Notes under the pieces: model-generated | Databases searched by the model: none | What the model was told of the DNA's origin: nothing | Seen by the model: only the letters and a program-made list of their open reading frames with translations | Program-made: the position numbers and the translations under genes | Assembly (NCBI GenBank): GCA_000828835.1 | Contig: AP014633.1 | Span: 2,170,001-2,234,000 of the forward strand | Source: Thioploca ingrica | Lineage (GTDB): Bacteria > Pseudomonadota > Gammaproteobacteria > Beggiatoales > Beggiatoaceae | Length of the DNA stretch: 64,000 bases | Direction of reading: 5' to 3' | Shown here: in pieces, positions 1 through 64,000 of the stretch | How positions within the stretch are numbered: the first letter of the stretch is position 1 | How the letters are laid out: each line of letters starts with the position of its first letter

Positions 1-32
1 TACAGGTCGCATACCTTCAAAAGGAACAATTT

Positions 33-1508
33 ATGTCGGCATTGACACGCGAAGAAACGCAGGCACTCATTCAAGAAGTACTGGAAGTTTATCCAGAAAA
101 GGCCCAAAAAGATCGGGCTAAACATTTAGCAGTGAATAATCACGTTGTTGAACCATCGAAGAAATGTATTGTCTCTAACCGCAAATCGCTACCGGGGGTG
201 ATGACCGTTCGCGGATGTGCCTACGCCGGTTCCAAAGGGGTGGTCTGGGGACCCGTTAAAGATATGGTTCATATTTCTCATGGCCCGGTGGGATGTGGTC
301 AATATTCGCGGGCTGGTCGGCGTAATTATTACGTTGGCACGACTGGGGTCAATACTTTCGGGACGATGAATTTTACTTCCGATTTTGAGGAACGGGATAT
401 CGTTTTCGGTGGTGATAAAAAACTCGCGAAGATTATCGATGAGATCGAAATGCTTTTCCCGCTGAATAAAGGTATTACGGTTCAGTCTGAATGTCCAATT
501 GGTCTGATTGGCGATGATGTTGAAGCCGTGGTTAAACGGAAAGCCACTGAAACCGGTAAAGCCATTGTGCCGGTACGTTGCGAAGGGTTTCGCGGGGTAT
601 CGCAATCACTTGGGCATCATATTGCCAATGACTCCATCCGTGACTGGGTTCTCGCTAAGCGGGATGGTCAAGCGTTTGAATCCACGCCTTATGACGTAAC
701 GATTATTGGTGATTACAACATCGGTGGTGATGCGTGGTCTTCTCGAATTTTGTTGGAAGAAATGGGGTTACGGGTGATTGCGCAATGGTCGGGTGATGGC
801 ACTCTCGCTGAAATAGAAAATACCTCTAAAGCGAAACTGAATCTGATCCACTGCTATCGTTCCATGAACTACATTGCTCGCCATATGGAGGAAAAATATG
901 GGGTTCCGTGGTTAGAGTATAACTTTTTTGGCCCCACCAAGATCGCCGAAAGTCTTCGCAAGATTGCCGCTTGTTTCGATGAGCAAATTCAAGCTAAAGC
1001 TGAACAAGTGATTGCCAAATATCAACCAATGATGGCCGCGATCATCGCCAAATATAAACCCCGGTTAACCGGTAAAAAAGTCATGCTGTACGTTGGCGGC
1101 TTGCGTCCACGCCATATCATTGGGGCTTATGAAGATTTAGGGATGGAAGTTGTCGGTACCGGCTATGAATTTGCCCACAATGACGACTACGATCGGACGG
1201 TTAAGGAAATGCCTGATGCAACCTTGTTGTACGACGATGTGACCGGTTTTGAACTTGAAGAATTTGTTAAGCGGATTCGACCGGATCTCATCGGTTCTGG
1301 GATTAAAGAAAAATATATTTTCCAAAAGATGGGGATTCCTTTCCGGCAAATGCACTCTTGGGACTATTCTGGGCCTTATCACGGTTACGACGGGTTCGCT
1401 ATTTTCGCCCGCGACATGGATATGACTATCAATAATCCCTGTTGGAACAAGTTAACGCCGCCTTGGCTAGCTAAGTCAAAGGACGATGCCTTAAATAAAG
1501 CGGCTTAA
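33..1508 (+). CDS. nifD: Nitrogenase MoFe protein alpha chain
   Basis: Alpha subunit of the molybdenum-iron protein, which binds the FeMo-cofactor active site where N2 is reduced to ammonia in the cytoplasm. The 491-residue product has the family length and is alignable end to end with Azotobacter NifD. P-cluster cysteine ligands are visible at C62, C88 and C154 ([11 protein letters not shown]), and the FeMo-cofactor ligands at C274 ([10 protein letters not shown]) and H441 ([17 protein letters not shown]). An AAGGAA ribosome site precedes the ATG. It is the first gene in the window and heads the run nifD-nifK-nifT; nifH is expected just upstream, outside the window. No anomaly is seen and the identification is essentially certain. 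Confidence 0.99.
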
Positions 1509-1583
1509 CTTAACCATTATTTCGAGTGAATTAACCAAGCGCTTACATCCGCGGATGGGCGGTGTAGGCGAAGGAGATTATCA

Positions 1584-3152
1584 ATGCAGATTGTTGACGA
1601 TATCAAACCGTGTTACCCCTTGTTCGGTGAAGATGCTTATAAAGCAACCCTCGCCCGCAAACGGGAAGAATTTGAAGAATGTCATCCCGAAGACAAAATT
1701 GCGGAAACTTTTTTGTGGACTACCAGCGAAGAATATAAGGAACTGAACTTTAAACGCGAAGCCTTGACCGTTAATCCCGGTAAAGCTTGTCAACCGCTCG
1801 GCGCCGTCCTGTGTGCTTTGGGTTTTGAAAAGACGTTGCCTTATGTTCATGGCTCGCAAGGATGTGTGGCTTATTTTCGTACCTACTTCAACCGCCATTT
1901 TAAAGAACCGATTGCATGTGTTTCTGATTCCATGACCGAGGATGCTGCCGTGTTTGGTGGGCAGAAGAATATGTTTAGTGGTTTGGAAAATGCCCGTGCG
2001 TTGTATAAACCAGAAATGATGGCGGTTTCCACGACTTGTATGGCAGAAGTCATTGGTGATGATTTGAATGCGTTTATTGGGAATGCCAAGAAAGAGGGAC
2101 ATTTACCGCAGGAATTTCCTACGCCGTTTGCGCATACCCCTTCGTTTGTCGGTTCGCACGTCACCGGTTGGGATAATATGTTCGAGGGGATTATTCGTTA
2201 CTTTACCTTGAACGAAATGACGGGGAAACAACCGGGGAGCAATGGAAAGATTAATATTGTTCCCGGTTTTGAAACCTATCTGGGTAACTTTCGAGTTATC
2301 AAACGGATGTTAACCGAAATGGGCGTCAACTACAGTTTCCTCTCTGATCCTGAAGAAGTTCTCGATACTCCGGCCGATGGGACTTATCGCATGTATGCCG
2401 GTGGAACTTCGCAGGCGGAAGTAAAAGATGCCCCAAATTCGACGACGACTTTGTTGTTGCAACCGCTGCAATTGGTTAAAACTAAAAAATATGTTGAAGC
2501 GACTTGGCAACATGATATTCCTAAACTCGATATTCCGATGGGCTTGGAATGGACTGATCAATGGCTAATGAAAGTGTCGGAAATCACCGGCAAGCCGATT
2601 CCAGATTCGCTCACCAAGGAACGCGGACGATTAGTCGATATGATGACGGATTCTCACGCTTGGCTACATGGTAAACGTTATGCGGTGTGGGGCGATCCCG
2701 ATTTTACAATGGGGATAACTCAATTTTTGCTCGAACTCGGCGCTGAACCTTTGCACGTGCTATGTCACAACGGTGGTAAACGCTGGGAAAAGGCCATGAA
2801 GAAAATGCTGGAGAATTCGCCTTATGCTCAAAATACTCGGCTGTATTCCAAACATGATTTATGGCATATGCGGTCGTTAGTGTTTACCGAAAAACCGGAT
2901 TTTATGATTGGTAATTCTTACGGTAAATTTATCCAACGAGATACTCGCCATAAAGGCAAACCGTTTGAAGTTCCCTTGATCCGAATGGGTTTCCCTATTT
3001 TTGATCGTCATCATCTCCATCGGATGACCACTTTGGGATATGAAGGGGCAATGTATATTTTAACTACTTTAGTTAATGCCGTGTTAGAACGTTTGGATGA
3101 CGAGACGATGGTCATGGGCAAGACGGACTACAATTACGATCTCATTCGTTGA
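1584..3152 (+). CDS. nifK: Nitrogenase MoFe protein beta chain
   Basis: Beta subunit of the MoFe protein, completing the alpha2-beta2 tetramer and sharing the P-cluster with NifD. Length (522 aa) matches the family. The P-cluster ligands appear at C69 (NPGKACQPLGA), C94 (HGSQGCVAYFR) and C152 (STTCMAEVIGDD). The N-terminal extension typical of the Azotobacter-type beta chain is present. An AAGGAG site at 1570-1575 sets the ATG at 1584. It lies 75 nt after nifD and must be cotranscribed with it. Confidence 0.99.
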   Translation: MQIVDDIKPCYPLFGEDAYKATLARKREEFEECHPEDKIAETFLWTTSEEYKELNFKREALTVNPGKACQPLGAVLCALGFEKTLPYVHGSQGCVAYFRTYFNRHFKEPIACVSDSMTEDAAVFGGQKNMFSGLENARALYKPEMMAVSTTCMAEVIGDDLNAFIGNAKKEGHLPQEFPTPFAHTPSFVGSHVTGWDNMFEGIIRYFTLNEMTGKQPGSNGKINIVPGFETYLGNFRVIKRMLTEMGVNYSFLSDPEEVLDTPADGTYRMYAGGTSQAEVKDAPNSTTTLLLQPLQLVKTKKYVEATWQHDIPKLDIPMGLEWTDQWLMKVSEITGKPIPDSLTKERGRLVDMMTDSHAWLHGKRYAVWGDPDFTMGITQFLLELGAEPLHVLCHNGGKRWEKAMKKMLENSPYAQNTRLYSKHDLWHMRSLVFTEKPDFMIGNSYGKFIQRDTRHKGKPFEVPLIRMGFPIFDRHHLHRMTTLGYEGAMYILTTLVNAVLERLDDETMVMGKTDYNYDLIR

Positions 3153-3192
3153 TGACATGGAATTGCCTTTATTAGTCGGCAAAAGTATCTAC

Positions 3193-3243
3193 ATCTCCCT
3201 CACTCACCTTCACCCTTGATAAGGGGGAGGGATGGGGTGGGGG
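3193..3243. repeat. CT/GA-rich palindrome between nifK and nifT
   Basis: The 105-nt nifK-nifT gap contains an imperfect inverted repeat: CTCCCTCACTCACCTTCACCCTT, split here as CTCCCTCAC and CACCTTCACCCTT, followed after GAT by an AAGGGGGAGGGATGGGG arm. It resembles the CTCCCTCACCCC-type palindromes dispersed in many proteobacterial genomes. A stem here could shield the nifK 3' end or damp read-through into nifT; that role is inference. Confidence 0.55.
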
Positions 3244-3257
3244 TTAAGGAACCCACT

Positions 3258-3470
3258 ATGGCAAATATCATGATCCGCCAAGATACTTCCGGCGATCTCA
3301 TCTTCTATCTCGCTAAAAAGGATTTGGAAGAAAAAATTATTGCTATCGAATTTAATAGCCCAGATAAATGGGGAGGAGAACTCAAACTAGCGGATGGTCA
3401 AGCTTATTATGTGACTCCGCTCGATGAACGTCCTAAACTACCGATAACCGTGCGAGCACGGCGGTTGTAA
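3258..3470 (+). CDS. nifT: NifT/FixU family protein
   Basis: Small beta-rich nif protein of 70 residues beginning MANIMIRQ. Members of the NifT/FixU family lie directly after nifHDK in many diazotrophs; their biochemical role is not settled and mutants usually fix nitrogen normally. I chose the ATG at 3258, because the upstream in-frame extension from 3216 runs through the palindrome and does not look like the family N-terminus. The conserved core GGELKLADGQAYYVTP is visible. It sits between nifK and a nif ferredoxin. Confidence 0.92.
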   Translation: MANIMIRQDTSGDLIFYLAKKDLEEKIIAIEFNSPDKWGGELKLADGQAYYVTPLDERPKLPITVRARRL

Positions 3471-3504
3471 ACCTGAATTTGATTGAATATAAGGAGTAAT
3501 GGTT

Positions 3505-3708
3505 ATGGCGATGAAAATTGACCCCAAGCTGTGCACTTCTTGTGGTGACTGCGAACCGGAATGTCCTACTACTTCCATCAAGCCTAAAAAAGGCGTCTAC
3601 GTCATTAATGCAGAAACCTGCACCAATTGTGAAGGTGAGTATGATTCACCTAAATGTTTAGAACTTTGTCCTATCGACGACTGCATCGTAGCGGTCTTGG
3701 CTGCTTAA
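3505..3708 (+). CDS. fdxN: nif-cluster 2[4Fe-4S] ferredoxin
   Basis: A 67-residue ferredoxin with cluster motifs CTSCGDCEPECP (C10, C13, C16, C20) and CTNCEGEYDSPKCLELCP (C39, C42, C51, C55). The longer spacing in the second motif is typical of FdxN-type ferredoxins, which supply electrons for nitrogenase or for NifB-dependent cofactor synthesis. AAGGAG at 3491-3496 is only 2 nt from an ATG at 3499 but 8 nt from the one at 3505, so 3505 is preferred. The next gene starts directly after its stop codon. Confidence 0.9.
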   Translation: MAMKIDPKLCTSCGDCEPECPTTSIKPKKGVYVINAETCTNCEGEYDSPKCLELCPIDDCIVAVLAA

Positions 3709-4428
3709 ATGCCGGAAATTGCTATGGAAACGATTACCAAAGAAGCCGCACGACGCATTGCCTATGCGGCTCATTGTTTACCACAGATTGAACTACACAC
3801 GTTTGTGATTCAATTAGTCAAGCAGATAGTATTACCGGTAACAGAAGAAAAACTGGCTCAAATCACGGTAGTTGATTTAAACAACTGGTTTGCTAATCAG
3901 ACCAAAATGGCAGCCGTACTCAACGCTGCTGGACTAGAACGAGCAAAACGTTACCTCTGTGGTGAGGAAAAAACGGATCCAACGATACCGGTTCCGGAAC
4001 GGGATACAATTAGTGAAATGCTAGGTAGCTTAAGGGTCGCAGTTGCTTCTAATACGGGTGAAATGTTAGATGGCCATTTTGGTAGCTGTCCTCGTTTTCT
4101 TATCTATCAAGTCGGATCAGAGGCAGTGTATCTGGCCGAGGTACGTTCAACCCAATCACTAGATGAAGCTAAGGATAAGAATGCCGCTCGGGTAGCACTG
4201 ATCCGCGATTGTGCAATACTGTACGTCCAATCGATTGGGGGACCAGCAGCGGCTAAAGTGGTCTATGCGGGTATCCATCCAGTGAAATTTCCGGCCGGTG
4301 GCTCCGCCCGTGAAGCACTCGCCCGCTTGCAAACGACCCTGGCATCACCACCACCCTGGCTAGCCAAAATTCTGGGAGTATCAGCCAATCGTTCATTGGA
4401 TCGATATCTTGAAGCGGTAGAGGAATAA
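3709..4428 (+). CDS. nafY: NafY/NifY-type FeMo-cofactor carrier
   Basis: A 239-residue two-domain protein. Residues 1 to about 95 form a helical domain like the N-terminus of NafY/NifY, and residues 107 to about 225 form the dinitrogenase iron-molybdenum cofactor-binding domain shared with NifX (LRVAVASNTGEMLDGHFGSC). H123 in DGHFG aligns with the histidine of NafY reported to bind FeMo-co. Such proteins hold the cofactor or apo-MoFe protein during maturation. The ATG follows the ferredoxin stop with no gap; a second ATG at 3724 is possible. NafY versus NifY cannot be separated without an alignment. Confidence 0.85.
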   Translation: MPEIAMETITKEAARRIAYAAHCLPQIELHTFVIQLVKQIVLPVTEEKLAQITVVDLNNWFANQTKMAAVLNAAGLERAKRYLCGEEKTDPTIPVPERDTISEMLGSLRVAVASNTGEMLDGHFGSCPRFLIYQVGSEAVYLAEVRSTQSLDEAKDKNAARVALIRDCAILYVQSIGGPAAAKVVYAGIHPVKFPAGGSAREALARLQTTLASPPPWLAKILGVSANRSLDRYLEAVEE

Positions 4429-4484
4429 TTTTCCTTTAGGGTAGTTATAACTGGCATTCAAAAATAGCAGATGAGAATAGCTTC

Positions 4485-5450
4485 ATGACAGCATTGGCAC
4501 TAGAAGAAACCATTTTAACGCGGCTGAGTGCGGAGATTGCGGCAGCAGCGCCCCGACCTCATCATACCAATTTATTAGCCGCTATCGATCGTTACTTGAC
4601 CGGTTATACTTTTCAGTTAGCTTACACTCAAGAGGGTTGGTATCGACCGGGGAGCGTTATTCAGTCAAATGGTAGCCGCGTAACCAACGATTTAGCCGCT
4701 TGGGCCGAACTTGAATTGGATCGTTGTCAGGGAGATATGGGCCTTTTTTTTGATCGTCATGCTCAAGATGAATTGCTCGTCACTCGCCTAGTCGGTAAAA
4801 CGCATTACTTGGTGGCGCCCTACGGTTCAGAACCGGCTAAATTTCTGCAACTGGAAGTGGAGGAATTGCAAGAAGTATTGGATCGGCGCCTACTGGACTT
4901 TGAAACGCCACCAATTGATCTAGCGGAACTGATTGATCCCATTAAACCGCATACTTTACCTTTTCATGCCGTTTCTAGGCCGCATTACCAGCTACGGCAA
5001 CTCGATGATATGCGACTGATGATGGGGCGTTTAACCGCTCCAGATGAACCAGAAGTTCCTATCCAACGATTTTTACAGGAATGGGCAGCTAGCCGTGCGG
5101 GAGTAAGCAACCATTTCAGTGCGCATTGGGTTATCGTTTGGCGTGAGTACTCTAATTGTTATTGTCAAACCGTCATGACCACAGTGCCGGTATCTCGGCA
5201 TACCCGTAAACTCCGTCACTTTCATTGGGAAGCCGATGTTCATGGTTTGGATTTAGCCCGGCAACTCACTGCTTTTGATCGGGCAGCGGGTTATCCTTTC
5301 GCTTGGTACTTCCATTTGATAACGGGAAAGTTAACCCCTTACGACATTGCCACAGCAGTTAAACAAGACTTAAAAGCGGGTTATCGTTATTTGGCTGAAC
5401 GAGACGTGGCTATTCTCGAAGCTTGGTTGGAGCAACCTTATACCATTTAA
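4485..5450 (+). CDS. nif-cluster protein of unknown function
   Basis: A 321-residue soluble protein I cannot assign to a named family. It has no signal peptide, transmembrane segment or cysteine cluster motif. It is rich in aromatic residues and histidine in its second half (for example NHFSAHWVIVWREYSN and HFHWEADVHGL). It lies 56 nt after the nafY-like gene on the same strand, and reading continues towards nifE, so it is likely part of the nif regulon. Azotobacter-type clusters also carry uncharacterised genes between nifY and nifE, so a position-conserved accessory role is plausible, but that is inference. Confidence 0.8.
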   Translation: MTALALEETILTRLSAEIAAAAPRPHHTNLLAAIDRYLTGYTFQLAYTQEGWYRPGSVIQSNGSRVTNDLAAWAELELDRCQGDMGLFFDRHAQDELLVTRLVGKTHYLVAPYGSEPAKFLQLEVEELQEVLDRRLLDFETPPIDLAELIDPIKPHTLPFHAVSRPHYQLRQLDDMRLMMGRLTAPDEPEVPIQRFLQEWAASRAGVSNHFSAHWVIVWREYSNCYCQTVMTTVPVSRHTRKLRHFHWEADVHGLDLARQLTAFDRAAGYPFAWYFHLITGKLTPYDIATAVKQDLKAGYRYLAERDVAILEAWLEQPYTI

Positions 5451-5472
5451 TTATGAAAAATCACTATATTGG

Positions 5473-5708
5473 TTAGGGCGTGTCATCAATTAAAGTAACT
5501 CATTAAAAAAATGTCAACTATCCCAAAATAAATCAATTATCTACCCGGTAGGTCGGACAAAGCGCAGCGTGTCCGACGGATTCCTTTGAACAGCTGGTCG
5601 GACACGCTGCGCTTTGTCCGACCTACACGATAGATGAATTTGGATTGATTTCATTGGAACCCTTGACCGGTTGTTCAAGGAGCCACCGGAATTGATGACA
5701 CGCCCTAA
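5473..5708. mobile_element. 236-bp MITE-like element with nested palindrome, upstream of nifE
   Basis: The unit is bounded by a perfect 19-bp terminal inverted repeat: TTAGGGCGTGTCATCAATT at 5473-5491 and its complement at 5690-5708. The TTA/TAA at the tips could be a target duplication. It has no coding capacity, so it is a non-autonomous element mobilised, if at all, by a transposase elsewhere. It carries an inserted GTAG palindrome pair at 5548-5626. It ends 21 nt before the nifE start codon and splits the nif run in two, so it may supply or disrupt a promoter for nifENX. Confidence 0.8.
5548..5626. repeat. Paired GTAG-type palindrome inside the MITE
   Basis: The plus copy is GTAG (5548-5551), stem GTCGGAC, loop AAAGCGCAGCGT, stem GTCCGAC (to 5577). 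An exact inverted copy spans 5597-5626 and ends in CTAC. The two copies form a 29-bp perfect inverted repeat around a 19-nt spacer. The structure matches the other GTAG palindromes in the window. Confidence 0.85.
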
Positions 5709-5729
5709 GATCGAACCAGAGTAAGTGCT

Positions 5730-7139
5730 ATGTATGCTAAAAAAAATATTGCTGAATTACTCGACGAACCAGCCTGTGCTCATAATCAAAAAAGTAAATC
5801 GGGCTGTTCCCGGCCCAAGCCCGGCGCCACGGCCGGTGGGTGTTCTTTTGATGGGGCTCAAATTGCGCTACTGCCCATTGCGGATGTCGCCCATATCGTC
5901 CACGGTGCCATCGCTTGTGCGGGATCATCTTGGGATAGTCGCGGTAGCCGCTCGGCCGGTCGGGCATTGTACCGGATTGGGATGACCACCGATCTGACGG
6001 AACAAGATGTCATCATGGGGCGGGGAGAAAAACGGCTATTTCATGCCATAAAACAGGCTATCGATAGTTATCAGCCAGCTGCAGTATTTGTTTACAACAC
6101 CTGTGTACCGGCTTTGATTGGTGACGATTTAGAAGCCGTCTGTAAAGCCGCTGAGGAGCGCTGGGGTGTGCCGGTGGTTCCAGTCGATGCCGCTGGTTTT
6201 TATGGGACTAAGAACTTGGGTAATCGGTTAGCGGGTGAAACGATGGTCAAATATGTGATAGGTACCCGCGAACCGGATCCTATCCCAGCCGAAGCACACC
6301 GCCCTGGAGTAACGGTACACAATGTTAACCTGATTGGTGAATACAATATTGCTGGGGAATTCTGGCAAGTGTTACCGTTGTTCGATGAGATCGGATTGCG
6401 CGTGCTGTGTACGCTATCCGGTGATACCCGTTTTCACGAAATCCAGACCATGCACCGCGCCAAGGTCACGATGGTCGTTTGCGCTAAAGCGCTGCTGAAT
6501 GTCGCTCGCAAATTGAAAAATCGCTATGGCATTCCTTGGTTTGAAGGCAGCTTTTATGGCATCGTCGATACGTCGAATACTTTTCGAGAATTTGCCCGCT
6601 TAATCAATGATCCAGCGTTAACTGAACGGGTAGAAGCGCTGATATCCCGCGAAGAAGCTCGCGCCAACCAAGCATTAGCGCCTTGGCGGCAGCGGCTGCA
6701 AGGTAAACGCGTGCTGTTATACACCGGTGGCGTCAAATCTTGGTCCGTAGTTTCTGCCCTGCAAGACTTGGGGATGGAGGTGGTCGCCACCGGTACGAAA
6801 AAATCAACTGAGGAAGATAAAGCGCGTATTCGGGAACTGATGGGAGAAACTGCCCATATGATTGAAGACGGTAATCCACGTCTATTACTCAATCTGGTCA
6901 AGGAATACCAAGCCGATTTACTGATTGCCGGCGGGCGAAATATGTTCACTGCTCTCAAAGCCCGATTGCCTTTTTTAGATATTAATCAAGAACGTGAATT
7001 CGGTTATGCCGGTTATCAAGGCATGGTGGAATTAGCTCGGCAATTAGCGCTGACTTTAGAAAGTCCGATTTGGGAAGCGGTGCGTCGACCGGCACCCTGG
7101 AAAACCAAGGTTGTCAACGCAGTTCGGGAGAAAAATTGA
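5730..7139 (+). CDS. nifE: FeMo-cofactor biosynthesis scaffold subunit NifE
   Basis: Alpha-like subunit of the NifEN scaffold, on which the NifB-derived cluster receives molybdenum and homocitrate before transfer to the MoFe protein. The 469-residue product carries cluster-ligand cysteines C38 (AGGCSFDGA), C63 ([11 protein letters not shown]) and C125 ([12 protein letters not shown]) at family positions, and the nitrogenase-component fold is recognisable throughout. The ATG follows the MITE-like element by 21 nt with no strong ribosome site. nifN follows after one base. Confidence 0.98.
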
Positions 7140-7140
7140 A

Positions 7141-8532
7141 ATGGCTACAATCAGCAAACGTAATAAAGCCTTGGCGGTTAATCCGCTCAAAGTGAGTCAA
7201 TCGGTTGGTGCCGCTCTAGCTTTTCTGGGCATTCGCCGTGCTATTCCGATGTTACATGGTTCTCAAGGTTGTACGGCTTTTGGCAAAGTTTTTTTGGTGC
7301 GCCATTTCCGTGAACCCATTCCCTTGCAGACGACCGCGATGGATCAAATTAGCACGGTGATGAATGCGGATGACAATGTGATCGAAGGTCTAAAAACGAT
7401 TGCGGAAAAAAGCCAACCAGCCTTGATTGGATTGCCCACCACCGGGTTATCCGAAACGCAGGGGACCGATATCCATCGTCTTGTGAAAAGTTTCTACGAC
7501 ACTTATCCGCAATTCCGTTTGATTCCAGTGGTACCGGTTAACTCACCCGATTATCTTGGTTGTCTGGAAAGTGGCTTTGCACTCGCCGTCAAAGCTCTGC
7601 TCGAACACTTAGTCCCCACCGCCGGCAATCGACCGGGACGCCGCTTTCGACAGGTCAATGTGTTAGTTGGTTCGGCACTCACCCCCGGTGATTTGGAACA
7701 CCTGCGGGAATTGATTGAAGCGTTTGGTTTACAGCCCATCATCATCCCCGATTTATCGGATTCACTCGATGGGCATCTCCCCGAAATTGACTTCAGCGCG
7801 ATTACGGTGGGTGGTACGCCGGTGTCCGCTTTTACGACTTTAGGTGAATCAGCCGCCACTTTAGTCATCGGTCGTTCCCTCAGCAACGCGGCAGATTGGC
7901 TAAAAGAACGAACTCAAGTACCCGATTTTCGGTTTGATAGTCTCATGGGATTAGAGGCAGTTGACCGGTTAGTCATGACCTTAGCGCAAATCAGCGGTCA
8001 ACCCATTCCAGAGAAAATCGAGCGACAACGCGCCCAGCTACAAGACGCTATGCTAGACACGCATTTCATGCTCGGTTTTGCGCGGATCGCCATCGCAGCG
8101 GATCCGGATTTATTATACGCCTTGAGTTGTTTGGTTAAGGCAATGGGTGCTGAAATCACCGCAGCCATCGCCCCAGCCAATGCGCCTATCCTGGAAGAGG
8201 TGCCCGCTGCAGAAGTTAAATTGGGTGATTTAGAAGATTTAGAAAATCAAGCACGAGAACAAGGTGCCCAACTGCTCATCAGTAATTCCCATGCGGTTGG
8301 CGTAGCAGAACGGTTGCATATTCCACTGCTCCGGGCTGGATTTCCTCAATATGATCAGATTGGCGGCTACCAACGCCTGTGGATAGGCTATCGGGGTACC
8401 CGACAAACTTTATTTGATTTGGCTAACTTACTGTCGAGTCGGAAATTTCATGAAATCCCTGCATACCGTTCCCGTTACGCCGTTCGTCCAGAAGAAGTCA
8501 TTACGCCATTTGCGGCTACTTACCCATCGTGA
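7141..8532 (+). CDS. nifN: FeMo-cofactor biosynthesis scaffold subunit NifN
   Basis: Beta-like subunit of the NifEN scaffold. The 463-residue product begins [20 protein letters not shown], and C44 ([11 protein letters not shown]) corresponds to the single cluster-ligand cysteine of NifN. The ATG at 7141 is preferred over the in-frame start at 7111, which would overlap nifE and adds residues foreign to the family. The one-base gap after nifE indicates translational coupling. nifX starts 10 nt after its stop. Confidence 0.97.
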
Positions 8533-8542
8533 GTCAACGCCG

Positions 8543-8965
8543 ATGACCGTGAAAATCGCTTTTGCTAGTCATGATCGCCAACAAGTTAATCAGCATTTTG
8601 GCGTAGCTGAAGCCTTGGTTTTTTACGAAGTTGAACCGGATCATGCTCAACTGGTTGAAGTGGTGGAATTTACCGCCGCGCAAATGGATGGTAATGAAGA
8701 CAAATTGTCGGCTAGAATCGCTTTACTAGAAGGTTGTGCTGCGGTTTATTGCCAAGCGATTGGCGGTTCTGCCATTCAACAACTTTTAGCGCACCATATT
8801 CAACCAATTAAAGTCGAAAATGGCAAATCGATCAAAGAATTATTGGAAGAATTACAACACAATCTGCGCAGTGATTCCCCACCCGCTTGGCTAAGCAAGT
8901 ATTTTAAACGTCAAGCGCTGGCGGATCGATTTGCAACGATGGCAGCGGAGGGTTGGCAAGAATGA
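8543..8965 (+). CDS. nifX: FeMo-cofactor carrier NifX
   Basis: A 140-residue single-domain member of the dinitrogenase iron-molybdenum cofactor family, which carries cofactor precursors between NifB and NifEN. The core MTVKIAFASHDRQQVNQHFG is typical, with H18 at the position of the cofactor-binding histidine. The ATG at 8543 is chosen because the longer reading frame from 8414 overlaps nifN. The stop codon overlaps the ATG of the next gene (ATGA at 8962). Confidence 0.93.
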   Translation: MTVKIAFASHDRQQVNQHFGVAEALVFYEVEPDHAQLVEVVEFTAAQMDGNEDKLSARIALLEGCAAVYCQAIGGSAIQQLLAHHIQPIKVENGKSIKELLEELQHNLRSDSPPAWLSKYFKRQALADRFATMAAEGWQE

Positions 8966-9387
8966 TTGCAATCAAAGCCACGGTAATTGAGAAAGCACCC
9001 GGTCAAATTTGGATAAAAACCACTGAAGGTTGTACGAGTTGTCAAAGCGGTTGCGGTCTAGCCGAAGTGGGCCGATTTTTGGCGCAGCGGCGTTCAAGCA
9101 TCGCACTGCCTTGCGACCAAGTTGTTAACACTGGTGACGAGGTAACCATTGTCGTGGCTGAATCGGCCTTGCTTCGCGCTGGATTATTCGCCTACTTGAT
9201 GCCAGCGACTTTGATGATATTGGGTGCTGCTTTGGCAACTTTAGCGGGTGGTGGTGACGGTAGTGCGGTTATCGGTGCCATCGCTGGCTTAACGCTTGGT
9301 TTTATCTTTATTCGCCTAGTGAACCGTTATCAAGTCCATCAATCAGTGCGAATACCTTCTTCAACTTCAGGAGATTTGTCATCATGA
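8962..9387 (+). CDS. RseC/MucC-family membrane protein in the nif cluster
   Basis: A 141-residue inner-membrane protein of the SoxR-reducing system/RseC family. The N-terminal part has cysteines C24, C27 and C31 in EGCTSCQSGCGL, the family's metal-cluster-like motif. Two hydrophobic segments follow (GLFAYLMPATLMILGAALAT and VIGAIAGLTLGFIFIRLV). Relatives accompany Rnf electron-transport complexes, which feed ferredoxins in some diazotrophs, so a redox role with FdxN/FdxB is possible; that is inference. The start at 8962 overlaps the nifX stop. Its own stop overlaps the next start (ATGA at 9384), so it is tightly coupled. Confidence 0.85.
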   Translation: MIAIKATVIEKAPGQIWIKTTEGCTSCQSGCGLAEVGRFLAQRRSSIALPCDQVVNTGDEVTIVVAESALLRAGLFAYLMPATLMILGAALATLAGGGDGSAVIGAIAGLTLGFIFIRLVNRYQVHQSVRIPSSTSGDLSS

Positions 9388-9848
9388 GTGTCGTTACGGT
9401 TGAACCCGATTCTTTGGTCACGACCGATTTTATCAGTGAGATCGTTAAACAAATGCGTGCTCTAGACAGCCAGGGTATTTACGATAACCAATCAGTGGAA
9501 CGTTTATTAGCTCCCTTTGTCATTAACAAACAACAGCGGCGGCAAATTCCGGTGATAGGCGATCCCAGCCGAGAAATCGTATCGCGACTCCAGGTTTTCT
9601 ACAACGCCATCGCTATTCTGATCGAAAAACAGTGTGGGTTAATGGCCGTACCAATGATAAATCTCACTCATGAAGGTTTTGGGCGGGTGATTATCACCGT
9701 GGGTAAGCTGTTAGTGCTGGATCGTACCTTACGGGATGCACATCGGTTTGGTTTTATCAGTTTAGAAAAAATGCAAACGGAAGCGGATCAGTTGCTGGCG
9801 GTGGCACTGGCGCTTATTGGCAAATATCCAGAAGTGGCTAATTTGTAA
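9384..9848 (+). CDS. NifX-associated nitrogen fixation protein (DUF269)
   Basis: A 154-residue protein of the NifX-associated DUF269 family, found almost only in nif clusters between nifX and a ferredoxin gene. The conserved features SERLLAPFV-like (VERLLAPFVINKQQRRQIPV), the helical stretch VSRLQVFYNAIAILIEK and the HEGFGRVIITVGKLLVL core are all visible. The biochemical function is unknown. The ATG overlaps the stop of the RseC-like gene by 4 nt. Confidence 0.92.
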   Translation: MSVVTVEPDSLVTTDFISEIVKQMRALDSQGIYDNQSVERLLAPFVINKQQRRQIPVIGDPSREIVSRLQVFYNAIAILIEKQCGLMAVPMINLTHEGFGRVIITVGKLLVLDRTLRDAHRFGFISLEKMQTEADQLLAVALALIGKYPEVANL

Positions 9849-9859
9849 GGAGATATTCA

Positions 9860-10150
9860 ATGACAACGATCACCGGACTAACTCGAGGTGGCTTGGTATG
9901 GATTCCTACCTTTGTCGTCACCTTGAATCAAGAAAAATGTATTGGTTGCGGGCGCTGCTATAAAGTGTGTCCACGTAACGTATTTGAATTGGTGGAATAT
10001 GAAGGTGATGAGGATCGGGACGATCTGGACGACGATAATAACATGGTGATGGCTATTGCTAATGTCATGGATTGTATTGGTTGTGGGGCTTGTGGCCGAG
10101 TTTGTCCGAAAAGCTGTCATAATCACGAACCAGCCTCGCTAGCGGCTTAA
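9860..10150 (+). CDS. fdxB: Ferredoxin III, nif-specific
   Basis: A 96-residue ferredoxin with two [4Fe-4S] motifs, CIGCGRCYKVCP and CIGCGACGRVCP, separated by an acidic insert (EYEGDEDRDDLDDD). The N-terminal GLTRGGLVWIPTFV is characteristic of nif-specific ferredoxin III. It is a candidate electron donor for nitrogenase or cofactor assembly. An AAGGAG ribosome site precedes the ATG, and it lies 11 nt after the DUF269 gene. Confidence 0.93.
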   Translation: MTTITGLTRGGLVWIPTFVVTLNQEKCIGCGRCYKVCPRNVFELVEYEGDEDRDDLDDDNNMVMAIANVMDCIGCGACGRVCPKSCHNHEPASLAA

Positions 10151-10171
10151 TTAAGTCGGCACACCGCAGTT

Positions 10172-10606
10172 ATGCCAATGAGTCAAGCGTTACCGGAAAA
10201 TATTCGCCTACTGTTATTTCATAAACAGGCAATCAGCTCACGATTGCATTTTTTGCGCTTGGCTCATGGCGTGTGTGCCTTTGAGCCACTCCCGGTAGCG
10301 GCGAAATTAGCTAAAGAAAATGAGATACCGTCAGTAACCCATCACCCAACTTGTTATCTACCCTATGCAGAAACCTATTTTAAGCTAGCCGCTGGTTCAT
10401 TGCGTAGTGAACCGGAATTTAGCGCGGTGGTATATACTGCAGCAATAACGATTACCATTTATTTGGTTCGCTTTACCGCCCTTGATCCCCCGATTACGGC
10501 AGTGGAAGCCGCTGGTGGGCGTTTTATCGCGCTCACCGAAGCGAGAAGTTGTCCGCCAATAGAATTAGAACTGTTGCGGCGAGTTTATACGGCTGTTCTC
10601 GGTTAA
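10172..10606 (+). CDS. Last gene of the nif run, unknown function
   Basis: A 144-residue protein in the nif orientation, 21 nt after fdxB. I do not recognise a named family. It has an N-terminal basic/helical part (RLHFLRLAHGVCAFEPL), a central HHPTCYLPYAETYFKLAAG, a predicted strand-rich middle and a C-terminal ALTEARSCPPIELELLRRVY helix. It lacks the CX4CX2CX5C motif of NifQ, so I do not call it NifQ. Its position argues for an accessory nif role. The start could also be the ATG at 10178. Confidence 0.75.
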   Translation: MPMSQALPENIRLLLFHKQAISSRLHFLRLAHGVCAFEPLPVAAKLAKENEIPSVTHHPTCYLPYAETYFKLAAGSLRSEPEFSAVVYTAAITITIYLVRFTALDPPITAVEAAGGRFIALTEARSCPPIELELLRRVYTAVLG

Positions 10607-10619
10607 CCGTCAAGACTAT

Positions 10620-10720
10620 TCAATTTAAAAAGGGGGATTGAGGGGGATTTTTAGATCCCAACCACTAAACCAAAATTTCCCCCCTGTTTTTAAAGGAGGG
10701 GCCTTAACTTAATGGCATTG
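10620..10720. repeat. G-run palindrome ending in the CTTAACTTAATGGCATTG motif
   Basis: AAAAAGGGGGATTGAGGGGG near 10628 is opposed by TTTCCCCCCTGTTTTTAAAG near 10677, then CCTTAACTTAATGGCATTG at 10702-10720. The same combination of G/C-runs and the TTAACTTAA motif recurs at 60252-60343, which marks this as a degenerate MITE-like unit after the nif run. Confidence 0.6.
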
Positions 10721-10724
10721 CCGC

Positions 10725-10800
10725 GTAGGGTGTATAAGCGAAGCGTCATACACCCTTGTTTGCTTCTGGTGGATGGCGGCTGACGCCTTATCCACCCTAC
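10725..10800. repeat. Paired GTAG-type palindromes
   Basis: Plus copy: GTAG (10725), stem GGTGTAT, loop AAGCGAAGCGTC, stem ATACACC (to 10754). Minus copy: CTAC at 10797-10800 with stem GGTGGAT/ATCCACC and a diverged loop. The pair lies between the convergent last nif gene and the EF-hand gene, where it may act as a bidirectional stop. Confidence 0.75.
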
Positions 10801-10816
10801 ATTTAACTAAAAACGC

Positions 10817-11023
10817 CTATCTAACGAATTTGGCAAATTCCTCATAGCTAAGTTGACCATCTCCATTTTCATCAGCATATGCCATTATCGCTTCCAGTTC
10901 CTCTTGAGTTGCTTCGTGTTTAGCAGTACTAAAAGCAGTTTTTAATTCCTCTCCTTTCAGAAATCCACTGTGATCTTTATCACAAGCGTCGAAGGCGGCT
11001 CTTATTTCTTTTTCGGTACTCAT
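10817..11023 (-). CDS. Two-EF-hand calcium-binding protein
   Basis: A 68-residue acidic protein made of one EF-hand pair, like half of calmodulin. The loops are DKDHSGFLKGEE (D15-E26) and DENGDGQLSYEE (D51-E62), both with canonical Ca2+ ligands at positions 1, 3, 5 and 12. No signal peptide is seen, so it should act in the cytoplasm as a calcium buffer or sensor. A purine-rich AGGAAAAAAA precedes the ATG. The gene stands alone, convergent with the nif cluster. Confidence 0.9.
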   Translation of the reverse strand: MSTEKEIRAAFDACDKDHSGFLKGEELKTAFSTAKHEATQEELEAIMAYADENGDGQLSYEEFAKFVR

Positions 11024-11213
11024 TTTTTTTCCTGTTGTTTATCAATAGTTCGGACAATTTTATAAACCAATAGTATTTGAAAGGAAGCTTTGAGATATTG
11101 GAAAATGTGGTTAGTGAAATACCCTATTGTCTAACCCAACAAGGCTCCCACAAATCTATTAGAAACGATTTTAGAACAAATGGCAAGTGTGACTAAACCC
11201 CAACGTCAGCCAA

Positions 11214-11244
11214 GTAGGTCAGGTTAGCGGTAGCGTAACCCGAC
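11214..11244 (+). repeat. GTAG-type palindrome
   Basis: GTAG at 11214, then GTCAGGTTA, loop GCGGTAGCG, then TAACCCGAC; the arms pair with a single A/C mismatch. A shorter GGTGGGCATTGCCCACC palindrome follows near 11310. The 319-bp gap from 11024 to 11342 holds nothing else that I can identify. Confidence 0.7.
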
Positions 11245-11342
11245 ATTTCATGCCTCGTTTGGTGGGGTTACGACGCAGAAAGACGCGCCTAAGTGGAAAT
11301 CCCGCCAAGTAAGGTGGGCATTGCCCACCTCCCTCGCTTTGA

Positions 11343-12134
11343 TTACTTAATTGAATCGGGATCAATTCCTAACGCCCGCAACTTTTCAGCGAGACGCTCA
11401 GCACGTTGGTGTTCTTGTTCCGCACGTTGGCGTTCTTGCTCCGCGCGTTGGTGTTCTTGCTTAGCCCGTTCGCCACCGGTCAAAATGAGGTTGCCCTCTC
11501 GATCACACCAGCGCAACCAGATATCTTTCTTGTTTTCGTACATTCCATTCCAGAGTGTTAAACCAATTCCCACCTCCGCCAACCACCTCTCAGCCATTTC
11601 GACATACACGAGGCCACGTAATTCATAGAGGCGTAGCACGCCGGCACCTAATTGTTCTTGCGGGTCAAAGATGACATAGTAGGGAACACGCATACGTGCA
11701 TAGGTATGAAGTTTCCGATCGGCTTCTTGGCCGGCTCGATTGGACACTATTTCAATGACAACATCTGGCAGTTTACCCAACATCCAGACAAAATAGGAGC
11801 GATGCAGCTTGTTCCACCAATCGTCTGCCACTTGCACGTCCAGACTGAGAAACAGGTCGGGCACGATAGGTGGTTTGCCGACAGCATAGTAAATGGCGAT
11901 GTTAGCATCAGCGAGAAAGGGTTGTGAGTCTTTTGGTGGTGTCCAGGCGTTGTATAAAGATTCCACCAGTAAGCGTTGTTGTTTGGCAGAAGGAAAATTA
12001 TCCACGGGTGTGTCGTCCTCCGTGACGAGATGGTCAACTGGCGGCCAATCTTGGGGTGCCAGTGGTTCAAGCAGTTCCTCATCCTCGGTGACGGGGTCAT
12101 CGTATTGAGTTGGTTCCTGGGCTATCGTTGGCAT
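11343..12134 (-). CDS. Uma2-family (DUF820) restriction-endonuclease-like protein
   Basis: A 263-residue protein with the Uma2 PD-(D/E)xK nuclease-like core: VPDLFLSLDV, then DVVIEIVSNRAGQEADRK and VPYYVIFDP, roughly residues 85-175. The family is strongly expanded in cyanobacteria and large sulfur bacteria, and its targets are unknown. The C-terminal tail carries a short charged repeat (RAEQEHQ, RAEQERQ) predicted to form a coiled coil and visible as a DNA repeat at 11400-11460. It begins ATG at 12134 and stands alone. Confidence 0.82.
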   Translation of the reverse strand: MPTIAQEPTQYDDPVTEDEELLEPLAPQDWPPVDHLVTEDDTPVDNFPSAKQQRLLVESLYNAWTPPKDSQPFLADANIAIYYAVGKPPIVPDLFLSLDVQVADDWWNKLHRSYFVWMLGKLPDVVIEIVSNRAGQEADRKLHTYARMRVPYYVIFDPQEQLGAGVLRLYELRGLVYVEMAERWLAEVGIGLTLWNGMYENKKDIWLRWCDREGNLILTGGERAKQEHQRAEQERQRAEQEHQRAERLAEKLRALGIDPDSIK

Positions 12135-12242
12135 AATTTTAAATTTCCAGCAGCATGATCGTCAGAATCCAAAGTCAGTATATTTCCTAACACGAAGAAT
12201 GACAAGTTCTGTTACCCTCATTCTAACCAAAACTGTCGGGAC

Positions 12243-12295
12243 GCTGCCATTAATTAAGTCAGTGTAGCCCGAATAGAACGCAGTGGAATTCAGAA
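12243..12295 (+). repeat. CTGCCATTAATTAAG motif followed by a degenerate GTAG palindrome
   Basis: CTGCCATTAATTAAG at about 12244-12258 is a variant of the second dispersed motif. It is followed by GTAG (12264) with stem CCCGAAT, loop AGAACGCAGTGGA and an imperfect partner ATTCAGA. The stem has decayed, but the loop is the usual one. Confidence 0.5.
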
Positions 12296-12361
12296 CAACG
12301 ATTTCTATCTAGTCTCGACGGACGGGTTATCTTGCTACCGGCTCAGTTAAAATTTTTGGGT

Positions 12362-15274
12362 TTAACAAATTTCTGAACTCACTCGTTCCCATTGGGGTAA
12401 TAATCCCCATTGTTTAATCTTTTGAATACGCTGTTTAGCGGTATCCAGATGAGTTAAGGCATCTTGATGACGGTTGGCATAATGTGCTAAGCGAGCAGCG
12501 AGTAAAGATAATTCCGCAATTCGTAATCCATAGTCCATGTCTTTTATCAGTCGGGCAGCCTGCTGGTAAAATTGTTCTGCTTCTTTGACGGTATTATCTG
12601 ATTGCAGGAGGTGAAATGGGGAATCATTACTCAATCGAACTGAAGATTGTTGATACTTTTTATCTAAAACCAAATGTCCTTGTAGCAAATAAGCTTCTGC
12701 TTCATACAGTTGCATACTATAACGTTTAATAATGTCTAAAGCTTCATTTAAATCTTGTTGTGCGGCTGAGAGATGACCTTGGTCACGATAAAATTTAGCT
12801 TGGGTAAGTAACCCTTCTGGTAAATCATAATAATTATTGATTTTACGCCAAAGTGCTATAGCGGCTTGCAATTCCATTTCCGCCTCAGTGGGACGATGAA
12901 GTGCAACTAAAACCCGACCGACCATAAAATGAGCTAAGGCGATTTCAGCGGATTCTGAGTATTGCTCAGCAACTTGCTTGATCTGTTGTACTCGTGTTAA
13001 TACGGCTTCTCGTTCGGTCACATCTTTAGCACGTTCCAATAATAACAAACCATAGTGAACACCCGCACGCGCATAAAGCTGTGGGAATTGTGGCTGGTAA
13101 CGGGATTGAAGGACTTCTGCAAACTGAAACCCAGAAACGTTATCCACTAATTCTCCTAACCGATATAAAGTGGTTGCAAATTGAATATGACTATGAATTT
13201 GTCTTAAAGGATTATTCGCGGATTCTGCCCAAGTAATGGCTTGTTTAGCAATATATTTCGCTTCTGCTAATAACCCTTGAGGCAACAGTAAATCAATCAA
13301 ATCTTCAGCAGCTTGGGATGCTGCTTCCCAAGCGGATAATTTCTTTAAAATATGCACATTGATTTGTTGAGGAATAACGGCTTCTGACAAGCAACCGAGT
13401 GATTTTAAACACCAAGCGGCTTGAGCTAATAACCAAGATTGCTCAAGGAGAGACAATTGGCTAGAAATCATTTGATTCCAATCTTGAGTGAAAAATTCTG
13501 CAATCAGGGTCAATTCTTGTGCAAAAAGTCGGCTTGTTTTAGCAGCAACAACTTGCTGTTGATAAAGTTGCAAGGCTGGTTGATACTGACCGGCTAATAG
13601 CGCATGATGCACTGCCTGATAAAAAGAATTTCTATTGGCTAAGGTATCGGTATCGTTTTGAGCCGATTGGGTGTGAAAATATTCAAATAAAACTGCATGG
13701 GCTTGTTGCCACGCTGCCAAATCCAATTGACGAAATTGTTCTCGAAAGTAATGGCGAATCAGTGGGTGAGTATCCCATTTATCGGGTGCCATTTCCAACA
13801 AGAGTTCTAATTTGCGTAATTGATTAAATAAGCGTTTCCAGGCGCTGTCTGATAAAGTCGTTAAGGGTTTAGCAACCGTTGCTTGTTGTAACAAAATTTG
13901 TTGTTCATCTGCTGTCATGGGACGATTAAACAAACTTAACAAATATAAAAATCGTCGTTCGGGTGCTTCAGCATTCCAACACACTTCATCATAATGACGT
14001 AAAGTACGTAACACATGGCTTTCTGGTTCTGTCGCCGCCGCTACTATGGATAATTGCGTATGACAACGAATATCGCCACGATAATATTCACTTAAGAGAT
14101 GGGCTAAGAGCACTAAAGCTAAAGTATGTCCACCATAGGCTTGACTCGCTGCCGTTAATTGCCAAGGAGAACCTTCGACATTTAAGGATTTGAGTAAACT
14201 GGCACCATTACCAGGTGTTAATTTTTCGAGATAAAGATTTTTATAAAAGGGACAACCGGCTAATTCCACCAGTGGTCGTTGTGAAGTAATAATAAGCAGA
14301 TGTTGTTTTTCTAAAGCTTGCTTTTGCAAATCGATTAACAAGGTTTTTAATCCCAGATCAACAATTTTGCCTTTATTATTAAAACCCATTTGCAAAGGTT
14401 CTAAACCATCTAATACTAAAATACCTTTTTTCTCTTGTAATGAACCTAATAAATAATGTGCTTTAGCATCTTCAGTCAGCGTCAAGAAGTTATCATGCCC
14501 CAAAAAAGTAAGTACTCGATTAAAAAAATCACTCGCATTAGCTTGATTATAGGGATTACCTTGACTATAAAATGACCAACCGAATACCCATTGCGCGCCG
14601 TTATAGCTGGGTTCCATTCGTTTTAGCCATTCATTGACCAATGCCGATTTACCGATGCCACTGGCACCAATGATCCCGATGACATTAATATTTTTATCAT
14701 TAAAGGCTTTATCGAGTTCCGTTAATTGTTGAATACGTCCAATAAAAGGCGTAGCGGATGGCGATAAAAATTGTAAGTCAACTTTTTGGCGAGTATGGGA
14801 ATGTAGGGTATATTGTAATTCTTGAACCAGATGATTAATTTGCTCGGCAATCTGAGTCCATACTTCGGCACGTTCGCCGGTCTTTTGTGGAAAATGATTT
14901 AAAGGAACACAATTTTCTGGCACCATCGTCAAGCTTTTCAATTCAGCGATTGATTCCCATTCGCAAGGACGGACAATAATCGGCAGAATGCGAATATTTT
15001 CATTAATCTTTCTGGCTAATAATCGCGGTAATACCACCGAACGGGTAAAATCAGCCGCTAAATAATCTTCACTGAGTAATAACAAGGCAATTTGACATTT
15101 TTCAATAATCGTTTGAATGGCTTGTTGTTCATCTTCATGGGCTTGGAGCTGAGATTTATCCCAAGTGGTAATAGCACCTTGGCGTTGTAAAATAGCGAGT
15201 TGCTTTAACAAAGCTTGTTTAAATTCCTGATCGGGATCAGCATAACTAATAAAGACTTTTAGTTTAATTGTCAT
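12362..15274 (-). CDS. TIR - STAND NTPase - TPR protein
   Basis: A 970-residue protein with three parts. Residues 1-150 are a TIR-type domain (KVFISYADPD, then WDKSQL and LLLLSEDYLAADF). Residues 175-480 are an NB-ARC-like STAND NTPase with Walker A GASGIGKSALV (203-213), Walker B-like KGILVLDGLEP, sensor-like IITSQRP and a GGHTLAL motif. From about 480 onward are helical TPR-like repeats. This layout resembles bacterial NLR-like proteins that sense an invader through the repeats and signal through TIR. The residue where NADase TIRs keep a glutamate appears to be V (TRSVVLPRLL), so NAD cleavage is doubtful. It stands alone. Confidence 0.88.
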   Translation of the reverse strand: MTIKLKVFISYADPDQEFKQALLKQLAILQRQGAITTWDKSQLQAHEDEQQAIQTIIEKCQIALLLLSEDYLAADFTRSVVLPRLLARKINENIRILPIIVRPCEWESIAELKSLTMVPENCVPLNHFPQKTGERAEVWTQIAEQINHLVQELQYTLHSHTRQKVDLQFLSPSATPFIGRIQQLTELDKAFNDKNINVIGIIGASGIGKSALVNEWLKRMEPSYNGAQWVFGWSFYSQGNPYNQANASDFFNRVLTFLGHDNFLTLTEDAKAHYLLGSLQEKKGILVLDGLEPLQMGFNNKGKIVDLGLKTLLIDLQKQALEKQHLLIITSQRPLVELAGCPFYKNLYLEKLTPGNGASLLKSLNVEGSPWQLTAASQAYGGHTLALVLLAHLLSEYYRGDIRCHTQLSIVAAATEPESHVLRTLRHYDEVCWNAEAPERRFLYLLSLFNRPMTADEQQILLQQATVAKPLTTLSDSAWKRLFNQLRKLELLLEMAPDKWDTHPLIRHYFREQFRQLDLAAWQQAHAVLFEYFHTQSAQNDTDTLANRNSFYQAVHHALLAGQYQPALQLYQQQVVAAKTSRLFAQELTLIAEFFTQDWNQMISSQLSLLEQSWLLAQAAWCLKSLGCLSEAVIPQQINVHILKKLSAWEAASQAAEDLIDLLLPQGLLAEAKYIAKQAITWAESANNPLRQIHSHIQFATTLYRLGELVDNVSGFQFAEVLQSRYQPQFPQLYARAGVHYGLLLLERAKDVTEREAVLTRVQQIKQVAEQYSESAEIALAHFMVGRVLVALHRPTEAEMELQAAIALWRKINNYYDLPEGLLTQAKFYRDQGHLSAAQQDLNEALDIIKRYSMQLYEAEAYLLQGHLVLDKKYQQSSVRLSNDSPFHLLQSDNTVKEAEQFYQQAARLIKDMDYGLRIAELSLLAARLAHYANRHQDALTHLDTAKQRIQKIKQWGLLPQWERVSSEIC

Positions 15275-15370
15275 AATAGCTTAGTTTTCCGGTACTAAAA
15301 TCTTTTAAGTTTAATTCTATAACTGCAAATTAATGGTATTTCAGTGGCGGCTTTGTCAGGATCATTGTTG

Positions 15371-15417
15371 CTCTCAACTCATGGGTTGATTTTTTTTAGT
15401 GCCCAATGAGTTGAGAG
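15371..15417. terminator. Inverted repeat between leuC and the TIR gene
   Basis: A perfect 12-bp stem, CTCTCAACTCAT (15371-15382) and ATGAGTTGAGAG (15406-15417), extended by GGG/CCC and enclosing a T-run. It lies 53 nt after the leuC stop on the minus strand and before the TIR gene. The T-run is in the loop rather than after the stem, so it may be a transcript-end stem or a protein-binding site rather than a classical terminator. Confidence 0.5.
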
Positions 15418-15469
15418 AAGGATAAAAGAGAGAAGAAATTGCAGGTCGTTAATCTTCTGGCGAGTGAGG

Positions 15470-16885
15470 TTACGCGAAATCGCGTACATCCACAAAATGT
15501 CCGGCAATAGCCGCAGCCGCTGCCATGATGGGACTGACTAAATGAGTACGTCCCCCCGGTCCTTGTCGACCTTCAAAATTACGGTTAGAAGTCGAAGCAC
15601 AACGTTCCCCCATGGCTAAACGATCCGCGTTCATGGCTAAACACATTGAACAACCTGGTGCACGCCATTCAAACCCGGCTTGAATAAAAATTTGGTCTAG
15701 CCCTTCTTGTTCAGCTTGTCGTTTGATTAGACCGGAACCCGGTACGACTAAGGCTTGTTTGATATTGTTGGCAATTCGACGCCCTTTAACCACTTGAGCG
15801 GCAGCACGTAAATCTTCAATACGTGAATTGGTACAGGAACCAATAAATATTTTATCCAATTGAATTTGAGTAATAGGCATACCGGGTGCCAAGTCCATAT
15901 AAGCTAAGGCACGCCGCATACTAGCTGCTGTCACCGGGTCATTGATTTGATTGGGATCAGGTACAGTGGCATCAATAGCAACGACCATTTCCGGTGAAGT
16001 GCCCCAGGTAACCTGTGGCTTAATGGTATTCGCGGCAATCGTTATCACTTGATCAAAGTGTGCCTGCGGATCACTGTGTAATTGGCGCCAATTCGCTTCA
16101 GCTTGTGTCGATAATTCGCCGGTGGGCGCATAAGGTCGATGGCGAACATATTCAATCGTTTTATCATCAACTGCAATCAAGCCGGCTCTTGCTCCAGCTT
16201 CAATAGCCATGTTGCAAACGGTCATTCGACCTTCTAGAGACAGATCTTGAATAGCCGTCCCACCAAATTCAATAGCATACCCCGTTCCACCGGCGGTCCC
16301 GATTTGGCCAATAATCGCTAGAATGATATCTTTAGCGGTAATTCCTGCACCGATTTTACCCTCAACCCGGATTAGCATCTGGTTCGACTTTTTCTGGATT
16401 AAGCATTGCGTGGCTAAAACATGTTCCACTTCCGAAGTACCGATTCCAAAGGCTAACGCACCAAAAGCGCCATGCGTTGAAGTATGCGAATCGCCACAGA
16501 CAATAGTCATTCCCGGTAAAATGGCACCTTGTTCTGGCCCAATCACGTGTACAATTCCTTGGCGCGGATCGTTCATCGTGAATTCAGGGATACCATAAGC
16601 TTGACAATTTTGATCTAGGGTACTGACTTGTAACCGTGAAATGGGATCAGTAATGGCTGATATACCCCCCTCACGGTTGGTTGTGGGCACATTGTGGTCA
16701 GGAACCGCTAAATTAGCATTAATCCGCCAAGGTTGACGCTGAGTTAAACGAAGTCCTTCAAAAGCTTGGGGAGAAGTGACTTCATGAATGAGATGACGAT
16801 CAATATAAAGTAAGGCGGCACCACTGTTATCCATGCGCACTACATGGGCATCCCACAACTTATCATATAATGTCTTTGCTAACAT
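15470..16885 (-). CDS. leuC: 3-isopropylmalate dehydratase large subunit
   Basis: Aconitase-family enzyme of leucine synthesis, isomerising 2-isopropylmalate to 3-isopropylmalate together with LeuD. The 471-residue protein has the family length. The [4Fe-4S] ligand motifs are [14 protein letters not shown] and [10 protein letters not shown], and the substrate region [17 protein letters not shown] is intact. leuD and leuB do not follow: the next gene downstream is the TIR protein, so the pathway genes are dispersed or lie elsewhere. Confidence 0.97.
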
Positions 16886-17079
16886 GCTTTAGTTCCCCAA
16901 TAAGTTAAATAACTAAATGATTTTATAAGCGTTAAACCCTTAAAGGCAACTCATTTTTTCTTTTTTATAGAAAAGGAGATGAATCCTCAATAACACTAAG
17001 GTACACTAAAGCAACTGAATTGAATAGCGTGTCAGTTGACTATCAATCTCAACCCATTCCCAAAGAAGAGAATGATGAA

Positions 17080-17568
17080 ATGACTCATTTACTTTCCAAA
17101 AACCACCTTGCGGAAAAAATCAATATTCCTACTTCTTATATGGATGAGTTATTACAAGCAGCTAGATTAGTTAGCCAAGAATTTGATCATCACGGTTTAT
17201 GTCATATTGCTTTGACTAAATTAGGGCAACAATTTGGGCAATATGCTGGCACACAAGGATATGAACTCAGTCATTTATTAAATAAGGCTAGTTTAAAAGG
17301 ACAATGGGTAGAATTTGACATTATTTTGTGGTACCCCAAAGTCATCCCTTTTTTGGAAACCTTGATAGAAAAAGATATTCTTGATTATGCTTGTTTAAAC
17401 GAATACTACAAGGAAATCGGTGATGAACACTATTTAGCCGGTAGAGCACTCCAAATCATTTTGGAAATACGACGCCCGGCAACGCTTTCATTTCACGAAC
17501 TCATTGCTAATTTGAAACAGCGTAATTTTCGCCATTACCGGGATTCTGATGATGATATTCCTTTTTAA
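17080..17568 (+). CDS. Hypothetical protein
   Basis: A soluble, helix-rich protein of 162 residues from the ATG at 17080, which has an AAGAAGAG site 9 nt upstream. A TTG start at 17020 would give 182 residues. No known domain is recognised. It has no signal peptide and ends in an acidic SDDDIPF. It sits divergent from leuC and upstream of rnhB, 114 nt away, so it may be independent. Confidence 0.65.
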   Translation: MTHLLSKNHLAEKINIPTSYMDELLQAARLVSQEFDHHGLCHIALTKLGQQFGQYAGTQGYELSHLLNKASLKGQWVEFDIILWYPKVIPFLETLIEKDILDYACLNEYYKEIGDEHYLAGRALQIILEIRRPATLSFHELIANLKQRNFRHYRDSDDDIPF

Positions 17569-17682
17569 AAGAAACCACTGTCATTTTTTTATTATAATAT
17601 TAATTTAACTACCTCAATTGTTTTTATATCGCTCTTTATCTTATTATTTATTTAGCACTATCTCTTTTTAATAGAGTACCTT

Positions 17683-18258
17683 ATGGTGAAAAATGAAATA
17701 TATATAGCGGGTATTGACGAAGTGGGTCGTGGTCCATTAGCCGGACCAGTCATAGCAGCCGCTGTTATTTTAAATGATAATTCACCCATTATCGGGTTGG
17801 CAGATTCTAAACAACTTAGTGAAAAACGACGAGTTGAATTAGCTGAACAAATTCGTCAGCGGGCTTTAGCATGGGCTTTAGGTCGTGCTGAAGTTGAGGA
17901 AATTGATAGAATTAATATCTTACAAGCCAGTCTACTCGCTATGCAGCGAGCCGTGGCACAATTGGCCATTGTTCCTAATTATGCTTTAGTTGATGGTAAA
18001 CATTGTCCGCACTTGAGTTGTCAAGTACGAGCGATTGTTGGCGGAGATAAAACCGTACCGGCTATCAGTGCAGCTTCTATTATCGCCAAAGTGACACGTG
18101 ATGAAGAAATGGTTGCCATGGAAGATTTATATCCGGGTTATGAATTTGCTGCTCATAAAGGTTATCCAACTCGTGCGCATCGGGAAGCAATTCAACGATT
18201 AGGTATTACCCCCATTCATCGCCGCTCTTTTGCTCCAGTACGTGCTTGTTTGAAATAG
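17683..18258 (+). CDS. rnhB: Ribonuclease HII
   Basis: Removes ribonucleotides embedded in DNA by cutting the RNA strand of RNA-DNA hybrids. The 191-residue protein has family length. The acidic active-site residues are in [13 protein letters not shown] (D and E), ALVDGKHCP (D) and KVTRDEEM (D). It is followed 83 nt later by mlaA and is probably expressed on its own. Confidence 0.97.
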
Positions 18259-18377
18259 ATCGTCTTTACAAATAGTTAACTAGATCTTTGCAGGTTGATA
18301 TACTAAACTAATAGGTAATAGAATAAATTAAATTTTAATTTTTGGTTAGATTGATTGTGAAACCTGTAACGATACTT

Positions 18378-19265
18378 ATGTTAAATGCCGTTCATTATAA
18401 TCGGATGTTAGGAATACTATTGTTCGTATCTGGGTTTATTTCTGGATGCGCTACTCATCCTCCTCAGCCGGATCCTTTGGAAAAATTTAATCGCAACGTG
18501 TTTGCCTTTAACGAAAGTGTTGACCAAGCCATGTTAAAACCGGTGGCTAAGGCTTATAAAGCCATCACCCCAGCGGCAGTTGATAAGGGAATAACTAATT
18601 TTTTCAATAACTTAACTGACGTTATTGTCGTGGGTAATGATCTGTTGCAGTTTAAGTTGAAGCAAACCGCTACGGATACCGGTCGGCTGTTACTTAACTC
18701 GACACTTGGACTCGTTGGCTTTGTTGATGTTGCTGCTGAATTAGGGTTACCCAAACACGAAGAAGATTTTGGTCAAACTTTGGGCTATTGGGGATTAAAA
18801 AGTGGCCCTTATATTATGTTACCTTTTTTTGGCCCAAGTTCGGTGCGCGATGTGATAGGAAAAGGGGTTGATATCTTTTTCGATCCCCGTGTTTATTATG
18901 CTCATTACCAAGGGGGTAATGCCCGTGATTTTGTAGTTAGCACCAATGTGATTAGTGCCACTGATACTCGAGCTGATTTATTAGATATAGAAAAAATTCT
19001 ACAAACAGCCGCTTTAGATAAGTATTCTTATATCCGTGATGCCTACTTAGCGCGACGTCAATACTTAGTTTATGATGGTAGTCCACCTTCGCAAGAACAA
19101 GCGATTGATGAAGGTGATTTATTTGATGATTTGGAAAAAGATGCAGGAGATAAGTCAGCGACCGATGATGAAGGTGATTTATTTGATGATTTGGAAAAAG
19201 ATGAAGGAAATAAGTCATCGACCAAAGATAAGGTTGATTTAGAAAATGAAGCGCCGGAAAAATAA
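18378..19265 (+). CDS. mlaA: Outer-membrane lipoprotein MlaA (VacJ)
   Basis: Outer-membrane lipoprotein of the Mla system, which removes misplaced phospholipids from the outer leaflet. A lipoprotein signal with lipobox ISGC ends about residue 24 from the ATG at 18378; a TTG start at 18342 is the alternative. The MlaA core follows: DPLEKFNRNVFAFNESVD and the GLPKHEEDFGQTLGYWG signature. Unusually, the C-terminus carries an acidic tail with two 20-residue repeats containing EGDLFDDLEKD, encoded by an exact-period 60-bp DNA repeat starting at 19106 and 19166. No other mla gene is nearby. Confidence 0.93.
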   Translation: MLNAVHYNRMLGILLFVSGFISGCATHPPQPDPLEKFNRNVFAFNESVDQAMLKPVAKAYKAITPAAVDKGITNFFNNLTDVIVVGNDLLQFKLKQTATDTGRLLLNSTLGLVGFVDVAAELGLPKHEEDFGQTLGYWGLKSGPYIMLPFFGPSSVRDVIGKGVDIFFDPRVYYAHYQGGNARDFVVSTNVISATDTRADLLDIEKILQTAALDKYSYIRDAYLARRQYLVYDGSPPSQEQAIDEGDLFDDLEKDAGDKSATDDEGDLFDDLEKDEGNKSSTKDKVDLENEAPEK

Positions 19266-19376
19266 TAGAATCAAAGCCCGTTAATTAAAAAAACCTTGAT
19301 AATTACTAATTGATAATTGATAATGTTTAGTTAATTACGTGGACACTGGTTTAAGAAGATAGCAAGGTTTGAATCA

Positions 19377-19586
19377 ATGGAAAAGTTGGATTTGCAATCG
19401 CTAGAAGCACAGGTTAATGCGCTCATTCAAATTTGCAATCAACTGGCGGATGAAAATCGTGCCTTGCGTGAAACTCAAGCTCATTTAATGGCGGAACGAA
19501 CTGATCTATTAGAGAAAAATGCAATTGCTCGAACTCGGATTGAAGCCATGATTGCTCGGCTAAAATCAATGGAAGTGGGTATATGA
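19377..19586 (+). CDS. ZapB-like coiled-coil protein (TIGR02449 type)
   Basis: A 69-residue protein predicted to be one coiled coil (heptads across LQSLEAQVNALIQICNQLADEN). It matches the small TIGR02449-type proteins that sit directly before zapA in gammaproteobacteria and resemble ZapB. Its stop overlaps the zapA start (ATGA at 19583), so the pair is translationally coupled. A role at the division ring is inferred from context. Confidence 0.85.
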   Translation: MEKLDLQSLEAQVNALIQICNQLADENRALRETQAHLMAERTDLLEKNAIARTRIEAMIARLKSMEVGI

Positions 19587-19891
19587 CCACCAGTAAAACA
19601 ATTCCGGTGAATTTACGAGTACTTGATAAAGATTATGTGGTTGCTTGTCCAGAAGAAGAACGTGACACTTTAATGGCTTCTGCCCAGTACTTGAATAAGA
19701 AAGTTCAAGAAGTACGGGAAGGTGGTAAAGTAGTCAGTACTGAACGAATGGTGGTTATCAGTGCTTTAAATATCATTCATGAGTATTTGCAATATAAACA
19801 ACAAAGAGAAAACCATATTGGTATAGCACAAACCGAAATAACCCGCTTGGAAAACAAAATAGAACTTGCTTTATCCGCTATAAAACTATAA
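19583..19891 (+). CDS. zapA: Cell-division protein ZapA
   Basis: FtsZ-associated protein that bundles FtsZ filaments at mid-cell. The 102-residue product has the family's N-terminal strand region (VNLRVLDKDYVVACPEEERDTLMASAQYL) and a C-terminal coiled coil. It overlaps the upstream ZapB-like gene and is followed by a 6S-like RNA, a gammaproteobacterial arrangement. Confidence 0.93.
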   Translation: MTTSKTIPVNLRVLDKDYVVACPEEERDTLMASAQYLNKKVQEVREGGKVVSTERMVVISALNIIHEYLQYKQQRENHIGIAQTEITRLENKIELALSAIKL

Positions 19892-19922
19892 ACTAAATTT
19901 CATAGTAAGAGATTTAATTTTA

Positions 19923-20124
19923 GGGTATCCCCTTTCGTATTGTGGGTTCAAGGTAGACACTTGAACCTAACATTTCTACCCTGGGAAAGAAAGTAGTGAA
20001 TGTTGTTGAGTTAGCCTACCGGCCGAAAAGTTGTAGGATACCTGAAGCATTCCTCCGAACTCCCACCTGAGCCGAAAAGGTTCAAGGTATTTCGTTCTCA
20101 CAGTATCGATTCCGGTGGATACCC
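19923..20124 (+). ncRNA. ssrS: 6S RNA candidate
   Basis: The 270-bp gap after zapA, the usual location of ssrS in gammaproteobacteria, holds a region closed by complementary ends: GGGTATCC (19923-19930) and GGATACCC (20117-20124), about 200 nt apart. Inside are GGGTTCAAG/CTTGAACCT near 19948-19975, and CCTGAGCCGA followed by GGTTCAAGG near 20066, reminiscent of conserved E. coli 6S segments. 6S RNA is a long imperfect hairpin that mimics an open promoter and sequesters sigma-70 RNA polymerase. Exact ends are inferred from the closing stem. Confidence 0.72.
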
Positions 20125-20161
20125 GTTCTTGTCGTTAGCATCAATTCATTCAAAATTCTAA

Positions 20162-21223
20162 TTATCTGCCAAAAGTAATTTTTGCCTCTAAGTTAGTTCG
20201 AGAATCTGCATTAACTAAGGCTTCTTCTAAAGTCACTGTGCCGGCTTTGTATAAGTTGAATAAAGCCATATCAAACGTTTGCATCCCTTCAGCACCACTA
20301 CTTGACATCGCTTCCTTAATTTCATCTATTTTACCTTTGAGAATTAAATCAGCAATATGAGGCGTGTTAATCATCACTTCTATGGCAGCCGCACGTTTGC
20401 CACTTACCCCGATGACTAAGCGTTGCGAAATGACACTCACTAAATTTAAAGATAAGTCCATAAATAGTTGCTTATGTTGTTCCTGAGGAAACATATTAAT
20501 TACCCGTTGCATTGCCTGATAGGCATTATTAGCATGAAGAGTAGAAATAGCTAAGTGACCGGTATTAGACAATTCTAGTAAGGAAGCCATGGTTTCCTGA
20601 TCACGGATTTCTCCAATTAAAATGATATCGGGTGCTTCACGCATCGCACTTTTTAAGGCGCGCAAGTAAGAGCGGGTGTCTATTCCTAATTCACGCTGAT
20701 TGACTATCGATTTTTTGTGAGGATGAACAAATTCTATGGGATCTTCAATGGTTAAAATATGCCCCGCTTGACGTTCATTACGGTGATTAATCATAGCCGC
20801 TAAAGTTGTGGATTTACCAGAACCGGTCGCACCGACCATGAGAAGTAAACCACGTCTGCGCATGATGATCTCTTTGAGTATCGGTGGTAAGTTAAGATCT
20901 TCCAAACTCGGTATCTGCGATTTAATGTAACGCATCACCATTGAGATCACACCCTGTTGCTTGAAAGCATTAACCCGAAACCGGGCATTGGCTTCAGCTA
21001 AACTAATCGCAAAGTCGACTTCTAATTCTTTATCAAAAGCAGCCCATTGTTCTGTAGTCATAATTTTTTGGGCGATAGCTTGCATCATTTCTTCTGTTAA
21101 AGCATTTTTACCAACAATCATTATCTTGCCACCGGCTTTAATACGTATCGGGGAAGCGACTGTAAAAAAGATATCAGAAGCATCTTTCTCAATCATCAAT
21201 TTAAGATAAGGATTAATATCCAC
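20162..21223 (-). CDS. pilU: Type IV pilus retraction-associated ATPase PilU
   Basis: Secretion ATPase that works with PilT to retract type IV pili in twitching motility. The 353-residue protein has Walker A GATGSGKST, Walker B region APDIILIGEIRD and the Asp/His boxes typical of the family. The C-terminus MQTFDMALFNLYKAGTVTLE followed by EEALVNADS is closer to PilU than to PilT. pilT is not adjacent. The gene is convergent with the zapA/6S locus. Confidence 0.93.
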   Translation of the reverse strand: MDINPYLKLMIEKDASDIFFTVASPIRIKAGGKIMIVGKNALTEEMMQAIAQKIMTTEQWAAFDKELEVDFAISLAEANARFRVNAFKQQGVISMVMRYIKSQIPSLEDLNLPPILKEIIMRRRGLLLMVGATGSGKSTTLAAMINHRNERQAGHILTIEDPIEFVHPHKKSIVNQRELGIDTRSYLRALKSAMREAPDIILIGEIRDQETMASLLELSNTGHLAISTLHANNAYQAMQRVINMFPQEQHKQLFMDLSLNLVSVISQRLVIGVSGKRAAAIEVMINTPHIADLILKGKIDEIKEAMSSSGAEGMQTFDMALFNLYKAGTVTLEEALVNADSRTNLEAKITFGR

Positions 21224-21302
21224 ATTATTCTCCTAGTAGAGTTGCAACACAGTATAATTCTGGTCGCTTACTTGATTCTCAATCATGTTTATATGATTAA
21301 CT

Positions 21303-21319
21303 CACTGCCATTAAGTTAA
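21303..21319 (+). repeat. Copy of the CACTGCCATTAAGTTAA motif
   Basis: CACTGCCATTAAGTTAA at 21303-21319, 80 bp upstream of pilU, followed by ACATCCCC. It is one of nine copies of this dispersed motif in the window. No inverted partner is seen nearby. Confidence 0.65.
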
Positions 21320-21456
21320 AACATCCCCTGCTCCAGCATCATACGCCGTATGGGAGTATTTAGGTTGCTAAAAGATTCGTGGATAAGATTCCAGATCACT
21401 CGTTAGATTCCAATCGGCATGCGGATCTACAAAACTATTTAGTAACTACCTACTCC

Positions 21457-21804
21457 TCAGTTGACCGCAACGGGCCTTAGCGAAAACCAATCGTCTCGGG
21501 TGTCAAACACCTTCAAGCCCGGCGGGCGGACAGTTGAAACGACCCCTGGCAAGCGCGCGGAAACATCAGCGCCTGACGTAGTACGAAAGCCTCCGCTAAC
21601 CGGTCGTTTAACCTTGGCCGGGCGTAAGTCCCGTTCAGCCGGGTTAGTTGTGAACGGGACGCCGGCCTCTAAGGCCAAAGCGAGCACCCCTTCTTCATAT
21701 GTTTTCAGCCGGTTAAGCCCATTGCGACCAGTGGATTGCTTGGGTTTACCTCGCTTACCCGTTTGCGGAGGAGGTTCTTCCAGCGCCGCTGGGGTAAGAG
21801 TCAA
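21457..21804 (-). pseudogene. IS66-family transposase C-terminal fragment
   Basis: About 115 residues match the end of IS66-type DDE transposases: RLKTYEEGVLALALEAGVPF followed by TTNPAERDLRPAKVKRPVSG, then SARLPGVVSTVR and a TRDDWFSLRPV ending. The catalytic N-terminal and central parts are missing. The fragment breaks off exactly where the IS200-type element's terminal hairpin begins (21808), so the younger element apparently truncated it. GC is higher than in the neighbours, consistent with transfer. The opposite-strand reading frame here is a shadow. Confidence 0.85.
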
Positions 21805-21807
21805 CCA

Positions 21808-21973
21808 CCACCGGCTAAAGCCGGTGGCTTGGTGTAACAGCTCAAGCTGGCAATCAAGGCTAAAGCCGTATAAGACAGCTCAAGCTGAATTCTTCTGCTA
21901 AAGCAGACTTCAGTTTTCAGTTAAAACTGACTAAAGTCTGACAGCTCAAGCTGGAATATTCAGTTAAAACTGA
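21808..21973. repeat. Array of nine short palindromes at the IS200 element end
   Basis: Within 166 bp there are tightly packed small hairpins: CCACCGGCTAAAGCCGGTGG (21808), CAGCTCAAGCTG (21838, 21876, 21942), AGGCTAAAGCC (21857), TCTGCTAAAGCAGA (21894), TCAGTTAAAACTGA (21917, 21960), and an outer CAGACTT/AAGTCTG stem (21904-21940). Most share an (N)CTAAAG(N) or CTCAAG core. IS200/IS605 transposases bind terminal hairpins, and the first one is probably the element's end; the excess of others is unexplained. Confidence 0.75.
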
Positions 21974-21984
21974 CTGAAGCTATA

Positions 21985-22413
21985 TTAACCCTCTATTTGA
22001 AAATCATCGTCATCATGCTTCTGATTTTCAATGTACATTTTTATAACTTCGTCTGTTACATTTCCACGGGTGTGTACAAAATATCCCCTTGCCCATACAT
22101 GTCTTCCCCAAAATACTTTCTTGAGTTCGGGGAAGTGACTGAGTGCTTTAAACGATGATTTTCCCTTCAGTTGTTGAACTAGGCGGCTAATGGTTACCTG
22201 AGGAGGAATCGAAAGCAGCAGGTGAATATGATCCTTCGAGACATGCCCTTTGAGAATATCCACCTTCATCTTGCTGCATTCTTCCCGGATGATATCCCTG
22301 ATAAAATTTGCCAGTTCACCCTTGAGCACCTTTTTACGATACTTGGTAATCCACACTACGTGGATATGGAGGGAAAACTTCGTATGTGAGCCATGCCTAT
22401 AGTCCATCTTCAC
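21985..22413 (-). CDS. tnpA: IS200/IS605-family Y1 transposase TnpA
   Basis: A 142-residue HUH-superfamily tyrosine transposase, which moves single-stranded DNA by recognising terminal hairpins. The HUH motif is HIHLLLSIP, and the catalytic tyrosine lies in the C-terminal helix (DEVIKMYIENQKH). The reading frame is complete. The candidate element runs from the hairpin at 21808 to the hairpin at 22442-22461. No tnpB partner is present. It could also act on hairpin repeats in trans. Confidence 0.95.
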   Translation of the reverse strand: MKMDYRHGSHTKFSLHIHVVWITKYRKKVLKGELANFIRDIIREECSKMKVDILKGHVSKDHIHLLLSIPPQVTISRLVQQLKGKSSFKALSHFPELKKVFWGRHVWARGYFVHTRGNVTDEVIKMYIENQKHDDDDFQIEG

Positions 22414-22441
22414 ATTATACGCTAAAGCTTTTCACCTAAAG

Positions 22442-22461
22442 GGGAGGGTTTTAACCCTCCC
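22442..22461. repeat. Terminal hairpin of the IS200-type element
   Basis: GGGAGGGTTTTAACCCTCCC forms a 9-bp stem upstream of tnpA on its coding strand. Hairpins in this position are bound by TnpA and mark the left end of the element. It may also hinder read-through translation of tnpA. Confidence 0.75.
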
Positions 22462-22630
22462 AAAAGGAGACAATAATATGGATTTAGGCTGAACAAGCCC
22501 ATGCCCAGTACCTAGTTGGGTGAAAGACTGATTTAAATGGCTCACCTCATTATTTTACTAAGATAAGCAGTTTTATAACCACAACTCCACTAAAAAAGTA
22601 TCGTGCTCAATTGAGTAATGAAGCTTGAAT

Positions 22631-23701
22631 TTACAATAACTGTTTTAATGCTTGTAAGAAAGCTTGATTTTCTTTTGATGTTCCTATTGTTACCTGTAAA
22701 CAATCTTCTAATAACGGATGTCTACCATGTACACACTTAATTAATATCCCTTTTTCTTGTAACTGCTTAGAAATCGCTTGGGCATCAGCAACCCGAAATA
22801 AAATAAAATTAGCTTGACTGGACCAAACCTGAATATTTTTCAAGGCACTCAATTGATCTAGCAGTATGTCTCTATCGCCTTTAATACGTTGAATTTGTTC
22901 TTTAAACATCGTATAGTGTCGGAGCGCGAAAGCGACACTCACTTGAGTAAGAACATTAATATTATAGGGTTGCCGTACTTTTTCAATCTGCTCTAACCAA
23001 TTTGGGGATCCAACCAATAAACCCAAACGTAACCCAGCTAAGCCTAGTTTAGAAACAGTTCTCATCATGAGCAAATTAGGATATTGTTCTAAACGTGACA
23101 TAAAAGTTCGATTACTAAAAGGGGCATAGGCTTCATCAATAACGACAACGCCTGGAGTGGTTTCTATAACGGCTTCGATGTCTTCAGTCGCAAATAGATT
23201 ACCGGTTGGATTGTTAGGATAAGCCAAAAACACTAAAGCGGGTTGATAGGTTTCAATCGCTTCTAACATGGCATACATATCGAGGGTAAAACTATTCTCT
23301 TGTAAAGGCACACCCACGTATTTCATTCCCACCACTTGCGCCAGATGACGATACATAATAAAGCTGGGTTCTGGAACTAATAATACTCGCCGTGGTCCAT
23401 TTAAAGCTAAAATCAGCATTTGAATCAATTCATCAGAACCATTGCCCAAAACCATTTCCATCCTCTCCGGAACCTGCATAACGGTCCGTAAAAGTGATTT
23501 CAGTTTACGTGCCGATGAATCGGGATATCGATTTAGCGCGGTAGTTTGTAAAATTTTTAGCCATTCTTCAATAATAACCGCATCCCACCCATAAGGATTT
23601 TCCATGGCATCGAGCTTAATAACATTACTCGAGTCCGGAACATAATAAGCAGAAAGTTGTTGAATTTCGGGTCGTATCCAGTTAGTAATAGATTTACTCA
23701 T
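22631..23701 (-). CDS. hisC: Histidinol-phosphate aminotransferase
   Basis: PLP-dependent class II aminotransferase converting imidazole-acetol phosphate and glutamate to histidinol phosphate in histidine synthesis. The 356-residue protein has family length. The PLP-binding lysine is in RTVSKLGLAGLRLG, and the cofactor motifs LGNGSDELIQ and YPNNPTGN are present. It stands alone, without other his genes. Confidence 0.93.
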   Translation of the reverse strand: MSKSITNWIRPEIQQLSAYYVPDSSNVIKLDAMENPYGWDAVIIEEWLKILQTTALNRYPDSSARKLKSLLRTVMQVPERMEMVLGNGSDELIQMLILALNGPRRVLLVPEPSFIMYRHLAQVVGMKYVGVPLQENSFTLDMYAMLEAIETYQPALVFLAYPNNPTGNLFATEDIEAVIETTPGVVVIDEAYAPFSNRTFMSRLEQYPNLLMMRTVSKLGLAGLRLGLLVGSPNWLEQIEKVRQPYNINVLTQVSVAFALRHYTMFKEQIQRIKGDRDILLDQLSALKNIQVWSSQANFILFRVADAQAISKQLQEKGILIKCVHGRHPLLEDCLQVTIGTSKENQAFLQALKQLL

Positions 23702-23840
23702 AACAATTTATAGCTCAATAATGATAAAAAGGAAGATATTTTCTATTATTTCAAGTTGTTATTATTCGAGAGCCACCCGTAAGTAAATATTGTCCATGAT
23801 TTTAATAGTTTAAATTGAGGCTTGGAAATATAACTATTCA

Positions 23841-26800
23841 CTAAGTAAATATCCAAACCACATAAGCCTGTTCCGAATTTTGTACGGCCCGATAAACATT
23901 AGTTGTGACTTTAAAAACATAGCCATCAGCATGTAACGCTTGATGGGTTTTACTTAAACAATGACCATTATTACCATTCAAAAAATTGAAATACTCACGA
24001 ATCGATAGATTACGATTATCTCGTGGTACCATCAGAGTAAATTGGCGGTTCATTAAATCTTCACTACGGGTACCATAGAGTTTACCAAAAGCGCGATTCA
24101 TATAAACAAATTTAGCACTCTCATCGGTAATACAGATAGCGACATCAATCTGATTTAAAGCAGTGTAAAGTATCGAATGAGTAATATCAGAAGATAATTG
24201 GTGTACTTTTTTAGTGACCGTGATATCCTCGCCGATTAACCAATGCTTCCAACCGGGAATGGGAAATTTTTCCGCATAATTTGACCAAGCAATGATTTTT
24301 ACGCTGCCATCTTGGCAAGTGATTTCGGTCTCATAGGGCACAGCTATCGAGTTTAGGCAAATTTGGGTGGGGAAATCGTGCTGATATTGTACCGACCGAT
24401 ATAATTGAGCGAGTGAAGGAGGTGACCGAAGCATTTCCGCCGATTTATACCCGGTGACCTGTTCACAATGTTGATTCCAATAAATAAGTTGACCTTGTTC
24501 ATCATAGGCATTAACCATCATCGGTAAAGTTTGTACTAAGCGCTTTAAACGATTTTCATGATGATGAATGATCTTTTGATGAACAGTCATATTGACACCG
24601 ACACCCCATATAGCCCAACCTTGAATTTTGATTTTATCAGAAAGCATTGACCACATAATCTTTTTTTGAGTACCCGATTTACAGGTTAAAATCATCGTAA
24701 AACGATGAAGTTCTCGGTGAGTTTGGATGACTTGTTGCCAAATTTTCAGTACTTTTTGCCGCACGGTTAGATCAGGATAGAGTAATTCCCAAGCCTGAGG
24801 ATTATTAACAATCTCTTGAGTACTATAACCGGTCACTTGTTCACAATAGCGATTCCAAAAAACAATGTTAACCTGTTCATCTAAAGCGCCTACCATCACC
24901 GGTAAATTTTCAATAATAAGGCGCAAATGCGTTGCATGTTCTTGTAATACACTGTTAAATTTGGCTTCTTTATCACGTTGGCGTTGTTGGGTTTGCTCGA
25001 ATTCTATCACTTCTTCACCCACCCCAACGGTTAGCAAACCGGGCATATCAACCTGGTTGATTAATGACCAAGCGACCATTTTTTGCTCACCTTGTTTACA
25101 AGTCAATTTCCAGAGCCAACGGTTATTTTCTGGGTGGTTTTTCGACATATATTGTGCCACTCGAAACAAATTGTCTCGATAAATGGTATCGGGATAGAGC
25201 CAGGTCCAAATATGAGGATTGTTGATCACTTCAGCCGCACTATACCCCGTTACCCGCTCACATTGTTGATTCCAAAAGACAATATGGTTATTCAAATCGA
25301 TGGCAATGACCATAATCGGTAAATGTTCAATAGTCAAGCGGAGACGAATTTCATTAGCTTGAATCGCTTGCTGAGTTTCTCGTAAGAGTTGTTCAGCCTG
25401 AACATAACTGGAAATATCAATCGCAAAGTGGATGACACCTAAAATATTACCCGCATTATCTCGATAGGGAATTTTATCCACTCGAAAAATACCTTTGGGT
25501 AAATGCTCTATTAAACCCAATTTAGCTTGACCGGTGTTCATCACTTCTAAATCATCAGTATAATCTTGCTCCGCATACTCTGGTAATAACTCATGGAAAA
25601 CCATGCCTTCGAGTTTTTCCGGTTCACTTCCTTCTCTGGCTGCAAAATAGTGGTTAGCACGGATAATCCGATTTTCCTTATTTTTATAGATAATTGCGAG
25701 GGGAGCTGCATGAAAAATCGTCCGATATTGATGATGTTCATAACGGAGTATGGCTTCTAAATATTGTTGTTCACTCGCATCATGCATTAAGCCAAAGCTA
25801 AATAAAATATGCCCTTTGTCATCACGAATCACATCAAAACGTCCCCACACCGGAAATTGTCGCTTGTTAATATCTAATACTTCTAAAATACCTTCCCAAG
25901 TTTTACCGGCTTGGAAGCTCACTTTAATTTCGTGCTCAATCAGTTCTAAAGTTTCTGGTGTGCAATAATCACGATGATTATATTGACGAATATCTTTTAA
26001 ACTATGTTTAAATAATTTGGCATGAGCAAGATTAGCATAAACTAATTGTCCGTCGGCGTTGCTAATGGAAATGGCTTCATGAGAAACTTCGACAATTCGT
26101 TTAAACAAACGTAACTGTCCTTGGATTTTTTTGCGTTGGCTCATATCAATTCCAACGCAAAGCACATAAACAATTTGTTCATCGTTTCCCATCACGGCAC
26201 TGGCATGCCATTCAACCAGTAATTGTTGCTCCGTTTTAGTAAGTAGGTAATTTTCCAATAAAATACTTCTTTCCCGTTGGGAAAGTAAAGCACTCATACT
26301 TTCTGCGATCAGGGGGCGTTCAGCTTGAGGAAATAAGTTTTTATAATCCTGATTGATGACTTCTTCGAGAGAATAACCCAATGCTTGTAAAAGAACTTCA
26401 TTACACAAACTGATTTTACCTGAGGGTGTAAAAGCAAGCAAAAAAACCGGTGCGGCTTGAATGAGCGCATTAGCAAAGGCTTCCGCTTTTTGTAAAGCAG
26501 TCTCGGCTTGTTTACGTGCGGTAATATCGCGTACCGTCGCACACACTAACGTATGATCTTTAAAAGGATAACTCCCCGTGGAAATTTCCACTGGAAAAAC
26601 CGTTCCGCCTTGCTTTTTGTGCCAATGTAACAGAATATGGTGAAATCTGCGCTTACCGGCTAACCGCAGATCAATTAAGCTTAAGGGAATATTATCGAGA
26701 ATGTTTTCCATATTTAACTGCAACCATTCTTCACGGCTATAACCATATAAACTGGTCGCGGCAGGATTGACATCAAAAATTTGTAATGTATTGGAATCAA

Positions 26801-28013
26801 ATACAATAATCGCATCTGATTCGGCTTCAAACAGCAGACGATAACGAGTTTCACTTTCGGTCAGAATTTGCGTGGCTTGTTTTTCCGAAGTAATATCGCG
26901 GCTAACCACCACAAAGTAAGTTTTACCTTGACACATTATTGGTCCCGTTATCATTTCTACTGGGAAGATGGTTTTATCTTGCTTTTTGTGATAACTGGCT
27001 TGGGGAATACTGAATTCTAAGTTAGCCAAATTAACATGAGTAGTAAAAATATCGTTCGTCGTTAATTTTAAAAAAGTTTGACGCGCATAACCGTATAACT
27101 GCAAAGCGGTAGGATTCGCATCGATAATCATCCCTTGGTTATCAATGAGTAGAATCGCATTGGGTTGCGCCAGGAAAATTTGCTCATATTTTTTATATTC
27201 TACTAAAGCTTCTTCAGTCCGTTTATGCGAAGTAATATCGGTAAAAATAATTAACAACCGGGTAGCTTGACCGCTATTATCACGTAAAACCACGCCCTGA
27301 CTTTGAACCCAGCGATAAGAGCCCTCTTTATGTTGTAACCGATGGTTATTGTCATAAAGTGCAGTTGGATCTTCTAAACAATTTTTAACTTCTTTAATGA
27401 CTTTATAATAATCGCTGGGATGAATATGGGAATACCAAATATTTTGAGTACTTAAATCTTCATGAGAATAACCAAATAAGCTGTTCCAAAACGGAGAATA
27501 AGTGATTTGATTAGTTATTAAATCCCAGTCTAACCAACATTCTTGTTTGGCTCGCAGGGTTAATTCAAAAAAAGTTTGCAATTCTTGTAAGTTATTATCA
27601 AGCTGATTGATAATTCCATGTAAAGCAATATTTTCTTGTTGTAACGTAGTACAATCGGCTTGTACAGTGGGTGGTATCTCTATGCCGACGACATAAAAAG
27701 CCGATTCCGCTGCAATGCGACTCGCCTGCCACAAAATCTCTCGATAAGTACTATCATAATGTAAAAATCGATTAAAAAAGGTTACTGATTCCGTCGTTTC
27801 ATTAAGCTGATAAAGCGTCGCTTCAGTTAAGGCATAACTTTCCGGATGAACTAAGTCCAGATATGAACTATTGGGTAAATGGCTACTGTCATAACCCAAA
27901 GTCCTTTCCCATTCGGCATTAATTTGGCGAAAAGTACCATCAAAGCTAATTACACAACATAAAGTTTTACAGTTAGAAAAAAAATGGGGATGGCTAAGAT
28001 TGTTAAGATGCAT
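23841..28013 (-). CDS. Giant multi-PAS sensor protein without an output domain
   Basis: A 1390-residue cytoplasmic protein built almost entirely of about eleven PAS/PAC units of 110-125 residues, starting near residues 12, 150, 280, 395, 515, 645, 770, 900, 1035, 1160 and 1280. Each has a recognisable core such as VFWNQQCERVTGYSAAEVINN, shortened here to WNQQCERVTGYSAAEVI. Units 8, 9 and 10 are close relatives (recent duplication). No histidine kinase, GGDEF, EAL or transmembrane segment is seen, and the frame closes cleanly after the last PAS. It may be a multi-ligand scaffold, or a sensor that acts on a separate partner. Confidence 0.88.
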   Translation of the reverse strand: MHLNNLSHPHFFSNCKTLCCVISFDGTFRQINAEWERTLGYDSSHLPNSSYLDLVHPESYALTEATLYQLNETTESVTFFNRFLHYDSTYREILWQASRIAAESAFYVVGIEIPPTVQADCTTLQQENIALHGIINQLDNNLQELQTFFELTLRAKQECWLDWDLITNQITYSPFWNSLFGYSHEDLSTQNIWYSHIHPSDYYKVIKEVKNCLEDPTALYDNNHRLQHKEGSYRWVQSQGVVLRDNSGQATRLLIIFTDITSHKRTEEALVEYKKYEQIFLAQPNAILLIDNQGMIIDANPTALQLYGYARQTFLKLTTNDIFTTHVNLANLEFSIPQASYHKKQDKTIFPVEMITGPIMCQGKTYFVVVSRDITSEKQATQILTESETRYRLLFEAESDAIIVFDSNTLQIFDVNPAATSLYGYSREEWLQLNMENILDNIPLSLIDLRLAGKRRFHHILLHWHKKQGGTVFPVEISTGSYPFKDHTLVCATVRDITARKQAETALQKAEAFANALIQAAPVFLLAFTPSGKISLCNEVLLQALGYSLEEVINQDYKNLFPQAERPLIAESMSALLSQRERSILLENYLLTKTEQQLLVEWHASAVMGNDEQIVYVLCVGIDMSQRKKIQGQLRLFKRIVEVSHEAISISNADGQLVYANLAHAKLFKHSLKDIRQYNHRDYCTPETLELIEHEIKVSFQAGKTWEGILEVLDINKRQFPVWGRFDVIRDDKGHILFSFGLMHDASEQQYLEAILRYEHHQYRTIFHAAPLAIIYKNKENRIIRANHYFAAREGSEPEKLEGMVFHELLPEYAEQDYTDDLEVMNTGQAKLGLIEHLPKGIFRVDKIPYRDNAGNILGVIHFAIDISSYVQAEQLLRETQQAIQANEIRLRLTIEHLPIMVIAIDLNNHIVFWNQQCERVTGYSAAEVINNPHIWTWLYPDTIYRDNLFRVAQYMSKNHPENNRWLWKLTCKQGEQKMVAWSLINQVDMPGLLTVGVGEEVIEFEQTQQRQRDKEAKFNSVLQEHATHLRLIIENLPVMVGALDEQVNIVFWNRYCEQVTGYSTQEIVNNPQAWELLYPDLTVRQKVLKIWQQVIQTHRELHRFTMILTCKSGTQKKIMWSMLSDKIKIQGWAIWGVGVNMTVHQKIIHHHENRLKRLVQTLPMMVNAYDEQGQLIYWNQHCEQVTGYKSAEMLRSPPSLAQLYRSVQYQHDFPTQICLNSIAVPYETEITCQDGSVKIIAWSNYAEKFPIPGWKHWLIGEDITVTKKVHQLSSDITHSILYTALNQIDVAICITDESAKFVYMNRAFGKLYGTRSEDLMNRQFTLMVPRDNRNLSIREYFNFLNGNNGHCLSKTHQALHADGYVFKVTTNVYRAVQNSEQAYVVWIFT

Positions 28014-28081
28014 GGCAGTCTAATCGGGTTTCTTTAACAATGAGTCTACCTACTATTGGGTAGTGTTAAAGAGAAAATGAG

Positions 28082-28124
28082 GTTAGTGTAACTAGAAATT
28101 GCAACTCAGGGTTGCTACACTAAC
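28082..28124. promoter_or_regulatory. Hairpin upstream of the multi-PAS gene
   Basis: GTTAGTGTA (28082-28090) pairs with TACACTAAC (28116-28124), and the inner GCAAC/GTTGC pair continues the stem. It lies 69 nt upstream of the multi-PAS start. The 12-mer CTACCTACTATT also occurs twice near 28046 and 28144. A regulatory role is only inferred. Confidence 0.4.
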
Positions 28125-28242
28125 ATCACTACCTGTTTAGCACTACCTACTATTTACGTTAATTTAGCCCCTCTAACTTACTACCTAACTCGGGCTTAGA
28201 TGAGTAAGAAAGAGATAATTGGGTGGTCGTTAATGATATAAC

Positions 28243-28355
28243 CTACCCTTAAGTTAAGCGATATTTCACCAAAGCAACCCCTCGTGGAAGGCGGGCTTTG
28301 TCGGCCTTTTTGCGCCAGCCAAGCTGGCATTCCAATTACTAACTTAATGGCAGTG
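28243..28355. mobile_element. About 113-bp MITE-like unit
   Basis: The ends are CTACCCTTAAGTTAAG (28243-28258) and CTAACTTAATGGCAGTG (28339-28355), imperfect inverted repeats of the dispersed TTAACTTAA motif. The interior has a GCC/GGC-rich palindromic stretch. The unit lies in the 695-bp gap between the divergent multi-PAS gene and parE. The rest of that gap (to 28708) is AT-rich, with no gene I can support. Confidence 0.6.
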
Positions 28356-28708
28356 ACCCTAGAGATCAGTTAGCAGCAAGATTTTTTAGAGTCATTAGTC
28401 TCAATAATCTAAGAATCTATAAAAAAATATTTATTTAAAAATCAATTAAATTTTAGAAACCGTGATGACTCCCTGAGGAACCCGAGGTCTTATCCGTTAT
28501 CATCATCAGTTAACGATATTTGGCTTAGGAGTTTAAGTTACAATAATACGAGTTAAATAATACGAGTTAAATAAAAATTTATACAATAATTTAACTTAAC
28601 TCTCAATCTCATTGAAGAAATCAAGCCAATTTAATTGCAGAATTTATTTTATGATTAGTTACCATTGAAAATGGATCATTTGATAACTGACAACTAAATA
28701 ACTGAATA

Positions 28709-30607
28709 ATGACTAAGCAATACAATGCCGCTGATATAGAAATTTTGACTGGGCTTGAGCCAGTGCGCAAACGTCCCGGGATGTACACTAATACCTCCAA
28801 CCCTAATCATCTGGCTCAAGAAGTGATCGATAATAGTGTTGATGAAGCCCTTGCCGGTTATGCTAACCACATTGAGGTTATTTTGCATTTGGATGGTTCT
28901 CTCAGTGTTCGTGATAATGGTCGTGGTATGCCCGTTGATCTTCATCCAGAAGAAGGGATTAGTGGTGTCGAAGTGATCCTCACCCGCTTACATGCCGGCG
29001 GTAAATTCTCCAACCAAAATTATCAATTTGCTGGCGGATTACATGGGGTTGGTGTATCCGTGGTCAATGCGCTTTCCAGTCGGTTAGAAGTCACCATTAA
29101 ACGGAATGGAATGTTATATCAAATGTCATTTGCGCAGGGTGAAAAGACTTCTGAATTAAAGGTGATTGGTACGGTTGGACAACGTCATACGGGTACCACC
29201 GTACGTTTTTGGCCGAATCCCAGCTATTTTGATTCGCCCCATTTTTCTATAGCGGCTTTAACTTATTTAGTGCGTGCCAAAGCGGTATTATGTGCTGGCT
29301 TGACGATGACTTTTAGCGATGAAAATACCGGTGACCAACAACAATGGTTTTATCAAGACGGATTAGCTACTTACCTACTTGAGCAACTCAGCCCAGCAAC
29401 CGCTTTACCAGAAGTACCCTTAATGGGTCATTTTGCTGGGACCACTGAAGCAGTTGATTATGCACTACTCTGGATAATTGATGGCAAACCTATCGCCGAA
29501 AGCTATGTTAATTTAATCCCAACTCCTCAAGGCGGTACTCACGTTAATGGCTTACGAAGTGGTCTATTGGAAGCCCTGCGAGAATTTTGCGATTATCGTC
29601 ATTTATTACCTCGAGGGGTTAAACTCGCTGCTGAAGATATCTGGGAACATTGCGCCTATGTATTATCAGTTAAATTAGCCGATCCCCAATTTGCGGGTCA
29701 AACGAAAGAACGACTCAATTCTCGTGCTTGTGCCACTTTTGTTGCCGGGGTGGTGCGTGACGCTTTTAGTGTCTGGCTTAACCAACACGTTGAAATGGGT
29801 GAACAAATTGCCGAATGGGTTATTCAACAAGCCCAAAAACGGTTGCGCGCTGATAAAAAAGTCATTCGGAAAAAAGTAACGAATGGTCCGGCTTTGCCCG
29901 GTAAATTAGCTGACTGTACGCTACAAGAGATGAAGCAAACGGAATTATTTTTAGTGGAAGGAGATAGTGCCGGCGGTTCTTGTAAGCAAGCGCGCGATCG
30001 TACTTTTCAAGCGGTCATGCCGTTGCGAGGTAAAATTCTCAATACCTGGGAAATCGAGACCAGTGAAGTGTTAGCTTCACAAGAAGTTCACGACATCGCT
30101 ATCGCGTTGGGTATTGATCCCGGTACCGATTCCTTAACCGAATTACGCTACGGTAAAGTCTGTATTTTGGCTGATGCTGATTCCGACGGAGCACACATTG
30201 CCACCTTGCTTTGTGCGTTATTTGTTAAACATTTTAGAAAACTCGTTGCTGAAGGGCACGTTTATGTGGCAACGCCGCCATTATATCGAATCGATGTGGG
30301 TAATACCGTTTACTATGCGTTAAATGATGAGGAAAAACAAGGTATTTTGGATAGAATTGCGGCAGAGAAAAAACCGGGCTTCATTCATATACAACGCTTT
30401 AAAGGATTGGGCGAAATGAATCCGTTACAATTACGCGAAACCACCATGGCTAGGGAAACTCGGCGATTAATTCAACTGACCCTAACTGATAATGACCCAA
30501 CTGATTCTATTATGGATATGTTATTAGCTAAAAAACGATCTCCGGAGAGAAAAATTTGGTTAGAGCAAAAAGGCAATTTAGCTATGACAACGATTCAGCC
30601 CGCGTAG
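28709..30607 (+). CDS. parE: DNA topoisomerase IV subunit B
   Basis: ATPase subunit of topoisomerase IV, which decatenates daughter chromosomes with ParC. The 632-residue length fits ParE rather than the longer proteobacterial GyrB. GHKL ATP-binding motifs are visible (EVIDNSVDEALAGYA, VRDNGRGMPVD, GGLHGVGVSVVNALS), and the TOPRIM EGDSAGG and DADSDGAHI motifs follow. parC is not in the window. No clear ribosome site precedes the ATG. Confidence 0.95.
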   Translation: MTKQYNAADIEILTGLEPVRKRPGMYTNTSNPNHLAQEVIDNSVDEALAGYANHIEVILHLDGSLSVRDNGRGMPVDLHPEEGISGVEVILTRLHAGGKFSNQNYQFAGGLHGVGVSVVNALSSRLEVTIKRNGMLYQMSFAQGEKTSELKVIGTVGQRHTGTTVRFWPNPSYFDSPHFSIAALTYLVRAKAVLCAGLTMTFSDENTGDQQQWFYQDGLATYLLEQLSPATALPEVPLMGHFAGTTEAVDYALLWIIDGKPIAESYVNLIPTPQGGTHVNGLRSGLLEALREFCDYRHLLPRGVKLAAEDIWEHCAYVLSVKLADPQFAGQTKERLNSRACATFVAGVVRDAFSVWLNQHVEMGEQIAEWVIQQAQKRLRADKKVIRKKVTNGPALPGKLADCTLQEMKQTELFLVEGDSAGGSCKQARDRTFQAVMPLRGKILNTWEIETSEVLASQEVHDIAIALGIDPGTDSLTELRYGKVCILADADSDGAHIATLLCALFVKHFRKLVAEGHVYVATPPLYRIDVGNTVYYALNDEEKQGILDRIAAEKKPGFIHIQRFKGLGEMNPLQLRETTMARETRRLIQLTLTDNDPTDSIMDMLLAKKRSPERKIWLEQKGNLAMTTIQPA

Positions 30608-30667
30608 GATCACTAAATTCAATAACTCATTTATTTTACCATTAAACTTTTTTATTCAGGCTACGCT

Positions 30668-30931
30668 ATGTATACTGTCGATAATATTGAAGTTCCTCAA
30701 CAAATTCAGTCTTTAATCCAAAAGGTCGTTCAAGATCATGAACCAGTACGGATTATCAATGCTCGTGGTGAGAATGTCATTCTGATTTCAGAGCATGATT
30801 ACGAAAGTTTAAAAGAAACGCTCTATCTGTTGAGCAACCCAGTTAATGCCGAACGATTACGCCACGCTCAGAGTGAGTCTTTAAAGCAAGCGATTTCCTG
30901 GCAAACACTTAAAGACCAGTTAAAGCGATGA
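30668..30931 (+). CDS. yefM: Type II antitoxin, Phd/YefM family
   Basis: An 87-residue antitoxin whose N-terminal part (about residues 1-60) is the Phd/YefM DNA-binding fold (PVRIINARGENVILISEHDYESLKET), while the C-terminal tail binds and neutralises the toxin. It overlaps the toxin gene by 4 nt (ATGA at 30928), the usual arrangement. The pair is likely autoregulated by binding its own promoter in the short gap after parE. Confidence 0.92.
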   Translation: MYTVDNIEVPQQIQSLIQKVVQDHEPVRIINARGENVILISEHDYESLKETLYLLSNPVNAERLRHAQSESLKQAISWQTLKDQLKR

Positions 30932-31191
30932 AAGAACTCCTGTTGACTACCAAAGCAGTTGAGGATTTAAAATGGTGGATGCAAACCGATAAGCGGATTG
31001 CGCTTAAAGTTATTGAACTCTTGGAAGATATCGTAATAGAACCTTTTGTTGGCAAGGGTAAACCAGAAGCTTTGAAATATGAACTCTCTGGATGCTGGTC
31101 GCGACGGATTACATCAGAACATCGACTGGTTTATGAAGTAACAGAAAATTATGTCCGGGTGTTAAGTTGCCGCTACCATTATCAGCAATGA
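30928..31191 (+). CDS. yoeB: Type II toxin YoeB, ribosome-dependent mRNA endonuclease
   Basis: An 87-residue RelE-superfamily toxin that cleaves mRNA at the ribosome. The catalytic residues align with E. coli YoeB: E47 (GKPEALK), R66 (SEHRLVY) and the C-terminal H84-Y85 (CRYHYQQ). All are intact, so the toxin should be active when free of its antitoxin. Confidence 0.95.
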   Translation: MKELLLTTKAVEDLKWWMQTDKRIALKVIELLEDIVIEPFVGKGKPEALKYELSGCWSRRITSEHRLVYEVTENYVRVLSCRYHYQQ

Positions 31192-31263
31192 AAGCCAACG
31201 TCGGATAGACTTCGCACCCGCGAATCCCCTTCCTCTGTTGGCACCTTGTGTGAGAAGGATTAC

Positions 31264-32298
31264 TTACTCGTTAGGGTTATGACTAACCAACATCGCATCA
31301 CCATAACTAAAAAAGCGGTATTCTTGTTCAACCGCATGACGATAAGCGGCTAAAACCAAATCTTGGCCAGCAAAAGCACAAACTAGCATCAATAAAGTGG
31401 ATTCTGGCAAATGGAAGTTGGTTAATAACGCATCAACACTCTGAAAACGATAGCCCGGGGTAATAAATAACCGAGTTTCCCCAGCATATGGTTTAATATT
31501 TCCGCCTGCCGACGCCGTTTCCAACGCACGAACACAAGTAGTCCCTACCGCAATCACTCGACCACCACGTGCCCGAGTTGTTTGGATTTGTTCACAAACC
31601 TGGGGTGAAACCTGCATATATTCAGTATGCATGGTATGTTGATGAATATTGTCAACGCGTATTGGGGCAAAAGTACCAGCGCCAACATGTAAAGTAATAA
31701 AAGCCATTGCTATTCCCTTAGTTTGCAATTGTTCTAGTATGCCTTCGTCAAAATGTAGACCCGCCGTGGGTGCCGCTACCGCACCCGGTTGGCGAGCATA
31801 TACGGTTTGATAGCGGATACTATCTACCTCAGTTGGTGTTCTACGAATATAGGGTGGCAATGGAATCTGTCCAATGGTATGTAAAATTTCATCTACCGAA
31901 CGAGGGTCATCAAATTGGAGTTGAAAAAAATGCTCAATCCGTTGTAATACTTGGATAGCTATCCCACCCTCAAGATATAACCACATACCTGGTTTAGGTG
32001 GTTGACTGGCTCGAATTTGGGCAAGAATCTGGTTATTGTCTAAGATGCGCTCCACCAGTATTTCAATCTTACCCCCCGATTGTTTACGTCCCAATAATCG
32101 TGCGGGAATAACCCGGGTATCATTAAATACTAATAAATCACCTGGCATTAATAAATGCGGCAAGTCAGTAAACCGAAGGTCTTGAAATGGTTCTAATATA
32201 GAATTAGCCCACAGTAGACGACTACTTGTGCGGGAACGGTTGGGTTGCTGAGCAATTAAATGTGGCGGTAAATAAAAATAAAAATCAGTGCGTTGCAT
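31264..32298 (-). CDS. queA: S-adenosylmethionine:tRNA ribosyltransferase-isomerase
   Basis: Transfers and isomerises the ribosyl group of SAM onto 7-aminomethyl-7-deazaguanine in tRNA, giving epoxyqueuosine. The 344-residue protein matches the family, with MQRTDFYFYLPPHLIAQQP at the start and the core APTAGLHFDEGILEQL. tgt is not adjacent; a tRNA gene lies 101 nt upstream on the other strand. Confidence 0.97.
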   Translation of the reverse strand: MQRTDFYFYLPPHLIAQQPNRSRTSSRLLWANSILEPFQDLRFTDLPHLLMPGDLLVFNDTRVIPARLLGRKQSGGKIEILVERILDNNQILAQIRASQPPKPGMWLYLEGGIAIQVLQRIEHFFQLQFDDPRSVDEILHTIGQIPLPPYIRRTPTEVDSIRYQTVYARQPGAVAAPTAGLHFDEGILEQLQTKGIAMAFITLHVGAGTFAPIRVDNIHQHTMHTEYMQVSPQVCEQIQTTRARGGRVIAVGTTCVRALETASAGGNIKPYAGETRLFITPGYRFQSVDALLTNFHLPESTLLMLVCAFAGQDLVLAAYRHAVEQEYRFFSYGDAMLVSHNPNE

Positions 32299-32399
32299 TA
32301 AAAATCATCGATATAATTGTAGCTGAATGATCACTTAATAAAATAAAATGGGTTTACCCACTTTCCGATTGACTTAAGAACCTTTATAATGAACATGTT

Positions 32400-32483
32400 G
32401 CCGGGGTGGCGGAACTGGTAGACGCGCTAGACTCAAAATCTAGTGATGGTAACATCGTGTCGGTTCGAGTCCGACCCTCGGTA
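32400..32483 (+). tRNA. tRNA-Leu (CAA)
   Basis: A class II tRNA with long variable arm, from GCCGGGGTGGCGGAACTGGT onward. The anticodon stem-loop CTAGACTCAAAATCTAG gives anticodon CAA, reading UUG. The T-arm GGTTCGAGTCC is canonical. The acceptor stem closes with two G-T wobbles, and A is the discriminator. The bases after it are GCA rather than CCA, so the 3' CCA must be added after transcription. Confidence 0.97.
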
Positions 32484-32815
32484 GCAACTCAACTTCTTCT
32501 TCATTTCTAATCTAGAAATTTTTCTGCATCCTGCCTAAAAAAGCTTGTTTACTGATACCAGCCACGTTAAGCTTATAATTAATCGGGTGCTGACGCACTC
32601 AGAAATAACTTGAGAAGGTTGAGACATATTTTCTCTCCAATCCCTGTCAAATAGAACCGTGAGCTATGCCAATGTATAATGCGACAAAGTATTAACATTT
32701 TCCCTCATGAGCAGATAAAATTAATATAATGTAGTCAGCTCGGAAAAATGAAATGTCATGAAAAATAATAACTCTATTTTTCAATTTTTTCGCTATTCTA
32801 TTAAAAACAAACACG

Positions 32816-32935
32816 TTATAAATAAAGCAAGGGGTATTGGATTGGTGTAAGGGCATCGTTAATCTGGTCATTGAATACCACCCAGCCCTTTTTATCATCA
32901 GGATAAAACCAAGTCACATCGTACCGGCGGATGTC
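32816..32935 (-). pseudogene. Possible gene remnant upstream of the paralogue pair
   Basis: In the 457-bp gap after the tRNA, one minus-strand frame reads about 39 well-formed residues (RRYDVTWFYPDDKKGWVVFN, continuing DQINDALTPIQYP) before a stop. Two stop codons lie immediately upstream and there is no start. The protein-like composition suggests the tail of a decayed gene; I do not recognise the family. The rest of the gap is AT-rich, with nothing I can support. Confidence 0.3.
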
Positions 32936-32940
32936 CTATT

Positions 32941-33609
32941 ATGTTTATTGAATATACCTTTACCATGGACGATGGGAAGGTTTTACATTACAGAGTAGAA
33001 TTTGAAAGACCTCGTGAACATATCTTAGACAAAAGTTTATACCCAGCTTGGACTCAGTTAGAATTCCATCAATGTCCTAATTGCCCTTTAACAACTGAAA
33101 AATATTCACACTGTCCGGTGGCTATTGACGCCCATGAAATTGTACTGGGGTTTACTGAAATTCTTTCTTGTAAGGAAGTTGATATTCATGTGAGAACACA
33201 AGAGCGCGAATATTTTAAACGTACCGACGCTCAAACGGGTTTAAGAGCCTTAATCGGATTTGTTATGGCGAGTAGTGCCTGTCCTATTTTATCACCTCTG
33301 CGGGGGATGGCTTATTATCATTTACCCTTTGCTTCCCTGGATGAAACTGTTTTTAGAGTGACTTCTTCTTACCTATTACATCAATATTACGTCTATCAAA
33401 AAAATGGGCAATTTGATTTAGAATTTGAGGGATTAAAACAACGTTTTAAAGAAACTCAAACCTTAAATTATCATTTTTTAGAACGAATTCGGGCGGCCTG
33501 TGATGCTGATGCTAACTTAAATGTCTTAGCCACTTTGTTCACAATCTCTTCCATGTTATCACTTTCTTTAGAAAGGCACTTAAAAGAAATTGAACACTTA
33601 TTTGAGTAA
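32941..33609 (+). CDS. Cys-motif protein, paralogue A of a tandem pair
   Basis: A 222-residue soluble protein, not assigned to a named family with confidence. An N-terminal strand-rich part starts MFIEYTFTMDDG. A CPNCPLTTEKYSHCPVA motif at residues 50-66 could bind a metal, and the second half is helical. The neighbour at 33669 is a close paralogue in the same order and spacing (60 nt gap), so they arose by tandem duplication and may form a hetero-oligomer. No signal peptide is present. Confidence 0.85.
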   Translation: MFIEYTFTMDDGKVLHYRVEFERPREHILDKSLYPAWTQLEFHQCPNCPLTTEKYSHCPVAIDAHEIVLGFTEILSCKEVDIHVRTQEREYFKRTDAQTGLRALIGFVMASSACPILSPLRGMAYYHLPFASLDETVFRVTSSYLLHQYYVYQKNGQFDLEFEGLKQRFKETQTLNYHFLERIRAACDADANLNVLATLFTISSMLSLSLERHLKEIEHLFE

Positions 33610-33668
33610 CTCGCTTTAATCAAAATTGACCACATAAGAGTAATTAAAATATGTTTAATGAAAAAAAT

Positions 33669-34376
33669 ATGTTTGTCGAATATATATTTACCATGGGTGA
33701 TGGCAATATATTGAATTTCAAAATCAATTATGTCAGACCTCGCCCAGATATTATTGATAATGCTGAATACCCCGCTTGGACTGAATTAGGATTTAAACAG
33801 TGCAGTAATTGTCCCTTAGATACGGCTGATTATTCTCATTGTCCGGTAGCCATTGATGCCAAAGAAATTATTTTGGGGTTTAGGGAAATTCTCTCTTGTA
33901 GTACCACTGATGTCCGTGTTATCACGGCTGAACGTGAATATTTTAAACACTGTGATGCACAAACTGGCTTGAGAGCTTTAATCGGTTTAGTGATGGCAAC
34001 CAGTGCTTGTCCTATTTTGTCGCAAATGCGTGGGATGGCACATTATCATCTGCCTTTCGCATCAATCGATGAGATTGTTTTTCGATCGGCTTCATCATAC
34101 TTGTTAAGTCAATACTATATCCATCAAGATGGTGGCATGGCAGATTTAGAATTGAATGGCTTAAAGAAATATTATAAAGAAGTATTAACGCTTAACTATG
34201 ACTTTCTCCAACGCATTCGCGCCGCTAGTGAAGCCGATTCTAATTTAGATGTCTTATCTACGCTATTTTCTATTTCTTCACTCTTGTCTGTTAGTATTGA
34301 ACAACATTTAAAGAAATTAAAACCCTTGTTTAGCGATATATCACCACAAATATCACCCCCTCATCTATCCTGCTAA
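33669..34376 (+). CDS. Cys-motif protein, paralogue B of a tandem pair
   Basis: A 235-residue paralogue of the preceding gene. It shares the N-terminus (MFVEYIFTMGDGN), the cysteine motif (CSNCPLDTADYSHCPVA) and the block DAQTGLRALIGLVMATSACP. The start at 33669 matches the paralogue; an ATG at 33651 would add six residues. The C-terminus is slightly extended (PQISPPHLSC). The conserved cysteine/histidine pattern in both copies points to a functional metal or redox site; that is inference. Confidence 0.85.
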   Translation: MFVEYIFTMGDGNILNFKINYVRPRPDIIDNAEYPAWTELGFKQCSNCPLDTADYSHCPVAIDAKEIILGFREILSCSTTDVRVITAEREYFKHCDAQTGLRALIGLVMATSACPILSQMRGMAHYHLPFASIDEIVFRSASSYLLSQYYIHQDGGMADLELNGLKKYYKEVLTLNYDFLQRIRAASEADSNLDVLSTLFSISSLLSVSIEQHLKKLKPLFSDISPQISPPHLSC

Positions 34377-34403
34377 AACCGAATCAAGGAGTGAACGCGT
34401 CGC

Positions 34404-35003
34404 TTAATGATTGGGATAAGTAAAGCGACTATACAGTGAGATCAGATATCGTTCTAAAAAACGAAGTACCATAAAAAACATTTCTGGTAAAGGACGTTTA
34501 GATAGCTGTACATAAGGATACGTGATATAAGCTACGGACACATTAGCGAGACAAGCTGCCAATACACCGGTTAATAATCGGTCATCTATCAACATCACTT
34601 GGTGTGAAGATTGCCCAGTCAAGGCAATAATCTCTTTTAAACCATCAGGATAAGGCTTTTTTCTGACTGCGGTAATATAGCGAACGCCCTGATAATGGCA
34701 ATTAAAGTGCGCAATCCTGCTCGCCAGCGGTTTATTTGACAATACAAAAACTTGATTGGCACCAAAACATTGTATACACGTCTGTAACCAAGGATGTACT
34801 TCCTTAGCCGGTTGCGATTCACCATGAGCCGCTAATACACCATCGAAATCCAGTACTAACACAGTAATCCCTTGTTGTTTCAGTTCTATTGGCGATAGTT
34901 GGCATAACTGACGCTGACGAGGCGTAGTACGATAAACCTGAGTCAGTGCTTGTCGGTAACGATACCCCATCCGTATTGCAAAGAAAAATCTCGCTAACCA
35001 CAT
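34404..35003 (-). CDS. HAD-family phosphatase-like protein (YqeG type)
   Basis: A 199-residue HAD hydrolase. Motif I is VLDFDGVLAAHGE, with the nucleophilic aspartate first. Motif II is the serine in VLSNKPLA, the motif III lysine is in RKKPYPDGL, and motif IV is VMLIDDRLLTGVLAA. The layout resembles YqeG-type phosphatases (HAD subfamily IIIA), whose substrate is not well defined. A hydrophobic N-terminal helix and C-terminal helices flank the core. It is convergent with the paralogue pair. Confidence 0.85.
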   Translation of the reverse strand: MWLARFFFAIRMGYRYRQALTQVYRTTPRQRQLCQLSPIELKQQGITVLVLDFDGVLAAHGESQPAKEVHPWLQTCIQCFGANQVFVLSNKPLASRIAHFNCHYQGVRYITAVRKKPYPDGLKEIIALTGQSSHQVMLIDDRLLTGVLAACLANVSVAYITYPYVQLSKRPLPEMFFMVLRFLERYLISLYSRFTYPNH

Positions 35004-35071
35004 TAAAAATAACGGTTCTTCATGCCATCGATATGGCGTTAATTAACACGACTTCAACTGGTTATAATCTT

Positions 35072-35488
35072 TTAAATAGCCGAATACCATTTAGAACCAA
35101 ATAAACCCCCTTCCTTGGCTTTCCAACCATTTTCCTCCATCATGTTCTTGAGTCGCTTTTTCATCTCTGGTTCTGGAATTTTATTCTTACTAGCCGATTT
35201 GAAAATCGCCAGCGTATCTTCAAATTCCTTCTTATCCACTTTGCCATCATTAGTGGCAAACCTTTCTAACATTTCTTTAGCCCGTTCTTCAGCCTCCCGT
35301 TCGAGAACTAAGCCTTTGTCCGCCGCAACTTGGCGGATAATCGCTAACCCTTCCTCAACTCCGATTCCCTTTTTAATTCCTTCTTCAAGAATTTTTTTCT
35401 CTTCTTTCCGATCAATATATTTATCATCAAACACTTGTAGCATAATGTAATCAACAAATGCTTTTTTGACATCCCCTGATAGCATCAT
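35072..35488 (-). CDS. Member 3 of a tandem triplet of 138-residue helical proteins
   Basis: A 138-residue, charged, helix-rich cytoplasmic protein with no assigned family. Conserved landmarks shared by all three copies are QVFDDKYIDRKEEKKIL, an EF-hand-like segment NDGKVDKKEFED near residue 76, and the C-terminal WKAKEGGLFGSKWYSAI. An AAGGAG site precedes the ATG. It is last in a three-gene array on one strand with gaps of 35 and 24 nt, suggesting one transcript and unequal-crossover origin. Confidence 0.85.
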   Translation of the reverse strand: MMLSGDVKKAFVDYIMLQVFDDKYIDRKEEKKILEEGIKKGIGVEEGLAIIRQVAADKGLVLEREAEERAKEMLERFATNDGKVDKKEFEDTLAIFKSASKNKIPEPEMKKRLKNMMEENGWKAKEGGLFGSKWYSAI

Positions 35489-35523
35489 AGTTAAAACTCC
35501 TTAATTCAGAATAAAAAACCAAT

Positions 35524-35940
35524 TTAAATTGCTGAATACCACTTGGTTCCAAATAATCCACCTTCCTTAGCTTTCCAAGCATTATCCTCCATCATTTTTT
35601 TCAACCGCTGTTTTATTTCTGGTTCAGTCAGCTTACCCTTAGTAGCTGTTTTCAATAAGTTAACCGCTTCCTCAAATTCCTTTTTATCGACTTTACCATC
35701 ATTACTCGCGGCTCTTTCGAGAACAGCTTGCGCTTGTTCTTCAGCATCTCTTTCAACTACTAACCCCTTATCAGCCGCAACTTGTCGAATGAGAGATAAA
35801 CTTTCTTCTACTCCAATCCCATTTTTAACACCGACCTCAAGGATTCTTTTTTCTTCTTGACGACTGATGTATTGATCATCAAAAGCTTGCAATTTAATGA
35901 ACTCAATAAACTGAGTTTTAATACCTTCTGGAACAGTCAT
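35524..35940 (-). CDS. Member 2 of a tandem triplet of 138-residue helical proteins
   Basis: A 138-residue paralogue of its two neighbours, with the same blocks (QAFDDQYISRQEEKRILEVG, NDGKVDKKEFEEA, WKAKEGGLFGTKWYSAI). The NDGKVDKKEFE stretch has acidic residues at EF-hand spacing but only in part of the loop, so calcium binding is uncertain. An AGGAGAAATAGT leader precedes the ATG. The function is unknown. Confidence 0.85.
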   Translation of the reverse strand: MTVPEGIKTQFIEFIKLQAFDDQYISRQEEKRILEVGVKNGIGVEESLSLIRQVAADKGLVVERDAEEQAQAVLERAASNDGKVDKKEFEEAVNLLKTATKGKLTEPEIKQRLKKMMEDNAWKAKEGGLFGTKWYSAI

Positions 35941-35964
35941 ACTATTTCTCCTTTAACACTCACT

Positions 35965-36387
35965 TTACTCTGGTATGGATGAAAACCATTTAGAACCAAA
36001 TAACCCACCTTCCTTGGCTTTCCAACCTCTTTCCAATATTATTTTTTTTAACCGCTTTTTTAGTTCTGGTTCTGGCACTTTGCCTTTACAGGAAGATTTA
36101 AATAGTGCCAATGCATCTTCAAATTCTTTCTTATCAATAACCCCATCATTGAGCGCAAATTGTTGTAAAATTTCTTTAATTCGCTCTTCCACTTCTCTTT
36201 CAATGACCCAACCTTTTTCTGCCGCAATTTGTCGCATGATCGCCAATCCGTCATCAACACTCATTCCTTGTTTGATTCCTTCAGCCAGAATCTTTTTTTC
36301 TTCTTGACGATCAATATATTGATCATCAAAAACTTGTAGCATAATATATTCAATAAATTGTTTTTTAACCGGTTCAGATACAGCCAT
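35965..36387 (-). CDS. Member 1 of a tandem triplet of 138-residue helical proteins
   Basis: A 140-residue first member of the triplet on the minus strand, with QVFDDQYIDRQEEKKILAEG, NDGVIDKKEFEDA and WKAKEGGLFGSKWFSSIPE. It is the most divergent in the middle region. A GGGAGAATAGGT leader carries a ribosome site. The promoter for the three genes should lie in 36388-36500; no consensus was identified there. Confidence 0.85.
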   Translation of the reverse strand: MAVSEPVKKQFIEYIMLQVFDDQYIDRQEEKKILAEGIKQGMSVDDGLAIMRQIAAEKGWVIEREVEERIKEILQQFALNDGVIDKKEFEDALALFKSSCKGKVPEPELKKRLKKIILERGWKAKEGGLFGSKWFSSIPE

Positions 36388-36736
36388 TACCTATTCTCCC
36401 ATAGAAGAATAACATTCTACTCAAGTTAATTAAGTTTCACACAAACCCAGTCGTTGTTCAAGAATTTTTTGATACTTCTCATGTAAATTTAACGAGTTAA
36501 TGTAAAATTGATGAAAAATGTTCTAAGCCTTTACAATACTAAGCTAATGCCTTAAATTATAACAACGCCATTCTCCATCAAGCTGGATTAAATGAAGGAT
36601 GAAAAAGTTAATGATATCATTTTGAGTTAACTTATTCATCTTCTCCAAAGGAACGATGGCGTGTCAGCCTGAATAAAAGGGCTTTTTTGTAGATAAAGGA
36701 CTTTATTTAATAGCGTCAACGAGGATAGAGAAAGAA
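36388..36736. other. 349-bp divergent intergenic region
   Basis: Separates the helical triplet (minus) from the Gly/Met-repeat gene (plus) and must hold both promoters. It is AT-rich, with TTTACAAT-like segments near 36530, but I see no palindrome, dispersed repeat or small gene that I can support. Confidence 0.4.
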
Positions 36737-37696
36737 ATGATGCACAACATAAAAAAATCGCTAGGACTTGCTACTGTTATTAGTACGTTACTCACTGTTC
36801 CTCATATAGCTACTGCGTATTACGGTATGGATGGTATGCAAGGTTATGGTATGGGTGGCATGGGCATGAACGGCATGTACCCGATGGGTGGCATGGGCGG
36901 CATGTACCCGATGTACGGTGGTGGCATGGGTGGCATGGGCGGCATGTACCCGATGTACGGTGGTGGTATGGGTGGCATGGGCGGCATGGGCCAGACGTAC
37001 GGTGGTGGTATGGGCGGCATGTACCCGATGTACGGTGGTGGTGGTATGGGTGGCATGGGCCAGACGTACGGTGGTGGTATGGGTGGCATGTACCCGATGT
37101 ACGGTGGTGGTATGGGTGGCATGGGCGGCATGTACCCGATGTACGGTGGTGGCATGGGTGGCATGGGTGGCATGGGTCAGACGTACGGTGGTGGTATGGG
37201 CGGCATGTATCCCATGTCTGGAATGCAAGGGATGCAAGGGATGCAAGGGATGCAAGGCGGTTGCACACCTAAAACGGGTGAACAACAAGACCAAAGCAGC
37301 ATGAGTGGGATGCAAGGTATGTATCCTATGTATGGTGGGATGCAAGGTATGTATCCCATGTATGGTGGGATGCAAGGTATGCAAGGTATGTATCCCATGT
37401 ATGGCATGATGAATAATATGTCTGGCATGGGTGGCATGTCTGGCATGGGCGGCATGTCTGGTATGGGCGGCATGTCTGGCATGGGCGGCATGTCTGGTAT
37501 GGGTGGCATGTCTGGTATGGGTGGCATGCGTGGCATGTCTGACATGAGCGGTATGTCTTCTAGCAAGGAAGGCAGTACGTCTGGCATATCTAGTATGGAC
37601 GCCATGTCTGGCATGAGTAATGGTGGTACGACGGGAATGAGTGGCATGTCATCCGGTGGCATGTCATCCGGTGGTAATAAAAAAGAAGAAAAATAA
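36737..37696 (+). CDS. Secreted Gly/Met-repeat protein
   Basis: A 319-residue protein with a Sec signal (KKSLGLATVISTLLTVPHIA, cleaved near ATA-YYG) followed by low-complexity sequence built from GMGGM, MYPMYGGG, GMQGM and SGMGGM units. It ends in a Ser/Lys-rich tail. Methionine and glycine dominate; one cysteine (GGCTPKTGEQQ) breaks the pattern. Met-rich secreted proteins can bind Cu(I) or take up oxidants, while Gly/Tyr repeats suit sheath or surface structural roles; neither is established here. The underlying DNA is a series of near-exact repeats, so copy number should vary between strains. Confidence 0.85.
   Translation: MMHNIKKSLGLATVISTLLTVPHIATAYYGMDGMQGYGMGGMGMNGMYPMGGMGGMYPMYGGGMGGMGGMYPMYGGGMGGMGGMGQTYGGGMGGMYPMYGGGGMGGMGQTYGGGMGGMYPMYGGGMGGMGGMYPMYGGGMGGMGGMGQTYGGGMGGMYPMSGMQGMQGMQGMQGGCTPKTGEQQDQSSMSGMQGMYPMYGGMQGMYPMYGGMQGMQGMYPMYGMMNNMSGMGGMSGMGGMSGMGGMSGMGGMSGMGGMSGMGGMRGMSDMSGMSSSKEGSTSGISSMDAMSGMSNGGTTGMSGMSSGGMSSGGNKKEEK
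36836..37550 (+). repeat. Coding tandem repeats of the Gly/Met protein
   Basis: The DNA alternates near-identical units such as GGTGGTATGGGTGGCATGGG and CATGTACCCGATGTACGGTG (36850-37200). Blocks of ATGCAAGG (37220-37255) and then ATGTCTGGCATGGGCGGC (37425-37530) follow. Third-base changes within units are few, indicating recent expansion or gene conversion. Confidence 0.85.
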
Positions 37697-37736
37697 GGTA
37701 AAAGGTACAACACAACATTAGTGTTTAGGATAGTCA

Positions 37737-38140
37737 ACTACCCCGTCCTCAAGGACGGAGCTTGCCAAAGCTAGGTTGACCAGACTCAGTTGCTCGCAAG
37801 GGTAGCTACGCTTACCAGAGGTCGTTAAGACTTACCCGTGGATGCTTCCTGAGTCCACTGCTCTAAAAGGTTAGAATTACGCTGGGGAAAGGTAAAGCCC
37901 CGAAGGTTTTAACCGCTACTAGCCATAGTAGGAGCCGCTGGTAAGCCTTGTCGAAGGGAGCTGGCGGGAAACCGCCGCGTCACTAGCCCCGTAAGGGGAG
38001 GGCTTAACCGCCTGACCGCTGGGAAAGACCAGCACCTCATTTTTACTTACCGAGATAACCTAACAACCAGAGGAGCGAGAACCGGGTCGGCTTACGCCGA
38101 CGCGCTATCCCTCCCCGTCCTCAAGAACGAGGTTTCTCGC
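37737..38140. mobile_element. TnpB-less IS200/IS605-like relic with structured interior
   Basis: Bounded by related palindromic ends: CCGTCCTCAAGGACGG at 37743-37758 and CCCCGTCCTCAAGAACGAGG near 38114-38133, the type of end seen on tnpB-carrying IS200/IS605 elements. About 350 nt between them contain no transposase reading frame, but several GC-rich stems are present (for example CTAGCCCCGTAAGGGG and GCTGGTAAGC segments). Such regions beside tnpB encode the guide omega-RNA; here the protein gene is absent, so this is an internally deleted, non-autonomous copy or an orphan structured RNA. Confidence 0.6.
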
Positions 38141-38165
38141 GCAATTTGATGATAAGGAGAATCTA

Positions 38166-38534
38166 ATGGAAAAAAAAGGTGCTTTAGTTAATATTAACCA
38201 GAAATTGACTCTGGCTATAATGCTAGGACTATGCCTTAACTTCAATGTTATGGGAGCTGAACAAGCTAGTGAGCAATCAGCAGAATATATTTCGCTAACA
38301 GCCGGTGTTCAACCGGATCAACGCCCAGCAGGGGCACCAATAATAACAGAAGTTGCAAAAGATAAAGAATGGTATAAACGAGCAGAAACGGGATTACAAC
38401 CTCCTTTCTCACCCAGTTTAAGTTTTTTACTTTATCAAGGTAATTGGTTTAATCCTTTTATTAGAGCCGGTATGCTTGGAAAATATGATATCCGTGGATG
38501 GCATAATCAAGCTCCACAAGCTGTTTGGAGATAA
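38166..38534 (+). CDS. Small secreted protein of unknown function
   Basis: A 122-residue protein with a signal peptide (LTLAIMLGLCLNFNVMGAE, cleavage near MGA-EQA). AAGGAG at 38155-38160 fixes the start at 38166. The mature part is about 90 residues, ends in GWHNQAPQAVWR and has several tryptophans and prolines. No family is recognised. It lies just after the IS605-like relic, which separates it from the Gly/Met-repeat gene. Confidence 0.75.
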   Translation: MEKKGALVNINQKLTLAIMLGLCLNFNVMGAEQASEQSAEYISLTAGVQPDQRPAGAPIITEVAKDKEWYKRAETGLQPPFSPSLSFLLYQGNWFNPFIRAGMLGKYDIRGWHNQAPQAVWR

Positions 38535-38576
38535 TTGGTAACGCTTGAGAAGAATATCATCTAGGCGAAGGCGAGT

Positions 38577-38605
38577 GTAGGTGGGAAGAGCGAAGCGAAT
38601 CCCAC
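38577..38605 (+). repeat. GTAG-type palindrome
   Basis: GTAG (38577-38580), stem GTGGGA, loop AGAGCGAAGCGAA, stem TCCCAC (to 38605), then TTTT. The T-run directly after the stem means this copy could also serve as a terminator for the small secreted protein gene ending at 38534. Confidence 0.75.
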
Positions 38606-38628
38606 CTTTTTAGAGTTAACCTCAACAT

Positions 38629-38742
38629 ATGCTTTTATCTTTAATTATTGTCATTTCATTTTTATTTTTTATCTTAGGGGGAATAGAATTATTTTATATC
38701 TTATCGGTGGATAATTTTAATCACGAGTTGGTATTAACTTAA
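38629..38742 (+). CDS. Possible 37-residue membrane peptide
   Basis: A short frame from ATG 38629 encodes one hydrophobic segment (MLLSLIIVISFLFFILGG) and a short polar tail. No convincing ribosome site precedes it. Its stop lies inside the dispersed TTAACTTAA motif at 38733-38757. It may be a small membrane protein or a chance frame in AT-rich DNA. Confidence 0.25.
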   Translation: MLLSLIIVISFLFFILGGIELFYILSVDNFNHELVLT

Positions 38743-38757
38743 TAGCAATGACCCTAC
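38733..38757 (+). repeat. Copy of the TTAACTTAATGGCAGTG-type motif
   Basis: ATTAACTTAATAGCAATG followed by ACCCTAC. The same GACCCTA extension follows the copy at 28339, so the conserved part reaches beyond the 18-bp core. Confidence 0.6.
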
Positions 38758-38788
38758 ACCGCTGATGGTATCAATTCAGTTAGTTTTA

Positions 38789-41248
38789 TCAGCGAAGACA
38801 CTTTGAAGATTTCTCTTGAGGGTGACGCAAAATTTGCACTTTTTCAAAATCTTCACGGCAAAGTTCATAAACAGAACAAGGCGTTACCGTACGGTAAGTG
38901 GTTGTTGACGATATCGGTTGCCAAAGTGCTTCTTCACCAAAGAAATCTCCAGCCATTAAGGTTGCCACATCTTTATCGTATTCTTGTTCTAAACGCGAAA
39001 CCCGAATGACACCATGGACAATGAGGTAAAGGGAATCATTTGAATCGCCGGGTTTGAGGATAATTTCTCGTGCCGGAAACATCCGGGTCTTGAGATAATT
39101 CATAATCAGTTTACCTTCTTCTGGCGAAATATTTCTAAATACCGGCACTTTAGATAATAGCTGCAGCGGATCCAGATGTAAGTGAGCCACAGCCAATTTG
39201 ACTCCACTTTGTTCATAGATTTGGGTATCGAGGTTTTTCAGCATGGTTTGGGCAACACCAGCAGCTAAAAACCCCGCTTGAGCTTGTTCAGTAATCGCTT
39301 CGCGTTCGGCATGTAAAATTAAACGTTCTGCGAGTTGTTCTTGCATGGTGGCTACAAATTCAGCAAATTGTTCAGTGGTGTTATCAATCCGTGCTCTAGC
39401 AGAATCGTGCCACCGACGATAATGAGAACGGACTTTTTCTATGACCTGTGGACGAATCGATTCAGTTTGGCTAAGTTCATCCAAATAAGCCAAGATATGA
39501 ATGTTACCTTGGTGTCGTCCCCAAGCTTCTTCATAATCTTTGGCGGTTTGGAGTGCGTTCCAATATCTGGCCCAACGTCTAGTCATTGGTAAATTTTCCA
39601 GAAAATTTAGCAAAGTTATTTGCCAACGCTCCAGCCAAAGAAAATGTAAAGTAAACCGAGGTAATTGACCTTCATGTCGGATCGCTTCAGTCTGTAATTC
39701 CAGCGAATAAATCAATTTGCGGTAAGCTCGTTCGGATAAATGTCCTTTGGCAAACATTTCATCGTAAAGCGTTTTTTCTTCGGCAAAGATCCGTAAAAAT
39801 AATAAATGTTGTTCTTCCTCCGAGGAGGCCGCTATTTTTTGTAAATTGATAAATTGGTTCCGAGTATCACGAATATTTTCTTCACAACGTCGACACTGGC
39901 GTTCGGCAATTCGTGCTGAAAATAGGCCACCTTGTTGAAATTCTGGAATCCGACCAAATGCCCGTTGTTGCGCTTTCAGTTTACCCTCAATACGTGATAG
40001 CTTGTCCACTAATGAAGGCGTATCTAATTTTAACCAGTGGATCAACTTATTGAGTGTTAAACCTTTTACCAATAAAGTAAACAATACGGCACTGATGACG
40101 ACATCTAAAAAAGTATCAGCCAGGGCGAATTCATCTAAGGTGAGTACCATAGCCAGCGCAATAGCGCCGCGTAATGAACCCCAATACATGACCGTACTAT
40201 AACGCCAGTGAATGGGTCGCTGGTAAGGTAACCAGTTCATGATGGCAGTTAAACCATAAACCACAATAGCGCGTGATAGCAACATCGCTATAATCACGAT
40301 AGCCACTAAACCCCCATGTTTCCAGATAGTCAGATGGAGACTTAATCCAGTGAGTAAAAAAATCAACGCATAAGCCACTTGAGCTAGGTATTTCCAAAAT
40401 TGCTGCAGATATTGATAAGTAAGCGGGGAGAGTTTACTTTGTTCCCAACTACCCAGGGCAATTCCGACTATGGCTACTGCCATGACGCCACTGACTTCTA
40501 AACCTTCTTCAGCTAACAAAAAAGCGCCATAAACTAATAAAATAGTTAGAGAAATTTCTATAAAAGTGTTTTTTTCTAACTGCTGCAACAACCAGCCGAT
40601 GATAAGTGCCATAGCCCAACCCACCACAATCCCACCGATAAATTTCCAAGCAAAGGTTTCTACTCCTTGCCAAAGTGTATCACTGGGAAAATGACCGACA
40701 CTCACCATGGGAAGAATAATGGCGGTCGCAATGATGGCAGCGACATTATTAAATAAGCTTTCGCCTTCGATTAAAACGATTAACCGTTTAGGAGCATTGA
40801 GTCGTTTAAATAAGGCGATGATTGCTACGGGGTCGGTGGCGCTTAAAATTGTACCTAGCAACAAGGCATTCGGTAAATTGAGCGAGGTGAAATACCAAAT
40901 CGCTATTCCCATCAAAGTAATCGACAGCAATAAACCCGGAACCGCTAAAATCAATATGGGCAAAAGGGTATACCCTAATTGCCGGGCATCTAATTTAAAA
41001 GCCGCTGCGAAGATCAAGGTGGGTAACAAAATTAATAGTAAAATTGGCGGGAACCAGTCATGCAAAAATAATTCTTGTAACGGTTGTGACACCATCTCAA
41101 ATTGAGCGAGTAGTATTCCTACTAATACTAACACGGCTGGAAATGGCAAATGGATACGGTTACTGACTGCTAAACTCAGGGTCGCCGTAAATAGCAATAA
41201 TAGAATGAGAATAACAAATTCGATAAAAGAACTAGGTGGATATAACAT
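38789..41248 (-). CDS. CPA1-type Na+/H+ antiporter with cyclic-nucleotide-binding tail
   Basis: An 819-residue inner-membrane protein. Residues 1 to about 410 form 12 or so transmembrane helices of the CPA1 Na+/H+ exchanger family, with ATDPVAIIALFKRL carrying the ion-binding aspartate. Residues about 440-690 are a charged helical cytoplasmic region, and residues about 695-810 are a cyclic-nucleotide-binding-like domain (LYLIVHGVIRVSRLE, FFGEEALWQP). The ATG at 41248 is chosen over an upstream TTG at 41257. It lies 2 nt after the stop of the receiver-kinase gene, so they form an operon, and the antiporter may be tuned by both nucleotide and two-component signals. Confidence 0.92.
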   Translation of the reverse strand: MLYPPSSFIEFVILILLLLFTATLSLAVSNRIHLPFPAVLVLVGILLAQFEMVSQPLQELFLHDWFPPILLLILLPTLIFAAAFKLDARQLGYTLLPILILAVPGLLLSITLMGIAIWYFTSLNLPNALLLGTILSATDPVAIIALFKRLNAPKRLIVLIEGESLFNNVAAIIATAIILPMVSVGHFPSDTLWQGVETFAWKFIGGIVVGWAMALIIGWLLQQLEKNTFIEISLTILLVYGAFLLAEEGLEVSGVMAVAIVGIALGSWEQSKLSPLTYQYLQQFWKYLAQVAYALIFLLTGLSLHLTIWKHGGLVAIVIIAMLLSRAIVVYGLTAIMNWLPYQRPIHWRYSTVMYWGSLRGAIALAMVLTLDEFALADTFLDVVISAVLFTLLVKGLTLNKLIHWLKLDTPSLVDKLSRIEGKLKAQQRAFGRIPEFQQGGLFSARIAERQCRRCEENIRDTRNQFINLQKIAASSEEEQHLLFLRIFAEEKTLYDEMFAKGHLSERAYRKLIYSLELQTEAIRHEGQLPRFTLHFLWLERWQITLLNFLENLPMTRRWARYWNALQTAKDYEEAWGRHQGNIHILAYLDELSQTESIRPQVIEKVRSHYRRWHDSARARIDNTTEQFAEFVATMQEQLAERLILHAEREAITEQAQAGFLAAGVAQTMLKNLDTQIYEQSGVKLAVAHLHLDPLQLLSKVPVFRNISPEEGKLIMNYLKTRMFPAREIILKPGDSNDSLYLIVHGVIRVSRLEQEYDKDVATLMAGDFFGEEALWQPISSTTTYRTVTPCSVYELCREDFEKVQILRHPQEKSSKCLR

Positions 41249-41250
41249 TA

Positions 41251-42720
41251 TTAACAATTTTTTGATTCTGAAGTGGAAACTAAGGGTAAAGTTAATTCTA
41301 CAGTAATACCGGGTTGATCTTCACGATTATATAAGCGGCAACTCCCACAACTGCTCCAGACTAACCGCGCAATCATTGCTAATCCTAATCCCATCCCTTT
41401 TACTTCGCCGGTAAAATATCTTTCACTTTGATAATAGGGCGTCCAGACTTTAGTTAACTCCTGGCTCGGTAAATGCCGACCATTATCACTGACACAAAGT
41501 AAAACCGACTGGGGATCGGGTGCTGGTGTTATTACAATTTCTATCGTTGGGTTTTGTTGCGGATGAAACTTTTTTGCATTAGTTAGCAATTCACGAAGTA
41601 CCAATTCTAGCGCTTGACTCGAAAAAGCTAAGAAAGCCTCTGTTAGCACCTCATCAATTTGAGGTGTGCCAGTATCGATTTCTAAATCACCCTTGATATT
41701 ATTCAATAGGGTACTGAGTTTAGCTAGCTTAAAAGTACTGTTCAATTGGAGCAATTGTGAAGAGTCTACATAGCGCAAAATATCCAGAATTTGAACTTGT
41801 AACCGTTTAGCACTTTCCCGGGCAATTTTGAGCAAAGATAAGGCACGTTTACTCCCGAGATCGATATTCCTATCATCTAAAAATTGTAACCCCACTAAAC
41901 CATTAAGTGGTGCTCGTAATTTATGAGAAACCAGGGTTTGAAAAGTCCACATTTGTTGTTGCAAATTCATTTGTTCACTCACATCACGGAGACGCACCAC
42001 TTGACATCCCGAACTATCGGAGGGGGATTCTAATAATTCGACCTGTAACCACAGCAATGGCATTTGATTGGTTTCAGAACGAACTAAATAGCGTGGCATG
42101 GCTCCAACATTAGAATTAGGCCAATTTTCCCAGGCAGCTTCTGGTTCACGGCGATAATGTTGTTTGTCTATGTGTTGTAAAAAACCTTCTTTCAAAGCAC
42201 TTTCTTTCAATAGACCTAAATAGAAACGGGCACAAGAATTAGCATACTGTATGGCATTACCATTATTAATCAATAAATAGCCGTCATTAGATTGTTCCAC
42301 TGCCCATTCAAAGCGAGAACGTTCTACTACCAGATGACGATAGCGTTTTAGGCGAGTAATGGTGCGAACCCGAGCCAGTAGCTCTAATTCATTAATCGGT
42401 TTACTAATAAAATCATCTGCACCGGCTTCTAGCCCTTGTAAACGAGTTTGTTCATTTTCTAAGGAAATCAGGATAAGAATAGGTATCTCTGCTAATTGAA
42501 TATCCGAGCGGAGTTGTTGACAAAGTTTAAATCCATCCGGAGTTGAATCCATGACATCTAACAAAATTAAATCGGGCATCAATTCAGTGGCTCGTTTTAA
42601 TACTTCACTCTCAGTCGCAAAAATAAGTTCATAGTGATTGGGTAAGAGAAAATTTCCTAAGATTTCACACTCTTGCTTATCATTATTAATAATCAATAAA
42701 CGACTTGTATTATGCATCAT
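41251..42720 (-). CDS. Receiver - PAS - histidine kinase
   Basis: A 489-residue cytoplasmic signalling protein. Residues 5-120 are a receiver domain (phospho-acceptor D in LILLDVMDS). Residues about 140-250 are a PAS-like domain, and residues about 255-330 are the HisKA segment with the phosphorylatable histidine in SHKLRAPLNGLVG. Residues about 375-480 are the HATPase (VSDNGRHLP, GMGLGLAMI). There is no transmembrane segment, so it takes its input from a partner kinase or an internal ligand. It is transcribed directly into the antiporter gene. Confidence 0.92.
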   Translation of the reverse strand: MMHNTSRLLIINNDKQECEILGNFLLPNHYELIFATESEVLKRATELMPDLILLDVMDSTPDGFKLCQQLRSDIQLAEIPILILISLENEQTRLQGLEAGADDFISKPINELELLARVRTITRLKRYRHLVVERSRFEWAVEQSNDGYLLINNGNAIQYANSCARFYLGLLKESALKEGFLQHIDKQHYRREPEAAWENWPNSNVGAMPRYLVRSETNQMPLLWLQVELLESPSDSSGCQVVRLRDVSEQMNLQQQMWTFQTLVSHKLRAPLNGLVGLQFLDDRNIDLGSKRALSLLKIARESAKRLQVQILDILRYVDSSQLLQLNSTFKLAKLSTLLNNIKGDLEIDTGTPQIDEVLTEAFLAFSSQALELVLRELLTNAKKFHPQQNPTIEIVITPAPDPQSVLLCVSDNGRHLPSQELTKVWTPYYQSERYFTGEVKGMGLGLAMIARLVWSSCGSCRLYNREDQPGITVELTLPLVSTSESKNC

Positions 42721-43329
42721 TAACCAGTGCCTATTTTGGAAACGAATGGGCTAAACGTAACTTGTTTGAATAGCCTTTAACTAAAAATAAGGTTTAGTAG
42801 TGCATAACGGCTAGTGATATTAGCTATGTTGCCACCGAGATTATAACCCCGAGTGACACTACCATCACTCCATGTTTAGCACTATCGAATGTTCTTGCTA
42901 TTCGCTATGATTATTGTACACAGTTAATTATCGAGAAGATGGTAAGGTACCTCAAAGAAGAAAATTAATCTAGATTATCATTATTCTTAATTATTCTAAT
43001 TTTAATTTTTAAGTCGATCGAATTACTTTTTGATTAATTCAAGGTAAGCGTATAACCTATCAATAATTCTTCTTTATCTTCAATAATCAGGTATTTTATC
43101 AAAAATGACTGTTGTTTAGACTTGAATCAAGAGAGCAGTTGATATATTTTTTAACTTTACCACTCTGTGGTATTTACCTTTAAAAAGAGTTGGTAAAATA
43201 AAGTATGACTAAAACTCCAGTTATACGGTAATGTGTTGCAACTCATTAAGATAACTCTTAATTTAGCGAGTAACTAAACAAAAATTTCTTCATGGTGTCT
43301 TTCTTAAAACATTTTATAAGGAGAAAATA
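42721..43329. other. 609-bp divergent intergenic region
   Basis: Lies between the receiver-kinase/antiporter operon and the DsrC-like gene. It is strongly AT-rich towards 43329. It holds CATCACTCCATGTTTAGCAC at 42863-42882, resembling CATCACTACCTGTTTAGCAC upstream of the multi-PAS gene. No gene or dispersed palindrome is seen in the rest. Confidence 0.4.
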
Positions 43330-43674
43330 ATGTCCTACGAAATCAATGGCAAGACAATTGAAAGTAATGCGAATGGCTATTTAATGAACGTTGATGATTG
43401 GGATGAAGCAGTGGCAAAAGCCATTGCTAAGCAAGAAGGTATTGAAGAATTGACGCAACGTCATTGGGATCTGCTTAACTACCTCCGGGATGAATATATT
43501 AACAATGCGGGTCATCAGCCCAATATGCGCAATATCGTCAAAGCGATGCAGACTAAGTGGAATGACAAAAAGTTGGAGGCGAAATCCCTTTACGAATTGT
43601 TTCCCGGCAATCCTGATAAACAGGGCAGTAAAGTCGCCGGCTTACCGGAAAGTAAACGTAAAGGGGGTTACTAA
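43330..43674 (+). CDS. DsrC/TusE-family protein lacking both conserved cysteines
   Basis: A 114-residue member of the DsrC/TusE/DsvC family, with the fold signatures DEAVAKAIAKQEGIEELTQRH (shown partly here: DDWDEAVAKAIAKQEG, HWDLLNYLRDEY) and the SLYELFPGNPDKQG C-terminal arm. DsrC carries persulfide or trisulfide sulfur on two C-terminal cysteines. Here the arm reads KQGSKVAGLPESKRKGGY, so Ser and Gly replace them. It therefore cannot relay sulfur by the known chemistry; cysteine-free relatives have been proposed as regulatory (RspA-type). A strong AAGGAG precedes the ATG. Confidence 0.9.
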   Translation: MSYEINGKTIESNANGYLMNVDDWDEAVAKAIAKQEGIEELTQRHWDLLNYLRDEYINNAGHQPNMRNIVKAMQTKWNDKKLEAKSLYELFPGNPDKQGSKVAGLPESKRKGGY

Positions 43675-43758
43675 TCCTGTCGCTTGAAGCTAACGAGAGG
43701 CGAGCGGATATAGTGGGAATAGACTTTTTCCCCCTGATCAATTAGCGGTTGTCAGTTA

Positions 43759-43828
43759 GGGTAACCGCTCGGGTTGCCCCTACTGATAATTGATTGTTTG
43801 TTAGAGCAACCGCTCGGGTTGCCCCTAC
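43759..43828 (-). repeat. Two tandem GTAG-type palindromes, 45-bp period
   Basis: On the minus strand each unit reads GTAG, GGGCAACC, CGAGC, GGTT(A/G)CCC-like. The CTAC ends are at 43780-43783 and 43825-43828. The two copies are nearly identical and lie just upstream of the receiver-kinase at 43849. Confidence 0.7.
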
Positions 43829-43848
43829 TGATAACTGATAACGAATAA

Positions 43849-44955
43849 ATGACTGTTGAAAAAGATAAGGGTACACTACTCATCGTAGATGATACGCCGG
43901 CTAATATAAGTATATTGTTTGACTTTTTAAGTGAAAAAGGCTTCAAAGTATTAGTCGCTCAAGAAGGTAGTAGAGCCATTCAAAAAGCGAAATATGCTAA
44001 ACCGGAATTAATTCTATTAGATGTCATGATGCCCGGAATAGACGGGTTTGAGACCTGTGAAATTCTTAAAGCGGATGCCGAAACCCGAGATATTCCGGTT
44101 ATTTTCATGACTGCACTAACTGATACAGTTAATAAAGTCAAAGGTTTTCAACTCGGTGCCGCCGATTATATTACTAAACCGATTCAGCATGAAGAAGTTT
44201 TAGCTCGAATTACTACCCAATTAAATTTTTCTAATTTAAAGAAGCAATTAGAATCACGTACTTTAGAATTAGAAAAACGTAATATGGAATTGGATGCTTT
44301 TGCTCGCACCGTAGCTCATGATCTAAAAAATCCGCTCAATGCGGTTATTGGTTATACCGAAATGTTAGTGAGTGAATGTTCCACCGATACCGTTCCCGAT
44401 GAAGAAATGATAGAAATTTTAAATTTAGTCGAGCAAGCGGGTCACAAAATGGTGGGAATTATTGATTCATTACTATTACTGGCTGGTGTTGCTAAGCAAG
44501 TTCATGTAGAAACTCAAACGATTGATATGAATCATATTATCCAACAAGTTTTACAACGTTTATCTTATATGATCAAGCAATATCAAGCCGATATTGTTTT
44601 ACCGGATTCGTGGCCACCGGCTCAAGGTTACGCCCCTTGGATTGAAGAAGTGTGGACTAATTACATTAGTAATGGGATGAAATATGGTGGCAAACCACCG
44701 CGGTTAGAGTTGGGTACCCATGAAATAAACCCCGGCCTAATCCGCTTTTGGATACGTGATAACGGTCCAGGATTAACTCCAGAAGCTCAAGCGCAATTAT
44801 TTACACCTTTTACACGGGTACATACGGGGAGTACTGAAGGACACGGTTTAGGCTTATCTATTGTACAACAAGTCATTGAAAAACTCGGTGGGCAAGTTGG
44901 GTTAGAAAGTAGTGAAGGTCAAGGTTGTCTTTTTTATTTTACCTTGCCCAGTTAA
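43849..44955 (+). CDS. Receiver - histidine kinase hybrid
   Basis: A 368-residue cytoplasmic protein with an N-terminal receiver domain (acceptor D in LILLDVMMPGIDGFE, lysine in YITKPI), a HisKA segment with AHDLKNPLNAVIGY near residue 160, and a HATPase (WIRDNGPGLTPEAQ, GHGLGLSIVQQVIEKLGG, partly shown). It follows the DsrC-like gene by 174 nt. Without transmembrane or sensor domains it probably acts downstream of another kinase. It has no cognate output regulator nearby. Confidence 0.92.
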   Translation: MTVEKDKGTLLIVDDTPANISILFDFLSEKGFKVLVAQEGSRAIQKAKYAKPELILLDVMMPGIDGFETCEILKADAETRDIPVIFMTALTDTVNKVKGFQLGAADYITKPIQHEEVLARITTQLNFSNLKKQLESRTLELEKRNMELDAFARTVAHDLKNPLNAVIGYTEMLVSECSTDTVPDEEMIEILNLVEQAGHKMVGIIDSLLLLAGVAKQVHVETQTIDMNHIIQQVLQRLSYMIKQYQADIVLPDSWPPAQGYAPWIEEVWTNYISNGMKYGGKPPRLELGTHEINPGLIRFWIRDNGPGLTPEAQAQLFTPFTRVHTGSTEGHGLGLSIVQQVIEKLGGQVGLESSEGQGCLFYFTLPS

Positions 44956-45100
44956 AGTTATTTTTTTAAGCCAGCTTATTGTTTCTACCCAGACAAAATT
45001 CGGAAGATTGTCCCTCTGTTTTAGGTTTAGTATTGGATGAAACTGGGTTACCAGAATAACCGGGAAAAATAATCGCTTCAGTTGATGGCAATGGAGCCTT

Positions 45101-45120
45101 GGGTGTGTAACACACCCTAC
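45101..45120 (-). repeat. Short GTAG-type palindrome
   Basis: GGGTGTG-TAA-CACACCC followed by CTAC (45117-45120). This is a loop-deleted variant of the family, with a perfect 7-bp stem. It lies between the two convergent genes ending at 44955 and 45134. Confidence 0.55.
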
Positions 45121-45133
45121 ATTGCTGAGAAGA

Positions 45134-45547
45134 TTAATCTGAACCCGAATTCTCAGAGGGGACTTGAAAAGTCTCCATCAAAATATTCACATATTCTCTT
45201 GCCTTCTTGTAATTGCCCCCCCCAACCACAAAAAATACCATTTCCTCAGTAGGTATACATTTGATAATTGCCTTATATAAACCGTTATTCCATTGTAGTT
45301 GTCCCCAAGCGGAACCTGAACCATCATTCTCTGATTTTATCTGATAATCCAATTTTACATTGAATTTAACAAAATTCAACACCTTATTGGCTTCTAAGAT
45401 ACAGTCGCGATAGCTCATCGAGGCTGATATCCATCGAGTAGTAATAAAAAACTCCTCATCAACGTTTTCTTTGGCACTCAAAGGCAAAGTTAGCATGGAA
45501 CATAGGATGAATATGATTATGGGTAACTGCCAGTTAAGAATATTCAC
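45134..45547 (-). CDS. Secreted protein of unknown function
   Basis: A 137-residue protein with a Sec signal (LPIIIFILCSMLTLPLSA, cleaved before KENVDEEFF). The mature part is about 110 residues, with strand-like segments (NVKLDYQIKSEN, WGQLQWNNGLYKAIIKC) and two cysteines that could pair. No family is recognised. It should be periplasmic or extracellular. The gene is isolated. Confidence 0.75.
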   Translation of the reverse strand: MNILNWQLPIIIFILCSMLTLPLSAKENVDEEFFITTRWISASMSYRDCILEANKVLNFVKFNVKLDYQIKSENDGSGSAWGQLQWNNGLYKAIIKCIPTEEMVFFVVGGGNYKKAREYVNILMETFQVPSENSGSD

Positions 45548-45695
45548 TGATTTCTCTTATTAAAGATGGATGTTTACTGTTTCGACTTTGGCTATTTTAT
45601 AGTATGGTTGAAATATTCAACCGGGTTAAAGTTGAGTTAAGTATAATCTTTTTCAATCCGCTACTCACTATTATTTTATAGCAAGTGTAGCAAGC

Positions 45696-45772
45696 GTAGG
45701 GCGGATAAGCGTAGCGTCATCCGCCATAACGGATGTTTTAATGGTGAATGACGCTTCGCTTATGCACCCTAC
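45696..45772. repeat. Paired GTAG-type palindromes
   Basis: Plus copy: GTAG (45696), GGCGGAT, loop AAGCGTAGCGTC, ATCCGCC (to 45725). Minus copy: CTAC 45769-45772, GGTGCAT, loop AAGCGAAGCGTC, ATTCACC. The two loops differ by one base, while the stems are different and each self-complementary. It lies 15 bp after the lptE stop. Confidence 0.85.
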
Positions 45773-45786
45773 GCGACTAATTCATC

Positions 45787-46350
45787 TTAACGAGTTATTT
45801 CTACTTGAATAGCTTGCAACCGCCGCATGATTTGGGCAATCAGATCGTGAAACATTTCCTCACGGAGTACTTCTTCCTCGGCTTCCCTCGCTAATACGGC
45901 GGTTTCATCAAAACTATAGTCGCGCAAAATATTTAGCGGCTGTCGTTCAATGAGTATGGTACCATTCGGTTGGTGAACTTCTAATTCAACTTGAAAAGTT
46001 AACTCGACTTCAGCCATTTTGCCGGAAACGGCAGATACCGTTAGTACCCGGTTATCAAATTTTTCCCGGCTTAAAGAGATGATAACTTGAGCTTCATTGG
46101 CGGTGGGAATAATCTTTATTTCACGTTCAACCAGTAACTGTTCGAGTTCTTGAGCACTACGATCAGCAGCTTCTGCTTGAATATGAGCTGAAGTAATGTG
46201 GAATTTTTCGGCGCCCCGTAAATGAAATCCACACGCATTTAAAAACCCAAGTCCGGTTACTAAAAATAGTATCAGCAACCCTTTAATCATTGACTGAAAC
46301 CACGGGTAGTCACTAACAAGACGCCAGTTAGAATAAATAGTCAAGTTCAT
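45787..46350 (-). CDS. lptE: LPS-assembly lipoprotein LptE
   Basis: Outer-membrane lipoprotein that plugs LptD and helps deliver lipopolysaccharide to the cell surface. The lipobox LNAC precedes [18 protein letters not shown], the typical LptE start. The ATG at 46350 overlaps the leuS stop (ATGA), giving coupling but an unusual 20-residue leader; the ATG at 46290 ([20 protein letters not shown]) would give a normal lipoprotein signal and may be the real start. leuS-lptE is the common gammaproteobacterial order. Confidence 0.92.
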
Positions 46351-48788
46351 GCGATGACGACATTAACTAATTTGTTAGGAACGACAATTACTTTCTTTAC
46401 CGTTTTATCACCGACAAAACGTTGAACATTAGGTTCATTTAAAGCTGCGGTTTCAATCGTTTGCTTATCTGCATCGATAGCGACGGTAATATGTGCCCGT
46501 AATTTGCCATTGACTTGGACCACTAATTCGATTTCGTCTCGCTGTAACGCTGTGGCATCTACTTTTGGCCAGGGAGTGTTAAGAATCAAGTCACGATGCC
46601 CAAGTGCTTGCCACAAGGCTTGAGTAATATGCGGAACAATCGGCGCCAGCATCAAGACCACCGCTTCTAAACCTTCTTGTATCAAAGCGCGCTTCGTGGT
46701 CGTTTCTTCCGCACGACTTAAATGATTGAGCAATTCCATAATGGCAGCAATGGCGGTATTAAAAGTATAGCGGCGACCCACGTCATCACTCACTTTTTTA
46801 ATGGTTTCATGAATTTGGCGACGTAGAGTTCGTTCAGCCGGATTTAACCGCGAAACATCCAATGTCGATACCGGTTGTTCAACGTGAGTCGTGACCTGTT
46901 TCCACAGACGTTTTAAGAAACGGAACGCGCCTTCAACCCCACTATCAGACCATTCTAAAGATTGCTCCGGTGGGGAAGCAAACATCATAAATAAGCGTAC
47001 GGTATCGGCACCGTATTGGTTGATCAGTGCTTGAGGATCAACGGTATTACCTTTGGATTTGGACATTTTGCTCCCGTCTTTCAACACCATTCCTTGAGTT
47101 AATAAGCAGGTAAATGGCTCATCGGCTTTCACTAAACCGGCATCGCGCATTAAGCGGTGAAAGAAGCGGGAATATAATAAGTGCAAAATAGCATGTTCAA
47201 TCCCGCCAATATATTGATCCACCGGTAACCAGTAATGAACTCGTTCATCCAACATGGCGGTACGACAATCTGGACTCGCATAACGGGCATAATACCAAGA
47301 AGATTCCATAAAAGTATCAAAGGTATCCGTTTCCCGTTGCGCTAATTTACCGCATTGTGGACAATTCACTTGGTAGAAATGTGGATCACGTTTGAGGGGG
47401 GAACCGCTTTCACCCATCATGACATTTTCTGGTAACAACACCGGCAAATCTGGTTCCGGTACCGGCACGGTACCGCAATCAGGACATTCAATCATGGGAA
47501 TGGGACAACCCCAATAACGTTGGCGCGAAATGCCCCAATCACGTAAGCGGTAATTCACTTGCCGCTGCCCTTGTCCTTGTTGCTCTAAATATTCGGCAAT
47601 GGCAATAAAAGCTTCTGCTGAAGTTAAACCACTAAATTGTCCAGAATGAATTAATTGACCTTTTTCGGTAAAAGCGGCGGTGAGGGGTAACTGGAGTTCA
47701 GCGGTTAGGGGTGTAATAACGGGTTTAATCGGTAACTCATATTTTTGCGCAAATTCAAAATCGCGTTGATCATGCGCCGGAACTGACATAACCGCACCCG
47801 AACCATAGCTCATTAACACAAAATTCGCCACCCAAATCGGTATAGCTTCACCGGTAATGGGATGTTTGGCTTTCAAACCGGTATCCATCCCCCGTTTTTC
47901 CATGGTTTCTAAAGTGGCTTCTGCTATCGAGGTTTTAACACAATCATCAATAAAATCAGCAAGTTTTGAATTATGAGCCGCTGCTTGTTGAGCCACCGGA
48001 TGTTCGGCTGCCACCGCCATGTAGGTGACGCCCATTAACGTATCTGGGCGGGTAGTGAAAACCGTTAATTCTGCCTCACCAAATTTAAAATGGATTTCGA
48101 CTCCTTCTGAGCGTCCTATCCAATTGCGTTGCATGGTTTTAACCGCATCTGGCCAACCGGGGAGTGTTTCCAAACCGGTCAATAATTCTTCCGCGTAGGC
48201 AGTAATTTTTAAAAACCATTGGGGAATTTCGCGCCGCTCAACCAGCGCACCGGAACGCCAACCCCGCCCATCGATGACCTGCTCATTGGCGAGCACGGTT
48301 TGATCAACCGGATCCCAATTAACCGGTGCGGTTTTCTTATAAACTAAACCTTGTTGATATAATTGGATAAAAAACCATTGTTCCCAGCGATAATAATCGG
48401 GATCACAAGTCGCTAATTCACGCTGCCAATCATAAGCTAAACCCAGCCGTTTTAACTGGTTACGCATATAGGCAATGTTATCGCGAGTCCATTGAGCGGG
48501 AGGCACTTTATTCTCAATAGCGGCATTTTCTGCCGGTAACCCAAATGCGTCCCAACCCATGGGTTGCAGAACATTTTTTCCTTGCATGCGTTGATAACGG
48601 GTAATGACATCGCCAATGGTATAATTACGAACATGTCCCATGTGCAATCGCCCACTGGGATAAGGAAACATCGAGAGGCAATAAAATTTTTCCTGTTGTG
48701 GATCTTCGGTCACTTGAAAAGCGTGTTGAATGTCCCACTGTTTTTGGATTTCAGTTTCAATCACTTGAGGATTATATTGTGCTTGCAT
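46347..48788 (-). CDS. leuS: Leucyl-tRNA synthetase
   Basis: Class I synthetase charging tRNA-Leu with leucine. HIGH-like motif [12 protein letters not shown] is near the N-terminus, and KMSKSKGN is near residue 570. The CP1 editing domain and a zinc-like CPDCG/CPQCG region are present. The ATG at 48788 ([11 protein letters not shown]) matches the family; the longer frame begins at a TTG. It is 813 residues long and translationally coupled to lptE. Confidence 0.98.
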
Positions 48789-48998
48789 GGATTTCAAAAG
48801 CGGTTAATTTAGTTGACAAATTAAAATAATCAATCTACAAAGCGAACTATACTATAATTCTTTATAATAGGTTATGTTAGTTAGATATCGTTTTTATTGG
48901 CTTGGCTTAGTTAGTGCCTTAATAAACTTGAATGAATTCAATTTGAATGAAGGCTCGCTTAAATATTCATTCATCATCAACATGATAGAGAATAAATT

Positions 48999-49745
48999 AT
49001 GTCCTATTACCAATTTGTGGCTCAAGAGACCGAATTTTGGGAACAGATTAATCACCTCATTGCAACGGATACGCATGATCCGGTCATCTTGTCTCAATTT
49101 AAAAATAAAGCGCGCAACATCTTAACCATAGATGTTTATGAGGGTTGTATCGCTTTAGGTGTAATCGCCAGTTTAGAAGGAAATGTCGAAGCAATCCATA
49201 CCCATTATCAACAAGCTATCGAAAATTTTTCGAGAAAACCGGAATTAGTAGCCAATTATGCCGAATCTTTAGCTCGGGTTGGCCATTTTTCGCCAGCCGC
49301 TGAATTGATGCTCGAAGCCTACTATTTATCCCCCAGTACCCTCAATTATTTAGATAAAACGATTCAGTTATGTGGTATTGTCGGCCGTTTTTACTTTATT
49401 GGTGAACTGCTACGAATTCGGGAAAAAATTAATCCGCAAAACACACATCCCTTTGCCAGCAACACTAAGCAAATTATTCAGTGGATGAAAAAGACCAAGG
49501 TAACTGATGATCAACTGGAAAAATTAATTAATTTAGCTCTATCTCTACTTCAGCAATACCCTATTGTGATTACACCTCGTCACGTAGAAATTACTTTAGA
49601 TGAAGACCAACAAAAACTTCATTATAAAATTCATTTGGCAGAAAAAACAGAGACTATCTTGGAAATAACGACCCGGTTAACGCAACAACTAATCGCTGCT
49701 GGTTTACCGGCCATCATTAACTGGAAAATAGTACCTATTTCATAA
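48999..49745 (+). CDS. TPR-like protein of unknown function
   Basis: A 248-residue soluble protein, helical in its first 180 residues, with TPR-like helix pairs (CIALGVIASLEGNVEAIHTH, PELVANYAESLARVGHFSPA). It ends with a small strand-rich domain (RHVEITLDEDQQKLHYKIHL). The layout suggests a protein-interaction module. No partner is indicated; it sits between leuS (divergent) and rlmI on the same strand. Confidence 0.75.
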   Translation: MSYYQFVAQETEFWEQINHLIATDTHDPVILSQFKNKARNILTIDVYEGCIALGVIASLEGNVEAIHTHYQQAIENFSRKPELVANYAESLARVGHFSPAAELMLEAYYLSPSTLNYLDKTIQLCGIVGRFYFIGELLRIREKINPQNTHPFASNTKQIIQWMKKTKVTDDQLEKLINLALSLLQQYPIVITPRHVEITLDEDQQKLHYKIHLAEKTETILEITTRLTQQLIAAGLPAIINWKIVPIS

Positions 49746-49788
49746 TCGAATTCAATTTAACTCTAGAAAATCTGACCAGTCCTAAATT

Positions 49789-50976
49789 ATGCTGTTTGCC
49801 CCGCTGTACTTAAAAAAAAATGCTGATCGCCGCTTACGAATCGGTCATGTATGGATTTATAGCAATGAAGTCGATACCGACCGTTCGCCACTGAATTCAT
49901 TTGAAATCGGTCAAGCTATTACCATTTATGCTCATAATAACAAAATATTAGGTAATGGCTATATTAACCCCCATTCACTGATTTGTGCGCGGTTGATTAG
50001 CCGCGATCCACAATATCATTTAGATCAGTCGTTACTGCTCCAACGTTTGAATAGTGCCTTATCGCTCCGGCAGCGACTATTTGCTAAACCGTTTTATCGT
50101 CTCGTGTATGGTGAGAGTGACGGCTTGCCTGGGTTAGTAGTCGATAGATTTGGAGACATTGTCGTCGTACAAATAACCACCGCCGGAATGGAACGAGTTC
50201 GTGAGGAGGTGATTGCGGCGCTAACAACGACACTCCATCCACAAGCGATAGTGTTACGCAATGATACCGCCGTTAGAACTTTAGAAGGTTTAGAAAACTA
50301 TGTCGCCGTGGTACAAGGTCAGTTACCGGCGGAAGTATTAATAGAAGAAAATCAGGCCCACTTTTATGTTTCGGTATTGGAAGGACAAAAAACTGGCTGG
50401 TTTTACGATCACCGTTATAATCGTGCTCGTCTCAAGCATTATGCCCAACAGCAGCGAGTATTAGACGTTTTTAGCTATAGCGGCGCTTGGAGTATCCCAG
50501 CGGCTTTAGCCGGTGCGCATAGTGTTTGGTGTATCGATAGCTCTCAGCAAGCACTTGAATTAGTTAAGAAAAATTCCGAACTCAATCAGGTAACGGCAAA
50601 AGTACATCCGCTACTCGGTGATGCTTTTGAGCAATTGAAAGAACTACACCGCGCCGGAGAAAAGTTTGACCTCATTATTTTAGATCCCCCGGCGTTTATT
50701 AAACGCAAAAAAGATCAACTCGCCGGCGAACAAGCCTATCGCCGAATCAACCAATTAGCCATGCAATTATTGCCTACAGAAGGCATTTTAATCTCAGCCT
50801 CTTGTTCTTTACATTTGCCAAGCCAAACCTTGCTTGACCTGCTGCGAGCCACCAGTCAACAACTCGATCGAGGTTTACAAATTCTCGAACAAGGTCACCA
50901 AAGTCCCGATCATCCCATTCATCCGGCGATTCCAGAAACCGCTTATATTAAAGCTTTTGTGTGTCGAGTGTTGTAG
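49789..50976 (+). CDS. rlmI: 23S rRNA (cytosine-C5) methyltransferase, RlmI type
   Basis: A SAM-dependent enzyme that methylates C1962 of 23S rRNA in E. coli. The 395-residue protein has an N-terminal PUA domain (about 1-75, RLRIGHVWIYSNEVD), a linker domain, and a Rossmann methyltransferase (VLDVFSYSGAWSIPAALAG for SAM, IILDPPAFIKRKKDQ for the catalytic loop). It is convergent with the AAA-PIN operon, 15 nt away. Confidence 0.92.
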   Translation: MLFAPLYLKKNADRRLRIGHVWIYSNEVDTDRSPLNSFEIGQAITIYAHNNKILGNGYINPHSLICARLISRDPQYHLDQSLLLQRLNSALSLRQRLFAKPFYRLVYGESDGLPGLVVDRFGDIVVVQITTAGMERVREEVIAALTTTLHPQAIVLRNDTAVRTLEGLENYVAVVQGQLPAEVLIEENQAHFYVSVLEGQKTGWFYDHRYNRARLKHYAQQQRVLDVFSYSGAWSIPAALAGAHSVWCIDSSQQALELVKKNSELNQVTAKVHPLLGDAFEQLKELHRAGEKFDLIILDPPAFIKRKKDQLAGEQAYRRINQLAMQLLPTEGILISASCSLHLPSQTLLDLLRATSQQLDRGLQILEQGHQSPDHPIHPAIPETAYIKAFVCRVL

Positions 50977-50991
50977 ATGAAAGTGTCAACA

Positions 50992-52065
50992 TTATTTTGA
51001 TTCAATATACTGATATAACTTATCTAATAGATCTCTTTGGGTCTTTACGCTTTTGTCTAAATCGGCATATATCAATTTAATTTCTTGTTCAGTTGGTTGA
51101 AGTGTGATGTTGTTTGCCTTTTTATTGCGTTCGATACAGTAAATTTTATGAAAGTGTTCCATATAAGCTTGTGCTAATTGCACCGCTTGTGTACTTGACT
51201 CGATCGGCTTTAAACTCACACGCCGCCATCTGTCTGCAAGAGAAGTATATTGGCTACCAATTGTAGTAAAGCTACCTTCTTGTCCCGCAACAATGACAAA
51301 TAAGGTATCCCAATTAAAACAATTCAACATATTTTTAAATGTTTGAATAAATTCTGTCTTTTCTTTCTTACCGAATTGCTGAACATCTTCAAATTCATCA
51401 ACTAATAATATTACTTTATCAATGATATTCCGTTCTCTCATGCCAGTTATAATCGTTTTTAAATAGGGAAAAGCAACTGCTGGAGGAACACGTTCTTTTG
51501 ACCATATTTGGTATTGTTCTCTTTCTCTGGCCAGCGTAGTATTTCCCATGAGCCATTTCATCAAAAATTGAGCATGGGGATTTTCTACACGACTGAGTCC
51601 CATTTGTTTAATCGCTTCAGATTCCAAGAAACGCCATAAATCAGTTCCTCTTAAAGAACTCGGCAAACTGATTTTTTGCTCCAGGAAATCTTTAAAACGT
51701 TCTTCTCCGATAGTCACGACCAGTTCTTCAACCAACTCTCTTGAGCTAATAAATCCACTGATATATTTAGAAACGATTTTCGTGGTTAACAGACCATTTT
51801 GTTGTGCTTGTTTTAATTCCCATTCAATATGTTGTAAGAAATTGCTTTTCCCAATACCGCGAGCCGCTTCCAATACCCAAAAACCACCACTTTCTTTATT
51901 AGCCACCAGAAAATTTGATAATTCATTCTGCAAACTATTGAGTTCCGGACGTTCAACATAAACTTCCGCCGCGACTTTCCCCCTAATTGGAAAAGGGTTC
52001 GATAAATAACCAAGTTTTTCATATCGTTCAATTTTTTTAGGCGTTTCTAGTTTTAAAAAACTCAT
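50992..52065 (-). CDS. ORC/Cdc6-like AAA ATPase, third gene of the AAA-PIN operon
   Basis: A 357-residue soluble P-loop ATPase. An N-terminal LGYLSNPFPIRG precedes the ATPase, as in ORC/Cdc6-like proteins. Walker A is AARGIGKSNFLQ near residue 67, and Walker B is ILLVDEFEDVQQ near residue 220, followed by a sensor-like FVIVAGQEGSF and an arginine-rich DRWRRVSLKP. The start ATG is at 52065 with AAAGG upstream, 20 nt after the PIN gene's stop. Proteins of this type act as NTP-driven switches in several bacterial conflict systems. Its substrate is not indicated by sequence. Confidence 0.85.
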   Translation of the reverse strand: MSFLKLETPKKIERYEKLGYLSNPFPIRGKVAAEVYVERPELNSLQNELSNFLVANKESGGFWVLEAARGIGKSNFLQHIEWELKQAQQNGLLTTKIVSKYISGFISSRELVEELVVTIGEERFKDFLEQKISLPSSLRGTDLWRFLESEAIKQMGLSRVENPHAQFLMKWLMGNTTLAREREQYQIWSKERVPPAVAFPYLKTIITGMRERNIIDKVILLVDEFEDVQQFGKKEKTEFIQTFKNMLNCFNWDTLFVIVAGQEGSFTTIGSQYTSLADRWRRVSLKPIESSTQAVQLAQAYMEHFHKIYCIERNKKANNITLQPTEQEIKLIYADLDKSVKTQRDLLDKLYQYIESK

Positions 52066-52085
52066 ATTAATAATGCCTTTTTGAT

Positions 52086-53894
52086 CTAAAGTATAATGAC
52101 TTGGCTAGATTCATTTGGAATTAAAAAGTCACCCGCACCTAAATCAATTTCATGTTCATTTTGTTGAGGGATAAATACTCTCACCTTAACTGGATTTTCT
52201 GCTGAGTCTGGGATAGTACCACCTAATCTTATTTTGTTGCTGTCAAATAATTCATAGAGTCCAATACGAAAAGTAGGTACTGACAATGGGGTTGTGGTTA
52301 ATAAATAAGTGAATACTTTGTCTACTCTAACTGCACTACTAATATTATCTGCTTTTAAATGAGAAGTGGCTTCAAAAATTAACTGAGCAGCTTCTTGTGG
52401 TTGTTTATCTTCCACTTTCCAAGTTTTTCCCTTCAAACGGACTACTAAACCAAAAGCATTGGCCAATATAGATTGACTACGTGTATCTCTCAATGACAGT
52501 CCTAATTTTTTAGCTAAGCTATCATCTGGTTCTGATTGGCAGATTACCAGGGTATTTTGTAATAAAATTTGCTTATCAAGCCGATTGATATCTTTTCTTG
52601 CCTCTTGTATCCAGTCATACCATGCATTGACATGAATTGGTTCTAAGTTAGACCAAGTTTCTATAATTTTTCTACCACGAGGGAGAATAGCAAATTGATC
52701 ATTTATTTTTTCAATCCATTGCAAGGCTTGTAAATAGGATGATGTTTGCGAAGATAAACTCTCCCTATTTATAGGTTGTGTCACGGCAGATTTTAATCCT
52801 TCAAGAATATCTGAAGGAGATGGGGCACGTTTAGGTACGGTATTGGTAGCATTTTCTAGTGAAAAAACGGGGTTATTTTTTTTTAGTATACTGATTCGCT
52901 CACATTTTTCTTCCAGGCAAACTACTTTCTGCATATCTAATTGAGCATATTGACACATTTTTTCATTAGACAAATCCCAAACTTGACGGATTGCTTGACC
53001 TTCTTGTTGTAGTGTTATTATCCCCCAATCCCATAAACATTCTTCTAGAAATTCTTCTATCGTTAAGTGGTAAGGTGTAAAAGAACGTGGTTCAATATAA
53101 GGCGAGGTTATAATAAATGATTGTTGATCTTCTGGTATTTTTGGCTGTCTGGTAAAACCCGCATTAAAACCCTCTAACTCTACTTGAATCGCAAAGTTGG
53201 CATCACCAGTGACTAACCATATAGGAATATTCGGTAAAATTTGTCTTTGGTGGCGTAACGCTTCTAAGATCAAACGATCCCTCTGATAATTACTTCCTTT
53301 ACTTTCTGGCTCATCATTACTGTCGCTGATTTCAGCACCAAAATAACGCACCATTGCTTCTGGTGGACGGATATAGTACACCATTCCTCTTTCCTTAAGT
53401 CGGTAGATAGAACGAGTCGATGCAAATTGTAATTTTCTCAAGCGTCTTAGTTTTAAACAATTTTGATCCTTAGATTTTTTGTTATGTTCCCTTTGTAACT
53501 GGATTTCCATATAGACTTGATCAGGAATAGCAATATGTGTTGCTTTATCTTGTCGTAACCGAATGGCTTGCTCTAAATAACCATGGTGTAATGCGCAAGT
53601 ATCGGCAACCAGACCAATATTTTTTTCACTTTGCAGTGCTTTTTTAAATTTATCAGTAAAAATAACTGGCTTTAAACCTAATCGATAGGTAGTATCAAGT
53701 AAAGCACCTCTTACATCTATTGCTTTTGGCAACGCCTCATTACTAGAATTAGTGTAATTAAATTTAAAATACCATTGACCTAATTGCTGACTTTCTTCTT
53801 CTACACAATTCACTTCTAATATGCCAAAGTGAATATCCTTTTGCTGACATTTCGTCCCGAACCAATAATAACCGGATTGCACATTAAAGTTCAT
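52086..53894 (-). CDS. PIN-domain protein, second gene of the AAA-PIN operon
   Basis: A 602-residue protein. Residues about 90-255 carry a PIN-nuclease pattern: VADTCALHHG (first Asp), DQVYMEIQLQ (Glu), RDRLILEALRHQ (Asp) and WLVTGDANFAIQ (Asp), the metal-binding acidic set of PIN RNases. An N-terminal strand-rich part of about 85 residues and a long C-terminal region (about 300 residues) match nothing I know. GGAG about 8 nt upstream supports the ATG at 53894 over a TTG at 53900. Its genes on both sides are nearly contiguous, so the ATPase and small protein are expected partners. Confidence 0.8.
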   Translation of the reverse strand: MNFNVQSGYYWFGTKCQQKDIHFGILEVNCVEEESQQLGQWYFKFNYTNSSNEALPKAIDVRGALLDTTYRLGLKPVIFTDKFKKALQSEKNIGLVADTCALHHGYLEQAIRLRQDKATHIAIPDQVYMEIQLQREHNKKSKDQNCLKLRRLRKLQFASTRSIYRLKERGMVYYIRPPEAMVRYFGAEISDSNDEPESKGSNYQRDRLILEALRHQRQILPNIPIWLVTGDANFAIQVELEGFNAGFTRQPKIPEDQQSFIITSPYIEPRSFTPYHLTIEEFLEECLWDWGIITLQQEGQAIRQVWDLSNEKMCQYAQLDMQKVVCLEEKCERISILKKNNPVFSLENATNTVPKRAPSPSDILEGLKSAVTQPINRESLSSQTSSYLQALQWIEKINDQFAILPRGRKIIETWSNLEPIHVNAWYDWIQEARKDINRLDKQILLQNTLVICQSEPDDSLAKKLGLSLRDTRSQSILANAFGLVVRLKGKTWKVEDKQPQEAAQLIFEATSHLKADNISSAVRVDKVFTYLLTTTPLSVPTFRIGLYELFDSNKIRLGGTIPDSAENPVKVRVFIPQQNEHEIDLGAGDFLIPNESSQVIIL

Positions 53895-53900
53895 TGCCAA

Positions 53901-54281
53901 TTACTCCAAGAGCAATAGATAGGTATTCAGGCTTTGGATATTAGAGTCTTGATTCTCTTCAATTACAACATCTTGGTTACCTTCAAGTAACAGGAGATCA
54001 CTCGCTAAATGACCAAATACTAATGAGAGATCGACATTAAGTATTTGTCCATTAATTTCCCATGTAGTTAATCTTGAATTTTCAATGAATAGTAGTTCTG
54101 GTATCTGGTCTAACAATTTTTGTAGTTCACTCACTGGCATTGAAGAAGCTTGCCAATTTTCTGCGTTGATAAAGTTTTTAACCCATTCGGGTGTTTCAGT
54201 AGATGATTGGCTATCAAGTCCTATCAATGATGGGCTTGCTTTAACAATTGAACTGGTTTCATCAATCAGTTTGATTTTCAT
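53901..54281 (-). CDS. Small first gene of the AAA-PIN operon, unknown
   Basis: An acidic 126-residue protein with no recognised domain. It starts MKIKLIDETSSIVKASPSLI and ends in leucine-rich NTYLLLLE. The ATG at 54281 is chosen over a TTG at 54287. Its stop is 6 nt from the PIN gene start. Being first in a tight operon and small, it could be a regulator, sensor or antitoxin-like partner; this is inference only. Confidence 0.7.
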   Translation of the reverse strand: MKIKLIDETSSIVKASPSLIGLDSQSSTETPEWVKNFINAENWQASSMPVSELQKLLDQIPELLFIENSRLTTWEINGQILNVDLSLVFGHLASDLLLLEGNQDVVIEENQDSNIQSLNTYLLLLE

Positions 54282-54503
54282 AAGCAATTCGTTAAAAAAG
54301 AGGTGCGATTTATTAATATTTTACTCCATCAGCAAAAAAATAACCCAGCAATTCTCATCTTACTGGTTTCATAGGCTATGTTTTTTAATTCGTTAACCAA
54401 TGAATCGTTTAATGTTAAAGTAGGGCGTATTTTGATGTCTCCATGTCAAGCATCATAACACCATATTATTGTCATAAAAGTAAATGAGTCGAGGCTTGGA
54501 AAT

Positions 54504-55100
54504 ATGAGTAAAAAACGTAATACGCTGTGTCTGCGACCAGAAATGGGTTGGGCTATTCGTGACTCGCTTAAGTCATTCCCTAACCCCCGGGTGCCAAGGG
54601 TCGGGATGAATACTTTGACAACCTACATTTTTCTTGACATTGATGGTGTGTTGGTTAAAGAAGAAACGTTCACAGAAATTAATTTGGAAGAAGACTTACC
54701 GCGCCTAGATGAATTTTGTGTTAACTGGTTTGCCGAAACCGTGCGTCGCTATCCTCATACCAAAATTGTCATCTCTTCGTCGTGGCGAGAAATTTATAGC
54801 TTGGAGGTAATTAAGTCAGTCTTTCCCAAAGACATTGCCGATCGAATCGAAGGGACTACCCCATTGTATAACCGCCCAGCAAAATTTTTTCGCTACCAAG
54901 AGGTACTCGACTATCTAGAAACTCATGATGCCTTAGAACAACCTTGGGTAGCCATAGATGATATCCGTGAGCATTATCCCCCGCAGGTATTGGTTATTGT
55001 CACTAACCCCTATGTTGGCTTCAACGAAACCTCGGCTAAGGAGTTAGCTCGGTTTCTGAATCAGGTTACGCACCCGATGGGTTTTCCTCAGCGAGTGTAG
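54504..55100 (+). CDS. HAD-domain protein of the SAK type
   Basis: Contains a HAD phosphatase-like core from TTYIFLDIDGVLVKEETFTE (nucleophile D in FLDIDGV), through IVISSSWREIYSLEV (motif II) to WVAIDDIREHYPP (motif IV). This is the arrangement of HAD domains linked to Swiss-army-knife RNA repair proteins. The start may be the ATG at 54606 (MNTLTTYIFLDIDG); the 34 residues before it do not look like the domain. It is divergent from the AAA-PIN operon, 216 nt away. A link to RNA repair there is speculative. Confidence 0.78.
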   Translation: MSKKRNTLCLRPEMGWAIRDSLKSFPNPRVPRVGMNTLTTYIFLDIDGVLVKEETFTEINLEEDLPRLDEFCVNWFAETVRRYPHTKIVISSSWREIYSLEVIKSVFPKDIADRIEGTTPLYNRPAKFFRYQEVLDYLETHDALEQPWVAIDDIREHYPPQVLVIVTNPYVGFNETSAKELARFLNQVTHPMGFPQRV

Positions 55101-55196
55101 CCTGGATGAAACGCAGTGGAATCCAGGATTACGATTCCTCAACTCGACAAGTTGGCTATCCGGTTCCCGCATTCCACTTTGTTGCATGCGGGCTAC
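55097..55196. repeat. Paired GTAG-type palindromes (CCTGGAT/CCCGCAT type)
   Basis: Plus copy: GTAG (55097), CCTGGAT, loop GAAACGCAGTGGA, ATCCAGG (to 55127). Minus copy: CCCGCAT 55166-55172, ATGCGGG 55186-55192, CTAC to 55196, with loop GCAACAAAGTGGA on that strand. It begins at the stop codon of the HAD gene. Confidence 0.85.
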
Positions 55197-55446
55197 GGGC
55201 TACTACATGCTACTACTACGCGGGCTGTGAAAATGCAACGCAAAACAAAAAGCAATTTGCAAATCAACGTAAGCTAGTTGTTGATTATACATTATTTTAG
55301 TATTTAATAACTTATTGATAATAAAAGTTAAGTACTGTTATCTTCAGTGATGGTCCTATTATTGCCTTTACTGAGAGTCCTCACTTAAAAGGATAAAGGT
55401 AGATCATGTTTTGGGCTAACGTAAAATAAACTATGTGGATAATATT

Positions 55447-56493
55447 ATGAATACGATAACTAAAATAGGTACGCCGAGTATAAGAGTAGGATTAGTGGCT
55501 AGTTTAGCGATGTTGTCATTGGGCAGTGTATTGCCCACTAATATTCAAGCTGCCCCGACTCAACCCTGGGGAATTGATAAGCCCGCTGAAGAGGAGAAAA
55601 ATTGGCCAGCGGATTCCCAAATTCAAGATGGCGCTAGTTCTGTTGCTCTAGTAAATGGCAGTTTTGAAACGGGTGATTACACCGGGTGGACTTTATTTGA
55701 AAGCTCAGGTGCTCCTGATTTTGGTACATGGGGAATTGCCAGTAATGGGCAAACTATTAATCCAGGGGATCTCGTATTCGATTTTTTTGACCAGATGACG
55801 GTTCCCCAATATTCTCCTGGTCTACCACACACCTATGCAGCAACAGATGGAAACTATTTAGCTTTGCAGTTGCAAAATGGTCCAGAAACACATCGGTTAT
55901 CTCAAGATATGACTGTGCAAACATGTAGTCCTGATCGCACTATTCTCAGTTGGAATATGGAGTATAGTAACTGGGCCGGGGCATTTGATCCTAATTTGCA
56001 GGTTTTAGCGGTACGTATTCGGGATGTTAACACTGACGCAATCTTGAAAACACTTTTTAAAACCAAACAAGGAGTTAATCCCCAAAGTATTCCCATGACC
56101 AATTTTAGGGCGAATATTTCCGCATTTGCGGGAATGACCGTGCGTCTTGATATTGAAATGAAAGTATATGGATTCTATTTTGATGCCGCTTTCGACAACT
56201 TTAAAATGGGGTGTGCCGATCTAGCCGGCGGCGTAGCATTAACTGCCACCCAAAATGAGAATCAAGTTGGCTTAAAATTAACCACCACGAGTGAAACGGA
56301 TACAGCGAAGTTTCAAATCCTCCGTGGTATCAAGCTTGATAATGGTGGAACCAAGATAACCTCAGTATGTAACTTTAATAGCGGCAATTCACCGTATACT
56401 TGTACTGATAATGTTATAGGCAACACCTACCGAGTATTAGAAATAGAAAATGACGGTGATCTCATTGTTTATGATGAAGTAACTCCAAAGTAA
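55447..56493 (+). CDS. Secreted beta-sandwich-like protein of unknown function
   Basis: A 348-residue exported protein. A signal peptide covers about 35 residues (VGLVASLAMLSLGSVLPTNI, cleaved near QAA-PTQ). The mature part begins with LVNGSFETGDYTGWTLFESS, the NGSFE...W opening of carbohydrate-binding-like beta-sandwich domains (CBM/DUF642-like). A smaller C-terminal domain has two cysteines (SVCNFNSGNSPYTCTDN). A GTG at 55435 is the alternative start. A terminator follows. Surface or matrix binding is inferred. Confidence 0.8.
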   Translation: MNTITKIGTPSIRVGLVASLAMLSLGSVLPTNIQAAPTQPWGIDKPAEEEKNWPADSQIQDGASSVALVNGSFETGDYTGWTLFESSGAPDFGTWGIASNGQTINPGDLVFDFFDQMTVPQYSPGLPHTYAATDGNYLALQLQNGPETHRLSQDMTVQTCSPDRTILSWNMEYSNWAGAFDPNLQVLAVRIRDVNTDAILKTLFKTKQGVNPQSIPMTNFRANISAFAGMTVRLDIEMKVYGFYFDAAFDNFKMGCADLAGGVALTATQNENQVGLKLTTTSETDTAKFQILRGIKLDNGGTKITSVCNFNSGNSPYTCTDNVIGNTYRVLEIENDGDLIVYDEVTPK

Positions 56494-56550
56494 CAGCGGC
56501 TACCTGAAAGCGTTTTATCTTAATGAGGATGAAACGTTAAAAGTAAAACC

Positions 56551-56597
56551 AGCCCGGAAGATTAATTAGCCTTGTGCTTACCTCTTCCGGGCTTTTT
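56551..56597 (+). terminator. Rho-independent terminator
   Basis: Stem AGCCCGGAAGA (56551-56561) and TCTTCCGGGCT (56583-56593) followed by TTTTTA. It ends transcription of the secreted protein gene 58 nt upstream. Confidence 0.85.
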
Positions 56598-56659
56598 ATA
56601 TTAATTTTGCTTCTCCTGGATTTTGCTACGCTTCATTCAGTTAGGGTGCGTTAGCACGC

Positions 56660-56730
56660 GTAGGGTGTATAAACGCAGTGCCATACACCAAACTGGTAAA
56701 GGTGCATGACGCTTCGCTTATGCACCCTAC
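56660..56730. repeat. Paired GTAG-type palindromes
   Basis: Plus copy: GTAG (56660), GGTGTAT, loop AAACGCAGTGCC, ATACACC (to 56689). Minus copy: GGTGCAT (56701), GACGCTTCGCTT, ATGCACC, CTAC (to 56730). The 476-bp gap from 56494 to 56969 also contains the terminator and about 230 bp of AT-rich promoter-like sequence without a gene. Confidence 0.85.
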
Positions 56731-56969
56731 ACGCTTAATTGAAATCAATAATTAATACTAAGTTGCCTCCTTTTCCCACTTCCGGATAAAGATCCCCTAC
56801 TAGGTAAAAATACGAGTATGATAAACTATATAGCAAAGTGGGTGCGAATAGGAAAGGTCGTTTTATATTGGTAGCGAAATCAAAGTTTAGTGTGTGCAAC
56901 TTGCCCTATTTATTAGAAGAAACTGGCAAGCTTGTTTAAAACACTGTAATTTAAGGAGAAGTAATTTTT

Positions 56970-57365
56970 ATGAAATCCCTTGCTTTACCTAGGAAAGTGG
57001 TGTTTCTGTTGTGGGGTGGATTAGTGATAAGTCAGGTCGGGATCTCACCGGTTTTAGCCGGTGACTGTGAGCTAAAAGATGCTGCAGCGTTGGATGGCTG
57101 CAAAGATAAAACCGTAAAAGCGACAGGTCCGCGAGTGCCAATGGATAAGGTACCCGAATATTATGCCCTCGCTGACCCGAGTTTTGCCGGGGGTGAAGGG
57201 ACACAAGACTACATGAAAATTGGTGATGCTCAAGTTATTCTTCACCTCAAAGGTGAAGTGCAATGTCCAGATAAAATTGAAGTATCAGGCACCTTGAAAC
57301 AGCAGGAACTTGAAAAAAATAAAGCCTGGCTGATTGAGGTAAAAGAATTTAAATGTGTCAAATGA
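56970..57365 (+). CDS. Small secreted protein with four cysteines
   Basis: A 131-residue protein with a Sec signal (VVFLLWGGLVISQVGISPVLA, shown partly, cleaved before GDCELKD). The mature 100 residues contain cysteines in GDCELKD, LDGCKDKT, VQCPDKI and KCVK, enough for two disulfides. It is strand-rich (MKIGDAQVILHLKGEVQC), possibly an OB-like periplasmic domain; I do not assign a family. AAGGAGAAG precedes the ATG. No partner gene is nearby. Confidence 0.78.
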   Translation: MKSLALPRKVVFLLWGGLVISQVGISPVLAGDCELKDAAALDGCKDKTVKATGPRVPMDKVPEYYALADPSFAGGEGTQDYMKIGDAQVILHLKGEVQCPDKIEVSGTLKQQELEKNKAWLIEVKEFKCVK

Positions 57366-57480
57366 TAGTTTTCAATCTATTGGGGTTGAAGACCACCGAT
57401 TTATCACTACCATCGGGAGTCAATACTTTAGCTGTTGATAACGATACTAACAGTTTGACTCCGGTAGTGACTGAAAAAAT

Positions 57481-60051
57481 TTAAGCGGCTACGATGGGAA
57501 TCAGTTTACCCACCACTTTTTTGGCAGCTTGTTGATAAGCCTCAATCTCATGAAAGTTAAGATAACGATAAATGTTAGCGGCGAAAGGGACAATTTTTTC
57601 TGCTTGTTGTTGGTATTCGGCTAGAGTGGGTAGATAACCGAGTTTAGCACTGATAGCCGCGAGTTCAGCCGATGCTAAGTAAACACGCGCATTTTTTCCC
57701 AGCCGATTAGGAAAGTTCCGAGTCGAAGTTGAAACCACAGTAGCACCTTCTTTTACTCGCGCTTGGTTACCCATACATAAGGAGCAACCCGGTACTTCAG
57801 TGCGGGCACCGATTTTACCAAAAATGGAATAAATGCCTTCTTGCACTAATTGATGCTGATCCATCCGAGTGGGTGGCGCTATCCATAAGCGAGTGGGAAG
57901 ATTGTCTACGGCTTCTAAAATTTTGCCAGCCGCGCGGTAATGTCCAATATTAGTCATACAAGAACCAATGAAAACTTCATCAATTTTATCACCCATGACT
58001 TGAGATAATGGCTTGATATCGTCGGGATCATTGGGACACGCTAAGAGTGGTTCAGTAATGTCATTGAGATTAATTTCAATGATTTGGGCGTATTGGGCAT
58101 CGGCATCCGGTTCCAATAACACCGGTTGGGTTAACCATTCTTCCATTGCTGCAATGCGGCGTTGTAAAGTCCGAACATCGCCATAACCTTCGCTAATCAT
58201 CCATCGGAGTAAAGTGACGTTAGAACTGAGGTATTCAATAATGGGTTCTTTATCTAGACGAATCGTACAACCATTCGCTGAGCGTTCAGCGGAAGCGTCG
58301 GCTAATTCAAAGGCTTGTTCAACTTTCAACCCAGGTAATCCTTCAATTTCTAATACTCGTCCAGAGAAAACATTTTTCTTGCCCTCGGTAGCGACGGTTA
58401 ATAGACCTTGTTGAATGGCAACATAGGGAATCGCATTGACTAAGTCACGTAAAGTAATCCCCGGTTGAATGGCTCCTTTAAAGCGCACTAGTACGGATTC
58501 TGGCATATCCAATGGCATTACTCCCAATGCGGCGGCAAAAGCAACTAATCCAGAACCAGCGGGAAAGCTAATACCAATGGGAAAGCGGGTATGAGAATCG
58601 GCACCGGTACCGACGCTATCTGGCAAAATCATGCGGTTAAGCCACGAATGAATAATGCCATCACCGGGTCGTAGGGAAACCCCCCCGCGCGTGCGAATAA
58701 AGTCAGGCAATTCATGCTGTAATTTGATATCAACGGGTTTAGGATAAGCAGCGGTATGACAAAAGCTCTGCATGACCAAATCAGCGGAAAATCCTAAACA
58801 AGCCAACTCCTTGAGTTCATCACGGGTCATCGCACCGGTGGTATCTTGAGAACCGACGGTGGTCATTTTGGGTTCACAGTAAGTCCCCGGATGAACGCCT
58901 TTGACACCACAAGCTTTGCCCACGATTTTTTGTGCTAAAGTAAAACCTTGGCTAGTTTCGGGGAGTAATTGTGGACGAATAAAGAAAGTAGAGGGTACTA
59001 AGTTTAAAGTTTGGCAGGCTTTGTCGGTTAAACTGCGACCAATAATTAAGGGGATACGTCCACCGGCGCGAATTTCATCCGGCAATGTTAATGGTCGCAG
59101 TTCAAAGCGGCTGACTTCTTGATGGTTATGGTTAAGAATATGTCCCTGATAAGGATAAATCGTAATGACATCACCATTATTTAATGCCGTCACCTCACAT
59201 TCGATGGGGAGTGCCCCAGAATCTTCGGCGGTATTGAAAAAAATCGGCGCAATTTTACCACCCAAAATAATTCCGCCTTGGCGTTTATTGGGAATATAAG
59301 GAATATCTTTGCCCATATGCCATAACACCGAATTAATAGCGGATTTGCGAGAGGAACCCGTACCGACCACATCACCAACATAGGCGAGTGGATGACCTTG
59401 TTGTTTAAGTGCGGCTATGGTTTCTAAAGCACCCGGTAATCGATTTATCAGCATCGCTTTAGCATGTAAGGGAATATCTGGACGACTCCACGCTTCTGAT
59501 GCCGGTGATAAGTCATCGGTATTTGTTTCCCCAGGAACTTTAAATACGGTTACCGTAATGGCTTCTGGCAAAGCGGGTTTGGCAGTGAACCATTGACCTT
59601 CAGCCCAAGCAGTCAGAACTTGTTGCGCCCATAGATTGTGTTTGGCTTTGGCTACCACATCATGGTAAGCATCAAACATTAACAGTGTTTGTGACAAACC
59701 TTTGGCTGCAATCGGAGCCAGGGCTTCATTATCAAGTAGCTCAATCAACGGTTGAATGTTGTAGCCACCTAACATGGTGCCTAGTAATTCAGTCGCTTGA
59801 ACGGGTGTTATCACTGGACAAGTCACTTGCCCTTTAGTGACAGTGGCTAAAAAACTGGCTTTGACATAAGCGGCTGGATCGACACCGGGTGGAACGCGGT
59901 GCGTTAGTAAATCAACTAATTGCTGTTCTTCACCGGCGGGTGGATTTTTGAGTAACTCGACTAAGGTAGCCACCTGCTCGGCATTGAGGGGTAATGCGGG
60001 GATTCCTTGATTGGCACGTTCCTCAACCTGTTGTCTGTAAGCATCTAACAT
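57481..60051 (-). CDS. acnB: Aconitate hydratase B
   Basis: TCA-cycle enzyme isomerising citrate and isocitrate through a [4Fe-4S] cluster; many AcnB proteins also perform 2-methylisocitrate dehydration. The 856-residue protein starts [20 protein letters not shown]. The cluster cysteines are in [16 protein letters not shown] and [12 protein letters not shown] near the C-terminus. The GGAGAAGAACACAATG spacing supports the ATG at 60051 over upstream in-frame starts at 60066 and 60078. It is a single-gene unit. Confidence 0.97.
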
Positions 60052-60181
60052 TGTGTTCTTCTCCATACTATCTATCAAAATAGGTCACCACTAACAACTT
60101 AACAATCAAATGAGGAAGTAGTTTAACGTAAATCCGATAGGTAATTAAATACGTTGCATTGCAAAAAAAGTGTCACGTCGG

Positions 60182-60228
60182 AAGAACGTAGTGAATTCCA
60201 CCCGACGTAACACTGCCATTAAGTTAAG
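60182..60228. repeat. Palindrome followed by a CACTGCCATTAAGTTAAG copy
   Basis: ACGTCGG and CCGACGT near 60183-60209 flank AAGAACGTAGTGAATTC, a loop related to the GTAG family. CACTGCCATTAAGTTAAG follows directly at 60211-60228. The two repeat families are adjacent here, as at 12243 and 10702. Confidence 0.55.
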
Positions 60229-60251
60229 TTTTAAACTGTGAGGGCGAAACA

Positions 60252-60343
60252 CTACTGCCATTAAGTTAAGAATTCCCCCCTTTGACAAAGGGGGGTTAGG
60301 GGGGATTTTAAGGGGGGAGTTGTAGCTTAACTTAAGGGTAGTG
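60252..60343. mobile_element. 92-bp MITE-like unit
   Basis: Terminal inverted repeats are CTACTGCCATTAAGTTAAG (60252-60270) and CTTAACTTAAGGGTAGTG (60326-60343). The interior pairs CCCCCCTTTG with CAAAGGGGGG and continues as GGGGGGATTTTAAGGGGGG. There is no coding capacity. It is the best-preserved unit of the TTAACTTAA family in the window. Confidence 0.7.
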
Positions 60344-60375
60344 ACGCGATTTGCGTGAGTATGACGAATTATTAT

Positions 60376-61137
60376 TTACTGTTGAATAGGAACTAACCGG
60401 TCGCCAAATGGGGTTCGCACCACGCGCATACCTGGCGGTACTTCTTCATCTTTAATGACCCGTCTTTGAAAGTTTTTATAAAGCTCTTCGCGCTTTTGGC
60501 GAGCTTCCTCACGCCTGGCTCTAATTTCATCAAGTGTCGTTGGTGGAAGCGTTGAACCGGCTGCGACGGGTGATTGCATTGGTAATGGTTGGGGAGGTGG
60601 GGGTATTGGTACAGGTCTTGGTGGTAAGGCTTGCTGCCGCTGTAAGCTTAAAGCCACTGTCTTCCCATTATCTTCTTTATTACACTTAATCCCTTGTTGT
60701 GGATTATCGGTACGACAAGGGGCATCTACTGGATATTCTACCTGAATTTCGCGAGCATTCACATTTAACAAGTAATAATCAGGATAACCGGCGATAGGGG
60801 TACGTTGGTCATTTTCCAATTTCTGGATAAATTCTTTGCTATCTGGGCCTTTTAAGACCACGCTACGTTGTTTACCAATCAGACTGGTGCCACGTAATAC
60901 AAAATCTTTTTGCGGTAATAGCGGTTTAGGGGGCTTAGGAATCGAAGGCAATGGTTTACGAGCACGTGGAAAGGGATTCGGTAATTGCCCCTGTGCTAAA
61001 GTCGGTAAAGTCGGCGGCGGCGCAATTTGAGGTGCTGGCATCCCACGGTCAGGATTGAATAAATCAAAACCTAAAACATGAGTAGAAAAAAATCCAGCTA
61101 GGATTATAGCCCCAAGTTGAATAGACCTATTCATCAT
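60376..61137 (-). CDS. Exported proline-rich protein
   Basis: A 253-residue protein from ATG 61137 (alternative 61161). A signal sequence or anchor (LGAIILAGFFSTHVLG) is followed by a Pro-rich linker (PAPQIAPPPTLPTL) and a globular segment near residues 75-140 (FVLRGTSLIGKQRSVVLKGP, YYLLNVNAREIQVEYP). A second Pro-rich stretch and a basic/acidic helical tail follow. The globular part faintly recalls GspC/PilP-like periplasmic domains, so a role in a pilus or secretion envelope complex is possible but unproven. It lies downstream of the large secreted protein. Confidence 0.7.
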   Translation of the reverse strand: MMNRSIQLGAIILAGFFSTHVLGFDLFNPDRGMPAPQIAPPPTLPTLAQGQLPNPFPRARKPLPSIPKPPKPLLPQKDFVLRGTSLIGKQRSVVLKGPDSKEFIQKLENDQRTPIAGYPDYYLLNVNAREIQVEYPVDAPCRTDNPQQGIKCNKEDNGKTVALSLQRQQALPPRPVPIPPPPQPLPMQSPVAAGSTLPPTTLDEIRARREEARQKREELYKNFQRRVIKDEEVPPGMRVVRTPFGDRLVPIQQ

Positions 61138-61175
61138 TTTGTATAGCAAGTTGATACTCATAGGGCTAGTCTAGC

Positions 61176-61207
61176 AAAAAAAACGGCACATTGCCAAGAA
61201 TGTGCCG
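61176..61207 (-). terminator. Rho-independent terminator of the large secreted protein gene
   Basis: Perfect stem CGGCACATT (61184-61192) and AATGTGCCG (61199-61207). On the minus strand the stem is followed by eight T residues (61183-61176). It lies 65 nt after the stop of the gene at 61273, separating it from the proline-rich gene. Confidence 0.9.
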
Positions 61208-61272
61208 TCATAACTACAGTTTCTTACTTTCCAAGTTTGAATACTTGGATTTTTTTAGTCTGGCGCGTTATT

Positions 61273-64000
61273 TTACTTATTTTCTACTACATTGAAGTCA
61301 ATGGGATCACCATTGTAAATGATCTTACCCTTATCTTTACCTTCAGTCATCATGTAACCACAATAGGCTTGGTATTCACCAACATAAGGAATGTTACCAA
61401 CATAAGCTCTAACTGTATAATATTTCGGTAAATTAGCAACGCTTTCTAGTGGTTCCAACGCGGGTAAGTAAGGATTACCTTGAGCATCAGAAGGTAAAAC
61501 ATCTGGTATCCAACCAATTGACGGACATGGAGAATTTTCACCTTGGACTTCTCGACAATGTCTCACCATATACCATTCATATCCTTTTGGATAAACGGGA
61601 TCTTTACCGGCAACGGGTAGATGCACCGCAGCGACTAGAATATCGGCTGGCTTACCTTGATGTTCTTCATCTACTTTGATGTTACAAGCAACACCAACCT
61701 TATCACCTAAAGTAATCGGTTGGGTGGGTTTGGGATCGAAAATTTCTCCGTTCTGCGTCAAATTGCGTATACCACCTTTAAAACTTGCATCACCCTCATT
61801 TTTGGGATCGGGGTAATTGGGGTTAGTGGTATCTGCTGAGACTATTTCATTCCCAAGAAAACATTGATTGTCTGACCAAATCGATTGCGTATTTTCACAT
61901 GCCTGCTCATTCTGACAAGTCGTTGGATCTTTTACACAATCGGGAACGGTTTGCCCCACTTTAATAGTGCGGGTGGTTGTCACTGGGACACTCGGCACCG
62001 GTGTGGTAGGCGTGCCCATCGCATCGAAGGTGAGACTAAATTGACCTTCATTAGCACCTGCACTGACAACAAACACTTTCCGACCACCGGTATCACTAAA
62101 GTTTAAGGTTTGTCCAGAAACCACTGGCATGGTGGTCATTTGCATGCACCGGTCATTCATTAATGCTCCCTTGATCAGTTGACATTGCTCAGCAGTCAAA
62201 GCTTGCATTGTAGTGCACAGACCATTGGTGAAAGTACCACCGACGGTTTGACATTCCATCTCAGTCAGCTGTTTTTCTTTCCATTGAATCTCTGTTACGG
62301 ATTTAGGCGTGATATTATCTGCTGCTTGACCGTTAACAGTCAATTTGACATTAGTGGGTTGATTCGGATCCGGTTCAACAAAGAGATTGTCTTTATCATC
62401 TAAGGTTTCTACGGTTAAAGCAACTTCACTATTAACCGGGATCGTATCTTCGTCTAAGTAGGATTCAATCTTAACTAAGCCTTGATAGGCTGGAATAGTA
62501 GTAGTTAAAGTTAAGTTCTTTTTACCGGGTTTGGTAAAGTTGAGAGAAATCGCATCTTGACCGGCAAATTGATTGGCTCCCATCGCATCATAGCGAATCG
62601 CAATTAATGAAGGAATGCCGCTATTATCAAAGAATTCCAACCGTCCTGGGATACCATGTGTGCCTTCTCTGGTATTATAGAGAACCTGACCGTTGCTCGA
62701 TTCTCCAAAGACGAACCCGGTTGTCGCCGCACCGATCGGCGTCTCGGGATTACCCCATTCATCTTCCAATACGAAAGCAACTTCTGGTAAGAGTGTATAG
62801 TATTTCTTATCTGGGGTAATCTGGGTTGGGACGATATCGGTTAAAACTTGCCCATGCGCATTATGAAACTCTGCTTGCGTAGCAGCAGCCGCAGTAATGG
62901 CACCCGCCTGGATCCAAATCTGACCATAATTACCCGCCCGATCATAAACTAGGTATTCACCGTGATCATCCGTGGCTTTCTTAAAGAGAGCACGTACCAC
63001 ATTATTAGAATCAGGATAAGCAGAAGATTCTTCGCCGGTATACAAATTCCTAATCGCAATATCACCTTGTGGGCGAATCGGATTATTATTGGCATCAACG
63101 TGCAATTGCCCCTTATTATTGAGTACCTTGACCATAATGGCTTCAAATTCTTCACCCGCCAAATGATCTTCCAAGAACGCGGGTTGTACTGTGACACCCA
63201 AGGAAGTGGGGACAACCATTATTTCTAAAGGATTAGAAGCGGCGATTGAACCAATCGGTGTACCATTGGCACCACTCGCCGTGGCAACTAACGAGGTGGT
63301 ACTCACTGTAGTCGTAACCACTGGAGTCGTACCTGGCGTTGTACTTACTGGGGTCGTAGCAACCGGTGTGAGCAGTTCATCCTTTTGGTTTCCTAAGATG
63401 AGATCATTCGTTCTGGCTATCGCCTTGCCATCAGGAGAACCCGCCGGAATGTACAGATTTAAAGCACTATTACTGGCAACCCCTTTAGAATCTTGAATGG
63501 AAAGATTGATATCCATCGGAGTCATTGTACATGTAGTCATGCCCGTTGCTAAATCTTTAGCTGGGGCACACGGGGTAGTGGCATTACCAAACGCATCTAA
63601 TAACTGAGCCTGTACCGTCGCACCTTGAGAGATTTGATTATCCGGGAAAGGGAAGGCCGTAAAATCGGCTTTAGCAATGCGATTTTTGGCTGACCAGAGT
63701 TTTAATCCAGCCGGAACGCCCGTTGACCAAACTTTTAATTTGTCTGCATAAACTGACCGAACACTATTGCCATCAAATCCTTTCATGGTTGCTTCGATAT
63801 AGTATTCACCGGCTTTGGTTATAGCACTATCTAGGGTAACCATAGCACGACCCTGAACCATTTCAGCCTTATAAGTTTGTTTGAGTTCAGGCATCTCGGT
63901 AGTATGAGTCACGGTCACGGTGATTTCACCGGCAGCTTGTTGATTTTGCGCCCAAACTTCAATTTGCCCACCGGCAACACCCGCTGTCATTTCACCCCAG
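61273..64000 (-). CDS. Large secreted repeat protein, 5' end beyond the window
   Basis: The frame is open to the window edge, so at least 908 residues of a longer protein are present. Its visible part is a chain of Ig-like/invasin-like beta domains (GEITVTVTHTTEMPELKQTY, LTVETLDDKDNLFVEPDPNQ), with Thr/Pro-rich linkers (TTPGTTPVVTTTVSTTS) and two cysteine-bearing inserts (TEMECQTVGGTFTNGLCTTM; CVKDPTTCQNEQACENTQSI). The C-terminus is a Cys-containing domain ending IDFNVVENK. It is probably a cell-surface adhesin or sheath protein; no anchor is visible in the part seen. Confidence 0.8.
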   Translation of the reverse strand, partial: WGEMTAGVAGGQIEVWAQNQQAAGEITVTVTHTTEMPELKQTYKAEMVQGRAMVTLDSAITKAGEYYIEATMKGFDGNSVRSVYADKLKVWSTGVPAGLKLWSAKNRIAKADFTAFPFPDNQISQGATVQAQLLDAFGNATTPCAPAKDLATGMTTCTMTPMDINLSIQDSKGVASNSALNLYIPAGSPDGKAIARTNDLILGNQKDELLTPVATTPVSTTPGTTPVVTTTVSTTSLVATASGANGTPIGSIAASNPLEIMVVPTSLGVTVQPAFLEDHLAGEEFEAIMVKVLNNKGQLHVDANNNPIRPQGDIAIRNLYTGEESSAYPDSNNVVRALFKKATDDHGEYLVYDRAGNYGQIWIQAGAITAAAATQAEFHNAHGQVLTDIVPTQITPDKKYYTLLPEVAFVLEDEWGNPETPIGAATTGFVFGESSNGQVLYNTREGTHGIPGRLEFFDNSGIPSLIAIRYDAMGANQFAGQDAISLNFTKPGKKNLTLTTTIPAYQGLVKIESYLDEDTIPVNSEVALTVETLDDKDNLFVEPDPNQPTNVKLTVNGQAADNITPKSVTEIQWKEKQLTEMECQTVGGTFTNGLCTTMQALTAEQCQLIKGALMNDRCMQMTTMPVVSGQTLNFSDTGGRKVFVVSAGANEGQFSLTFDAMGTPTTPVPSVPVTTTRTIKVGQTVPDCVKDPTTCQNEQACENTQSIWSDNQCFLGNEIVSADTTNPNYPDPKNEGDASFKGGIRNLTQNGEIFDPKPTQPITLGDKVGVACNIKVDEEHQGKPADILVAAVHLPVAGKDPVYPKGYEWYMVRHCREVQGENSPCPSIGWIPDVLPSDAQGNPYLPALEPLESVANLPKYYTVRAYVGNIPYVGEYQAYCGYMMTEGKDKGKIIYNGDPIDFNVVENK

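Follow-up and report, generated by a model that had tools for sequence, protein, structure and literature searches.

The window, which is the whole 64,000-nucleotide stretch of the Thioploca ingrica genome analysed here (G000, C1:2170001-2234000), carries three minus-strand genes at positions 50992-54281. Gene 1 (53901..54281) encodes a small acidic protein, which has no known domain and is conserved in the clade of the window. Gene 2 (52086..53894) encodes a predicted PIN nuclease of 602 aa, with an N-terminal region of predicted beta-strands and a C-terminal adaptor half. Gene 3 (50992..52065) encodes a 357-aa ATPase of the ORC/Cdc6-type AAA+ class, a relative of the BrxC/BrxD-type ATPases. 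The open reading frame coordinates give intergenic gaps of 6 and 20 nt, as in the preliminary description, and each motif quoted there (VADTC, VYMEIQ, RDRLI, VTGDAN, GIGKSN and LLVDEFED) is found in the translations.

No model in Pfam, PADLOC or NCBIfam covers the trio. Nor is it described in the searched main-text passages of openly accessible papers on conflict systems, BREX diversity, EVE domains and phosphorothioation. A T. nelsonii genome paper gives just a count of PIN-domain genes. Divergent from the trio lies a HAD_SAK_2 gene (54504-55100, +; in Pfam, a HAD domain in RNA repair proteins). We considered this gene as a fourth component and rejected it, since it was not seen beside the homologous modules at other loci.

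Other features were seen elsewhere in the window. HEARO RNAs are associated with HNH/IscB-type genes. An Rfam HEARO RNA scores above threshold at 37733-37965 (+) with no same-strand ORF of at least 130 aa just downstream, and is perhaps an orphan copy. The stretch 36737-37696 (+) encodes a predicted protein of 319 aa that looks secreted and consists mainly of Met-Gly-rich repeats, and 35072-36387 (-) holds three related genes in tandem, of 138-140 aa each. A repeat of about 35-90 bases with inverted halves (GCGTAGGGTGTATAAGCG... / ...CGCTTATGCACCCTACGC) occurs at 10722-10757, 45693-45782 and 56657-56740, and the stretch at 56.65-56.75 kb has many short matches in the congener G299.

A PIN gene followed directly by an ATPase gene was found at 15 loci in several phyla, with a small gene upstream at 13 of them. 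The gene order was the same whether the PIN protein or the ATPase served as the query. Three further genomes of the family (G316, G330 and G326) have same-order orthologues at 46-51% identity; the PIN-protein search of the family returned these three at 46-49%, each with the ATPase gene directly after the PIN gene and a small gene before it. A more distant trio orthologue is present in G687 (L031). The ATPase profile identified this locus together with L032 (a gammaproteobacterium), L033 (Albidovulum), L034 (Pseudomonadales), L035 (Calothrix) and L036 (Riflebacteria), and in all six the ATPase gene is immediately preceded by a PIN gene. The PIN profile added G943 and G1055, where the ATPase gene is again adjacent. 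Second, divergent copies of the module were found in T. nelsonii (L038) and Albidovulum (L059, PIN gene broken). The upstream small gene was recognised by reading frames in L032 and L060; L036 showed none, and neither did the L059 copy, which is short and broken. By the preliminary description, homologues that do not co-occur would have spoken against the trio; the 15 PIN-ATPase loci show that they do co-occur.

The module sequences form two clades, B (the window type) and A. Identities of the PIN protein and the ATPase within clades are correlated (r 0.945, n=25 pairs, permutation p 0.0004), which indicates that the two genes travel together. We regard it as near certain that the three-gene unit is a conserved, co-inherited module. 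A pattern scan of the genome contigs with the window ATPase alone found no relative, whereas the wider ATPase alignment A4 succeeded. Tblastn of P0001 against phages and plasmids, and of P0002 and P0004 against plasmids, gave no match, and a scan of viral contigs with family A5 found none. PDB sequence searches gave no meaningful relative.

The PIN domain of gene 2 spans residues ~92-259 (53118..53621, minus strand). The window protein passes Pfam PIN_4 with 28.5 bits against a curated cut-off of 21.9. The segment 92-259 matched PIN domains by Foldseek, and by VIA its best match was 3i8o (Z 12.2, rmsd 3.8 over 134 residues), with further matches to SMG6 (Z 11.3) and the SiRe_0806 protein (Z 10.9). 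None of the four acids (D98, E130, D206 and D231) varies among 11 homologues, of which the remotest are ~16-19% identical; the preliminary description had noted a full acidic PIN set. Catalytic PIN domains are usually metal-dependent nucleases. With its catalytic residues intact, the domain looks like an active nuclease, as judged from sequence. The nearest solved PIN domains (SMG6, Rrp44 and Nmd4) come from RNA-decay proteins and act on RNA, which suggests that RNA is a likelier substrate than DNA.

The preliminary description had left the flanks of the PIN domain unassigned. They are now assigned in part: a winged-helix-like segment lies in the C-terminal half, which is also homologous to a separate haloarchaeal adaptor protein described below. 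Residues ~359-417 (52644..52820, minus strand) matched CggR (Z 8.4, rmsd 1.4 over 59 residues) and Sso10a (Z 7.4) by VIA. The AlphaFold model behind these matches is of low confidence, with a pLDDT of 41. The ATPase model has a pLDDT of 54. Both were built from alignments of only 4 sequences, so fold conclusions for the two proteins are limited to the well-matched segments.

In the gene 3 product, the Walker A motif GIGKSN (51841..51858) and the Walker B motif LLVDEFED (51385..51408), both on the minus strand, contain residues that are invariant in distant homologues: G70, G72, K73 and N75 in the former, and L221, D223, E224 and E226 in the latter. No Pfam model passes on the window ATPase; AAA_22 reaches E 4.6e-4, which is under its cut-off, and no match to BrxC_BrxD (PF10923) was reported. 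Two clade A homologues pass BrxC_BrxD with 34.4 and 29.7 bits against 22.2. By VIA, the model matched RdrA, Cdc6/Orc1, ORC subunits, BrxC and TnsC at Z ~7-9, and Foldseek E-values were weak (best 3.6e-3), so the ATPase class is likely, with several candidates for the closest relative. The earlier assignment as an ORC-like AAA ATPase with Walker A and B motifs agrees with the invariant motifs and the ORC1/Cdc6-class matches. BrxD is itself described as an ORC-Cdc6 ATPase in a BREX survey (PMC12839542). A weak PADLOC mad8 match was dismissed as unspecific for the kind of ATPase, because the mad8 model picks up a RecD-like and a HerA-like protein as well. Together, the same-order orthologues in relatives and the motif residues invariant in distant homologues place the trio beyond chance.

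The gene 1 product has 126 aa from an ATG start or 128 aa from a TTG start and a pI of 4.14. In Pfam, PADLOC and NCBIfam it has no match that reaches a family cut-off. The small proteins of clade B are strongly acidic (pI 4.05-4.78, n=5), and those of clade A are less so. No relatedness was detected between the small proteins of the two clades, as 26 of 150 shuffles scored equally well. The preliminary description had cast this protein as a sensor or an inhibitor, both of them guesses; the strong acidity in the window clade would fit an inhibitor.

The trio is mobile. It is sporadic, occurring in 6 of 43 family genomes by strong match, in 1 of 369 genomes of the class sample (the window's own) and in 2 of 292, 2 of 237 and 1 of 40 genomes in three phylum samples, each of which counts in the genome on which its search was centred. 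It is AT-rich relative to its flanks (GC 34-36% vs 38-46%), and relatives carry it at differing genomic sites. It is also decayed or partly deleted in two genomes, the congener G299 and T. nelsonii. Compared with G299, the left flank of the window keeps 90% identity as far as 51006, which falls just within the ATPase gene near its end, and differs from there on; the right flank picks up again from 55409 on another contig. Elsewhere G299 retains the small gene and the start of the PIN gene as a decayed remnant (80% identical DNA). It also has a divergent copy of the clade A type, in which the PIN gene carries two frameshifts that may be errors of assembly. The site occupied in G330 is found in T. 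nelsonii at L037:3276-5296 (94% identical), where the small and PIN genes have been lost and the ATPase gene is intact. The ATPase may thus serve some other purpose or have been orphaned recently. No convincing transposon-type terminal repeats were found around the module.

Two further observations concern insertion sites. Transfer RNA genes are a common insertion point for mobile elements, and two cyanobacteria have a tRNA-Ser gene just downstream of the module (L052:11885-11971 and L058:10686-10772). In G299, an antitoxin-like small gene and a PIN_3 toxin gene, forming a VapBC pair, lie at L071:5733-6388, ~660 bases past rlmI. The pair begins ~600 bases beyond the identity break, past the point that corresponds to the trio in the window.

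Some modules have defence genes as neighbours. The G687 module directly adjoins hsdMSR at one end and an integrase at its other end, the G688 module sits between the HmaB and HmaA genes, and the G691 module adjoins a helicase that matches a PADLOC helicase model. In Albidovulum, a DUF4411 gene accompanied by an M78 peptidase regulator lies close to the module. In all, 3 of ~15 loci are directly beside defence genes and 1 is near a DUF4411/M78 pair, a raw count that is suggestive. Most loci, the window included, lie among housekeeping-type genes and outside dense defence islands.

A parallel arrangement was found in haloarchaea. Tblastn of a clade A ATPase against plasmids returned five haloarchaeal records with the annotation "BREX system ATP-binding domain-containing protein". 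All five regions have the gene order transglycosylase, hypothetical protein, ATPase, and 7-deazaguanine (queuosine-type) genes are close to some of them. The transglycosylase has a Pfam TGT match and a weak PADLOC DpdA match. The haloarchaeal ATPases match the BrxD and SngB models and are homologous to the module ATPases (hhalign probability 99%; 94% with clade B only). The hypothetical protein aligns over its full length, in 225 columns, to the C-terminal half of the PIN protein. This alignment scored 38.7 against 13.8 +/- 2.5 for column shuffles, none of 150 being as good; the control is lenient because column shuffling wipes out local order. The shared gene position and the full-length collinearity add weight to the homology.

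The conserved trio, its intact catalytic residues, its fold classes, the adaptor homology and the mobility are results of computation; a role in defence, ATP gating, an RNA substrate and a restraining role of the small protein are inferred. Since the trio moves between genomes and sometimes lies inside known antiviral clusters, it is probably an undescribed defence module, and service in defence is somewhat more probable than not. Our preferred reading, which we put forward tentatively, is a mobile conflict module, likely directed against invaders, in which a PIN nuclease is placed by the ATPase and restrained by the small protein. The PIN protein would act as a metal-dependent nuclease, tethered to the ATPase through its winged-helix C-terminal half. 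By analogy with other ORC/Cdc6-type AAA+ proteins, the ATPase probably assembles on nucleic acid and probably spends ATP to position the nuclease or let it go. Until an invader signal arrives, the nuclease would probably be kept inactive by the small acidic protein, perhaps through mimicry of nucleic acid. The preliminary description had already read the trio as an NTP-gated RNase system for defence or abortive response; the active-looking PIN domain, the ORC-like AAA+ ATPase, the co-inheritance and some defence neighbours elsewhere speak for this, and the gating and the RNase activity remain predictions.

The trio could instead be a selfish element of the toxin-antitoxin kind, kept by addiction rather than for defence, with a PIN toxin, an acidic small antitoxin and the ATPase as accessory regulator. 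PIN domains are well known as toxins, an acidic small protein is encoded upstream, the small and PIN genes were lost jointly in T. nelsonii with the ATPase retained, and the matching site of the congener has a VapBC pair with a PIN_3 toxin just past rlmI. However, the PIN protein has 600-700 aa and is fused to an adaptor half, the ATPase is as conserved as the PIN protein, and tight linkage to hsdMSR and HmaAB is atypical for addiction pairs; we consider this explanation rather unlikely.

A DNA-directed, restriction-like accessory, whose ATPase and winged-helix adaptor recognise DNA and whose PIN domain cuts DNA or R-loops alongside a modification system, would account for the modules that adjoin HmaB/HmaA and hsdMSR, for the winged-helix match and for the related ATPase-adaptor pairs that adjoin a DpdA-like transglycosylase in haloarchaeal plasmids. 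It is unlikely, as most loci, the window included, have no modification gene nearby and the closest solved PIN domains belong to RNA decay. PIN domains also act in RNA maturation and the neighbours are mostly housekeeping genes, as a housekeeping complex for RNA processing or repair would have it; the very patchy distribution, the site changes within a genus, and the decay and deletion make such a complex highly improbable.

Should the mobile trio serve in defence, it would be a case of BREX-type ATPases joined to a PIN nuclease by a shared adaptor, and its haloarchaeal counterpart suggests that the same platform can take a base-modifying enzyme instead. A hitherto undescribed adaptor and ORC-type ATPase platform with swappable enzymes, which would be a fused PIN nuclease for bacteria and a separate DpdA-like transglycosylase for haloarchaea, might then form a distinct class of NTP-driven anti-invader systems, a suggestion about which we are doubtful. 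A defence module would also offer a testable route to the role of stand-alone BrxD-like ATPases, which a 2026 survey (PMC12839542) treats as distinct but uncharacterised.

Compared with named systems, the trio shows partial likeness to several. BrxC/BrxD (PF10923) of BREX and SngB of Shango share the ORC/Cdc6 AAA+ type with the module ATPase. However, no PglZ, PglX, PglW or BrxHI partner is seen beside the module, no BREX core (PglZ with a BrxC-type protein) was found by eye among the ORFs of window 48-58 kb, and the divergent neighbour gene matched no BREX model. Likewise no SngA or SngC partner is seen, the partner here being the PIN-adaptor protein. In the Hma and BREX-related type-1 systems (DUF499 ATPase, methylase, helicase), one module lies between HmaB and HmaA, but the module ATPase has no PADLOC HmaC match and most modules have no adjoining Hma genes. 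RADAR has a similar plan of AAA+ ring and effector enzyme, and its RdrA ranks with the best structural matches of the module ATPase; the RADAR effector is an adenosine deaminase instead of a PIN nuclease, and no RdrA sequence match was found. VapBC and other PIN toxin-antitoxin pairs share the PIN catalytic fold and the small protein encoded upstream. However, VapBC has two genes, for a short PIN toxin and a DNA-binding antitoxin, whereas the trio has a 602-aa PIN protein with an adaptor half and adds an obligate-looking, conserved third gene for an AAA+ ATPase. In the Dpd-type haloarchaeal trios, for which no gene 1 relative was identified, the ATPase and the adaptor are homologous to those of the module and the gene order is alike, but the enzyme is a separate transglycosylase in place of the PIN domain fused to the adaptor here.
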